Part shown: positions 1 to 42,323 of the stretch, piece by piece
Position numbering within the stretch: the first letter of the stretch is position 1
How the letters are laid out: the number at the start of each line of letters is the position of its first letter
From: Pseudomonadota bacterium
GTDB lineage: Bacteria; Pseudomonadota; Gammaproteobacteria; Xanthomonadales; Xanthomonadaceae
Length of the DNA: 42,323 nucleotides
Assembly: GCA_030528565.1 (NCBI GenBank)
Contig: JAUMYP010000016.1
Coordinates: forward strand, 1-42,323
Direction of reading: 5' to 3'
The notes under the pieces: generated by a model
What the model was told of the DNA's origin: nothing
Database searches by the model: none
What the model saw: only the letters and a program-made list of their open reading frames with translations
Program-made: the position numbers and the translations under genes

Positions 1-1334
1 CGGGCGATGACCCGAGCAACAACAGCGGCACGGCGACGGTGACGCCGACGGCGAAAGTGGAGTTGATTGTTACCAAGGTAGTGAACAATCCCTCTCCGAA
101 GATTGGCGAGAACGTTGAGTTCACCATTATGGTGACCAACAATGGGCCGTCGACCGCAGAAGCGGTGAAGCTTGAGGAGCTGATGCCTGATGGTTACAGC
201 TTGGTCAGCGCAACACCGGATACCGGTAGCTGGCTTGCTCCGTTCTGGACCATTGGCGACATGCTCAAGGGGCAAACGGTCAGCATGAAGGTGGTTGCTA
301 CCGTGTTGGCGGGGGGTAATTACGTCAACGTGGTGAAGGTGAGCACTTTGACCGGCAACCTCTCTGCAACCAGTGTGCTGGAGGCGGATGCACGGGTGAC
401 GCCGCAGCCTGCTGCCACACCGCAATTGGTAGTCGAGAAGCGTGGTTCGGTGAGCGAGGCGGAAGTGGGTGATGTGGTGCTCTACACCATCCGTATCCGT
501 AATACCAGCCAGGTTGCTGCTGCACTCCGGCCGGTGCTTGTTGACCGTCTGCCGGCAGGCTTCCTGTTGGTGGGTGAAACGGTTGCAGTTCGCGGTGCCA
601 ACCTGGTTGCATTGCAAGGTGCACCGGGGTCTGAGTTGCGGATGCAGTTGGATGCTATCCCTGCCGATACCGAAGTCATGGTGCAGTACCGTGTGCGCTT
701 GGGTGTTGGTGCCCAGCAGGGTGATGGTATCAACCGTGCGCACATGGAGTGTCCGGTAGCTCAGGCGGGTCTGGCTAGTTGCTCAAATGAGGATCAGTGG
801 CAGGTCAAACCGCGTGGTGGCGTGTTCTCCAACGAAGGCTGCGTGGTTGGTCAGATCTATGTGGATGCCAATGGCAACAGCGTGAAGGATCGCGAAGAGC
901 TGGGTATCCCGGGTGTACGCATGTACTTCCAGGATGGCACCTACATGATCAGTGACGTTGAAGGCAAGTACAGCTACTGTGGCCTGCGTCCGGTGACGCA
1001 TGTGCTGAAGGTGGACAGCAGTACGCTGCCGCGTGGCAGCCGCCTGATGACCAGCAGCAGCCGCAACGCTGGTGATGCCAACAGCCTGTTCATTGACCTC
1101 AAGGCTGGTGAGCTGCATCGAGCCGACTTCATTGAAGGCTCTGCCAGCAACGAAGTGCTTGAGCAGGTCAAGGCGCGCCGTGCCAATGGTGAAGTGCGCT
1201 CAGTGGAAAGCGAAGTGGGGCAGCCGGCTTTGAAGTTTGAAAGCAAGCCGGCGCCACAGGGCAATCCGCTGCAGCAGGGTACCGACTCGGCGAACCAGCT
1301 GATTGAGCGCGCTCGTCAAACAGGTGGGCAATGA
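1..1334 (+). CDS. DUF11-repeat surface/adhesin-like protein, 5' end outside window
   Basis: The reading frame is open from base 3 with no stop, so only the C-terminal part of the gene is present. The first residues (DPSNNSGTATV) look like the end of a preceding DUF11 repeat. Two further DUF11-type beta-sandwich repeats follow (about bases 57-360 and 424-770), marked by 'GENVEFTIMVTNNGPSTA' and 'GDVVLYTIRIRNTS'. A Cys-flanked SdrD-B/carboxypeptidase-regulatory-like domain (about 835-1110) carries 'GQIYVDANGNSVKD' and 'SDVEGKYSYCGL'. The C-terminus is polar and low in complexity. Proteins of this build are large, secreted or surface-attached and often lie with outer-membrane partners. No anchor or barrel is visible here. 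Its precise role is unknown; adhesion or surface structure is inferred from architecture only. Confidence 0.85.
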   Translation, partial: GDDPSNNSGTATVTPTAKVELIVTKVVNNPSPKIGENVEFTIMVTNNGPSTAEAVKLEELMPDGYSLVSATPDTGSWLAPFWTIGDMLKGQTVSMKVVATVLAGGNYVNVVKVSTLTGNLSATSVLEADARVTPQPAATPQLVVEKRGSVSEAEVGDVVLYTIRIRNTSQVAAALRPVLVDRLPAGFLLVGETVAVRGANLVALQGAPGSELRMQLDAIPADTEVMVQYRVRLGVGAQQGDGINRAHMECPVAQAGLASCSNEDQWQVKPRGGVFSNEGCVVGQIYVDANGNSVKDREELGIPGVRMYFQDGTYMISDVEGKYSYCGLRPVTHVLKVDSSTLPRGSRLMTSSSRNAGDANSLFIDLKAGELHRADFIEGSASNEVLEQVKARRANGEVRSVESEVGQPALKFESKPAPQGNPLQQGTDSANQLIERARQTGGQ

Positions 1335-1361
1335 CGGAGAAGTTGCCTCACTAAACCGAAG

Positions 1362-1392
1362 AAAACCGGCCTGCAATGCAGGCCGGTTTTTT
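1362..1392. terminator. Intrinsic terminator after the DUF11 gene
   Basis: A perfect inverted repeat (AAAACCGGCCTGCA at 1362-1375 against 1377-1390) is followed by a T run, 28 bp after the stop codon. It reads well for the plus strand, and its A-rich left arm gives it the look of a bidirectional terminator that could also stop msrC transcripts coming from the right. Confidence 0.85.
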
Positions 1393-1446
1393 ATATTGTC
1401 TGCCGAGCTTTTGGGGGCAGCTACTATGTAGGCAAGTAGCTATTTA

Positions 1447-1466
1447 AGAGCCTTTGAACAGCCTCT
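1447..1466. repeat. Solo IS-end-like sequence abutting the msrC stop codon
   Basis: The 20-mer AGAGCCTTTGAACAGCCTCT matches the 20-mer at 40255-40274 at 18 of 20 positions. That 20-mer in turn is the exact reverse complement of the end of the IS5-family remnant at 29252. On the minus strand the match begins directly at the msrC stop codon. No transposase sequence lies next to it, so it is read as a scar or solo end. Confidence 0.5.
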
Positions 1467-1947
1467 AAGACAGCGACTGCACAAATACCTCGGCAATCGC
1501 TTCAAGGCCATTTTGGTCGTCACTATCGAAGCGTGCGGGTAGTGGGCTGTCGATATCCAGTACGCCAATTAATTCGCCGTTTTTTACCAGCGGGATGACG
1601 ATTTCCGAGCGCGAAGCGGCATCGCAGGCGATATGGCCGGGGAACGCATGGACATCCTCCACGCGTTGGGTTTGGCGCTGGCGGGCTGCCGCGCCACAGA
1701 CGCCTTTGTCCAGCGGAATGCGCACACAGGCCGGTAAGCCTTGAAACGGGCCAACCACCAGCTCCTGGCCGTCAAAGAAGTAGAACCCGGCCCAGTTGAG
1801 GTCGGGCAGGCTGTTGAACAGCAAGGCGGAGAGATTGGCGGCATTGGCGATGCGGTCGTGCTCGCCATGCATAAGGTTCTGGCAGGCCAGCAAAAGCTGG
1901 GCGTATTGGGCAGGCTTGTCGCCTTCGAGAGAGATGGGATTAAACAT
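1465..1947 (-). CDS. msrC: Free methionine-(R)-sulfoxide reductase (GAF domain)
   Basis: This 160-residue single GAF-domain protein should reduce free L-methionine-(R)-sulfoxide in the cytoplasm, using thioredoxin for recycling. The family signature is intact: 'NWAGFYFFDGQELVVGPFQG' near residues 51-70, 'PACVRIP' with Cys74, 'KGVCG' with Cys84 and 'FPGHIACD' with Cys108, followed by 'SRSEIVIPL' and 'GVLDIDSP'. The three cysteines keep the spacing of E. coli Cys84/94/118 shifted by ten residues. Length is normal. It is divergent from bioD with only 31 bp between start codons. The stop codon (TAG) runs straight into an IS-end-like sequence. Confidence 0.93.
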   Translation of the reverse strand: MFNPISLEGDKPAQYAQLLLACQNLMHGEHDRIANAANLSALLFNSLPDLNWAGFYFFDGQELVVGPFQGLPACVRIPLDKGVCGAAARQRQTQRVEDVHAFPGHIACDAASRSEIVIPLVKNGELIGVLDIDSPLPARFDSDDQNGLEAIAEVFVQSLS

Positions 1948-1966
1948 CTGCCAAGTGTAAAGCGCA

Positions 1967-1972
1967 GATAAT
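1967..1972 (+). promoter_or_regulatory. Probable -10 box of a leaderless bioD transcript
   Basis: GATAAT lies six bases before the bioD ATG, which places the expected transcription start on or next to the A of the start codon. No Shine-Dalgarno sequence is visible and no convincing -35 was found 16-18 bp upstream. Confidence 0.4.
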
Positions 1973-1978
1973 GCCCGG

Positions 1979-2614
1979 ATGAAGAAATTGCCTGCTGACC
2001 TCTATATCACCGGCACCGATACCGGTATCGGTAAAACATTTGTGACCTGTGCCCTGCTGCGGCAAGCGGCGGAAGCCGGGCAGCGGTTAGTGGGCATGAA
2101 GCCGGTTGCCAGTGGCTGTCTTGAAACGGGCGAAGGTTGGCGCAGTGAGGATGCGCTGGCCTTGCAGCAAGCTGACGGTTTGGATGTTGCGTATGGGCTG
2201 CGCAATCCTTATGCCTTGCTTTTGCCTGCTGCGCCGGAAATCGCGGCCGCCGAGGCCGGCGTGGACATTGCGCTGGCGCCGCTACTGGATGCCCATGCGC
2301 ATTTGCGCGCCGGGCATGAAGGCGTGCTTGTCGAGGGCGTGGGCGGCTGGGCGGCGCCGTTGAGCCACACGCTTGAGCAGGCCGATTTGGTGCGTGCGCT
2401 GGATATTCCGGTATTGATGGTGGTAGGGCTGCGGCTGGGCTGCGTGCATCAGGCCAGGGTCACGCAACGGGCGATTGTGGCCGATGGCTGTCGTTTTGCG
2501 GGCTGGATTGCCAATCCGGTTGAGCCTGCAATGCTGCGGCAGGCCGAGAACATGGCCATTTTGAGCCGCGTACTGGGCGCGCCGCCCTTGCAAATCATGC
2601 CCAGGCAGGCATAA
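1979..2614 (+). CDS. bioD: Dethiobiotin synthetase
   Basis: BioD closes the ureido ring of 7,8-diaminopelargonate with CO2 and ATP, the penultimate step of biotin synthesis. The 211-residue protein has the variant Walker A 'GTDTGIGKT' at residues 12-20, 'GMKPVASGC' (substrate-binding Lys) near 39-47 and 'VEGVGGWAAPL' in the middle. Length is normal for the family. It is not in a bio operon here. It is divergent from msrC, and a GATAAT only 6 bp before the ATG suggests a leaderless message. A lipoprotein gene follows after 35 bp with its own Shine-Dalgarno. Confidence 0.95.
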   Translation: MKKLPADLYITGTDTGIGKTFVTCALLRQAAEAGQRLVGMKPVASGCLETGEGWRSEDALALQQADGLDVAYGLRNPYALLLPAAPEIAAAEAGVDIALAPLLDAHAHLRAGHEGVLVEGVGGWAAPLSHTLEQADLVRALDIPVLMVVGLRLGCVHQARVTQRAIVADGCRFAGWIANPVEPAMLRQAENMAILSRVLGAPPLQIMPRQA

Positions 2615-2649
2615 ATAACCATACGGTTTCCAAACTTGGGAGAGATTTG

Positions 2650-3063
2650 ATGCGTCTTTTCAAATGGGTTTTTATTGCCTTGTTTGCCATGACTTTGCTG
2701 GCGGCTTGCGGAAAGAAGTCTCCGGAAGATGTGGCGCGTGCATTTGTGGAAAAAAGCTATGCCGGAGATGCGGATGCCGTCATCGCCATGCTGCATGTTT
2801 CCGAGAAGGCGGCGGCCAAACCGGGCGAGAAGGAGCTGATGACAGGCAAATTGCGCGCCATGGTGGCCGAGCATAAGGCTGAAGCCGAGGAGCGTGGCGG
2901 GGTGGACAAAATCACTACCGAAGGCGCGGAGGCGCATCCGGGCGATGGCAAGCGTGCCTCGGTCAAGGTCACTGTGCACTTCAAGCAAGGCACCAGTACC
3001 CAGGAGCGCGTCGAACTGGTGGAGACCGATAAAGGCTGGCGTGTCCGGATGGGCATGTTCTGA
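2650..3063 (+). CDS. DUF4878-like lipoprotein
   Basis: A 137-residue exported lipoprotein of unknown function. The ATG at 2650 is preferred over an in-frame TTG three bases upstream because GGGAGA (2638-2643) sits six bases before it. Residues 1-20 form a signal peptide ending in the lipobox LAAC, with Cys20 as the lipidation site. The rest ('SPEDVARAFVEKSYAGDADAV', 'KASVKVTVHF...TQERVELVETDKGWRV') has the NTF2-like fold pattern of the DUF4878/DUF4864 group. The residue after Cys is Gly, so outer-membrane sorting is likely. It is probably co-transcribed with the next gene, which starts 11 bp later. Confidence 0.75.
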   Translation: MRLFKWVFIALFAMTLLAACGKKSPEDVARAFVEKSYAGDADAVIAMLHVSEKAAAKPGEKELMTGKLRAMVAEHKAEAEERGGVDKITTEGAEAHPGDGKRASVKVTVHFKQGTSTQERVELVETDKGWRVRMGMF

Positions 3064-3074
3064 CGCCGCATCCC

Positions 3075-3707
3075 GTGTCCCGTCCTGCCTGTTACTGGCT
3101 GGCTGTGGCGCTGGTTGCAGGGCTGCTCGCTACCCTGGGTTGGGGCTATCGCTCGCACCAACTGCGCCGTCCTGCAGCGGCGCTGCCCGCTGCGCAGTGG
3201 CTTGAAGCGGGGGATTGGGTATTCCGCAGCGGCACAAGCCGGGAAAGCCTGCTTATCCGCCAGTTGAGCAACAGCCGCTATTCGCATATCGGCATGGTGG
3301 TGGAAACCTCACCCGAAGTGTGGATTGTCCATGCCACGACGGATGATGACCCGGCGCGTCCGAATCAAGTCTTGCTAAGTACCCTGGCCGAGTTTGCTGC
3401 GGCTGAACACGCCGAAGCCATTGCCGTGGCGCGGCCAAAGTTTTTGAGCCGCGAGCAGCGTGCCGAAACTGCCCGCCATGTACGCCAGCGTGTGGGTGAG
3501 CGTTTTGTGCTGGCATCACGCAACAAGCCGCATCGTTATTGCACTACCTTGCTACGCGATGCCATCCGCACCCAGCAGGCAGATTTCGAGCTGCCCTGGC
3601 AGCGACTGGATATTGCCCTGTTCCGGGGGGAATACCTGATGCCGCAGCGTTTTGCCGAAGCGGATATCCATTGGCTATTTGGCGCGGCCAAGCCGGGCAG
3701 CCAATAA
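3075..3707 (+). CDS. YiiX/YebB-like NlpC/P60-family cysteine hydrolase
   Basis: A 210-residue protein with one N-terminal membrane segment (residues 7-24) and a periplasmic permuted NlpC/P60 (YiiX/YebB) domain. The order is 'GDWVFRSG' (46-53), 'SRYSHIGMV' with the candidate catalytic His71, 'VHATTDDDP' and 'YCTTLLRDA' with the candidate nucleophile Cys156. His before Cys is the permuted arrangement of this family. The start is GTG at 3075; an upstream ATG is not available. Substrates are unknown; a peptidase or amidase acting on envelope material is an inference from the fold. Confidence 0.8.
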   Translation: MSRPACYWLAVALVAGLLATLGWGYRSHQLRRPAAALPAAQWLEAGDWVFRSGTSRESLLIRQLSNSRYSHIGMVVETSPEVWIVHATTDDDPARPNQVLLSTLAEFAAAEHAEAIAVARPKFLSREQRAETARHVRQRVGERFVLASRNKPHRYCTTLLRDAIRTQQADFELPWQRLDIALFRGEYLMPQRFAEADIHWLFGAAKPGSQ

Positions 3708-3708
3708 A

Positions 3709-3736
3709 AAACCCGGCAACCGCAGTTGCCGGGTTT
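3709..3736. terminator. Bidirectional terminator between convergent genes
   Basis: AAACCCGGCAAC (3709-3720) pairs perfectly with 3725-3736 around a CGCA loop. An A run on the left and a T run on the right let it serve both the YiiX-like gene and the phasin gene. Confidence 0.85.
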
Positions 3737-3757
3737 GCAGGCTGTTTGCAGCCAGAA

Positions 3758-4165
3758 TCAGGCAGCGCGCGCCTTTTTGGCGGCAGCTTTCACGGCCTTT
3801 TCGCCTTCAGCCTGCACCTTGGCCACGACCTGCTCCACTTCGCCCTTGGCGATTTGCGCGATGGCTTCGTTGGTCTTGAGAGTGCTGTCGTAGATTTCCT
3901 GGCTGGTGGCGATAGCGCGCTCGGCGTTTTCGCGGGCCACTTGCACGCCAGCAGGGACGGCATCACGCAGGCCGTTGAAGTCACGGGTTTCCACCAGCTG
4001 CCCCCAGTAGGCAAAGGTGGCATTGGCGCTTTCTTCCAGTGCGGCAAGTTGCAGGCCGAACACCTTTTCGGCGTTTTCAAGCGCCAGGCGATTGATGCGC
4101 GCAGCGGTGTCGGCAAACTGGCGGGTTGCGGCGACGAATTGTTCGTTGAATTGCGGCTGATACAT
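3758..4165 (-). CDS. Phasin family protein
   Basis: A 135-residue phasin, an amphipathic helical protein that coats polyhydroxyalkanoate granules. The start chosen is the ATG at 4165 ('MYQPQFNEQF') because GAGG lies about eight bases upstream. The body is helical with 'RINRLALENAEKVFGLQLAA' and 'YWGQLVETRDFNGL', typical of the short phasin family. The C-terminus is a Lys/Ala-rich tail (KAVKAAAKKARAA), common in histone-like or granule-binding phasins. No PHA synthase is in the window. A TTGCA-C-TGCAA palindrome overlapping the promoter suggests control by a PhaR-like repressor. Confidence 0.85.
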   Translation of the reverse strand: MYQPQFNEQFVAATRQFADTAARINRLALENAEKVFGLQLAALEESANATFAYWGQLVETRDFNGLRDAVPAGVQVARENAERAIATSQEIYDSTLKTNEAIAQIAKGEVEQVVAKVQAEGEKAVKAAAKKARAA

Positions 4166-4222
4166 GGTGATTGTCCTCGGTTGGGTCATGAAGAAACCGG
4201 GGATTCCCGATTTGTGCGATGC

Positions 4223-4251
4223 AGCATAGCGCAGATGATTTTGCACTGCAA
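4223..4251 (-). promoter_or_regulatory. Phasin promoter with overlapping PhaR-like operator
   Basis: On the minus strand TTGCAG (4246-4251) and TATGCT (4223-4228) are exactly 17 bp apart. The palindrome TTGCACTGCAA (4241-4251) covers the -35. TGCA-rich palindromes of this kind are known binding sites of PhaR-type regulators in front of phasin genes. The regulator is not in the window. Confidence 0.55.
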
Positions 4252-4279
4252 CAATTCGGTTTTGCCTGTTTTCGTATGT

Positions 4280-4636
4280 TCAGCTGCCGCTATAACGGCT
4301 GCCAGCGGTACAGGTTTCATGCACGACTACCGCAGACAGCAGGGGCACCGAGGGCTTCAGCCGTTCCCAAATCCATTGCGCCAGTCGCTCGCTGGTCGGG
4401 TTTTCCAGACCCTCGATATCGTTGAGGTAATGGTGGTCAAGTTGTTCGTACAACGGCTTGAAGGCGGCCTTCAGGTCGGCAAAGTCCATCACCCAGCCCA
4501 GCTGCGGGTCGATGGGGCCGCTGACATGCAGCTCCACGCGGAACGAATGTCCATGCAGGCGCGCGCATTTGTGGCCTTCCGGCACGTTCGGCAGGCGGTG
4601 GGCGGCTTCCAGAGTGAAAATCTTGAAAATGTCCAT
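4280..4636 (-). CDS. queD: 6-carboxy-5,6,7,8-tetrahydropterin synthase (QueD)
   Basis: QueD converts dihydroneopterin triphosphate to 6-carboxytetrahydropterin, the second step of 7-deazaguanine (queuosine) synthesis. The 118-residue protein keeps the zinc ligands His13, His28 and His30, the catalytic Cys24 in 'KCARLHGHS', the 'LDHHYLND' motif (66-73), '[12 protein letters not shown]' (79-90) and the pterin-anchoring Glu107 in 'VHETCT'. Length matches the bacterial PTPS family. It is a single gene here, between the phasin and a tRNA gene whose product is not itself a queuosine substrate. Confidence 0.93.
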
Positions 4637-4659
4637 GACATTTCCTTGAGGCTAAATAC

Positions 4660-4683
4660 AAAAACGCCCGCATCAATGCGGGC
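4660..4683 (-). terminator. Terminator of tRNA-Met
   Basis: GCCCGCAT at 4666-4673 pairs with 4676-4683. Read on the minus strand the hairpin is followed by GTTTTTG, about 28 bp beyond the end of the tRNA. Confidence 0.7.
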
Positions 4684-4710
4684 AATGATAGTGAAAGATG
4701 CTACTGAAAG

Positions 4711-4787
4711 TGGTGGCTATGGGTGGAATCGAACCACCGACCTCGGGATTATGAGTCTCGCGCTCTAACCGTCTGAGCTACATAGCC
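4711..4787 (-). tRNA. tRNA-Met (CAU), CCA encoded
   Basis: The minus strand folds into a full cloverleaf: acceptor GGCTATG/CATAGCC, D arm GCTC/GAGC, anticodon loop CTCATAA, T arm GGTGG-TTCGATT-CCACC, discriminator A and an encoded CCA. The overall sequence resembles elongator tRNA-Met rather than initiator (the first base pair is G-C). The anticodon stem CGAGA/TCCCG contains one A-C mismatch (29:41). The CAU anticodon also fits tRNA-Ile2, but the body looks like Met. Confidence 0.92.
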
Positions 4788-4974
4788 GTGGATTTGTCCG
4801 CACTGGGCGGAGAGCAGGGGATTTTCCATTGTCCGTGTGTGGATGTCAATGGTTGCGGGAAGATTTTTTGCGCTGTTGCGGGAAGTGCCGCATCTGGGCT
4901 TGCCGTGTTGGTCTGTGCATGGCAAATTCAGGGCTAGCGGGGTTTGGCCCCAAACATTTTCAGGAGTCCGTGTC

Positions 4975-5553
4975 GTGATTGATCCGGACGGTTATCGCCC
5001 CAATGTGGGCATTGTGCTGATGCACCCGGATGGCCGGGTGTTCTGGGCGCGCAGGATACGCCGGGACGGGTGGCAGTTCCCGCAGGGCGGGATGAACTCT
5101 GACGAAACGCCGTTGGAGGCGATGTACCGTGAGCTGCGTGAGGAAACCGGGCTGTTGCCCGAGCATGTCGAGGTCTTGGGGGCGACTCCTGGCTGGTTGC
5201 GCTACCGGTTGCCAGCGCGTGCGGTGCGCAGTCGTGACCGCCTGGTATGCATCGGCCAGAAGCAGGTGTGGTTCTTGCTGCAGATGAAGGGCAGTGAGGG
5301 CGATGTGCGGCTGGATTTGACCGAGCAGCCCGAGTTTGACCATTGGCGCTGGGTGGATTTCTGGTATCCGGTGGAGAATGTGGTGGTGTTCAAGCGCAAT
5401 GTGTATTCACGTGCGTTGCAGCATTTCGCGCCATTGGCGCGCGGGGTGGTCGGGCAGGGCGTGATTCCGCCGCCGAGTGCCGAGGTGCGCAGTCTCGGTG
5501 CCCGGCGCAGCCAGTACCGGCGCATTATCGTGCCCGGCAGGCGCGGAGGTTAG
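4975..5553 (+). CDS. rppH: RNA pyrophosphohydrolase (Nudix)
   Basis: RppH removes pyrophosphate from the 5' triphosphate end of mRNA and so starts RNase E-dependent decay. The GTG at 4975 is chosen as start because CAGGAG (4961-4966) lies eight bases upstream and the product then begins '[14 protein letters not shown]', as in other RppH proteins. The frame stays open upstream to 4837, without homology. The 192-residue product carries the Nudix box at residues 38-60, with Glu53, Glu56 and Glu57 for metal binding. The C-terminal tail beyond the Nudix fold is basic. Its stop codon overlaps that of the convergent DUF4126 gene. Confidence 0.95.
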
Positions 5554-6167
5554 CCCGGGCTTGGCGGTGGCGGACTGGCGGTTTTGGCCTTTAGCCAGCG
5601 CAGGCCGCGCAGGGTCTTGCGCGCCAGCCACCAAAGGATGAAGGCAAAGCCCAGGCTGACGATGAGCACGATGACCAGGGCCACCCAGGGGTTGAAGATG
5701 GCAAGCGCGAGTGAGCCTGTGGTGAGGATGTCCTCGCCAAGCGAGGCCGTCCAGTTGCTGGCTGGCTCGGGCGAGGTGTTGATGATGGCGCGCGAGCCGG
5801 TTTTCAGGAAGTGACTGGTAAGCGTCACCCCGGCACCTGCGGCCAGCATGCCTGCCCCCAGGTCGCCATCGGGGGAAATGGCCGCAGCGGCGAGGAAGGC
5901 GCCAGCGGGAATGCGCGCCAGGGTTTGCAGCAAATCCCAGATGCTGTCCACGCCGGGGATTTTATCGGCGAAAAATTCCACCAGTGCCAGTACGCCGGAA
6001 ATGCCCAGCACCCAGGGGGATTGGGTCACGGTGAGCGCATCGGGCAATTCCACCCAGCCCATCGTGCCGGCAATGCCGACCCCGAATACGGTCAGATAGA
6101 CGCGAATCCCGGCCAGCCAGGCCAAGAGCACGCCAGCGGCAAAAATATGCGCGGATGACACATCCAT
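5550..6167 (-). CDS. DUF4126 family membrane protein
   Basis: A 205-residue inner-membrane protein of unknown function. The ATG at 6167 ('MDVSSAHIF') is preferred because GGGAG lies seven bases upstream; an in-frame start at 6203 lacks support. It contains five or six hydrophobic helices, with '[21 protein letters not shown]' near the start, '[20 protein letters not shown]' in the first third, which is characteristic of DUF4126, and a C-terminal helix '[20 protein letters not shown]'. A proline-rich tail ends the protein. Its TAA and the rppH TAG share the bases TTAG at 5550-5553. Confidence 0.82.
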
Positions 6168-6259
6168 GATGTACTCCCAAGTCAGGGCGATGTCTGTGCG
6201 CACTATAGCCGGATTCTGCCGGGCTTGAACCTGTGGCCTGCAAGCCCCATGCTTTGTGC

Positions 6260-6637
6260 ATGGAAAACCACAGCCTTGACCAGAATGCGCCCGGCTATCA
6301 ACAGCTTGAAGCGCCCCTCAACTTTACCCAGGCGGCTGCCAGCAAGGTGCGCGAGCTGATTGCTGAAGAAGGCAATCAGGCGCTGAAGCTGCGCGTCTAT
6401 ATCCAGGGCGGTGGCTGTTCGGGTTTCCAGTATGGCTTTGAGTTTGATGAAAACCAGGCCGAGGATGATTTGGCCGTAGTCACCGATGGCGTGGTGTTGC
6501 TGGTTGACCCTCTCAGCCTGCAATACTTGATGGGGGCGACGGTGGATTACACCGAGTCGCTGCATGGGGCGCAGTTTTCCATCCGCAATCCCAATGCCAA
6601 GACCACCTGCGGTTGCGGCTCATCATTTACGGTGTGA
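6260..6637 (+). CDS. erpA: Iron-sulfur cluster insertion protein ErpA
   Basis: ErpA is an A-type carrier that delivers Fe-S clusters to apo-enzymes such as IspG/IspH. The 125-residue product from the ATG at 6260 has the A-type domain '[20 protein letters not shown]', followed by the three cluster cysteines in '[11 protein letters not shown]' and 'TTCGCGSSF' at the C-terminus. An in-frame non-ATG start at 6233 would add nine residues and is less likely. There is no clear Shine-Dalgarno. rsgA follows with overlapping codons, so the two are probably co-translated. Confidence 0.93.
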
Positions 6638-7710
6638 AGCAGGCTGCCCGCCCCAATCAGGCTCGTTTGACGGCGATTGGCTGGCCGCTGTCGTTGCCTG
6701 AGGATTGGCAGGGGGTATGTGCGGCGCACCCTGCGGCGCGTCCGGCGCGGGTGATTGAGCAGCACCGTTCCGGCTATGTGGTGGCCGAACATGCTGCGGA
6801 TGCACAAACCGTGGAGTCGTTGCCGGAATGGGCCAGGCCGCGTTGCGACCCGGCCAGCCGGGCGGCAGTGGGTGATTGGGTGCTGATTGAGGACAGCGCA
6901 GAAAAGCCGCGCATCGTGGCCTTGCTGCCGCGCTGGAGCATCATCAAGCGGGCGGCTGCGGGCGAGCATTACAAGCAGCAGCTGATTGCTGCCAATGTCG
7001 ATACCGCCTTCGTGGTGACCGGGCTGGATGCGGATTTCAACCCGCGCCGCATCGAGCGTTATCTGTTGTTGCTGAAGGGTGGCGGGGTTGAGCCTGTCGT
7101 GGTGCTGACCAAGCAGGATATTGCTGTGGATGCAGCGGCGGCGCGCGAGGCGCTGGCGGCATTGGCCGCGCAAGATATTGCCGTGTGCAGCGTCAATGCC
7201 TGCGCTGCGGCCAGCGTGGCGGTGCTGGCGCCGTGGCTGACGGCGGGGCGTACCGTGGTACTGGTCGGCTCATCCGGTGCGGGCAAATCCACCCTGACCA
7301 ATACCCTGCTGGGCGAGCAGCGGATGCGTACCGGCGCGGTGCGTGCGCATGATGCCCGTGGACGGCATACCACCACTTACCGGGCGCTGCTGGCCTTGCC
7401 GGGCGGCGCCTGCCTGATTGATACGCCGGGGATGCGCGAGTTGAAGCCCACCGGCGAGGAACAACTGGATGCCGCCGCGTTTGCCGATATTGCCGAGCTG
7501 GCCGGGCAATGCCGGTTCCGCGACTGCCGCCATGACCGGGAGCCTGGCTGCGCCTTGCAGGCGGCGGTGGCGTGCGGGGAACTGGAGCAGTCGCGTTTTG
7601 CCAATTATCTGAAGTTGCGCGATGAGCTGGCAGTGGCGGCGGATACCCTGGCGCAGCGTCAGGCCGAGAATGCGGCAGGCGGACGCGGACGCAGGCGTTT
7701 TCGGCGCTGA
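6634..7710 (+). CDS. rsgA: Small ribosomal subunit biogenesis GTPase RsgA
   Basis: RsgA is a circularly permuted GTPase that checks late 30S assembly. The GTG at 6634 overlaps the erpA TGA as GTGA and gives 358 residues; a TTG at 6613 would add seven. An OB-fold is at the N-terminus. The G motifs occur in permuted order: G4 'TKQD' near residue 160, G1 'GSSGAGKST' near 212-220 and G3 'DTPG' further on. A zinc knuckle is formed by '[14 protein letters not shown]'. The C-terminus is Arg-rich ([10 protein letters not shown]). Length and domain order are typical. Confidence 0.94.
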
Positions 7711-7764
7711 TGCGGCGGATAAGACTTGGGCGTGCCGTGGCACGCCCGAAGGTATGGACAAGGT

Positions 7765-8796
7765 TTATTTGACTTGCAGGGTCATTGCCTGCACGCCGCC
7801 GCTTTCGAGCTTTTGTTTTGCTTCGGCGGCTTCGGCGGCGGAGCCATAAGGCCCCATGCGTACCCGGTATACGGTCTTGCCGTTGTTCTGTGCGGACTCT
7901 ACGCGGGCATTCAGGCCCAGTAGCGCGATTCTGGCTTTGACCGCCTCGGCATCACCGCTGGCCGCAAAGGCGCCGGCCTGCACGATATAGGGTGCGCTAC
8001 GCACGGCAGCTTGCGCGGCGCTATTGGCCGCAGCCGCCGGTGCAGAAGCCGCAGCGGGTGTGGCGCTGGCCCTGGTCGGGGAGGGGGCAGGAGGGGGAGC
8101 AAGGTCTCTGCCCGGAGGGCGGGCGGGCGCTTTGTCCGTGGTATGGGTTGCCGCAGGTACCGTTGTGGCGGTTTTTGATGTGGGTGTGGTGGCCGGAGGA
8201 GGCGTGCGCCTTGCCGGTGCAGGCGCAGCCGCTTCAGGAAGCGGGCGTGGTAGCTGCGCATTGGCGGCTGCGATGGCGCGCGCCTGGGCATCGGCAGCCT
8301 GGGCGGCAGCGGCCTGGGCAGCGGACTCATTGCTTGCAGCCGGGGTGTTGGCCTGGGCGGCTTCGGCAGCTGCCTGTTGCTCGCGGCGACGGGCTTCCTC
8401 GCGGCGGCGGGTTTCCTCGCGCTGGATGGCAGCCAGCTGCGCATCGGTCAGGATGACTTCTTCATTGGGCAGCACTTCGTAAAAATCGAAGTCGCGGGTT
8501 TTGGGCGGCGCTGGGCGTGCCGCTTCGCCTTGGCGTTTGGCAGGGGCTGCCGGTGCCGGTTCAAAGGCGGGCGTGCTGGATGCGTCCGGCTGGGGCAGTG
8601 GCTCCGGGCTGGATGGCGCATTGCCGAGACTGAAAAAGCCGGTATTGCCCTCTTTATGGGCGCCGATAAAGCGTGGCGCCAGCAAGATGACCACGATGGT
8701 CAGCAAAACCCCTATCAGCAGCCATGCCCAGCCGGGCATGCTGCTTTGTCGTGCGCTGCTGCGCCGTGCCTGTGATTTTCCGCGACGTGCGGCCAT
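7765..8796 (-). CDS. SPOR-domain membrane protein (FtsN/DedD-like)
   Basis: A 343-residue bitopic inner-membrane protein with a short basic cytoplasmic tail, one membrane helix at 22-41 ('GWAWLLIGVLLTIVVILLAP'), a long Ala/Pro/Glu-rich linker that includes a charged helical segment ('REETRRREEARRREQQAAAEA'), and a C-terminal SPOR domain ('APYIVQAGAFAASGDAEAVK...KTVYRVRMGPY'). SPOR domains bind denuded peptidoglycan at the septum, so a role in division or cell-wall remodelling is likely. GGAG eight bases before the ATG supports the start. It lies 15 bp behind argS, a pairing also seen in related genomes. Confidence 0.85.
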   Translation of the reverse strand: MAARRGKSQARRSSARQSSMPGWAWLLIGVLLTIVVILLAPRFIGAHKEGNTGFFSLGNAPSSPEPLPQPDASSTPAFEPAPAAPAKRQGEAARPAPPKTRDFDFYEVLPNEEVILTDAQLAAIQREETRRREEARRREQQAAAEAAQANTPAASNESAAQAAAAQAADAQARAIAAANAQLPRPLPEAAAPAPARRTPPPATTPTSKTATTVPAATHTTDKAPARPPGRDLAPPPAPSPTRASATPAAASAPAAAANSAAQAAVRSAPYIVQAGAFAASGDAEAVKARIALLGLNARVESAQNNGKTVYRVRMGPYGSAAEAAEAKQKLESGGVQAMTLQVK

Positions 8797-8811
8797 ATGG
8801 TTTGTCTCCGG

Positions 8812-10500
8812 TTACATTTTTTCAGGTGCGGAAACACCGAGCAGCGCCATGCCGTTTTTCAGCACTTGTGCGGTGGCGGTGCATAGCGCAAGGCGTGCAT
8901 CGCGCTCGCTGGCATCTTCCACCAGCACCGGCTGGGCGTGGTAGGCGGTATGGAAGGCGGTGGCGAGCTCGCGCAGATACTGGGCGATGATATGCGGCTC
9001 CAGCGTCTGTGCAGCGGCGGCCACCACTTCCGGATAGCGCGAGAGCTCAATCATCAGTGCCAGGCTGGCCTGGTCTTGCAGCCTGCCCAAGTTTTCCAGA
9101 CCGTTTTCCAGCCGGAAGGTGAAGCCTTTTTCCGCCGCCTGGCGCAACAGGCTGTGCACCCGCGCATGGGCGTATTGCACATAGAACACCGGGTTGTCAT
9201 TGGACTGGCTGCGGGCCAGGTCGATATCGAAGGTGAGCTGCGAATCGGGCTTGCGCGCAATCAGGAACCAGCGCACCGCGTCCTTGCTGGTTTCTTCAAT
9301 CAAGTCGCGCAGCGTCAGATAGCTGCCAGCGCGCTTGGAGAGTTTGACCTCCTCGCCGCCGCGCATCACCGTCACCATCTGGTGCAGCACATAGTCCGGA
9401 TAGCCCCTGGGGATACCGGCATCCAGCGCCTGCAGGCCGGCACGCACCCGCGCCAGCGAGCCATGGTGGTCGGCGCCCAGCTCGGTAATGGCGCGCGTCC
9501 AGCCGCGCTGCCATTTGCTGCGGTGGTAGGCCACGTCCGGCACGAAATAGGTATAGCTGCCGTCGGACTTGCGCATCACCCGGTCTTTGTCATCGCCAAA
9601 GTCGGTGCTGCGCAGCCACAGTGCGCCGCCTTCTTCATAGGTATGGCCGCGACGGGTGAGTTCGGCCACGGTTTCCTCGACCTTGCCATCGGCATACAGC
9701 GAGGATTCCAGAAAATAGTTGTCAAACTTCACCGCATAGGCGGCCAGGTCGGCGTTCTGTTCGCGGCGCAGCCAGGCCACGGCAAAGCGGCGAATGGCCT
9801 CGATATCGTCGCGGTTCTGGCTGCCGCTGACGGTCTGGTCATCGACTTCGACCGATTCCTCGCGCAGATAGGCGGCGGCGACATCGGCGATGTAATCGCC
9901 GTTATAGGCTTCGGCAGGCCAGGCAGCGTCGCCGGGTTTGTGGCCGTCGATGCGCGCCTTGACCGATTTGGCCAGGTTCTCAATCTGCACGCCAGCATCG
10001 TTGTAATAGAACTCGCGCACTACCTGCCAGCCGTTGGCGGCCAGCACGCGGGCGATGGAGTCGCCAATGGCGGCTGCCCGGCCATGTCCCACATGCAGCG
10101 GGCCGGTGGGGTTGGCCGAGACATATTCCACGCCCACTTTCTGCCCCTGGCCGCTGTCATTGCAGCCGAAGGCATCGCCCTGGGCATGGATGGCGCTCAC
10201 CACCGAATGCCAGGCATCGGGCGCAAGATGGAAGTTGATGAAGCCCGGGCCTGCGATTTCTGCTTTGGCAATGCGCGCATCTTGCGGCAGCGCATCCAGC
10301 AATGCCTGGGCGAGCGCGCGCGGGTTGCTGCGTGCCGGTTTGGCCAGCAGCATCGCGGCATTGGTGGAAAAATCGCCGTGGCTGGCTTCGCGCGGGCGTT
10401 CGATAACGAAATCCGGCGCGGACAAATCCGCAGGCAGCGTGCCGTTGGCAGAAAGGGTGGCAATGGCCTGTTCGACCAGAGACTTGAGCTGGGCTTTCAC
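8812..10500 (-). CDS. argS: Arginyl-tRNA synthetase
   Basis: ArgS charges tRNA-Arg; it is a class I synthetase. The 562-residue protein has the N-terminal Add-1 tRNA-binding domain, the HIGH motif as 'HVGH' (136-139) in '[14 protein letters not shown]', a KMSKS-equivalent '[13 protein letters not shown]', and a DALR anticodon-binding domain at the C-terminus ending '[15 protein letters not shown]'. Length is normal. The start is a GTG with no obvious Shine-Dalgarno, so the exact start is less certain than the identity. It is followed by the SPOR gene, probably as one transcript. Confidence 0.96.
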
Positions 10501-10572
10501 GAAAAGACTAAGGGGAAATGATGCGACCGCGTAGTTTAATCCAGCTTGGCACGGGTTTCTTTGAACAGGCGC

Positions 10573-11247
10573 TCATAGCAGCCCGCGCTCGGCCATCGAC
10601 AGCGGCGGGCCATCGGCGATGATGAAATGGTCCAGCAGGCGGATTTCCACCAAGTCCAGTGCGTTTTTCAGGGTGCGGGTCAAATCCCGGTCGGCCTGGC
10701 TGGGAGTGGCATCACCACTGGGATGGTTATGGCCGACGATGACCGCGGCGGCATTGTGCGCCAGGGCGCGGCGCACCACTTCGCGCGGATGCACCGAGGC
10801 GCCATCGAGGGTGCCACTGAACATTTCCTCAAAGCCCAGGCTGCGATGACGGCTGTCCAGAAACAGCGCGGCAAACACCTCGCGGCTTTGGTGGCGCAGG
10901 CGCTGGCTGAAGTAATGCCCGGCGGTAGTGGGCGAGTTGAGGCTCTCGCCACGGGCAAGCGCAGCGGCAAGCTGGCGGCTGCACAGCTCCATCGCACCGG
11001 CCAAAAGACAGGCACGGGCAGGGCCGATGCCGGGCAGCCTTGCCATGTCTTTGGGGCTGCGCTCCAGCAGGGCACGCAACGGGCCGTGCTCACGCAGCAG
11101 CAGGCGGGCGGTGCTGACCGCGTCCTGCCCCGCCAGTCCCGAGCCCAGAAACAGCGCCAGCAGTTCGGCATCGGACAGCGCCGCCGCGCCGCGTGCCAGC
11201 AGTTTTTCGCGCGGGCGCTCCTCAACGGGCCAGTCATGGATACGCAT
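10573..11247 (-). CDS. radC: RadC family JAB/MPN-domain protein
   Basis: The protein has 224 residues when started at the ATG at 11247 ('MRIHDWPVEERPREKLL'), which has GGAGG seven bases upstream. The frame runs further upstream to 11325 without family similarity. It has an N-terminal UPF0758 helix-hairpin-helix segment ('LPGIGPARA', 71-79) and a JAMM metalloprotease-like domain with His173, His175 and Asp186 in 'HNHPSGD...D'. Despite the name, a role in DNA repair is not established for this family. It is divergent from coaC, with 140 bp between the chosen starts. Confidence 0.93.
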   Translation of the reverse strand: MRIHDWPVEERPREKLLARGAAALSDAELLALFLGSGLAGQDAVSTARLLLREHGPLRALLERSPKDMARLPGIGPARACLLAGAMELCSRQLAAALARGESLNSPTTAGHYFSQRLRHQSREVFAALFLDSRHRSLGFEEMFSGTLDGASVHPREVVRRALAHNAAAVIVGHNHPSGDATPSQADRDLTRTLKNALDLVEIRLLDHFIIADGPPLSMAERGLL

Positions 11248-11387
11248 GGGAAGCCTCCGGCATAGGGGTGTGTCTTTCAGTCTGAAGCCTGGCCGGGCAG
11301 CGGGGCATCGGAAAGCCGGTGTCATCGGTTAAGCTGATAGCCCTGCTGGTTGCCGGAAAACCCTTAAATCCCGTGAATGCCTCTGCC

Positions 11388-11942
11388 ATGCTTTCAGGCA
11401 AGAAAATCCTGCTCTGCGTCTGTGGTGGCGTAGCGGCTTACAAGGCCGCAGACCTGACCCGCCAGCTGCGCAAGGCCGGCGCCAGGGTGCAGGTGGCGAT
11501 GACTGCCTCGGCCTTGCAGTTTGTGGGCGCGGCGACGTTTCAGGCACTGAGTGGCCAGCCGGTACGCAGCAGCCTGTGGGATGCGCAGGCGGAGGCGGCG
11601 ATGGGGCATATTGAGCTGGCGCGCTGGCCTGATGCCATCGTGATTGCTCCGGCCACCGCCAATACCCTGGCGAAACTCGCGTATGGGCTGGCCGATGATT
11701 TGGTCAGTACGCTTTGCCTTGCCAGCACCGCGCCGATACTGGCGGCTCCGGCTATGAATCAGCGCATGTGGCTGCATCCGGCCACACAGGCCAATATCGC
11801 CGTGCTGCAAAGCCGTGGCCTTGCCATGGTGGGGCCGGCCAGCGGTGAGCAGGCCTGTGGCGAGCAAGGCCCCGGGCGGATGAGCGAGCCTGGCGAGATT
11901 GTCGCGGCATTGAATGCGATGCTGGGCGGGGTGCGGGCGTGA
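11388..11942 (+). CDS. coaC: Phosphopantothenoylcysteine decarboxylase (CoaC) as a separate protein
   Basis: CoaC decarboxylates 4'-phosphopantothenoylcysteine with FMN in coenzyme A synthesis. From the ATG at 11388 it has 184 residues: 'KKILLCVCGGVAAYKAADL' at the FMN site, 'VAMTASALQFV', 'PAMNQRMW' with the conserved Asn, and the lid 'GEQACGEQGPGRM' with the catalytic Cys. In most Gammaproteobacteria this domain is the N-terminal half of a bifunctional CoaBC (Dfp). Here it ends with its own TGA at the domain border, and the ligase domain follows in a different frame with a 4-base GTGA overlap. In-frame starts at 11373 or 11319 are possible. Confidence 0.92.
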   Translation: MLSGKKILLCVCGGVAAYKAADLTRQLRKAGARVQVAMTASALQFVGAATFQALSGQPVRSSLWDAQAEAAMGHIELARWPDAIVIAPATANTLAKLAYGLADDLVSTLCLASTAPILAAPAMNQRMWLHPATQANIAVLQSRGLAMVGPASGEQACGEQGPGRMSEPGEIVAALNAMLGGVRA

Positions 11943-12586
11943 GTCTTGCAGGCAAGCGCATGGTGGTGAGCGCAGGTCCCACTTATGAGGACATCGACCC
12001 GGTGCGCTTTCTCGGCAATCGCTCCAGCGGCAAGATGGGCTTTGCCATTGCCGGAGAAGCCGCGCGCCGGGGCGCCGAGGTATTGCTGGTGGCAGGGCCG
12101 GTGAGCCTGGCAACGCCAGCGGGCGTGCAGCGGCTGGATGTGAGGAGTGCCGCGCAGATGCATGCGGCAGTGATGGCGGCATTGCCTGCCGACATCTATA
12201 TCGGTGCTGCGGCAGTGGCGGACTTCACGCCGCAGCAGGTAGCCACGCAAAAGCTCAAGAAAACCCCCGGCAGCGAGCAGATGACGCTCACCCTGGTGCG
12301 TACCCGCGACATTCTGGCCGAAGTGGCGGCCTCCACGCAGCGCCCTGCGCAGGTGGTGGGCTTTGCCGCCGAAACCGGAGATATCGAACGCTATGCGCTG
12401 GGCAAGCTCACGGCCAAGGGCGTGGACATGATTTGCGCCAATCAGGTGGGGCGCGCCGATAGCGGTTTTGAATCCGAGCACAATGCGCTGACGGTGTACT
12501 GGCCGGGTGGCTCGGTGCGCCTGGCAAGGGCGGCCAAGCGCGAAATCGCCGCACAATTATTGAATCTTCTGGAAACCAGGTTTTGA
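11939..12586 (+). CDS. coaB: Phosphopantothenate-cysteine ligase (CoaB) as a separate protein
   Basis: CoaB joins 4'-phosphopantothenate to cysteine using CTP. The 215-residue protein starts at a GTG overlapping the coaC stop (GTGA) and begins '[20 protein letters not shown]'. It keeps '[12 protein letters not shown]' with the catalytic Asn, 'AAVADFTP', the flexible Lys loop 'QKLKKTPGS' and the C-terminal 'AQLLNLLE' helix. All residues expected of the CoaB half of Dfp are present, so the pair should be functional. It has no Shine-Dalgarno of its own and probably depends on translational coupling. dut follows almost immediately, with its ATG three bases after the stop codon. Confidence 0.92.
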
Positions 12587-12588
12587 AA

Positions 12589-13047
12589 ATGCAGCACGCT
12601 TTGCAAGTAAAGATTCTCGACCCGCGTTTTGGCGGCGAATGGCCGCTGCCCAGCTATGCCACCGCAGGCAGCGCCGGGCTGGATTTGCGCGCCGCCATCG
12701 AGGCGCCGCTGACCCTGGCGGCAGGGGCGAGCGAGCTTTTGCCCTCCGGGCTTGCCATCCATATTGCCGATGCCAGCTTGTGTGCGCTGGTTTTGCCGCG
12801 CTCCGGGCTTGGGCATAAGCACGGTATCGTGCTCGGCAACGGCACCGGGCTGATTGACGCCGACTACCAGGGGCCATTGATGATTTCGGTCTGGAATCGC
12901 AGCAATACCGCGCATGTCATCGCGCCCGGCGACCGCATCGCGCAACTGGTGCTGATGCCGGTGGTGCGCGCAAGTCTTGAAGTGGTGGATACATTTGAAT
13001 CAAGCCAGCGCGGTGCGGGCGGCTTCGGCCATACTGGCCTGCGCTAA
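12589..13047 (+). CDS. dut: Deoxyuridine 5'-triphosphate nucleotidohydrolase
   Basis: Dut hydrolyses dUTP to dUMP, which keeps uracil out of DNA and feeds dTMP synthesis. The 152-residue trimeric-type enzyme shows the five dUTPase motifs in order: '[10 protein letters not shown]', '[11 protein letters not shown]', '[13 protein letters not shown]', '[12 protein letters not shown]' and the C-terminal '[10 protein letters not shown]' lid. The ATG at 12589 is chosen, three bases after the coaB stop codon; an in-frame TTG at 12583 is also possible. Co-transcription with coaC-coaB is likely, an arrangement common in proteobacteria. Confidence 0.95.
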
Positions 13048-13059
13048 GGGGATAGGAAC

Positions 13060-15432
13060 ATGAGTGAAAAGAAGTCTTCGTTATCCAAACTCGAGCTGGG
13101 TTCAGTGGAGCAGGCAAGGCCGCTGCTTGTCGTATTGCTGGTATTGCTGGCGGGCTGGCTGATTTTTTTGGGGGGAAAGCAATGGTTAGGCAGCAGCGGC
13201 GAGCAATCGCTGCTGGCCGAGCGCGATGCGCTTGCTGCAGAAGTTGGTCAGCAGCTTGCGCAAATACGCAAAAAAGTTGAAGCCGCAGTCAATACAGACG
13301 AATTGCAGCAGCTATTGACTGTAGACAGTACTCAGCGTGTGGTTGAGCATTTCCAAAAAACACTGCCCGAGGCCAAGGAGGTGCGAATTTATCCGCAGGA
13401 CTTGCAACCTTTCTACCAGCAACTGCCGGAATCGGGCTACGGTCGTTTGGCGGTGGTGGAGGCGTCACTGGTAGAAAGAGAAACGGTAATGCGTATTGGC
13501 CAGGTCGGGGATGGCAAAGCCCTGATGGTTGCAGTGCCGTCGGCAGATGAGAGGGTTGTCTTGGTCGCAATGCCGTTGGCCTCTTTGACTCAAGTGGTGG
13601 CTGCAGCATCGCCGGGCAAAGGGTATTTGGCTGTGCGCCAGGGCCAGAGCAATATTGCCGAGAACGGTGATGCAAGCCTTGCAGATTTTGCCGAGTCGCG
13701 TGCAGTCAAAATTGCAGGAAGCGAATTGAGAGTTGCTGCTGGCTTCAATGCTCAGGATGGTGCCGGGGTATTTGGTCTTGGTGCAACTTCTTCATTGATA
13801 TTTGGCTTTTTATTGTTGGGGATAGGTATCGGGTTGTGGCTGTTGCCCAAACTGCAAGCCAGGAAAGCTGCGGGGGAGGAAGAGCCTGAGCTGTTGACTC
13901 TGGGAGAAATCACAAATGGAGAACAAAGTTTGAATAATCAGGAAGGTGAAAGGGTGTCTGGTAATACACAAACAAATGACGAGACTGCATTACTGGATGA
14001 GTCCGGCCGGATGGAGGCAATGACGGAAATAGCTGCGTTCAAATCCTTGCCATCTGTGGATGGGCTGGATTGCAGCATCTTCCGCGCCTACGACATTCGT
14101 GGCGTGGTCGGCCAGGGTCTGGATGCCGGGGTGGCGCGCGCCATCGGCCAGGCAATCGGCACGCAGATGCACGAGCAAGGTTTGAAGGAAATCGTCATCG
14201 GGCGCGATGGCCGCCTTTCCGGGCCGGAGCTTGCCGCTGGGCTGATGGACGGGCTGCGCGATGCCGGTTGCAAGGTGATTGATATTGGCCTGGCACCGAC
14301 ACCGCTGGTGTATTTCGCGGCCTATCAGTTGCGTGCAGGCTCCTGCGTGGCGGTGACCGGCAGCCATAATCCGCCGGATTACAACGGCTTCAAGATTGTG
14401 CTGGGCGGCGAGACGCTCTCTGGCGAGGCCATCAGGGCGCTGTACGAGCGCATCCGCGGCAACCGCCTGCATATTGCCGATGTGCGCGGCGAAGTGGAAA
14501 CGCGCAGTGTGGCGGACGATTATGTCGGGCGCGTGGCCTCCGACATCCAGATTGCCCGCCCGCTGAAGGTGGTGGTCGATGCCGGCAACGGCGCGGCAGG
14601 CGAGTTGGGGCCGAAGGTGTTGCAGGCTATCGGTGCCGAAGTGATTCCGCTGTACTGCGAGATTGACGGCAACTTCCCCAATCACCACCCCGACCCCAGC
14701 GACCCGCATAACTTGCAGGATTTGATGGCGGCGGTGAAGCAGCGCGGCGCGGATATCGGCATCGCCTTCGATGGCGATGGCGACCGTCTGGGCGTGGTCA
14801 CGCCTGCCGGGCACAATATTTTCCCCGACCGCTTGCTGATGCTGTTTGCTGCCGATGTGCTGGCGCGCCAGCCTGGCGCGATGATTGTGTATGACGTCAA
14901 GTGCACGGGCGCGCTGACGCCGTGGATTCTGCGCCATGGCGGCAGCCCGCTGATGTGGAAGACCGGGCATTCCTTCATCAAGGCCAAGATGCGCGAAACC
15001 GAGGCCGAGCTGGCGGGCGAGATGAGTGGCCACTTCTTCTTCAAGGAACGCTGGTACGGCTTTGATGACGGCATTTACTCGGCCGCGCGCCTTCTGGAAA
15101 TTCTGGCTATCCGCGATGAGGACGCCGATACGGTATTTGCCGGAATCCCCGATGGCATCAGCACCCCGGAGCTGAAAATCCCGGTGGATGACCCGCATGC
15201 CTTCATTGAGCGTTTCGTGGCGGGCAGCCAGTTCCCGGAAGCGCGTCTGACCAGCATTGACGGCGTGCGCGCCGACTGGAGCGACGGCTGGGGGCTGGTG
15301 CGCGCCTCCAATACCACGCCGATTCTGGTGCTGCGTTTCGAGGCGAAAACGCCGGAGGCATTGCAGCGTATCCAGGGGGTGTTCCGCGATGCGCTGCTGC
15401 AACTCGATCCGGGTCTTTCCATTCCGTTCTGA
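13060..15432 (+). CDS. algC: Phosphomannomutase/phosphoglucomutase with long membrane-anchored N-terminal extension
   Basis: This 790-residue protein joins two parts. Residues 1-330 have two membrane helices (about 21-43 and 242-263) enclosing a periplasmic region with a coiled stretch near 52-75, then a polar Asn/Glu-rich linker. Residues 337-785 are a complete PMM/PGM enzyme: phosphoserine loop 'VTGSHNPPDYNG' (Ser435), metal loop 'DGDGDR' (571-576), sugar loop 'GEMSGH' and phosphate loop 'RASNTTP'. It interconverts mannose or glucose 1- and 6-phosphates for LPS and exopolysaccharide precursors. The extension is known in AlgC of pseudomonads and xanthomonads. By eye the first 970 bases are clearly poorer in GC than the enzyme part. 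Confidence 0.92.
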   Translation: MSEKKSSLSKLELGSVEQARPLLVVLLVLLAGWLIFLGGKQWLGSSGEQSLLAERDALAAEVGQQLAQIRKKVEAAVNTDELQQLLTVDSTQRVVEHFQKTLPEAKEVRIYPQDLQPFYQQLPESGYGRLAVVEASLVERETVMRIGQVGDGKALMVAVPSADERVVLVAMPLASLTQVVAAASPGKGYLAVRQGQSNIAENGDASLADFAESRAVKIAGSELRVAAGFNAQDGAGVFGLGATSSLIFGFLLLGIGIGLWLLPKLQARKAAGEEEPELLTLGEITNGEQSLNNQEGERVSGNTQTNDETALLDESGRMEAMTEIAAFKSLPSVDGLDCSIFRAYDIRGVVGQGLDAGVARAIGQAIGTQMHEQGLKEIVIGRDGRLSGPELAAGLMDGLRDAGCKVIDIGLAPTPLVYFAAYQLRAGSCVAVTGSHNPPDYNGFKIVLGGETLSGEAIRALYERIRGNRLHIADVRGEVETRSVADDYVGRVASDIQIARPLKVVVDAGNGAAGELGPKVLQAIGAEVIPLYCEIDGNFPNHHPDPSDPHNLQDLMAAVKQRGADIGIAFDGDGDRLGVVTPAGHNIFPDRLLMLFAADVLARQPGAMIVYDVKCTGALTPWILRHGGSPLMWKTGHSFIKAKMRETEAELAGEMSGHFFFKERWYGFDDGIYSAARLLEILAIRDEDADTVFAGIPDGISTPELKIPVDDPHAFIERFVAGSQFPEARLTSIDGVRADWSDGWGLVRASNTTPILVLRFEAKTPEALQRIQGVFRDALLQLDPGLSIPF

Positions 15433-15435
15433 TAA

Positions 15436-15574
15436 GGAACCTCTGAATATTCAGAGGTTCCTCGCGGGTCATGGAGACCCGCCACGAATCAATCATGCCA
15501 GTGATTGATTCGCGTGAGCCAAGTCCGGACAGGTGCCGGACTTGGCGTGGGCTGGCAACGCCAGGAAGGCGTTG
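15436..15574. repeat. Array of five back-to-back inverted repeats
   Basis: Five unrelated hairpins lie almost end to end between algC and pgk. H1 is 15436-15461, a perfect 26-bp palindrome with no spacer. H2 has a 7-bp stem at 15464-15470/15476-15482. H3 has an 11-bp stem at 15485-15495/15502-15512. H4 has an 11-bp stem at 15518-15528/15536-15546. H5 has a 7-bp stem at 15556-15562/15568-15574. Gaps between hairpins are only 2, 2, 5 and 9 bases and loops are 5-7 bases. There is no T run, so these are not ordinary terminators. pgk starts 41 bp downstream. The element could be a structured leader RNA or a dispersed palindromic repeat. Confidence 0.9.
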
Positions 15575-15615
15575 TTCAGACCTTCCATAATTTCACTGCA
15601 TTCTTAGGAAAAAAC

Positions 15616-16788
15616 ATGAGCATTCTTCGTTTGGGCGATGTTGAGCTGTCTGGCAAGCGGGTACTGATTCGCCAGGATTTGAACGTGCCGGTGGACAATG
15701 GCCGGGTGACTTCCGACCAGCGCATCAACGCATCATTGCCGACCCTCAAAGCCGCGCTTGAAGCCGGTGCGGCGGTAATGGTGATGTCGCATCTGGGCCG
15801 CCCCAAGGAAGGCCAGTGGAGCGAGGCCGATTCGCTGGCGCCGGTGGCCAGGCGGCTTTCGGAACTGCTGGGGCGCGAGGTGCCGCTTGTCAGGGATTAT
15901 CTCGATGGCGTGGATGTGGCGCCGGGGCAAATCGTGCTGCTGGAAAACTGCCGCATGAATGTCGGTGAGAAAGCTGATGACCAGGCGCTCGCCCAAAAAT
16001 ACGCGGCGCTCTGCGATATCTTTGTGATGGATGCTTTCGGCACTGCACACCGCGCCCAGGCTTCCACCCATGGCGTGATTCGCGCCGCCAGGCAGGCTGT
16101 CGGCGGGCCGCTGCTGATGGCAGAACTGGATGCACTGGCGCGTGCGCTGGACAACCCGGCGCGTCCTTTGCTGGCGATTGTCGCTGGCAGCAAGGTCAGC
16201 ACCAAGCTGGAGCTGCTGTCCTCGCTGGTCGGCAAGGTGGACCAATTGATTGTTGGCGGCGGCATTGCCAATACCTTTATCGCCGCAGCCGGTTACCCGG
16301 TGGGCAAATCGCTGATGGAAGCGGATTTGCTCGATACCGCGCGCAAGATTACCGCCGATGCCAGGGCGCGCGGCGCGGAGATTCCGCTGCCGGTGGATGT
16401 GGTGGTCGCCCCGACATTTGCCGCCGATGCCCCGGCCACGGTCAAGGCGGTGGATGCAGTGGGTGCTGACGACATGATTCTCGACATCGGCCCGCAAACT
16501 GCCGCGCAATATGCTGCACTGATTGCCAAGGCCGGTACTGTGGTCTGGAACGGCCCGGTGGGCGTGTTCGAGTTCGACGCCTTCGGCAAGGGTACCGAGG
16601 CGCTGGCGCGCGCCATTGCCGCTTCGTCGGCGTTTTCCATTGCCGGTGGCGGCGATACCCTGGCCGCGGTAGACAAATACGGCATTGCCAAAGAAGTTTC
16701 GTATATTTCCACCGGCGGCGGCGCCTTCCTGGAGTTTCTGGAAGGCAAGGAACTGCCAGCCGTGGCCGCCCTCAAGGCGCGTAGCTGA
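15616..16788 (+). CDS. pgk: Phosphoglycerate kinase
   Basis: Pgk transfers phosphate from 1,3-bisphosphoglycerate to ADP in glycolysis and acts in reverse in gluconeogenesis. The ATG at 15616 is chosen because AGGA lies about six bases upstream; the frame is open to 15505, but that part is the hairpin array. The 390-residue product has '[14 protein letters not shown]' near the N-terminus, 'MSHLGRP', '[12 protein letters not shown]', 'VGGGIANTF', '[10 protein letters not shown]' and the nucleotide loop '[13 protein letters not shown]'. Length is standard. The following DUF302 gene overlaps its stop codon by one base. Confidence 0.96.
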
Positions 16789-17264
16789 TGAAGCGGCTGT
16801 TGCTGGCGAGCTTGCTGTGCATGCCGGTGATGCTGTCTGCCGGGGAAAACCCGGCAGCGCCAGTGCAGGCCGTCGGCTTGCAGCGACACACAAGCCCGCT
16901 TCCGGTGAGCGAGACGGCAAGCGCACTGCGCGCGCAGCTGGAGTCGCGCGGCATCACCATATTCGCGCTGATTGACCACGCAGCCGCCGCTGAAAAAGCC
17001 GGGTTGACCATGCCGCCCACCCAGGTGCTGGTGTTTGGCAACCCGCGCGGCGGCACGCCACTGATGCAGGCCTATCCCGATTTGGCGCTGGATTTGCCAG
17101 TGCGCGTATTGATACGCCAAAACACCGAAGGCCACACCGAAGTGCTATGGCGTGATGCCGGGGCACAGGCCGCCGCACAGGGTCTGCCTGCCGATGCGCT
17201 CACAGGCCTACAGGCGCTGGATAAGCTGTTACGCAGCATGTTGCAGCAAATCGCGGGCAAATAA
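16788..17264 (+). CDS. Exported DUF302 domain protein
   Basis: A 158-residue protein with an N-terminal signal peptide (residues 1-18, 'KRLLLASLLCMPVMLSAGE') and one DUF302 domain. The domain shows 'LRAQLESRGITIFALIDHAAAAEKAGLTMPPTQVLVFGNPRGGTPLMQ', in which the 'IDH' and 'VFGNP' patterns are family hallmarks. DUF302 proteins are small periplasmic proteins of unknown function, sometimes linked to metal or sulfur stress. TGATG coupling to pgk indicates co-transcription with a glycolytic gene, though no functional link is evident. Confidence 0.82.
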   Translation: MKRLLLASLLCMPVMLSAGENPAAPVQAVGLQRHTSPLPVSETASALRAQLESRGITIFALIDHAAAAEKAGLTMPPTQVLVFGNPRGGTPLMQAYPDLALDLPVRVLIRQNTEGHTEVLWRDAGAQAAAQGLPADALTGLQALDKLLRSMLQQIAGK

Positions 17265-17314
17265 ACTGGCACTGGGCTTGTTGTTGCCTTCCAAATGAAG
17301 GGGGATAAGGAAAG

Positions 17315-18370
17315 ATGAGTTACAGCAAGCCCTGGCTGAGTGTTGCCGAACAGCTTGAATTGCTGGAAAAGCGGGGAATGGCGGTTGCTGACAAGACGCG
17401 TGCGCAAGATTATCTGAAGCGTATTGGCTATTACCGCCTGAGTGGTTATTGGTACGCCTTTCGTGAGCGCGACAAGGCCAGGCAGGTGCAGGATAGTTTT
17501 CGGCCTGGAACCCGTTTTCAGGATGTCGTGAATTTGTATGTATTCGACAAGCAGCTGCGCATGCTAACCATGGATGCGCTAGAGCGCATCGAAATTGCAC
17601 TGCGGGTGGATATTTCCCATAGTCTTGGCAAGCTGGATGCCTTTGCCTATCTCAACCCGGCACTTTTTGACGATAGCTTCAGCCGCAAACTGGATGCCAA
17701 CAGCGGTACCACGAAACATCACGACTGGCTTGGCAAGCATGCACGCCTGATAAGTCGCTCCAAAGAGGCGTTTGTACACCATAACCGCAAAAAATACGGT
17801 TTGCCGCTAGCCATCTGGGTAGCGTGTGAAGTCTGGGACTTTGGCGCCTTGTCGCAGCTGTTTGCGGGGATGCGTCGTAAAGAGCAGAACACCATTGCGG
17901 AAAAATACGGTCTGCTCAATGTCCCGGAGAGTGGCGAAGTGTTTGCCTCATGGCTGCGCAGCCTCAACTATCTGCGCAACGTCTGTGCACATCATGGCCG
18001 TTTGTGGAACCGCAATATCATCGACCAGCCGCGCCTGCCAGCGGCGCAGCTTTTGCCCTGGGTTGCGACTTTTGAGCAAGATAAGCATGCCCGGGCGCGC
18101 TGCTTCTTGCTTTTGATGATTGCCGGACATTTATTGCGTGTGGTCAACCCGCAATCAAGCTGGCCGCAGCGCATGAAAAAGCATTTGCAAAATTTTCCCG
18201 ACCTGTCAGATGTGGGGCTGAATCTTTACGGTATGGGCGCCCCCGATGGCTGGGAGCAAATTTGGCAAGCAGGCAAAAAGAACCCCTCCGAGATGCTTTG
18301 CGATGCAAGGCAGGGTGGAGGGGCCGTGTTGGGCGCGATTTTAACTGATACTCCTGCCAATCACAACTGA
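17315..18370 (+). CDS. Abi_2 family (AbiD/AbiF-type) abortive infection protein
   Basis: A 351-residue Abi_2 (PF07751-like) protein: 'SVAEQLELLEKRGMAV' and 'YLKRIGYYRLSGYWYAFR' at the N-terminus, 'LYVFDKQLRMLTMDALERIEIALR' (74-97), 'LPLAIWVACEVWDFGALSQLF' and 'SLNYLRNVCAHHGRLWNR', in which R221-x4-H226 is a HEPN ribonuclease motif. Such proteins cause abortive phage infection, probably by RNA cleavage. GGGGGATAAGGAA before the ATG gives a Shine-Dalgarno. By eye its GC is lower than that of its glycolytic neighbours, so it was probably acquired. The last 30 residues look unconserved and include a hairpin (CCCCTCC at 18283-18289 with GGAGGGG at 18317-18323), as if the frame now reads through an old terminator. 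Only 15 bp separate it from pyk. Confidence 0.85.
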   Translation: MSYSKPWLSVAEQLELLEKRGMAVADKTRAQDYLKRIGYYRLSGYWYAFRERDKARQVQDSFRPGTRFQDVVNLYVFDKQLRMLTMDALERIEIALRVDISHSLGKLDAFAYLNPALFDDSFSRKLDANSGTTKHHDWLGKHARLISRSKEAFVHHNRKKYGLPLAIWVACEVWDFGALSQLFAGMRRKEQNTIAEKYGLLNVPESGEVFASWLRSLNYLRNVCAHHGRLWNRNIIDQPRLPAAQLLPWVATFEQDKHARARCFLLLMIAGHLLRVVNPQSSWPQRMKKHLQNFPDLSDVGLNLYGMGAPDGWEQIWQAGKKNPSEMLCDARQGGGAVLGAILTDTPANHN

Positions 18371-18385
18371 AAGAGTTCATATTTC

Positions 18386-19825
18386 ATGTTTGAATACCGT
18401 CGCCGCACCCGCATTCTCGCCACCCTGGGGCCTGCCTCCGATGCCGCAGGTGTACTGGATGCCATGATTCAGGCCGGGGTGGATTGCGTGCGGCTGAACT
18501 TCTCGCACGGCAGTGCCGATGAGCACCGCCAGCGCGCGGCAGCGGTGCGCGAAGCCGCGCAGCGCCTGGAACGAGAAATCGGCATCCTGGTGGATTTGCC
18601 CGGCCCGAAAATCCGCATCGAACGCTTTGCCGCAGGCTCGGTGGAACTCAAGGCCGGGGCACGCTTTGATTTGCTGGCCGAAGCCGATGCGCCGCCCGGC
18701 GATGAGCAGGCGGTTGGCGTGGCCTATCTGGGGCTGCCGGGCGATGTGGCCGCAGGCGATGTATTGCTGCTTGATGATGGCCTGGTGCAATTGCAGGTGA
18801 TGGCGGTGGACGGCACACGTATCCAGACGCAAGTGCTGAATGATGCGCAGCTCTCCGACCGCAAGGGGCTGAACAAGCTGGGCGGCGGGCTGTCGCTGGG
18901 GGCAGTGACCGCACGCGACCGCGAGCTGATTGCGCTGGCCGCGGAAATCGGCGCCGACTTCATCGCCGTGTCTTTCGTGCGCGATGCCGCCGATATTGAT
19001 GAGGCGCGAAAAATCGCCGTTGAGCATGGCAGCCAGGCGGCGCTGGTCGCCAAAATCGAGCGCGCCGAGGCGATTGGAAACTTGCAGGACATCATCGCCG
19101 CTGCCGATGTGGTGATGGTCGCGCGCGGCGACCTGGGCGTGGAAGTGGGCGATGCCGAGCTGCCCGGCTTGCAGAAAAAAATCATCAGCGAAACGCTGGC
19201 AGGCAACAAAGTGGTGATTACCGCCACGCAGATGTTGCAGTCAATGGTGGACAGCCCGCAGCCGACCCGCGCCGAAGTGCTGGATGTGGCCAATGCAGTG
19301 ATTGATGGCACCGATGCGGTGATGCTTTCGGCAGAAACCGCTGCCGGGCGCTTTCCGGTGGCCGCGGTGGCGGCGATGGCGCGCATCTGCATGGGCGCGG
19401 AACGGCAGTTCGAGCGCGATACCGATTACGAGGCGGCGCCGCGCGGCCTTCAGCGCGTGGACCAGGCCATCGCCATGGCGACCATGTTCCTGACCGAGCA
19501 TATGGACGTGGCCGCCATCATCGCCATGACCGAATCCGGCGGCACGGCGCGGTTCCTGTCCCGGTTCCGCGCGCAGGTGCCGATTCATGCGTTCTCGCGT
19601 CACCCTGGCGCACGCCGGCAGATGCGCCTGATGCGCGATGTATTCCCCATCGCCTTCGACAGCCGTGGCATGTATCAGGGCGACCTGGCGCGCGCGGCGA
19701 TTGCACACTTGCGCGATGCCGGCCTGTTGCAGACTGGCAAGCGGGTGCTGTTCACCTGTGGCGACAACATGGAAAAGCTCGGCGCGACCAATACCCTGCG
19801 GATTCTGGAAGTACCGGGAAACTGA
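18386..19825 (+). CDS. pyk: Pyruvate kinase
   Basis: Pyruvate kinase makes pyruvate and ATP from phosphoenolpyruvate. The 479-residue product has the full family pattern: 'RRTRILATLGPAS' at the N-terminus, 'VDCVRLNFSHG', the B domain from about residue 70, 'VSFVRDAADI', the signature 'VAKIERAEAIGNL', 'VMVARGDLGVEV', 'ITATQMLQSMVDSPQPTRAEV' split by the active-site loop, and a C-terminal regulatory domain ending 'NTLRILEVPGN'. It is similar in size to PykA-type enzymes. It lies between the Abi gene and aldolase. Confidence 0.95.
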   Translation: MFEYRRRTRILATLGPASDAAGVLDAMIQAGVDCVRLNFSHGSADEHRQRAAAVREAAQRLEREIGILVDLPGPKIRIERFAAGSVELKAGARFDLLAEADAPPGDEQAVGVAYLGLPGDVAAGDVLLLDDGLVQLQVMAVDGTRIQTQVLNDAQLSDRKGLNKLGGGLSLGAVTARDRELIALAAEIGADFIAVSFVRDAADIDEARKIAVEHGSQAALVAKIERAEAIGNLQDIIAAADVVMVARGDLGVEVGDAELPGLQKKIISETLAGNKVVITATQMLQSMVDSPQPTRAEVLDVANAVIDGTDAVMLSAETAAGRFPVAAVAAMARICMGAERQFERDTDYEAAPRGLQRVDQAIAMATMFLTEHMDVAAIIAMTESGGTARFLSRFRAQVPIHAFSRHPGARRQMRLMRDVFPIAFDSRGMYQGDLARAAIAHLRDAGLLQTGKRVLFTCGDNMEKLGATNTLRILEVPGN

Positions 19826-19834
19826 TGCCGGGGC

Positions 19835-19840
19835 TATAAT
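19835..19840 (+). promoter_or_regulatory. Candidate -10 box of the aldolase gene
   Basis: A perfect TATAAT lies nine bases after the pyk stop codon and 37 bases before the aldolase ATG. No good -35 hexamer stands 16-18 bp upstream, so an activator or a weak promoter is likely if it is used. Confidence 0.45.
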
Positions 19841-19877
19841 CACGGCCTCTTTTCCACACCCGTTTGCAGGACACAAA

Positions 19878-20882
19878 ATGAGCATTGAACAGCTTGCCGA
19901 CATCGCCCGCGCCATGGTTGCCCCCGGCAAGGGCATCATCGCCATCGACGAATCTTCCGCCACCTGCAAGAAGCGCTTTGATGGGGTGGGCATTGACTGC
20001 ACCGAAGAAAACCGCCGCGCCTACCGCGAGCTGCTGCTGACCGCCCCCAAGGTCAATGAATACCTCTCCGGCGCGATTTTGTTTGACGAAACCATCCGCC
20101 AGTCCACCCGCGATGGCGTGCCGTTTGCCAAATACATGGCCGACAACGGCATGATTCCGGGCATCAAGGTGGACAAGGGCACGGTGCCGCTGGCTGGCTG
20201 CCCCGGTGAGCTGGTCACCGAAGGTCTGGACGGCCTGCGCGCTCGTCTCGAGGAGTATTACAAGCTCGGCGCCCGCTTCGCCAAATGGCGCGCGGTCATC
20301 AATATCGGTGAGGACATCCCCTCCGGCACCTGTATCGAAGCCAATGCCCATGCCCTGGCGCGCTATGCTGCGCTGTGCCAGGAACAAGGCCTGGTGCCGA
20401 TGGTTGAACCGGAAGTGCTGATGGATGGCAGCCACGACATCGAAACCTGCTACGAAGTCACCGAAGTCACCCTGCGCGCCCTGTTCGATGCCCTGTACCA
20501 GCACAATGTGATGCTGGAAGGCACCATCCTGAAGGCCTCGATGGTCGTCCCCGGCAAGGACTGCCCGGAACAGGCCAGTGTTGAAGAAGTGGCCGAAGCC
20601 ACGCTGATGTGCCTGAAGTCTGCCGTTCCGGCCATCCTGCCCGGCATCGTGTTCCTCTCCGGCGGCCAGTCCGACGAAGCCGCTACCGCACACCTGGATG
20701 CCATGAACCGCATGGGGCCGAACCCGTGGCCACTGTCGTTCTCCTATGGCCGCGCCATGCAGCAGGCGGCACTCAAGCTCTGGTCGCAGGACATGCAGGG
20801 CAATTATGCCGCTGCCCAGGCCACCGTGTATGAGCGTGCCAAGGCCAACGGCCTGGCCGCCCTTGGCCAGTGGCAGGGTTGA
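19878..20882 (+). CDS. fba: Class I fructose-bisphosphate aldolase
   Basis: This aldolase cleaves fructose 1,6-bisphosphate through a Schiff base and needs no metal. The 334-residue product starts at 19878 with AGGA eight bases upstream. Catalytic positions can be read directly: 'AIDESSATCKKRF' (22-34), Lys136 in 'FAKWRAV', Glu177 in 'VEPEV' and the Schiff-base Lys219 in 'TILKASMV'. 'FLSGGQSDEAA' binds phosphate. It is of the animal/plant-like class I type rather than the class II metal type usual in many Gammaproteobacteria. It forms a glycolytic cluster with pgk and pyk and ends at a strong terminator. Confidence 0.95.
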   Translation: MSIEQLADIARAMVAPGKGIIAIDESSATCKKRFDGVGIDCTEENRRAYRELLLTAPKVNEYLSGAILFDETIRQSTRDGVPFAKYMADNGMIPGIKVDKGTVPLAGCPGELVTEGLDGLRARLEEYYKLGARFAKWRAVINIGEDIPSGTCIEANAHALARYAALCQEQGLVPMVEPEVLMDGSHDIETCYEVTEVTLRALFDALYQHNVMLEGTILKASMVVPGKDCPEQASVEEVAEATLMCLKSAVPAILPGIVFLSGGQSDEAATAHLDAMNRMGPNPWPLSFSYGRAMQQAALKLWSQDMQGNYAAAQATVYERAKANGLAALGQWQG

Positions 20883-20931
20883 TGGATTGTTGCAAGTTTG
20901 CCCCGCCATTGACTGGGCGGGAGATGAACAA

Positions 20932-20961
20932 AAAACGGCGCGATTGCATCGCGCCGTTTTT
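20932..20961. terminator. Bidirectional terminator between aldolase and mscL
   Basis: AAAACGGCGCGA (20932-20943) pairs perfectly with 20949-20960 around TTGCA, with an A run on one side and a T run on the other. Confidence 0.9.
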
Positions 20962-20980
20962 ATTGGGGTGAAGCGCGCGA

Positions 20981-21391
20981 TTACTTGCGCTTGAGTTCGT
21001 CGCGGATTTCACGCAGCAGCAGCACGTCTTCGGCCGGTTCTGCCGGGGCGGCTTCCGGTTCCGGCTTCTTCAGGCGGTTGATGGCTTTGACGACCATGAA
21101 GATGGCAAAGGCGACGATGAGGAACTGGATGACGGCATTGATGAATTGTCCATAGGCCAGTTCGACGGCGGGGATGGCCTGGCCTGCGGCATCGACGCTG
21201 GCTGCTTTCAGGGTGAGGGAGAGGTCGGAGAAATCCACGCCGCCAATCAAAAGGCCAATCGGCGGCATGATGACGTTATCGACCAGGGCGGTGACAATCT
21301 TGCCGAATGAGGCGCCAATGACCACGCCGACTGCCAGGTCGACGACATTGCCGCGCATTGCAAACTCTTTGAACTCGCTGATGATGCTCAT
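20981..21391 (-). CDS. mscL: Large-conductance mechanosensitive channel
   Basis: MscL is a homopentameric inner-membrane channel that opens on hypo-osmotic shock. The 136-residue protein has the N-terminal amphipathic helix '[20 protein letters not shown]', TM1 from about 15 to 43 including the gate '[23 protein letters not shown]', a periplasmic loop, TM2 '[21 protein letters not shown]' (about 84-104) and a charged C-terminal bundle '[13 protein letters not shown]'. Length is standard. Upstream are a TATAAT (21466-21471) and a CRP/Clp-type palindrome. Confidence 0.96.
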
Positions 21392-21432
21392 GGGGATTTC
21401 CTTGTGGTTGAGAGGGTTGTGGGGGAGAGGGG

Positions 21433-21448
21433 TGTGATGTGTGTCACG
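21433..21448. promoter_or_regulatory. CRP/Clp-like binding site upstream of mscL
   Basis: TGTGA-TGTGTG-TCACG matches the CRP/Clp consensus TGTGA-N6-TCACA at nine of ten conserved positions. It lies between the mscL ATG (21391) and a minus-strand TATAAT (21466-21471). That would put it about 20 bases downstream of the transcription start, a position that favours repression. Confidence 0.45.
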
Positions 21449-21465
21449 GTTGTGCGGGGTGCGCG

Positions 21466-21471
21466 ATTATA
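21466..21471 (-). promoter_or_regulatory. Candidate -10 box of mscL
   Basis: TATAAT on the minus strand, in the gap between the stop codon of the FAH-family gene and mscL. It would give a 5' leader of about 70 bases. The -35 region is not recognisable. Confidence 0.4.
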
Positions 21472-21495
21472 GGCAGCAAAACGGCAGCCGTCTTG

Positions 21496-22224
21496 CTATC
21501 CCTGCGGGCAGATGCGCCCCTGGCCATGCAGCCAGATGTGTCCGCCGCTATCGTGGACAGTGGCTTGCCAGTGGTCGCCAGGCTGCAATGCGGCCACGCC
21601 TGCGGGGGTGCCCATGAAAATCAGGTCGCCGGTTTTCAGTGCATACAGCCGGGAAAGCTCAACCAGAATGTCCGGTACATCCCAAATCAGGTCGGCCAAG
21701 TGGCCGTGCTGGCGGGGGTGTGCATTGATATGCAGGGCGATTTGCAGCGTATCGAGTGCGGGCAGCTCCTGTTTGCGGCGCATCGCGCCGATGGGGGCGC
21801 AATGGTCGAAGCTCTTGCCGGTATCCCAGGGCAGCCCTTTGGCTTTGGCGGCGGCCTGCAAGTCGCGCCGGGTCAAGTCCAGCCCCACGGCAAAGCCGAA
21901 TACCAGGGCGCTGGCGGTTTCACGGTCAAGCTTGCCGGGTGGCGCGTCCTTGCCGAGCGCCACCACCAGCTCCACTTCGTGATGCAATTCACGGGTGCCC
22001 GGCGGGTAGGGCAGGCTGTCATCGGTGGTGATGGCATCGGCAGGCTTCATGAAAAACACCGGCTGGCCGCGCTCATGGGCAGTGGCCGGGGCGGCTGCGC
22101 CCATTTCGCGGGCATGGTCGGCAAAATTGCGGCCTACGCAATACACCCGGCGCACCGGGAAACAGCCGCTGCCATCGGCCAGTGGAATGCGGGCTGGCGG
22201 GGCTGCGGGAAACAGGTCATTCAT
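21496..22224 (-). CDS. Fumarylacetoacetate hydrolase (FAH) family protein
   Basis: A 242-residue enzyme of the FAHD1/YcgM group, whose members act as fumarylpyruvate or acylpyruvate hydrolases or oxaloacetate decarboxylases. Hallmarks are 'RVYCVGRNFADHAREMG' (26-42), 'PVFFMKPADAI', the metal-binding 'HHEVELVVALG' (two Glu plus a later Asp in 'GLDLTRRDLQ') and 'GDLIFMGTPAGV'. Length fits single-domain members. The start codon overlaps the end of the upstream small membrane protein gene by four bases. No aromatic degradation genes are nearby, so the substrate is not predicted further. Confidence 0.88.
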   Translation of the reverse strand: MNDLFPAAPPARIPLADGSGCFPVRRVYCVGRNFADHAREMGAAAPATAHERGQPVFFMKPADAITTDDSLPYPPGTRELHHEVELVVALGKDAPPGKLDRETASALVFGFAVGLDLTRRDLQAAAKAKGLPWDTGKSFDHCAPIGAMRRKQELPALDTLQIALHINAHPRQHGHLADLIWDVPDILVELSRLYALKTGDLIFMGTPAGVAALQPGDHWQATVHDSGGHIWLHGQGRICPQG

Positions 22225-22502
22225 GACTGCGGGCGCGGCAGTGCATCCGGCTGTGCCTGGCGGAATTCGCCTTCAATCACATGGTGACCATGCGCTACCG
22301 TCTTGCGGCGACGGAGCAGGCGCAGCAAGGCCGCGCCAATCAGCATTGCACTGCCGATAAAAACGCCGGCGACCAGCAGCACGGCCAGCAGCGCCACCCC
22401 CAGCAGTGCTACGCCGATGCGTAGCAGCGGGTGGCGCGGGCGGGCAGTGAAGCGCGCTTGCAGGCGGGTAATCTGCGGGTGATGCCACCAATGTGCGAAC
22501 AT
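22221..22502 (-). CDS. Small membrane protein, unknown function
   Basis: A 93-residue protein with a basic N-terminus, two adjacent hydrophobic stretches ('IGVALLGVALLAVLLVAGVFIGSAMLIGAALL', about 29-60) and a basic stop-transfer (RLLRRRK), followed by 'VIEGEFR', a short motif seen at the end of other small membrane proteins. Overlapping ATGA coupling with the FAH gene suggests one transcript. No family is assigned. Confidence 0.6.
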   Translation of the reverse strand: MFAHWWHHPQITRLQARFTARPRHPLLRIGVALLGVALLAVLLVAGVFIGSAMLIGAALLRLLRRRKTVAHGHHVIEGEFRQAQPDALPRPQS

Positions 22503-22584
22503 CTTGCCTCCATCGGTTCAAACCATGAAACAGGCTTCAAGTATCTGGCCCGATGGGTAAAGAAGTGTAAGGAGATTGTTAAAG

Positions 22585-22908
22585 ATGACCGGTTTGCGGC
22601 TGGAGCAGATTGAAGATGGCGGTTTTGCCGAGGTGCGGTGGCAGGTGGATGGCGAAGCTGAGTCGGTGATTGTCCATCGTGATGGCGACACTGCCCGTGC
22701 CTGGCTCAATATCTGCCCGCATGCTGGCAGGCCGCTGGATGTTGCGCCGGGGCATTTCATCAAAACCCGTGATGGTCATCTGCTGTGCGCTGCGCATGGC
22801 GCCAGTTTCGAGTTGCAGGCAGGCGAATGCGTGGCCGGCCCCTGTCGCGGGCAGCATCTGGTGGCGGTGGCGGTAGAAGTGCGAGATGGCGAAGTGCGGC
22901 AGTTGTGA
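22585..22908 (+). CDS. Rieske [2Fe-2S] domain protein
   Basis: A 107-residue soluble Rieske ferredoxin-like protein. The two cluster motifs are 'CPHAGRPLD' (Cys-x-His) and 'CAAHGASFE' (Cys-x2-His), separated by about 20 residues. The ATG at 22585 follows an AGGAG ten bases upstream; an in-frame TTG at 22576 is too close to that site. It stands alone with no oxygenase subunit, so it may be an electron carrier of unknown partner or related to nitrite reductase small subunit (NirD-like). Confidence 0.82.
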   Translation: MTGLRLEQIEDGGFAEVRWQVDGEAESVIVHRDGDTARAWLNICPHAGRPLDVAPGHFIKTRDGHLLCAAHGASFELQAGECVAGPCRGQHLVAVAVEVRDGEVRQL

Positions 22909-23140
22909 GCGCCTGGCCGGAGGTTTTTCCCGCTTCCCGCAAGGGCAACCCATGTGCAGGGGCAAGATGCCCGTTTGTGCTTTGCGTTTTGCATCTGCCG
23001 CGCGCGCAGTACGGGCGCAAGAGTGCCTTTGAATACGCCATATCCACGGCCAGTCGCGCCAGAATCATCACCGTACCGGCTGGTGCGTCACTCTTGCGGG
23101 CTAGCTGTCCGGGCAATATGCCCCCACATGCGGCGGCGGC
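22909..23140. other. Intergenic gap without a recognised gene
   Basis: This is the space between the Rieske gene and the end of the permease gene. I see no tRNA, no terminator with a T run and no convincing coding frame. Composition is like the flanks, and a decayed gene cannot be excluded. Confidence 0.5.
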
Positions 23141-24973
23141 TTACCAAATCAGATTCACCATCAGCACGATGACGGCGGTATAGATAAGCGTCAGCGGCAG
23201 GCCGGTGCGCCACAGGTAGCGGGCACCATAATTGCCCGGCCCCATCACCATGGAAATCACCGGGTTGGTGGAGGTCATGAAATTGTTGCTGGCTGAGAGC
23301 GCCACAATCAGCGCGAATACCATCGGGTTGCCGTTGGCGGCCAGCGCCAGGTTGATGGCCAGCGGCACCATCATGATGGTGGCGCCGACATGGCTCACCA
23401 CCAGCGAGAACGCCACGGTGAGGATGGCCAGGGCAATCTCTATCAGCCATAGCGGTGTGCCCTGCGGGATGCGGTCGATGCTGTGCCCGGCAATCCAGGC
23501 GGCGGCTCCGGAGGAGTCCATCGCCCAGCCCAGCGGAATCAGGCAGGCCATCAGGAATACGGTTTTCCAGTTGATTGAGGCATAGGCCTCGTCCATCTGG
23601 ATGACACCGGCAATCAGCATCCCGGCCACGCCCGCCATCAGCGCAATCGGCACCGGGATGCGCGAGGACAGCGCCAGCAGCATGGTGATGGCAAAAATCG
23701 TCATCGCGATTTTGAACTTGTGCGGGCGCTGCTCGCTCTTGGGAAAGTCGGTGACCACCACGAAATCTTTTTTCGCCGCCGCGCTGGCAAGGTCGCGCCA
23801 GACGCTGTGCAGCACCAGCATGTCGCCTGCCTTCAGTGGCAGCTTGCGCACCTCCTCGCGGATGACCTCTTGGTCGCGGTTCACTGCCAAAAGGCTGAGG
23901 CGCGATTGCTTGCGCAGTTGCAGCTCGCTGGCGCTTTTGCCGATAAAGGGCGAGTTGGGCGGAATCACCGCCTCGGCAATCCCGGCGCGGCTGGGGTTGA
24001 ACAGGTCGGCAAACTGGCGCAACCGTGCGGCAAGATGCAGCCGGTTTTTTTGCGAGAACTGCACAATCGCCTCACGCGGCCCCATCACGCCCAGCACATC
24101 GCCTACCCAGATGCGGGCATCGGCAGCAGGCGCAAGCCGGGATTCGTCGCTGGATTTCAGCGCCAGAACCAGGGGCGAGCCGGGCATGGCCTCGACTTCG
24201 CCCAGGGTCATGCCGACCAGCGGGCTGTCGGCGCTGACGGTCAGCTCATGTACATCGCCTTCGATGCCGTAGGCCTGCGCGAAATAGCTCTGCACCCGCG
24301 CCGGGGTGACGCCATCGTCCTCGGACAGGTTGCGGCGGCCAAACCAGTGGAAATAGGCCAGCGATGCGGTCAGCAGTGCAAGGCCAATGGGCAGCGGCGC
24401 GAACATGCCCAACTGCTTTAAGGTGACTGCGCCGGAAGGCAGGTTGGCATTGGCCGATACCAGCAGGTCGTTGAGCAAAATCAATGGCGAATTGCCGACC
24501 ATGGTGAGGCCGCCGCCCATCACGATGGCAGCGGCAATCGGCAGCAGCATGCGCGAGAGTGCCACCCCGGTACGGGCGGACAGGCGCGAGGCCACCGGCA
24601 TGTACAGCGCCATCACTGCCGGGTTCTGCATGATGGAGGAGTTCAGCCCGGCCACGGCGGTGGTCAGCAGCAGCAGTTTGCGTTCGCTGCCCTCGGCGCG
24701 GCGCAGCAGCCAGCCCGCCAGCCGGTTGAGCGCGCCGGTGCGCTCAAGTCCCGCGCCCAGAATCATGGTGGCGATGATGCTGATGACGGCATTGCCTGCA
24801 AAGCCTGCGAACAGGTCTTCTGGTGCCACCAGCCCGGTCAGCCCCAGCAAGACCAGCACCACCAGTGCCACCACATCGGCGCGTACCCGGTCAAACAGGA
24901 ACAGCACCATGGTCAGCCCCACCAGCCCGAGGACCAGCTTCATGTCGGTGGTAAGGCTGAGGGCTGGGCTCAT
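23141..24973 (-). CDS. SLC13/DASS-type permease with TrkA-C (RCK_C) domains
   Basis: A 610-residue inner-membrane transporter. About five membrane helices (residues 12-190) include 'LNSSIMQNPAVMALYMPVA', the first of the paired SNT-type substrate motifs. A large cytoplasmic insert (about 210-410) holds two TrkA-C-like modules ('GMTLGEVEAMPGSPLVLALK' and 'GKSASELQLRKQSRLSLLAVNR'). The second half is a further set of helices with 'SASNNFMTSTNPVISMV'. This is the architecture of SLC13-family sulfate or dicarboxylate transporters with regulatory RCK_C domains. The substrate is not predictable from context. It is co-directional with trmB, 10 bp behind it. Confidence 0.87.
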   Translation of the reverse strand: MSPALSLTTDMKLVLGLVGLTMVLFLFDRVRADVVALVVLVLLGLTGLVAPEDLFAGFAGNAVISIIATMILGAGLERTGALNRLAGWLLRRAEGSERKLLLLTTAVAGLNSSIMQNPAVMALYMPVASRLSARTGVALSRMLLPIAAAIVMGGGLTMVGNSPLILLNDLLVSANANLPSGAVTLKQLGMFAPLPIGLALLTASLAYFHWFGRRNLSEDDGVTPARVQSYFAQAYGIEGDVHELTVSADSPLVGMTLGEVEAMPGSPLVLALKSSDESRLAPAADARIWVGDVLGVMGPREAIVQFSQKNRLHLAARLRQFADLFNPSRAGIAEAVIPPNSPFIGKSASELQLRKQSRLSLLAVNRDQEVIREEVRKLPLKAGDMLVLHSVWRDLASAAAKKDFVVVTDFPKSEQRPHKFKIAMTIFAITMLLALSSRIPVPIALMAGVAGMLIAGVIQMDEAYASINWKTVFLMACLIPLGWAMDSSGAAAWIAGHSIDRIPQGTPLWLIEIALAILTVAFSLVVSHVGATIMMVPLAINLALAANGNPMVFALIVALSASNNFMTSTNPVISMVMGPGNYGARYLWRTGLPLTLIYTAVIVLMVNLIW

Positions 24974-24983
24974 GGCAGGCGGT

Positions 24984-25742
24984 TTATTGGCTGGGTGACT
25001 CAGGCAGTGCGCAGCGGTCGTAAATCATGTCCCAGACCCCATGGCCGAGGTTTTGGCCGCGCGTTTCAAAATGGGTTTGCGGCCGCCAGTCCGGGCGCGG
25101 CAGATGCCCGCGCGCGCCGCTGCGGTTGACCAGCCCGGGCGTGGCATCGAGCACATCCCACATCTGCTCGGCATAGTCCTGCCAGTCGGTGGCCAGATGC
25201 AGGCGGCCATCGGGGGCGAGCTTGCGTACCAGCAGCGCGGCGAACTCCGGGTTCACCAGGCGGCGCTTGTTGTGGCGCTTCTTGTGCCAGGGGTCAGGAA
25301 AGTAGATGCGCACTTCGTCCAGACTGCCATCGGCGATTTCGTTTTGCAGCACTTCCACCGCATCGTGGTGGTACAGCCGGGCATTGCTGATGCCATCGCT
25401 ATCGAGTGCATTCAGCAGCCGGCCAACACCGGGCGCATGCACTTCGATGCCGATATGGTCGCGCGCCGGGTCCAGCAGGCAGGAATGACGGAAGGCCGCG
25501 CCATTGCCAAAGCCGATTTCCACAATACGCGGCGCGCTGCGGCCAAACAGCGTGTCGAAATCGCGCACTTGTCCCTGGTAGTCGGTGCCAAAACGCGGCC
25601 AGAGGGCATCAAAGGCGCGTTGCTGCGCCGGGGTGAAACGCCCCTGGCGCAGCACGAAGCTGCGCACCCGGCGCTGGCCTTCGGTCACCGTGAAGGGTTT
25701 GGGCGGCGCCTTGCTGCCGGGGCTGGTGAACGGGTCGCTCAT
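24984..25742 (-). CDS. trmB: tRNA (guanine-N7-)-methyltransferase
   Basis: TrmB makes m7G46 in the variable loop of tRNAs using SAM. The 252-residue protein has the SAM loop '[12 protein letters not shown]', '[15 protein letters not shown]', and the family signature '[16 protein letters not shown]' with catalytic and tRNA-binding residues, then '[12 protein letters not shown]' and the C-terminal '[17 protein letters not shown]'. Length is normal. Its ATG overlaps the thiG stop codon by four bases, an order (thiG-trmB) common in proteobacteria. Confidence 0.95.
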
Positions 25743-26533
25743 CCAATCAGCCCATCAATCGGCGAGGAGGCACTGGCAAAACGCTTGCGCGGGATGCGTC
25801 CGGCCAGGAAAGCCTCGCGCCCGGCCTGCACGGCGAGTTTCATCGCCCGCGCCATGCGCACCGGCTCTGCCGCACCGGCAATCGCGGTGTTCATCAGCAC
25901 GCCATCGCAGCCCAGTTCCATGGCAATCGCCGCATCCGAGGCGGTGCCGACACCGGCATCGACGATGATGGGCACCTTGGCCTGCTCGATGATTTCCATC
26001 AGGTTATAGCGGTTCTGGATGCCAAGCCCGGAGCCAATCGGGGCGGCCAGCGGCATCACCGCCACGCAGCCGATTTCTTCCAGCCGCTTGCACAAAATCG
26101 GGTCGTCGCTGGTATAGACCATCACCTCAAAGCCGTCTTTGACCAGCAGCTCGGCAGCGGCCAGGGTTTGCACCACATCCGGGTACAGGGTGCGCTTATC
26201 GCCCAGCACTTCCAGCTTGACCAGCTTGTGGCCGTCCAAAAGTTCACGCGCCAGTCGGCAGGTGCGCACCGCTTCTTCTGCGGTATAGCAGCCTGCGGTA
26301 TTGGGCAGGATGGTGTAGTGCTGCGGCGGCAGTACATCCAGCAGGTTCGGCTCGCCGGGGTTCTGGCCGATATTGGTACGGCGGATGGCGACGGTGACGA
26401 TTTCAGCGCCCGCAGCATCGGTGGCGGCGCGGGTCTGGGTCAAATCCCTGAATTTGCCGGTGCCGGTCAGCAGGCGCGATTGATAGGTTTTGCCGGCAAT
26501 CACCAGCGGCTTGGGGTCGGTAAGCTCGTGCAT
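25739..26533 (-). CDS. thiG: Thiazole synthase ThiG
   Basis: ThiG builds the thiazole ring of thiamine from deoxyxylulose 5-phosphate, dehydroglycine and ThiS-thiocarboxylate. From the ATG at 26533 it has 264 residues: '[17 protein letters not shown]' at the N-terminus, '[10 protein letters not shown]', '[15 protein letters not shown]', the Schiff-base Lys106 in 'LVKLEVLGD', '[14 protein letters not shown]' and '[14 protein letters not shown]'. A frame extension to 26563 exists. The shorter start is favoured because a TATAAT lies six bases upstream of it, which suggests a leaderless transcript. Confidence 0.95.
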
Positions 26534-26539
26534 GCGGCC

Positions 26540-26568
26540 ATTATATGGGCGTGCATCCGGCATGACAG
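26540..26568 (-). promoter_or_regulatory. thiG promoter, probably giving a leaderless mRNA
   Basis: On the minus strand CTGTCA (26563-26568) and TATAAT (26540-26545) are separated by exactly 17 bp. The ATG starts six bases after the -10, where transcription itself would begin. No Shine-Dalgarno precedes the ATG. Confidence 0.65.
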
Positions 26569-26580
26569 GCTGCCGGATGC

Positions 26581-26607
26581 AAAAACCCCGCGCTTTGTGG
26601 CGCGGGG
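26581..26607 (-). terminator. Terminator of the YdcH-like gene
   Basis: CCCCGCGC (26586-26593) pairs with 26600-26607. On the minus strand the stem is followed directly by TTTTT. It separates the YdcH-like gene from the thiG promoter. Confidence 0.85.
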
Positions 26608-26617
26608 CGGGCAGGAT

Positions 26618-26836
26618 TCAGGCGGTCAGGGTTTTGAACATCTCCAGCAGGCGCTCCTTGGCCGCCAGTTTGTCGCGCTTCATCTGCGCAAGCTCCATAT
26701 CAGCAATCGGCAGCACGCCCAGCTCGGCATCGCTCACTTTCTTGTCCAGCTCCTGGTGGTGGTAGTAAAGCTGGCGGAACTCCACGTTGTTCTTCATCAG
26801 GCTGTCCAGTTCTTCTTGCGAGCGGTCTTCAAACAT
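26618..26836 (-). CDS. YdcH family (DUF465) small protein
   Basis: A 72-residue, highly charged helical protein. The ATG at 26836 has a near-perfect Shine-Dalgarno (AAGGAGG) before it. The family pattern is clear: 'FRQLYYHHQELDKKVSDAELG' and 'DMELAQMKRDKLAAKERLLEML'-like helices that form a coiled coil. The function of DUF465 proteins is unknown. It sits between thiS and thiG, which are normally adjacent, and has its own terminator. Confidence 0.85.
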   Translation of the reverse strand: MFEDRSQEELDSLMKNNVEFRQLYYHHQELDKKVSDAELGVLPIADMELAQMKRDKLAAKERLLEMFKTLTA

Positions 26837-26939
26837 GAGAGTCCTCCTTAAAGGTTTGGTTGCAGAGGCCATGACGGTTCTGCCGTCGGCCATTCCACCT
26901 TACTCCGTTTGCAGCCAGTTGCAATCGGCCCGGGTCAAA

Positions 26940-27140
26940 TCAGCCGCCGCCGAGCGCGTGCACGACCTCGACCACATCACCGTCTTGCAGTGCATGTCCG
27001 GCATGCTGCGAGCGCGGGATGATTTCACCGTTGACCTCCACCGCCACGCGGCGCTCGCCCAAGCCTTCGGCTTGCAGCAGTTGATGCAGGGTGAGGGGGG
27101 CTTGAAATTGGCGGGCTTCGCCATTGAGCTGGATATTCAT
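26940..27140 (-). CDS. thiS: Sulfur carrier protein ThiS
   Basis: ThiS is a ubiquitin-fold carrier whose C-terminal glycine is adenylated by ThiF and thiocarboxylated to donate sulfur to ThiG. The 66-residue product '[12 protein letters not shown]...' has the beta-grasp pattern with '[16 protein letters not shown]', '[16 protein letters not shown]' and the required terminal Gly-Gly. It is divergent from the esterase gene with 110 bp between starts. I see no TPP riboswitch there. It is separated from its partner thiG by the YdcH-like gene. Confidence 0.93.
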
Positions 27141-27250
27141 GGCGGTATTTTCGCGGCTTTGTGGCGGGATTTCATCTGCGATGCCACTTGACCGGCGGGC
27201 AGGATGTGAAAATATCCCCCGCCGATGACTGACAAAACAGGTTGATTGAT

Positions 27251-29125
27251 ATGAACAAAACGACCCTGCTCCGCCGCCCGCTGGCTGCCGCACTGGCGCT
27301 GGCCGCTGCTCTCGCCAGCACCCACGCTCTGGCGCGCAATGATGATGCCGCCTTCAGCCGCACCGTATTCTTTGGCGACAGCCTTACCGATGCCGGATTC
27401 TTCCGCCCGCTACTGCCCGCTACCGCACAGCCGGTGATTGGGCAGTTCACCACCAATCCGGGCCTGGTCTGGTCGCAGTATCTGGCCAATTACTACGGCG
27501 CCGACCGTTCCACCGCCTGGCTGGCTACCGGCAGCGCCCCGCGCGTGGATGGCGGTGACAATTATGCCGTCGGCGGTGCGCGCGTGGCCGTTGATGTAAC
27601 CGGTAAGCTGGGGCATACGCCGTCGCTGAACGCGCAATTGAACGAATACCTGCGCCGCACAGGCGGTCGCGCCGATGCGCGCGCGCTGTACACCGTCTGG
27701 GGCGGCGCCAATGACCTGTTCGCCATCACCCAGGGCGCGCCTGCGGCCAGTACCATTGCCGATGCGGTCAGTGCACAAGTGGGCATGGTCGGCAAACTGC
27801 GTGCGGCAGGCGCCGAATACATCCTGGTGCCAACCATTCCCGACCTTGGCGTAACCCCGGGCTTTCTGGCGCAGGGCAGTGCCGCCGCGGCGCAAGGCAC
27901 GGCCTTGTCGCAGGCCTATAACAGCGCGCTGTATCAGGGATTGGCGGCCAAGGGGCTGCGGGTGATTCCGCTTGATACCTTCAACCTGCTGCGCGAAATC
28001 ACCGCCAATCCCGCCACTTACGGGTTGCAGAATGTCACCGGCACCGCCTGCCAGCCGCAAATCACCGCGCAATCGCTGAGCTGCAACCCGACCAGCTATG
28101 TCAGCGCCGATGCGCCCTGGACCTATGCCTTTGCCGATGGCGTGCATCCTTCCAGCGCCGCGCATGCGATGCTGGCCGACTACGCGCTGGCGACCCTCGA
28201 AGCGCCGCGCCAGATTGCCCTGTTGCCGCGTTCAGCGATTGCCACGGGTCGCGCCCGCAGCCAGATGGTGGCCGCGCAGCTGCAATCGCGCAGCGATGAG
28301 GCCGCCGGGCGCTTCTGGGGCGGGCTGCGCATGGATGCCCGCCGCGACAAAAACGGAGCCACCGATGACGGCTTTGGCGGCGGCGGCCCGGAGCTGATGG
28401 CAGGCTATGACCGCGCCAGCGGCGCACTGGTGTACGGTGGCTATCTGGCGCTTGCCGGGCAGAAGATTGAATACCGCCGTGACCGCGGCGAGTTCAAGCA
28501 GCGCGAAGCCGGGCTGGGCGGCTATCTGGGCTGGCGTGGTGAATCGTTCTGGCTGGATGGCCAACTGGGCTGGAGCCGCCTCGGCTTTGATGTGCGTCGC
28601 GATGTGGCGCTTGGCAGCGGCAAGCGCCGTCATGAGGGCAGCCCCGATGGCAGCCGACTGCATGCCGCATTGGGTGCAGGCTGGCAAATGGGCAGCGAAA
28701 CCTTCCGTCACGGCCCGTTGCTGCGCGTGCTGGCGCAGAGGGTCAAGGTCGATGGCTATGCCGAATCGCAGCCGCATCTGGCTACGGCTTTGGCCTTCCC
28801 GGAACAGCAGCTTGATGTGCTGAATGTCTCCGCTGGCTGGCAGGCTGAGTGGCATCTGGGCAGCACGCAACCGTTTGTCAGCCTCACCGCAGAGCGCGAA
28901 TACGGCGACCGCCCCGAGCACGCCTTCGCCCGCATGAGCACGTTGGCAACAGGCAGCGACTATGCCGTGCCCGCGCCGCTGCAAGACCGCCGCTATGCCA
29001 ATCTGCATGCCGGCCTGCGCAGCCAGCTGCATGGCGTGGATATTCAGGGCGGCGTCAGCCTTGACCTGGGGCATGACAACGGCAGCCAGGCGGCGGTTTA
29101 CCTCACCGCAGGCAAGAAGTTCTGA
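27251..29125 (+). CDS. Autotransporter GDSL esterase/lipase (EstA-like)
   Basis: A 624-residue type Va autotransporter. It has a signal peptide (1-28), a GDSL lipase passenger with the nucleophile Ser44 in '[10 protein letters not shown]', block III 'WGGANDLF' and the Asp/His pair in '[12 protein letters not shown]' near residue 298, then a C-terminal beta-barrel (about 350-624) with alternating patterns such as '[20 protein letters not shown]' and a terminal strand ending in Phe ('VYLTAGKKF'). The enzyme is presumably displayed on the outer membrane and hydrolyses lipids or esters. The ATG at 27251 is used; an in-frame TTG lies nine bases upstream. Confidence 0.93.
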
Positions 29126-29165
29126 TTGCCAAAAACGGTGCGCAGGGCATAGACTTGCGCACCAC

Positions 29166-29239
29166 GCGGGTGTAGCTCAATGGTAGAGCAGTGGCTTCCC
29201 AAGCCTCCGACGTGGGTTCGATTCCCATCACCCGCTCCA
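29166..29239 (+). tRNA. tRNA-Gly (CCC), CCA encoded
   Basis: Cloverleaf: acceptor GCGGGTG/CACCCGC, D arm GCTC/GAGC, anticodon loop TTCCCAA (anticodon CCC), T arm GTGGG-TTCGATT-CCCAT, discriminator T and an encoded CCA. The anticodon stem GTGGC/GCCTC has a T-T mismatch at 28:42. The IS-end sequence starts 13 bp downstream. Confidence 0.92.
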
Positions 29240-29251
29240 AATCCGAATCTC

Positions 29252-29775
29252 AGAGCCTGTTCAAAGTCTCTGGAGCAGAAGTGTCAAGAATGCCAAGTGG
29301 AAGAACTGCAAACTGGTGTTGAGCAGTTGCTGGTAGCTCTTCCACCGTCTCCGCCGCTTCTCCAGCCAGGCAAAACTTCGCTCCAAAATCCAACGCTTGT
29401 GCATCTTTGGACGTATGCAGTTCGCTGTGCTTGGCTATCTGCGCCATCACATGCTCGCCCAGAATGTGACGTATGCCCTGCGCGCAGGGGCGGCCGACAT
29501 AGCCGCTGTCACACCGCAGGGTTTGCCCCCGGCTCAAGCCGCGCGCCTGATTCAAGTGCAGCCAGCGCCCCTTGCGGTCAGCGACATTGGCGCTGGTCAT
29601 TGCGATGGCACGCGGCAAGCCCTGGCTATCCACTGTGACACCTGATGTCCGATACTTTCGCCGGTGTCATATTCCGGAACGCTGCTGGGCAAGGCCCGCC
29701 ACTGGCAGCCGCTGCGTAGCAGGTACAGCACAGCGCAGGACACTTCATACAAAAACCGCGGTGCGGGGCGGCAGC
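29252..29775 (-). mobile_element. Eroded IS5-family insertion sequence
   Basis: The right end starts with the 20-mer AGAGCCTGTTCAAAGTCTCT (29252-29271), just outside the transposase stop codon as in IS5-family ends. The other terminal repeat is missing, and the element is about 520 bp where a full copy would be expected to exceed 800 bp. A TCA stands at each border (29250-29252 and 29776-29778), which would fit a TNA target duplication, but three bases are weak evidence. The left border coincides with the stop codon of the SDR gene. Confidence 0.75.
29261..29758 (-). pseudogene. IS5-family transposase remnant
   Basis: Three pieces of one DDE transposase can be read. The N-proximal piece is 'LYEVSCAVLYLLRSGCQWRALP' split over about 29690-29758, lacking the usual first 35 or so residues. 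An internal deletion follows near 29640-29665. Then comes 'VDSQGLPRAIAMTSANVADRKG' and 'CDSGYVGRPCAQG' with the catalytic Asp region. A frameshift near 29400-29415 leads to the C-terminal piece 'HKRWILERSFAWLEKRRRR', with the catalytic Glu, ending 'LTLLLQRL'. It cannot make an active enzyme. Confidence 0.85.
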
Positions 29776-30513
29776 TCAGATATACAACGACCTGCCGCCA
29801 TCCACGGCGATGATTTGGCCGCTGACATAGGCGCTGGCGTATAGCTGCGACACCATCTGTGCGATGTCTTCCGGGCAGCCTTGGCGGCGCAGGGTGGTGC
29901 GTTCCTCGACCATGGCAAGGGTTTCGGCTTTTTGCGGGTTTTCCGACCACAGGATATTGCCCGGTGCAATGCCGTTGACGCGCACTTCCGGCCCCAGTTC
30001 CACGGCGAGCACGCGGGTCATCATCGCCAAGGCCGCCTTGGCCATGCAGTACACCGGGTGACCGGGCAGCGGGCGCTCGGCATAAATATCGACGATGTTG
30101 AGAATGGCGCCCTGTGTCTGCCGCAGATGCGGGGCGGCGGCCTGGCAGAGAAAAAACGGCGCGCGTGCATTGCTGGCAAACAGCGTATCCCAGTCCTCGG
30201 GCGTGACCTTGCCGATGGGCGTGGCGTAATAGCCCGAGGCGTTGTTGATGAGCAAATCCAGCCGCCCGAATGCGTCGATGGTCTGGCTGATGAGCTTTGG
30301 CAGGCTGGCAACGTCTGTCAGGTCTGCCTGCAAGGCGATGGCGCTGCCGGGGCGTGCGCGGTTGAGCGCCTCCAGCAAGGCCTGCATCTCATTGGCGGAG
30401 CTGCGGTAATGCAGTGCCAGACAATGGCCTTCGGCATGCAGGCGGCGGGCAATGGCCGCGCCGATGCGCTTGGCAGCGCCGGTGATAAGCGTGACGGGGC
30501 GGGGGGCAGACAT
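29776..30513 (-). CDS. Pteridine reductase-like short-chain dehydrogenase
   Basis: A 245-residue classical SDR. The cofactor motif is 'LITGAAKRIGAAIARRLH' (TGxxxRxG, as in pteridine reductases and FolM), with 'LHYRSSA' fitting NADPH preference, 'LLINNASGYY', the active-site 'VDIYAERPLPGHPVYCMAK' (Asp in place of the usual Ser, Tyr-x3-Lys) and 'VRVNGIAPGNILW'. These features point to reduction of dihydrobiopterin or dihydrofolate. The C-terminus 'VDGGRSLYI' is normal even though the IS remnant begins at the stop codon. Confidence 0.87.
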   Translation of the reverse strand: MSAPRPVTLITGAAKRIGAAIARRLHAEGHCLALHYRSSANEMQALLEALNRARPGSAIALQADLTDVASLPKLISQTIDAFGRLDLLINNASGYYATPIGKVTPEDWDTLFASNARAPFFLCQAAAPHLRQTQGAILNIVDIYAERPLPGHPVYCMAKAALAMMTRVLAVELGPEVRVNGIAPGNILWSENPQKAETLAMVEERTTLRRQGCPEDIAQMVSQLYASAYVSGQIIAVDGGRSLYI

Positions 30514-30551
30514 GGCAGGCTCCGGTAGAGTGTGGGGTGAATGTTAACTTT

Positions 30552-30580
30552 TTGACAAAAATCAATCTTTTGCAGATAGT
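30552..30580 (+). promoter_or_regulatory. Sigma-70 promoter of the small membrane protein gene
   Basis: A consensus TTGACA (30552-30557) and GATAGT (30575-30580) are 17 bp apart. The region is AT-rich, divergent from the SDR gene and followed by an AAGGAGA ribosome site. Confidence 0.6.
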
Positions 30581-30619
30581 CTGCTGCACCATGAGCCCAT
30601 CTTTACAAGGAGAACGACC

Positions 30620-30769
30620 ATGCACCCGGTACTGGTGGAAATGCTGCAAAAACCTGTTGGCTGGCTGATGATTGTCGGTACCATCATCCTGTTTGGCACG
30701 CCGATTGCCGTGGGTTTTTTCCTGCGCAAGAAAATCCGCGACGAAGAAGCGCGCAACAAGCACCACTGA
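30620..30769 (+). CDS. 49-residue membrane protein, unknown function
   Basis: This short gene has a strong ribosome site (AAGGAGA at 30607-30613) seven bases before the ATG and a consensus-like promoter. The protein begins 'MHPVLVEMLQKPVGWLM', has one membrane helix ('WLMIVGTIILFGTPIAVGFF') and ends in a charged tail 'LRKKIRDEEARNKHH'. It vaguely recalls the DUF3149 type of single-helix proteins. It is not part of a longer frame, and it precedes the MidA-like gene by 69 bp. Confidence 0.7.
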   Translation: MHPVLVEMLQKPVGWLMIVGTIILFGTPIAVGFFLRKKIRDEEARNKHH

Positions 30770-30838
30770 TTGCGCCTCGCCGCTGGCAACAGGCTGCGGT
30801 TATGCTTGCGGCCTGTTTTTTGCTGCCGGTTTTCCGTG

Positions 30839-32029
30839 ATGAGTTCCCTGCCGCCGCCCGATGCCGATGCGCTTGCCCATAGTGCACAGCTTGAGGCCTT
30901 GATTCGTGCCGAAATCGCTGCCAGTGGCGGCGCGGTGCCGTTTTCCCGTTTCATGGAACTGGCGCTGTATGCGCCGGGGCTGGGTTATTACAGCGCTGGG
31001 GCGACCAAGTTCGGGACAGCGGGTGATTTTGTCACCGCGCCGGAGCTGGGCACGCTGTTTGCCAGTTGCGTGGCGGCGGCGCTGGCGCCGGTGATTGGGC
31101 AAATCGGCGCGCAGGCGCAGTTTCTGGAAATTGGTGGTGGCAGTGGCGCGTTTGCCGAAGCGGCGCTGCGGCAATTACAGGCGCTGGATGCGGTTCCGGC
31201 GCGCTATGCCATTCTCGAACCCAGCGCCGATTTGCGCGAGCGCCAATACGCGCGCTTGCAGGCCAGTCTGCCGCCTGAACTGTCGGCGCGGGTGGAGTGG
31301 CTCAATGGCCCGATTGAGTCCGAATGGCAGGGCGTAGTGTTCGCCAATGAAGTGCTGGATGCACTGCCGGCTTCGCGCTTTGTCATCGGCGAGGCGGGCG
31401 AAGTGGCCGAGGAATATGTCGCCAACCGCGAAGCAGGCGGCTTCTACAGTGTGACCGCCCCGGCCGATGCGCTGCTCTGCAATGCCGTGCGCCATTTGCA
31501 GCGTGACCTGGAGGCGCCGCTGCCGCCCGGCTATCGCTCCGAGGTCTTGCCGCAGTTGCCGTACTGGTTGCAGGCGGTGATTGGCAGGCTCACCCGTGGC
31601 GCGCTGCTGTTTGCCGATTACGGCTATCCGCGCGCAGAGTTCTATCACCCCAGCCGCAGCGACGGCACCCTGCGCGCCTTCCGCCGCCATCATCTGCTGG
31701 CCGATGTGCTCACCTTGCCCGGCTTGCAGGACATCACCGCATCGGTGGACTTCACCGCACTGGCCGAGGCCGGGATTGCTGCCGGGTTTGACCTGGCAGG
31801 CTATGTCACCCAGGCCAATTTCCTGATTGGCAATGGCCTGGATGCGCAGCTTGCCAGGGCTGAAGCCGGAGCCAGCGATGAACTTGCGCGGCTGGCATTG
31901 CGCCGTGAGGCCAAGCAACTGACCTTGCCCGAGGCCATGGGCGAGCGTTTCCAGATGATGGGTTTTGCACGCGATGTCGATTTCGAGCACGCCTTCACGC
32001 TGGGCGAGATGAGCTGGCGGCTGGGATGA
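30839..32029 (+). CDS. MidA-like class I SAM-dependent methyltransferase (DUF185)
   Basis: A 396-residue protein of the MidA/NDUFAF7 family, which in mitochondria methylates an arginine of a complex I subunit. Markers are 'PFSRFMELALYAPGLGYYSAGATKFGTAGDFVTAPEL' (split here over residues 24-60), the SAM loop 'FLEIGGGSGAFAEAAL', 'VVFANEVLDALPASRF' and 'LLFADYGYPRAEFYHPSRSDGTLRAFRRH'. The bacterial substrate is not known. The ATG at 30839 follows a poor ribosome site. The VanZ-like gene overlaps its stop codon by four bases (ATGA). Confidence 0.9.
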   Translation: MSSLPPPDADALAHSAQLEALIRAEIAASGGAVPFSRFMELALYAPGLGYYSAGATKFGTAGDFVTAPELGTLFASCVAAALAPVIGQIGAQAQFLEIGGGSGAFAEAALRQLQALDAVPARYAILEPSADLRERQYARLQASLPPELSARVEWLNGPIESEWQGVVFANEVLDALPASRFVIGEAGEVAEEYVANREAGGFYSVTAPADALLCNAVRHLQRDLEAPLPPGYRSEVLPQLPYWLQAVIGRLTRGALLFADYGYPRAEFYHPSRSDGTLRAFRRHHLLADVLTLPGLQDITASVDFTALAEAGIAAGFDLAGYVTQANFLIGNGLDAQLARAEAGASDELARLALRREAKQLTLPEAMGERFQMMGFARDVDFEHAFTLGEMSWRLG

Positions 32030-32445
32030 GACAGGGCAGCTACCGGCCGGGACGCGCGCTCAAGCCTTTCCGCTGGCCGTGGTTATGGGTGAGCCTATGG
32101 ATGCTGGCTTTTGCCGGCGTCTGGGTGCTGTCGTTGCTGCCGCCGCGCGAGCTGCCGCAGGTGACGGTGGGCAATGACAAGCTCGGGCATTTCATCGCCT
32201 ATTTCGCGCTGATGGCCGGTGCCGTGCAGCTTTATGCCCGGCGTCTTTCCTGGGTGGCGATGGCGGTATTGCTGGCGCTCACCGGGCTGGGCATCGAGTA
32301 TCTGCAAGCGATGATGGGGCTTGGCCGGATGGGGGAGCGCGCCGACATCAGCGCCAATATGCTGGGCATATTCGCAGGCTTTGTCACCGGCTTTACGCCG
32401 CTGCGTGATGTGCTGCTGCGTTTGGAGGGTGGCAAGCTGCGCTAA
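32026..32445 (+). CDS. VanZ-like membrane protein
   Basis: A 139-residue inner-membrane protein with four helices. The VanZ-like core is visible in 'LSLLPPRELPQ', 'GNDKLGHFIAYFALMAGAVQLY' and 'GIEYLQAMMGLGRMGERADISANMLGIFAGF', in which the Lys-His and the Glu-...-Asp-x-x-x-Asn pattern are conserved. The biochemical role of VanZ-like proteins in Gram-negatives is not established; envelope or teicoplanin-like effects are known only for VanZ itself. Translation is coupled to the methyltransferase. Confidence 0.85.
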   Translation: MRQGSYRPGRALKPFRWPWLWVSLWMLAFAGVWVLSLLPPRELPQVTVGNDKLGHFIAYFALMAGAVQLYARRLSWVAMAVLLALTGLGIEYLQAMMGLGRMGERADISANMLGIFAGFVTGFTPLRDVLLRLEGGKLR

Positions 32446-32479
32446 AATTGCAGCCCCGCAACCCCATGAGTTTTGAGCA

Positions 32480-32677
32480 ATGAGCGACGCCGCCCAAGCC
32501 AGTCCGGCCCATGCCCAGCGCGAATACCAAGTGCGTCGCGCACAACTGCCGCTGTCCTGCCCGATGCCGGAAATGGCATTGTGGAACTCGCATCCGCGCG
32601 TTTACCTGCCGATTGAAAGCGAAGGCGGCAAGGCCGAGTGCCCGTACTGTGGCACGAAATACATACTGGCCGACTAA
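32480..32677 (+). CDS. CHCC-type zinc-finger protein
   Basis: A 65-residue protein with a zf-CHCC domain: Cys in 'LSCPMPEMALWNSHPRVYL', a His 11 residues on, then 'CPYC' near the C-terminus ('ECPYCGTKYILAD'). The family is related to the mitochondrial complex I subunit NDUFS6, which is notable next to a MidA-like methyltransferase. A TAAAAT (32443-32448) may serve as -10. It is commonly found near LPS glycosyltransferase genes in proteobacteria, as here. Confidence 0.87.
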   Translation: MSDAAQASPAHAQREYQVRRAQLPLSCPMPEMALWNSHPRVYLPIESEGGKAECPYCGTKYILAD

Positions 32678-32686
32678 CCGGATGGC

Positions 32687-33799
32687 ATGCGCCGGCGGCT
32701 GAGCGTCGTACAACTTTTGCCTGCGCTGCAATCGGGCGGCGTTGAGCGTTCCACCCTGGAAATCGCCCAAGCGCTGGTCGAGGCCGGACACCGCGCCATC
32801 GTGGTGTCGGCAGGCGGGCGGTTGCTACCGCAGTTGCAGGCCGCAGGTGGCGAACATATCCGGCTGGATATCGGCAAAAAATCGCTGCTGACCTTGACTC
32901 GGGTGGGCGCGCTGCGCCGCATTCTGGCCGATAGCGGCGCCGATATCGTCCATGCCCGATCACGCCTGCCGGCCTGGATTGGGCACTGGGCGCTTGCCGG
33001 GATGCCCGCCGGCAAGCGCCCGCGTTGGGTCACCACCATGCATGGGCTGAATTCACCCTCACGCTACAGCCGCATCATGGCCAGTGGCGAGCGGGTGATT
33101 TGTGTCTCCAATACCGTGCGCGAATACTTGTTGCAGCACTATCCGGAGACTGACCCCGGCAAACTGCGGGTGATTGCGCGCGGTATCCACCCGGCAGGCT
33201 TTCCGCGTCGTCAGGCTGTGCATCACGCCGCGCGTGCAGAAATCGCCCGGCAATATCCGCAGCTTGCGGGCACGGCGCCCTTGCTGGTTTTGCCAGGGCG
33301 CGGCACCCGCCTGAAAGGCCATGAAGATGCGCTGAAATTGCTGGCTGCCGTGCGTGCACAAGGCTTGGATGCCCGGTTATGGATGCCCGGTGCACGTGAA
33401 GCCGGGCGTGAGGCATATCTGGCGGAACTGCAAACACAGGCGGTGCGGCTGGGCGTGGCCGATGCGGTGGCGATGACCGCGCCGACCAGCGCCATTGCAG
33501 AGGCCTATGCCATGGCCGACCTGGTCTTGCAGCTTTCCCGCAAGCCCGAGGCGTTTGGCCGCACCGTCGTCGAGGCGCTCAGCGTCGGCGTTCCGGTACT
33601 GGGCTGGGCGCATGGCGGCGTGGGCGAGCTGCTGGCCGAGCTACAGCCCGAAGGCGCAGTACTGCCATTCGATACCCAAGCACTGGCGGCGCGCGCCCTG
33701 CAACTGCTTCACGCTCCACCCCCGCCGCCATTTACCATGCCCTATAGCCTGCAAGCGATGCAGCAGGCCACGCTTGCGGTCTATGAAGAACTTGCATGA
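32687..33799 (+). CDS. GT4-family glycosyltransferase
   Basis: A 370-residue GT-B fold transferase. The N-terminal domain begins 'VQLLPALQSGGVERSTLEIAQALVEAGH' (the Gly-rich acceptor loop of GT4), with 'MHGLNSPSRYS' and 'VICVSNTVREYL' in the middle. The C-terminal donor domain has 'LPGRGTRLKGHEDALKLLAA', 'LSRKPEAFGRTVVEALSVG' with the family's E-x7-E, and 'WAHGGVGELLA'. It most likely adds a sugar to LPS core or a surface glycan, since a ligase-like gene overlaps its end (ATGA) and a lipid A acyltransferase is next. Donor and acceptor are unknown. Confidence 0.9.
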   Translation: MRRRLSVVQLLPALQSGGVERSTLEIAQALVEAGHRAIVVSAGGRLLPQLQAAGGEHIRLDIGKKSLLTLTRVGALRRILADSGADIVHARSRLPAWIGHWALAGMPAGKRPRWVTTMHGLNSPSRYSRIMASGERVICVSNTVREYLLQHYPETDPGKLRVIARGIHPAGFPRRQAVHHAARAEIARQYPQLAGTAPLLVLPGRGTRLKGHEDALKLLAAVRAQGLDARLWMPGAREAGREAYLAELQTQAVRLGVADAVAMTAPTSAIAEAYAMADLVLQLSRKPEAFGRTVVEALSVGVPVLGWAHGGVGELLAELQPEGAVLPFDTQALAARALQLLHAPPPPPFTMPYSLQAMQQATLAVYEELA

Positions 33800-35160
33800 A
33801 CACTGTCTCAAGCACTGCCTCCAATGATTCCCGTTTGCCAATGGGCTGGCGCTGGGCGCCGGCCTGGGTGCTGGCCTATGTGGCGTTCTGGCCAGCTTCG
33901 CGCATCTCCGAGGCGATACTCTCCCTGGGCGCCATCGCCGCCCTGCTGATTTTGATGAAAGCGCGCTTTCGTGGCGGCGAGCGCCTGCTAAGTCACCCCG
34001 CCTGGGCGCTGACCACGGCACTGTTCTTTGCCTACTGGCTGCCGCAACTGCTGTCCGCCCTGGACGCATTTGACCCGGCGGCGGCCATCAGGAAAACCCT
34101 GGCCGGGCTGCGCTATCTGCCATTCCTGTGGCTGGTGGCGATTGCGGTGGCGACTGCCGATGGCCGGCGCAAGGTGTTTTCAGGCATCGCCATCATCATG
34201 GGCATCTGGTCGCTGGACTTGTGGATGCAGGGCTTGAGCGAAGGCCGGGTGAACTTTTTGTACGGCATGCTCGACGGGCTGTACCAGATGATTCGCGGCC
34301 AGCCGATGTGTGCCGGGCAGGAATTGCGCGGTTTTGACCGTTACAACGGTGTTTTCGGCCCTTGCAACCCGGTACTGGGCGTGGTGCTGGCGAGCTTTTC
34401 GCCGTTTGTGCTACTGGCCGCTGCCCGGCGCATGGGCGCTGCGGGCTGGCTGCTGGCGGCGGCCATTGTCGGCATGGCGGTGTTCTGGGCTGGCTCGCGC
34501 GCCAGTTGGCTGAGCTATGCCCTGGTGCTGCTGCTCACCGGCTGGCAGGTACTGGGCTGGAAGAAGCTGCTGGGCTTTGCTGTGGCCGCTGTAGTTGCGG
34601 GCGCGCTGCTGCTGGCCTCGCCCCTGTCCAATGGCCGGCTTGAGCGCACTGCCCAGTTGCTGCAAGGTGATGCGGCAGGCCTGGATATGGCGCTTTCCGG
34701 GCGCATGCGTATCTGGGGCGCGGCCAAATGCATGGTAGAAGCGCATCCGGTCAATGGTGTGGGTGTGCGCGGTTTCCGCCATGCCTGGGACGAGTGTGAC
34801 CCGGCCAGACAAGAGGCCTGTGCAGATGGCGATTGCGCATCCATTCCGGCGCCGGAATGGGGTGAAGGCCCGGCGCTGCATGCCCATCAGTTGTTGCTTG
34901 AAATCCTGAGCGAAACCGGCTTTATCGGCCTTGTGCTATGGCTGGCCGGTGCCGCGCTGGCCTGGCGCGCCTGGCGCTTTGCCGATGCCCCTGCACGCGA
35001 GAGGGCGCGGCCTGCGATGCTGGCGCTGGCGGTAAGCGTATTCCCGCTTAATACCCACTTGGCGTTTTATTCCTCATTCTGGGGCGCGGTGTTCTTGCTG
35101 CTGCTGGCGTTGTACGCAGGCAGCTTGGCGGTACGCGATGACCATCAGGCTTTGTCGTAA
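33796..35160 (+). CDS. O-antigen ligase/polymerase family (Wzy_C) membrane protein
   Basis: A 454-residue protein with about 11-12 membrane helices and a large periplasmic loop after helix 8-9. The Wzy_C domain is seen in 'FWAGSRASWLSYALVLLL', 'LSGRMRIWGAAKCMVEAHPVNGVGVRGFRHAW' and 'LHAHQLLLEILSETGFIGLVLWL', which hold the Arg and His residues typical of WaaL. It would transfer undecaprenyl-linked glycan to lipid A-core. A Cys-rich patch (about 336-350, 'CDPARQEACADGDC') in the loop is unusual. Its 3' end overlaps the convergent acyltransferase gene by 16 bp. Confidence 0.87.
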   Translation: MNTVSSTASNDSRLPMGWRWAPAWVLAYVAFWPASRISEAILSLGAIAALLILMKARFRGGERLLSHPAWALTTALFFAYWLPQLLSALDAFDPAAAIRKTLAGLRYLPFLWLVAIAVATADGRRKVFSGIAIIMGIWSLDLWMQGLSEGRVNFLYGMLDGLYQMIRGQPMCAGQELRGFDRYNGVFGPCNPVLGVVLASFSPFVLLAAARRMGAAGWLLAAAIVGMAVFWAGSRASWLSYALVLLLTGWQVLGWKKLLGFAVAAVVAGALLLASPLSNGRLERTAQLLQGDAAGLDMALSGRMRIWGAAKCMVEAHPVNGVGVRGFRHAWDECDPARQEACADGDCASIPAPEWGEGPALHAHQLLLEILSETGFIGLVLWLAGAALAWRAWRFADAPARERARPAMLALAVSVFPLNTHLAFYSSFWGAVFLLLLALYAGSLAVRDDHQALS

Positions 35161-36059
35161 AGCGACATGCCATCGGGTTGGCGCTTGAAACGGCGATGAA
35201 TCCACAGGTATTGGCTGGGTGCTTCGCGCACCATGGCTTCAATCGCGGCATTGACGCGGGCAGTGTCGGCTGCGGCATCGGTGCCGGGGAAGTCCGGTAA
35301 CGGCGGTGCGATACGCAGGAGGTAACGGCTGCCTTCGCGGCGATGAAAAAACGGCACCACCGCGCAGCCGGTCATTCGTGCCAGCTGATGGGTGGCGGTG
35401 ATGGTGGACGCAGGCAGGCCAAAAAACGGTGCAAATACCGTGTCCTTGCCGCGCATGTCCTGGTCGGGCGCATACCAAAGAAAGCCGCCGCGCTTGAGGT
35501 GGCGAACCGTGCCGCGCAGGTCGTCATTGCCGAACATTGCTGCGGCATAACGCAGGCGCCCGCGCAATACCGCCCATTCAAATACCGGGTTGCGGTAACG
35601 GCGATACATCCCGGCCAGCGGCACATGGTCGCAAAGCAGCCGCCCGCAGATTTCCAGAGTCATGAAATGCCCGGACACCATCAACACACCGCGGCCTTCG
35701 GCTTGCAGTGCCCGCAGATGTTCCAGCCCTTCAATCTGCACATCACGGCGCATCGGGCGCACCGTCCCCCACCAGGCTCTGGCAAATTCGAACAGGCCAA
35801 TGCCCAGGTCGCGGAAGCTCGCTGCCAGCAGTGTTTCGCGCTCGGCATCGCGCATTTGGGGAAAACACAGCGCCAGATTACGCCGTGCCGCCTTGCGACG
35901 GCTGGGCAAAAGCCGCTGCAACAGCCTGCCCAAGGGCGCCCCCAGCGCGCGCTGCAATCCCCAGGGCAGATGCGCCATCAATATCAAAAAGCCCAGCAAC
36001 AGCCAGGTCGGCCAATGGCGGGGAGCAAGCAGTTTGCGGGGCAGTGCGGGCGCAGTCAT
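35145..36059 (-). CDS. Lipid A biosynthesis (LpxL/HtrB-type) lauroyl acyltransferase
   Basis: A 304-residue membrane-associated acyltransferase. It has an N-terminal helix ('TWLLLGFLILMAHLPWGLQ'), 'RRKAARRNLALCFPQM', the catalytic H-x4-E in 'VSGHFMTLEICGR', 'GMYRRYRNPVFEW', 'LWYAPDQDM' and the C-terminal 'YLWIHRRFKRQPDG'. These are all hallmarks of LpxL/LpxM enzymes, which add secondary acyl chains to Kdo2-lipid IVA at the inner membrane. It is convergent with, and overlaps, the ligase-like gene, so the two LPS genes are transcribed toward each other. Confidence 0.92.
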   Translation of the reverse strand: MTAPALPRKLLAPRHWPTWLLLGFLILMAHLPWGLQRALGAPLGRLLQRLLPSRRKAARRNLALCFPQMRDAERETLLAASFRDLGIGLFEFARAWWGTVRPMRRDVQIEGLEHLRALQAEGRGVLMVSGHFMTLEICGRLLCDHVPLAGMYRRYRNPVFEWAVLRGRLRYAAAMFGNDDLRGTVRHLKRGGFLWYAPDQDMRGKDTVFAPFFGLPASTITATHQLARMTGCAVVPFFHRREGSRYLLRIAPPLPDFPGTDAAADTARVNAAIEAMVREAPSQYLWIHRRFKRQPDGMSLYDKA

Positions 36060-36105
36060 TGGGGCATTCTAAGGCAGCCTCTTGCAATGACTGGGAATGG
36101 CAAAT

Positions 36106-36729
36106 CTATGCCACGATGGTGCGGAAAGTCAGATTCACCCGGGGGGCGTGGATGCGGCTGGACTTCATGATGGCGTGCTGCCAGTGGCTTTGGGTGGCGC
36201 CGCGCATGACAATGAGCTGGCCGTGTTGCAACAGCATTTCATGCTTGTCGCCGCTGTGCTTGTGGCGCAGGGCAAACTTGCGAGTCGCACCAAAGCTCAG
36301 CGATGCAATCACCGTGTCGCGCCCCAGGCTTGCTTCGTCATCGCTATGCCAGGCCATGCCTTGCGAGCCGTCGGCGTAGAGATTGAGCAGGCAGGAATTG
36401 AAGCGTGTCGGGCTGATAGCGGCGATACACGCCTCCACCCGCGTCTTGATGGCAAGCAACGTATTGGTCCACGGCAATGCGGTGCGGCTGGTGCCGGAAT
36501 AGCGGTAATCAAAGGCTGCATCGCCATACCAGGCCACTTGCCGTGCGGTGACGATACGCCTGCCGTAAATCACCGCCTCATCATGCTGCCAGGGGATGTC
36601 GGCCAGCAGATAGTACAGATAGCCATCGGCTTCATCCGACGCAAACACCACCCCATAGTCGTTGACGATGCCGTCGAATGGCAGCAGGTTGTTGGCGGGC
36701 TGATGCAGGCTGGCGAACAAGTCGGTCAT
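36106..36729 (-). CDS. alkB: Alpha-ketoglutarate-dependent dioxygenase AlkB (ALKBH2-like)
   Basis: A 207-residue Fe(II)/2-oxoglutarate dioxygenase that directly reverses alkylation of bases. The iron ligands are His128 and Asp130 in 'MAWHSDDE' and His185 in 'HWQHAIMKS'. 2-oxoglutarate contacts are Arg197 and Arg203 in 'APRVNLTFR'. 'NSCLLNLYADGSQGMAWHSD' is the family's core. The shorter N-terminus and spacing are closer to the ALKBH2/3 group than to E. coli AlkB. Its ATG overlaps the stop codon of the upstream DUF2834 gene by four bases. Confidence 0.92.
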   Translation of the reverse strand: MTDLFASLHQPANNLLPFDGIVNDYGVVFASDEADGYLYYLLADIPWQHDEAVIYGRRIVTARQVAWYGDAAFDYRYSGTSRTALPWTNTLLAIKTRVEACIAAISPTRFNSCLLNLYADGSQGMAWHSDDEASLGRDTVIASLSFGATRKFALRHKHSGDKHEMLLQHGQLIVMRGATQSHWQHAIMKSSRIHAPRVNLTFRTIVA

Positions 36730-37037
36730 GTCAGTACTTTAGGCTGCAAATGCCGCTCACGCAGCAACAGAAACAGCGGCAGGGCGAGTGAGACGCCCAC
36801 ACACAAGCCCAGCAGCGCCAGCCAGCCGTGACGCATATCGATGCGGTGGCTTTCAACCAGCACGAAGGCGATGACGGCGACGCCAGATACCAGCACATCT
36901 GCCCAGGCAAAGGCCGACAGCCGGTCAGCCTGAATCTGTTGCAACATGAGTGGCAATATCAGGCCGTGCTCACCTACCCAGGGCAGGAATTGGCTCAAGG
37001 GCAAGGCTGTGTTTAAGAGCCTGTTCGCAATCTCCAT
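36726..37037 (-). CDS. DUF2834 membrane protein with MITE-derived 5' end
   Basis: A 103-residue protein with three membrane helices. DUF2834 features are 'ALPLSQFLPWVGEHGL', 'ADRLSAFAWADVLVSGVAVIAFVLVESHR' and 'LLGLCVGVSLALPLFLLLRER'. The first residues (MEIANRLL) are encoded inside the end of a MITE-like element, so the native N-terminus (about ten residues) and promoter seem to have been replaced. A longer frame to 37133 lies wholly in the element. Whether the gene is still expressed is uncertain; its overlap with alkB suggests the two were co-transcribed. Confidence 0.75.
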   Translation of the reverse strand: MEIANRLLNTALPLSQFLPWVGEHGLILPLMLQQIQADRLSAFAWADVLVSGVAVIAFVLVESHRIDMRHGWLALLGLCVGVSLALPLFLLLRERHLQPKVLT

Positions 37038-37181
37038 TGCGGTCGTTTTTCGGCTAAAACCTGCGTCTTGGGTTGGGTGTTGGAAATCCTTACAAAATGT
37101 CCAACCTTGCAAGGATTTCTGCCTTGCATACACGATTTTTCCCTTGAAAACGGCTACACAAGAAGATTATAAACAGGCTCT
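37016..37181. mobile_element. MITE-like element with IS5-related ends
   Basis: This 166-bp segment is bounded by inverted ends AGAGCCTGTTCGCAATCTCC (37016-37035) and the complement of 37162-37181, which agree at 16 of 20 positions. The outer ten bases (AGAGCCTGTT) are identical to the IS5-family end at 29252. Inside is a further 9-bp inverted repeat (37083-37091 with 37111-37119). It holds no transposase. It is clearly AT-richer than its surroundings and lies between the META lipoprotein and DUF2834 genes. No clear target duplication is seen. Confidence 0.75.
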
Positions 37182-37197
37182 GGGAATGGCGATTTGC

Positions 37198-37755
37198 TTA
37201 TGGTTTTGGACTGTTTTGTGGCGAGTTGGGTAAAGGGATGGCTTCAAGGCTCAGGGTTCTGCCTGCGGCATCGCGAATGCGTAACCTGTTTTTGGCTTTT
37301 CCATTGGGCAGCTCAATGATGGTGGCCTTTTCAAGCACCGACATGATTTCTGCTTCTGCCGCCATTTCTGCCTGGTTGGGGCAGTGCTTTGTGCTGCGCT
37401 GAAGGTGGTCGATGGCAAAAGCACCTTGTTCGCCAATCAGATATTCGCCACTGATGAAGTTGCAGCTATTGCGCAGCTGCAAGCGGCCATGGGCAAAGGT
37501 CAACGAAAACGGTACACCGGGTTTTTGCACTATCGCCAGGATACGTTGGCCACTGCGGTTACGGGCATCTTGCAGCCGCCAGATTGCATTGCCCAAACCA
37601 TCCTCGAAAACCGGTAACGGTTCAGACTCTGGTTCGGATGCAGTGGTGCTTTGCTGGGGGCTTGCAGGTTCGGATTCGGTGTTGTTTGCAAGGGGTTTGT
37701 CAGCGCAGCCACTCAGTATCAGGACAAGGCTCAGGCAAAAAAGAGGCGCTTTCAT
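37198..37755 (-). CDS. META-domain lipoprotein
   Basis: A 185-residue exported lipoprotein with a signal peptide and lipobox LSGC (Cys17), a Ser/Glu/Pro-rich linker (residues 25-50) and a META (HslJ-like) domain with 'FSLTFAHGRLQLRNSCNFISGEYLIGEQGAFAI' split over 82-115 and 'STKHCPNQAEMAAEAEIMSVL'. The two cysteines may form the disulfide seen in META domains. The function of such proteins is unclear. It ends 17 bp from the MITE-like element. Confidence 0.82.
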   Translation of the reverse strand: MKAPLFCLSLVLILSGCADKPLANNTESEPASPQQSTTASEPESEPLPVFEDGLGNAIWRLQDARNRSGQRILAIVQKPGVPFSLTFAHGRLQLRNSCNFISGEYLIGEQGAFAIDHLQRSTKHCPNQAEMAAEAEIMSVLEKATIIELPNGKAKNRLRIRDAAGRTLSLEAIPLPNSPQNSPKP

Positions 37756-37779
37756 AAGGGGCGGACTTGTCAGGGTCTG

Positions 37780-38625
37780 TCAGACATTGGCAGGCAGGAA
37801 CAATAGCAGCGCCACGCCCAGCAGCACACGGTACCAGGCAAATGCGGTAAAGCGATGGCTCTGGATATAGCGCAGCAGCCATTTCACTGCGATGAAGGCC
37901 GTGACCATTGAGGCGAGGAATGCCACCGCCAGGGCGGCCCAGTTTTCGTTGGCGATACCGCCGCTGCGCCACAGACTGATGAGCTCATAGCCGGTGGCGG
38001 CGAACATGGTGGGGATGCCGACCAGAAAGGCGAACTCGGTGGCGGCGGCGCGCGAGGTAGTGCCGGCCAGCAGCGCCACGAAGATGGTCGAGGCCGAGCG
38101 CGAAGTGCCGGGAAACACCCCGGCCACCACCTGCGCGATGCCCACCAATATGGCCGTGAACCAGGCGATTTCATGACGCTCGCCGATGATTCTGGCGCGC
38201 CGTGCGGCCAACTGCTCGGCCAGCAGCATCCAGACGGCGCCGATAATCAGTGCCCAGGCAATCGGGGTGACGCTATCGGGCAGTTGCCAGCCGAGTTTTT
38301 TCACCAGCAGACCGCCGATGGCGGTCACGGCAAAGGCCAGTGCCAGTTTCATCAGGTAATTGCGCGCGCCGATGACATCGGCGGCCTCGCCTTCGGCACC
38401 GGCCAGCGGTCGCCCGGCAAAGGCGGCGACAAGTGCCAGCAGCTTGCGCCAATAGATGAACACCACCGCCAGAATCGCCCCGGCCTGGATGGCGATATTG
38501 AACAGGTCGCTGCGTGCGCCCAGCCAGTGCTGGGCAATCAGCAAATGCCCGGTGCTGGAAATGGGCAGAAACTCGGTAATGCCTTCGATGATGCCCAGTA
38601 GCAGGGCGGAGAGCAGGTCGGACAT
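37780..38625 (-). CDS. uppP: Undecaprenyl-diphosphatase (BacA/UppP)
   Basis: UppP recycles the lipid carrier of peptidoglycan and O-antigen synthesis by dephosphorylating undecaprenyl diphosphate at the inner membrane. From the ATG at 38625 it has 281 residues and about eight helices. The two catalytic motifs are 'EGITEFLPISSTGHLLI' near the N-terminus and 'GVFPGTSRSASTI' in the second half (PGxSRS). The frame extends upstream to 38763 without family similarity, so the internal ATG is chosen. It would also confer some bacitracin tolerance. Confidence 0.95.
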   Translation of the reverse strand: MSDLLSALLLGIIEGITEFLPISSTGHLLIAQHWLGARSDLFNIAIQAGAILAVVFIYWRKLLALVAAFAGRPLAGAEGEAADVIGARNYLMKLALAFAVTAIGGLLVKKLGWQLPDSVTPIAWALIIGAVWMLLAEQLAARRARIIGERHEIAWFTAILVGIAQVVAGVFPGTSRSASTIFVALLAGTTSRAAATEFAFLVGIPTMFAATGYELISLWRSGGIANENWAALAVAFLASMVTAFIAVKWLLRYIQSHRFTAFAWYRVLLGVALLLFLPANV

Positions 38626-38786
38626 GGGCGTTGGCGGAGTGAAGCAGATGCGGGGCGGAAGGTTAGCAGGCTCTTGGATGGCGTGCGAAAAACATCCCCC
38701 GGGCGCGCGCCGCAGGGGCCTGGGCAAAGTAAAATCAGCCGTCTTGCAAACCCTGCCCCTCAACCCCCTTCCTGCCGGTGCCTGCC

Positions 38787-40196
38787 ATGTCGTTTGAACA
38801 CGTTGAAAAGCTGATTGCCGAACATCAAGTCGAATTTGTTGACCTGCGTTTTGCCGATATGTGCGGCGTGCAGCATCACGTGACTTTCCCGGTGTCCATC
38901 GTCGATGAGAGCCTGTTTGAAGATGGCCGCATGTTCGATGGCAGCTCGATGAAGGGCTGGCGTGGCATCCAGAATTCGGACATGGTGCTGCTGCCCGATG
39001 CGGCCAGCGCGTTCATCGACCCGTTCATGGCCGACCCGACGCTGGTGATGATTTGCGACATTCTCGACCCGACCACCATGCAGGCTTACGAGCGCGACCC
39101 GCGCGGCGTGGCCAAGCGCGCCGAGGCGTTCCTGAAGGCCAGCGGCATCGCCGATACCGGCTTCTTCGGCCCGGAGCCGGAGTTTTTCATTTTCGATTCG
39201 GTGCGTTTTGGCAATGACATGGGGCATGTGTTCTTCGAGGTGGATTCGGAAGAGGCCGCCTGGAACTCCAGGCGTGAATACGCCCACGGCAACAGCGGTT
39301 ACCGGCCGATGGTGAAGGGCGGCTATTTCCCGGTGCCGCCGCTGGACTCGCTGCACGATATCCGCGCGGAAATGTGCAAGGAGCTGGCGCGGGTCGGCAT
39401 GGAAGTGGAAGTCCACCACCATGAAGTCGCCACTGCCGGGCAGTGCGAAATCGGCGTGCGTTTTGACACGCTGACCAAGAAGGCCGATGACCTCCTGACC
39501 CTGAAATACATCATCAAGAATGCGGCGCACCGCTACGGCAAGACCGTCACCTTTATGCCCAAGCCGCTGGTCGGTGACAACGGTAGCGGCATGCATGTGC
39601 ACATGAGCCTTGCCAAAGGCGGGCAGAACCTGTTTTCCGGCGATGGCTATGGTGGCCTGAGCCAGATGGCGCTGTGGTATATCGGTGGCATCTTCAAGCA
39701 CGCCCGCGCCATCAATGCCTTTGCCAATAGCACCACCAATAGCTACAAGCGTCTGGTGCCGGGTTTTGAAGCGCCGGTGATGCTGGCCTATTCGGCCTCC
39801 AACCGTTCGGCCTCCTGCCGCATCCCGCATGTCTCCAACCCCAGGGCGCGCCGTGTGGAAATGCGCTTCCCCGACCCGATGAACAGCGGCTACCTGATTT
39901 TTGCCGCGCTGCTGATGGCCGGGCTTGATGGCATCAAGAACCAGATTGACCCCGGCAGCCCCAGCGACAAAGACCTCTACGACCTGCCGCCGGAAGAAGA
40001 AAAGAACATCCCCACGGTCTGCCACAGCCTGGACCAGGCGCTGGAGGCGCTGGACAAGGACCGCGACTTCCTGAAGGCCGGTGGCGTGTTCAGTGACGAC
40101 TTCATCGACGCCTATATCGAGCTGAAAATGCGCGAAGTCACCAGCTTCCGCGCCGCCACCCACCCGCTGGAATACCAGATGTACTACACCTTGTAA
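38787..40196 (+). CDS. glnA: Glutamine synthetase, type I
   Basis: GlnA condenses ammonia with glutamate using ATP. The 469-residue product starts at 38787 ('[22 protein letters not shown]'). The family motifs are present: 'FDGSSMKGW' (52-60 region), '[10 protein letters not shown]', '[13 protein letters not shown]', '[17 protein letters not shown]', 'NRSASCRIP' and the adenylylation site Tyr near 398 in '[11 protein letters not shown]'. It is therefore the dodecameric, GlnE-regulated beta type. Upstream TAAAAT (38730-38735) may be a -10; no sigma-54 site was seen. ntrB/ntrC are not in the window. Confidence 0.97.
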
Positions 40197-40220
40197 TGGT
40201 TTGAACCAGGTCTTGTCATC

Positions 40221-40252
40221 ATCCCCGCACTTGGCTGCGGGGATGTTTTTTG
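40221..40252 (+). terminator. glnA terminator
   Basis: ATCCCCGCA (40221-40229) pairs with TGCGGGGAT (40236-40244) and is followed by GTTTTTT, 25 bp after the glnA stop codon. Confidence 0.88.
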
Positions 40253-40254
40253 GA

Positions 40255-40274
40255 AGAGACTTTGAACAGGCTCT
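40255..40274. repeat. Solo IS end next to the phospholipase D stop codon
   Basis: AGAGACTTTGAACAGGCTCT is the exact reverse complement of the IS5-family remnant end at 29252-29271 (20 of 20). Identity stops at both edges. On the minus strand it begins at the TAA of the phospholipase D gene and its last base is part of that codon. Confidence 0.75.
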
Positions 40275-42190
40275 TACAAAATCGGTGCCAGGCCTGCGCC
40301 AAAGGCGGTCAGGATGCGGGTGGCAAGCCATTTGGGGCCGATGCGCACTTCCGGGAAGCTGCCGACTGAGCGATAGCAGCGGCGGAAATCCGGGTGATAC
40401 GGATGCAAGGTGGTCGGGCAGTCAGGGCCGGGCTGGAACTCCCAGCTCACGGCATAGCGGCGCGGCATCAGGTCGAATACCGGCAGGTGTTCGGAAACTT
40501 TCAGCAGTGAATAGCCAAGGCCCGGCAGAATCGGGAATTTTTCGTGCGGGGCAATCGTCCAGGAATTGGCCGGTGCCGCATCGCGCTGAATGCTCTGGGC
40601 AAGTCGTTGGGCAAAGGCCGCATCGCGGATGATGACTGCGCTTTCGGTGTTGTAATGGTCGCCGCGCGGGTCAAGGTTGTGGGTGCCAATCACTGCGGTT
40701 TGCCCGTCCACGACCAGGGATTTGGCATGCAGCCCAACCCGTAGCCCGCTGTGTTTCAGGGTGGCCATGGCGCCGCTGGAGCCGCGCCAGAAGTGCTGGC
40801 GTGCTTCGCGGATTTCGCGGGCGCTGGGCTGGGGGGTGTCAGTGGCGGTTTCTTGCACTGCCGGGGGAAGGTTTTGCAGTTGCAGGCCAAATGGCGGCAG
40901 CCAGGGCGATTCGGGAAACACGCCGGTGGCACCCAGGTCAATCGGTGCGTCTTCGGGAAACGGCTTGTATTCGTAAATCTCGAAGCCGAAGCGGCGCAGA
41001 TAGCGGCGTTTGTATTTGTGCGAAAGCGCATACACCATGAACGCATCGGTGGCGGCCAGGCTATTGGTGGAGACCATGACGCGCGGGCGCACCTCACGTT
41101 GGCGCAGCCGGGTGAACAGCTTTTGCGCCGGGGCGGAAAACACCAGATACGGGGTTTGCAGCAGCAATTCTTGCTGCGCGGATTCCATCAGCTGATGCAG
41201 TGCGCCGGTGGCGGGCGCCACTTCTGCAAAGCGGTTTTGCGCATCACGCTGGTGTTTTTCCGGCAAGTCGGCCACGAACTGCGCTTCGGCCACGATTTGG
41301 CTGGGTGCAATCAGGCGCTTATGCAGTACCTCCGGGTCATTGGCCGCAGCCTGCATCAGCCGCGCGCGCTCGGGATGCTGGTAGGCGTGGCGCGGCAGTT
41401 GCGGCACGCCCTCGCGGCGCAGCAGTCTGGCGACATCGCGCAACTCGGCCACCGGCACGCTGCGCTCGGCAGCCCAGAAAGCCTCGAAGTTTTCCTGCAT
41501 CTGCGCCACTGCCGGGCCGCTGAGCAACAGGTCGCGGTCGCGGTAGTTGTAGCCGGAATCCCAGTCGAAATAATCGTCCTGATAATTGCGCCCGCCGGTG
41601 AGCCCGAGCTTGCCGTCTATCAGCAGCAGTTTGTTGTGCATGCGCTGGTTCAGGCGGCGAAAGCAGCATAGCGTGCCGCTGGCGTAGTCGCTCCAGCTCA
41701 TATAGCCGCGGCCAAATACCGGGTTGTAGAGCTTGAGTTGCAGATGACCATGTGCGCCCGCCAGCGCCGCCAGTGTGCGGGTGGATTTCATCGCCATCAG
41801 TTGGTCAACCAGAATCCGCACCTGCACCCCGCGCCTGGCCGCGCCAACCAGCTCGCGCAGGATGACCCGGGCAGAATCGTCCTCGTCAAAGATGAAGGTT
41901 TGCAGGTCGATGTGCTGCCGGGCGGCGCGAATCATGTGGATGCGCGCCAGCAGCGCGTCCTGGCCTTCGTCCAGCATCAGTGCGCGATGTTGCTGCGGGG
42001 CATCGCTTTCCACTTGCGCCAGCAGCGGCGAGGGCTGCGCGCAGTTGTCCTCGCGCTGGCAATCAACGGCGGTGGGCTGTTCGGCGGCAATCACCCGCGC
42101 CGCCTCGGCTTTCAGCGCAGGCGATACGCTGCTACAGGCGGTGGCGGCCAGCAGCAGTCCGGTCAGCAGTAAGTGGCGCAACACGTTCAT
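40274..42190 (-). CDS. Phospholipase D-family lipoprotein
   Basis: A 638-residue exported protein with a lipoprotein signal (Cys19 in 'LLLAATACSS') and two PLD (HKD) modules. The first is preceded by 'HIDLQTFIFDEDDSARVILREL' and has 'HNKLLLIDGKLGLTGGRN'. The second has 'HAKSLVVDGQTAVIGTHNLDPR'. Both carry His-x-Lys-x4-Asp. The build is that of cardiolipin synthase-like or phosphatidyltransferase enzymes, but the predicted lipid anchor puts it on the periplasmic side. The very C-terminal residues abut an IS-end sequence that contributes to the stop codon, so a slightly longer ancestral C-terminus is possible. Confidence 0.88.
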   Translation of the reverse strand: MNVLRHLLLTGLLLAATACSSVSPALKAEAARVIAAEQPTAVDCQREDNCAQPSPLLAQVESDAPQQHRALMLDEGQDALLARIHMIRAARQHIDLQTFIFDEDDSARVILRELVGAARRGVQVRILVDQLMAMKSTRTLAALAGAHGHLQLKLYNPVFGRGYMSWSDYASGTLCCFRRLNQRMHNKLLLIDGKLGLTGGRNYQDDYFDWDSGYNYRDRDLLLSGPAVAQMQENFEAFWAAERSVPVAELRDVARLLRREGVPQLPRHAYQHPERARLMQAAANDPEVLHKRLIAPSQIVAEAQFVADLPEKHQRDAQNRFAEVAPATGALHQLMESAQQELLLQTPYLVFSAPAQKLFTRLRQREVRPRVMVSTNSLAATDAFMVYALSHKYKRRYLRRFGFEIYEYKPFPEDAPIDLGATGVFPESPWLPPFGLQLQNLPPAVQETATDTPQPSAREIREARQHFWRGSSGAMATLKHSGLRVGLHAKSLVVDGQTAVIGTHNLDPRGDHYNTESAVIIRDAAFAQRLAQSIQRDAAPANSWTIAPHEKFPILPGLGYSLLKVSEHLPVFDLMPRRYAVSWEFQPGPDCPTTLHPYHPDFRRCYRSVGSFPEVRIGPKWLATRILTAFGAGLAPIL

Positions 42191-42323
42191 CAGGTGGGGG
42201 GAGCCAGCAAAAGCAGGCGAAAGCGTACTGCATCATCGACTGCCCGGCGTAGTGAGCGCATGCCGTAGGTGTATAGTCCCAGACTTTAAGGGTTCAATTT
42301 TCTCCCCCGAATGGAAGGCAGCC
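42191..42323. other. Window end, no gene assigned
   Basis: The 133 bases after the phospholipase D start codon hold no supported gene. A TATAGT at 42272-42277 could be a plus-strand -10 for a gene or RNA beyond the window. Confidence 0.4.

Follow-up and report, generated by a model that had tools for sequence, protein, structure and literature searches.

What is the block of five hairpins that lies between an algC-type gene and pgk in the window (the whole stretch of 42,323 nt analysed), and does it matter as DNA or as RNA? All five inverted repeats that an earlier note had reported at 15436..15574 were recovered. H1 (15436..15461, plus strand) pairs the left terminal repeat with a reverse complement of itself and forms a perfect palindrome of 28 nt, with arms at 15435-15448 and 15449-15462. 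H2 (15464..15482, plus strand) has a stem of 7 bp (15464-15470/15476-15482) and the loop AUGGA (15471-15475) on a C-G closing pair, and represents putative CsrA/RsmA-type site 1. H3 (15483..15514, plus strand) has 11 bp (15485-15495/15502-15512) and is capped by GCCA in the window and by GYAA in many relatives. H4 (15518..15546, plus strand) also has 11 bp (15518-15528/15536-15546); its loop is ACAGGUG in the window, ACAUGUG in many relatives within the order, and of different sequence across much of the class sample. H5 (15547..15585, plus strand) is nested. Its inner stem of 7 bp (15556-15562/15568-15574), with loop AGGAA (15563-15567) as putative CsrA/RsmA-type site 2, was described correctly before, but an imperfect outer stem that includes the right terminal repeat and extends to 15585 in the predicted fold had been overlooked. 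Predicted hairpins are spaced 0-3 nt apart in the window copy.

The RNA fold of 15430-15590 has an energy of -92.4 kcal/mol versus -50.7 +/- 4.0 kcal/mol for 200 shuffled sequences (z -10.45), and none of the 200 folded as well. The complementary strand folds as strongly in the same shuffle test (z -12.35). Five hairpins with stems of at least 7 bp and loops of 3-8 nt in 140 bp occur within the window in this element only, and the next densest places have two. The shuffle test and this density agree with the earlier statement that such packing is not due to chance. The further statement that nothing else in the window is alike holds for hairpin density but not for raw folding energy, by which two other places are lower. 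On a 50-nt grid, 4 out of 844 segments of 150 nt fold lower than the best grid segment here (15401-15550, which cuts across the element), and they lie at 8151-8400 and 32901-33100 (near 8200 and 32900).

The element and its insertion beside pgk

The hairpins belong to an element of 151 bp at 15436..15586 (plus strand, taken as the RNA strand), delimited by BLAST copies, its ends, and an empty site. The left terminal inverted repeat GGAACCTCTGAA (15436..15447, plus strand) matches the right one, TTCAGACCTTCC (15575..15586, plus strand), at 10 of 12 positions, and most of the aligned copies terminate in GGARCCTCTGAA and TTCAGACCYTCC. Target-site duplications ATAA flank it at 15432..15435, overlapping the final base of the algC stop codon, and at 15587..15590. 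Both neighbouring genes are outside the element: an algC-type phosphomannomutase/phosphoglucomutase gene (13060..15432, plus strand; best NCBIfam NF046027 with 489 bits, under the cut-off of 600) and pgk (15616..16788, plus strand; NF010569, under a cut-off that is set for a longer fusion). There is no room for a transposase in 151 bp, and no gene is coded on the element. In the sister species G009 the site is empty and reads TCTGATGATTTC where the window reads TCTGATAA-element-ATAATTTC; because of this empty site and the ATAA duplication, the element is recognized as an insertion at this locus. Among 11 same-genus pgk loci, the element is present only in the own genome (G000) and, at the same place, in G005. 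Apart from the empty site of G009, inspection by eye of 330 nt at the other eight loci, several of which have non-algC upstream sequence, revealed no such element.

The own genome has four dispersed copies with 81-100% identity in BLAST, and 9 of the 60 genomes searched in this way carry the element, own genome counted. An exact 4-bp flanking repeat was found in 14 of 33 hand-bounded copies; this set omits the array slice L050, counts L009 and L010, which are one insertion in two species, and has truncated copies among those with no repeat. In 29 of 110 rows the two flanks carry the same YTAR 4-mer (four copies being present in both component sets), as compared to about nine by shuffling. No plasmid or phage record matched the window copy in BLAST at E 1e-3, and the single pattern match on viral contigs, L135, was judged to be chance. 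The element in the window is a non-autonomous MITE that has inserted where algC ends; its ends are of IS5 type and its target duplications 4 bp long. Among the options of the earlier note, the correct one is a copy of a dispersed multi-palindrome repeat, as the search of the own and related genomes that the note had called for revealed.

A cis-acting structured leader controlling pgk was another of those options. It would suit the position of the element, which lies on the pgk strand, ends 29 nt ahead of the start codon of that gene and is retained there in G005, but the empty site in G009, the target duplication of an insertion, and dispersed copies in random orientation to genes make it very improbable. 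As the origin of the element, a pgk leader is rejected on the grounds of the empty site and the dispersed copies, although a local effect on pgk could exist. Orientation was counted by crude ORF calling on 138 elements, some copies of which are in more than one set; 66 were classifiable within 400 bp and 16 lie inside an ORF. The upstream gene is on the strand of the element in 33 of the 66, which argues against a general fixed cis role. Farther downstream in the window, between the pgk/DUF302 genes (DUF302 being the name given in the earlier note) and a putative pyruvate kinase frame at 18386-19825, 17315-18370 (plus strand) encodes an Abi-like protein of 351 aa (PF07751 Abi_2, E 9.7e-58).

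IS5-family partner in G037

The end sequence, with one mismatch at most, occurs 105 times in genome G037, 57 and 48 times on the two strands. Among the matches listed, at least 14 end pairs are spaced 1213-1223 bp, like an IS of 1.2 kb. Two of these pairs were read and have matching ends and duplications CTAA and CTAG. One of the two encodes a transposase of 342 aa, assigned to the IS5 family by NF033581 (325 bits) and with PF01609 and PF05598 domains. A covariance model of the H2-H5 hairpins (R1) has no match in either IS locus. G037 contig C1 has many more sites with the variant end GGAGGGTCTGAATAA; two that were read, L153 and L154, are element copies, one internally shortened and one tandem.

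In the genus of the window, an IS partner was looked for and not found, seven PF01609 places being taken as search hits only. The four end-like sites in G000 include no IS pair: three belong to element copies, and the fourth, in C69, has no element within the 300 nt examined. At E 1e-10, five of six genomes of the genus have nothing similar to the G037 transposase, and G009 has a match of 29% identity. The copies in this genus may be relics or users of another transposase.

A rival reading is an ordinary palindromic MITE. Its hairpins would have no RNA role and would be kept for transposition or by template-switch correction of imperfect palindromes in replication, with both arms changing together. 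The matching IS ends in G037, the origin of H1 and of the H5 outer stem from the terminal repeats, and the random orientation to genes all fit, and template switching would yield near-perfect stems. This reading is nevertheless considered rather unlikely in view of the strand, loop, and distribution data given below.

Distribution of the H2-H5 core

When named genomes were scanned with a pattern, 72 stretches matched, of which 63 were judged real by eye and nine were discarded as chance (L068, L071, L078, L089, L096, L097, L121, L126, and L132). Carriers in Lysobacterales are Rhodanobacter, Dyella, Arenimonas, Mizugakiibacter, and MAGs; others are Halothiobacillus, Microbulbifer, a Moraxellaceae MAG, a Pseudomonadales MAG, and other gammaproteobacterial or unplaced proteobacterial MAGs. 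Outer ends vary (GGRA...TCTGA type, CAGGCTGTTGAAAAAC type, and others), while the order H1-H5 recurs. With R1 at a threshold of E 1e-4, and the own genome included in every sample count, the core was found in 87 of 299 genomes and 39 of 85 genera of the order and in 32 of 274 genomes and 27 of 222 genera of the class. In the phylum sample, it was found in 37 of 249 genomes and 18 of 132 genera, and 34 of these 37 genomes are outside the class, with class membership of carriers inferred from named records. Because just 12-14 candidates were scored per genome, element copy numbers are lower bounds, and the stricter filters in the R1 search drop weak matches.

Several loci have tandem units: five of 127 bp in L044, three in L047, and three each in L154 and L204. 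In G037, L050 has at 329-972 a 130-bp unit repeated five times with 98% identity, with an H2-H4 core and other ends. By motif count there are ten sites in this array, and it is possibly a domesticated sponge locus. In L016, L023 (G029), L083, and L120, the H5 side is swapped for longer, different hairpins, which suggests exchange of end modules.

Covariation and the probable strand of the RNA

Alignment A2 consists of 32 sequences picked for diversity from 81 cores that came from BLAST and pattern searches rather than from the model. In it, 91.3% of cells are paired and two-sided changes occur in 29 of 35 pairs, which is the result of the check for compensatory changes proposed in the earlier note. 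The covariation score is 0.494, versus 0.161 in shuffled alignments and 0.095 at most in slid structures. Alignment A3 (70 model hits, all rows, six of them from the opposite strand) has such changes in 34 of 35 pairs and a score of 0.759, and A4 (10 hits at nine additional loci, of which seven are outside the class) in 29 of 35 pairs with a score of 0.606, both being biased toward the model used to find them. The rows of these alignments are related, and shuffle tests therefore overstate significance. Covariation in A2, A3, and A4 supports the suspicion that the stems matter. Comparison of the alignments shows the H2-H5 interior to be a conserved fold with loops of fixed type across many genera of the class and also beyond it. 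That four different stems keep their order and spacing in the class and beyond is left unexplained by an ordinary palindromic MITE.

An excess of G-U pairs names the RNA strand, because each such pair becomes an A-C mismatch when the opposite strand is read. With one element per genome, A3 has 72 G-U versus 29 A-C cells, and 37 genomes versus 9 (p 4e-5). Anchoring free of energies, on 116 rows with redundant copies, gave 86 G-U versus 42 A-C and 46 loci versus 13, with H2 in the opposite direction (15 G-U and 28 A-C) in this redundant count. In a recount per organism made with no model (one vote each, shared copies dropped, and H2 restricted to its 7 bp), there are 35 groups versus 8 (p 4e-5), and G-U/A-C values are 31.2/4.6 in H3, 12.4/9.0 in H2, and 4.1/2.4 in H4. 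A2 has 38 G-U versus 30 A-C over all hairpins and 26/9 in H3. The asymmetry comes mostly from H3, where the G-U excess is also not explained by hairpins kept as DNA only. It points to selection on RNA of the plus strand.

Loops and the CsrA/RsmA motif

Conservation of the H2 and H4 loops in the pattern-scan set is not evidence, because the scan pattern fixed both loops; the H5 loop lay outside the pattern. Loops were counted on one element per genome, the best, in 59 distinct model-found genomes, after removal of six opposite-strand rows and five second copies from the 70 rows of A3; four of these genomes are also in A2. The H2 loop is ANGGA in 55 of 59 genomes. At its N position, T was found 30 times, G 15, A 7, and C 7, and the following G, G, and A are conserved in 58, 58, and 56 genomes. 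In A2, N and GGA are equally invariant (32 of 32), and for this reason R1 favoured both alike. GGA is in the H5 loop in 52 of 59 genomes (as A(N)GGA in 46) and absent from it in seven, in the H4 loop in two, and in the H3 loop in none. In A4, 9 of 10 H2 loops are ANGGA. Persistent ANGGA/AGGA loops beside a drifting N and drifting stems are not explained by an ordinary palindromic MITE.

The high-affinity form for CsrA/RsmE is an ANGGAX hexaloop directly on a stem, and RsmZ SL3/SL4 has a pentaloop with no N, according to PMC4005645. Consensus sequences (A/U)CANGGANG(U/A) and RUACARGGAUGU are given in PMC6692469. As stated in PMC4333381, CsrA motifs are usually paired, and TwoAYGGAY, with two such matches, was proposed to bind CsrA. 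In the predicted fold of the window copy, AUGGA in H2, a pentaloop with no X, and AGGAA in H5 are two A(N)GGA sites. Loops of H2 (ANGGAN) and H5 (AGGAN or ANGGAN) are inferred to be putative sites for dimeric CsrA/RsmA.

The RNA fold could also matter for a partner other than CsrA, such as processing by RNase III or RNase E, binding of ribosomes to the AGGA loops, or base pairing of the H3 and H4 loops with another RNA. Covariation and strand asymmetry require just some RNA role, and the loops of H3 and H4, whose caps are also kept within lineages, are conserved to some degree that CsrA does not explain. On the other hand, the two widely kept loops closely match the published CsrA/RsmA form, including the free N, and the sites are paired, as a dimer would predict. 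Such a partner is regarded as improbable, more so than hairpins of purely DNA function.

Host genomes and proposed mechanism

The own genome encodes CsrA (PF02599, E 1.1e-24). A csrA gene was found in 31 of 32 element-bearing genomes versus 204 of 242 of the rest in the class sample (Fisher p 0.06), and in 36 of 37 versus 122 of 212 in the phylum sample (Fisher p 4e-7). This association follows phylogeny, which confounds it, and within the class it is weak. Carriers G416 and G806 have no csrA, and each has relatives within its genus that do. Genome G704 has nine csrA matches together with the element (10 matches).

A consensus scan of 15300-15700 revealed neither a promoter nor a terminator within the window copy, and the one terminator-like site, 15402-15414, is inside algC. 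With neither signal and with hairpins only 0-3 nt apart, the RNA probably comes from read-through. More probably than not, the element is a MITE with a conserved plus-strand RNA fold and putative CsrA/RsmA-binding loops, transcribed by read-through. Read-through from a host gene would produce the plus-strand RNA of the element, and the loops of H2 and H5 in this RNA would bind CsrA/RsmA. One outcome could be a CsrA decoy, with a dose growing with copy number and tandem units; in another, the host transcript would be shielded by CsrA on the element. As for how selection at the RNA level could act on a gene-less MITE, harm at insertion sites may be selected against, or titration of CsrA may also affect the transposase or host genes.

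Relation to known elements and significance

Like IS5-family MITEs, the element is short and has terminal inverted repeats, 4-bp duplications that are often YTAR, and ends in common with the IS5-family IS of G037. It is unlike them in its interior, a covarying four-hairpin core common to elements with different ends. The MITE type itself is known, and the new part is this interior. The CsrA/RsmA-sequestering sRNAs CsrB, RsmZ, and RsmU are RNA genes at set loci. The element resembles them in having two or more A(N)GGAX loops on stems, of the loop types of RsmZ SL2-SL4, but differs in being dispersed, transposable, and with no promoter or terminator detected in the window copy. REP/BIME and ERIC-type repeats are likewise intergenic, dispersed, and palindromic; the element differs in its IS5-type ends, duplications, and five distinct stems. 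TwoAYGGAY (RF01731), described for Clostridia in PMC4333381, differs from it, as the element has five hairpins and transposon ends.

Rfam cmscan of 15300-15800 in the window, with E up to 5, gave no RF01731 and two sub-threshold hits that are not relatives. At gathering score, no family for the element and no RF01731 were found at 5 and 12 further loci; a tRNA match in L101 is not a relative of the element. No description of the element family was recognised in the open-access PMC literature, which covers few subscription papers. Structured MITE transcripts and sRNAs derived from MITEs are described in PMC10969869, in the main text of which CsrA does not appear, and the Rfam 12 paper mentions MITEs and CsrA separately (PMC4383904). 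For sequenced Xanthomonas genomes, PMC7694677 reports no CsrB/RsmX/Y/Z homologue and one genus-limited sRNA, RsmU.

Tentatively, the copies might together represent a transposon-borne family of CsrA/RsmA-binding RNA, with one core, two putative Csr sites, at least two end types, occurrence in Gammaproteobacteria and beyond, and CsrB-like tandem arrays. If true, the Csr network would have a mobile layer and Lysobacterales a candidate source of RsmA sponges, and the element is a concrete candidate for the missing RsmA-sequestering RNAs. Even if CsrA is not involved, a transposable element with covarying stems and fixed loops across many genera is unusual. If the loops do bind CsrA, selfish DNA would spread sites for a global regulator, and each insertion would be either a decoy or a newly regulated transcript.
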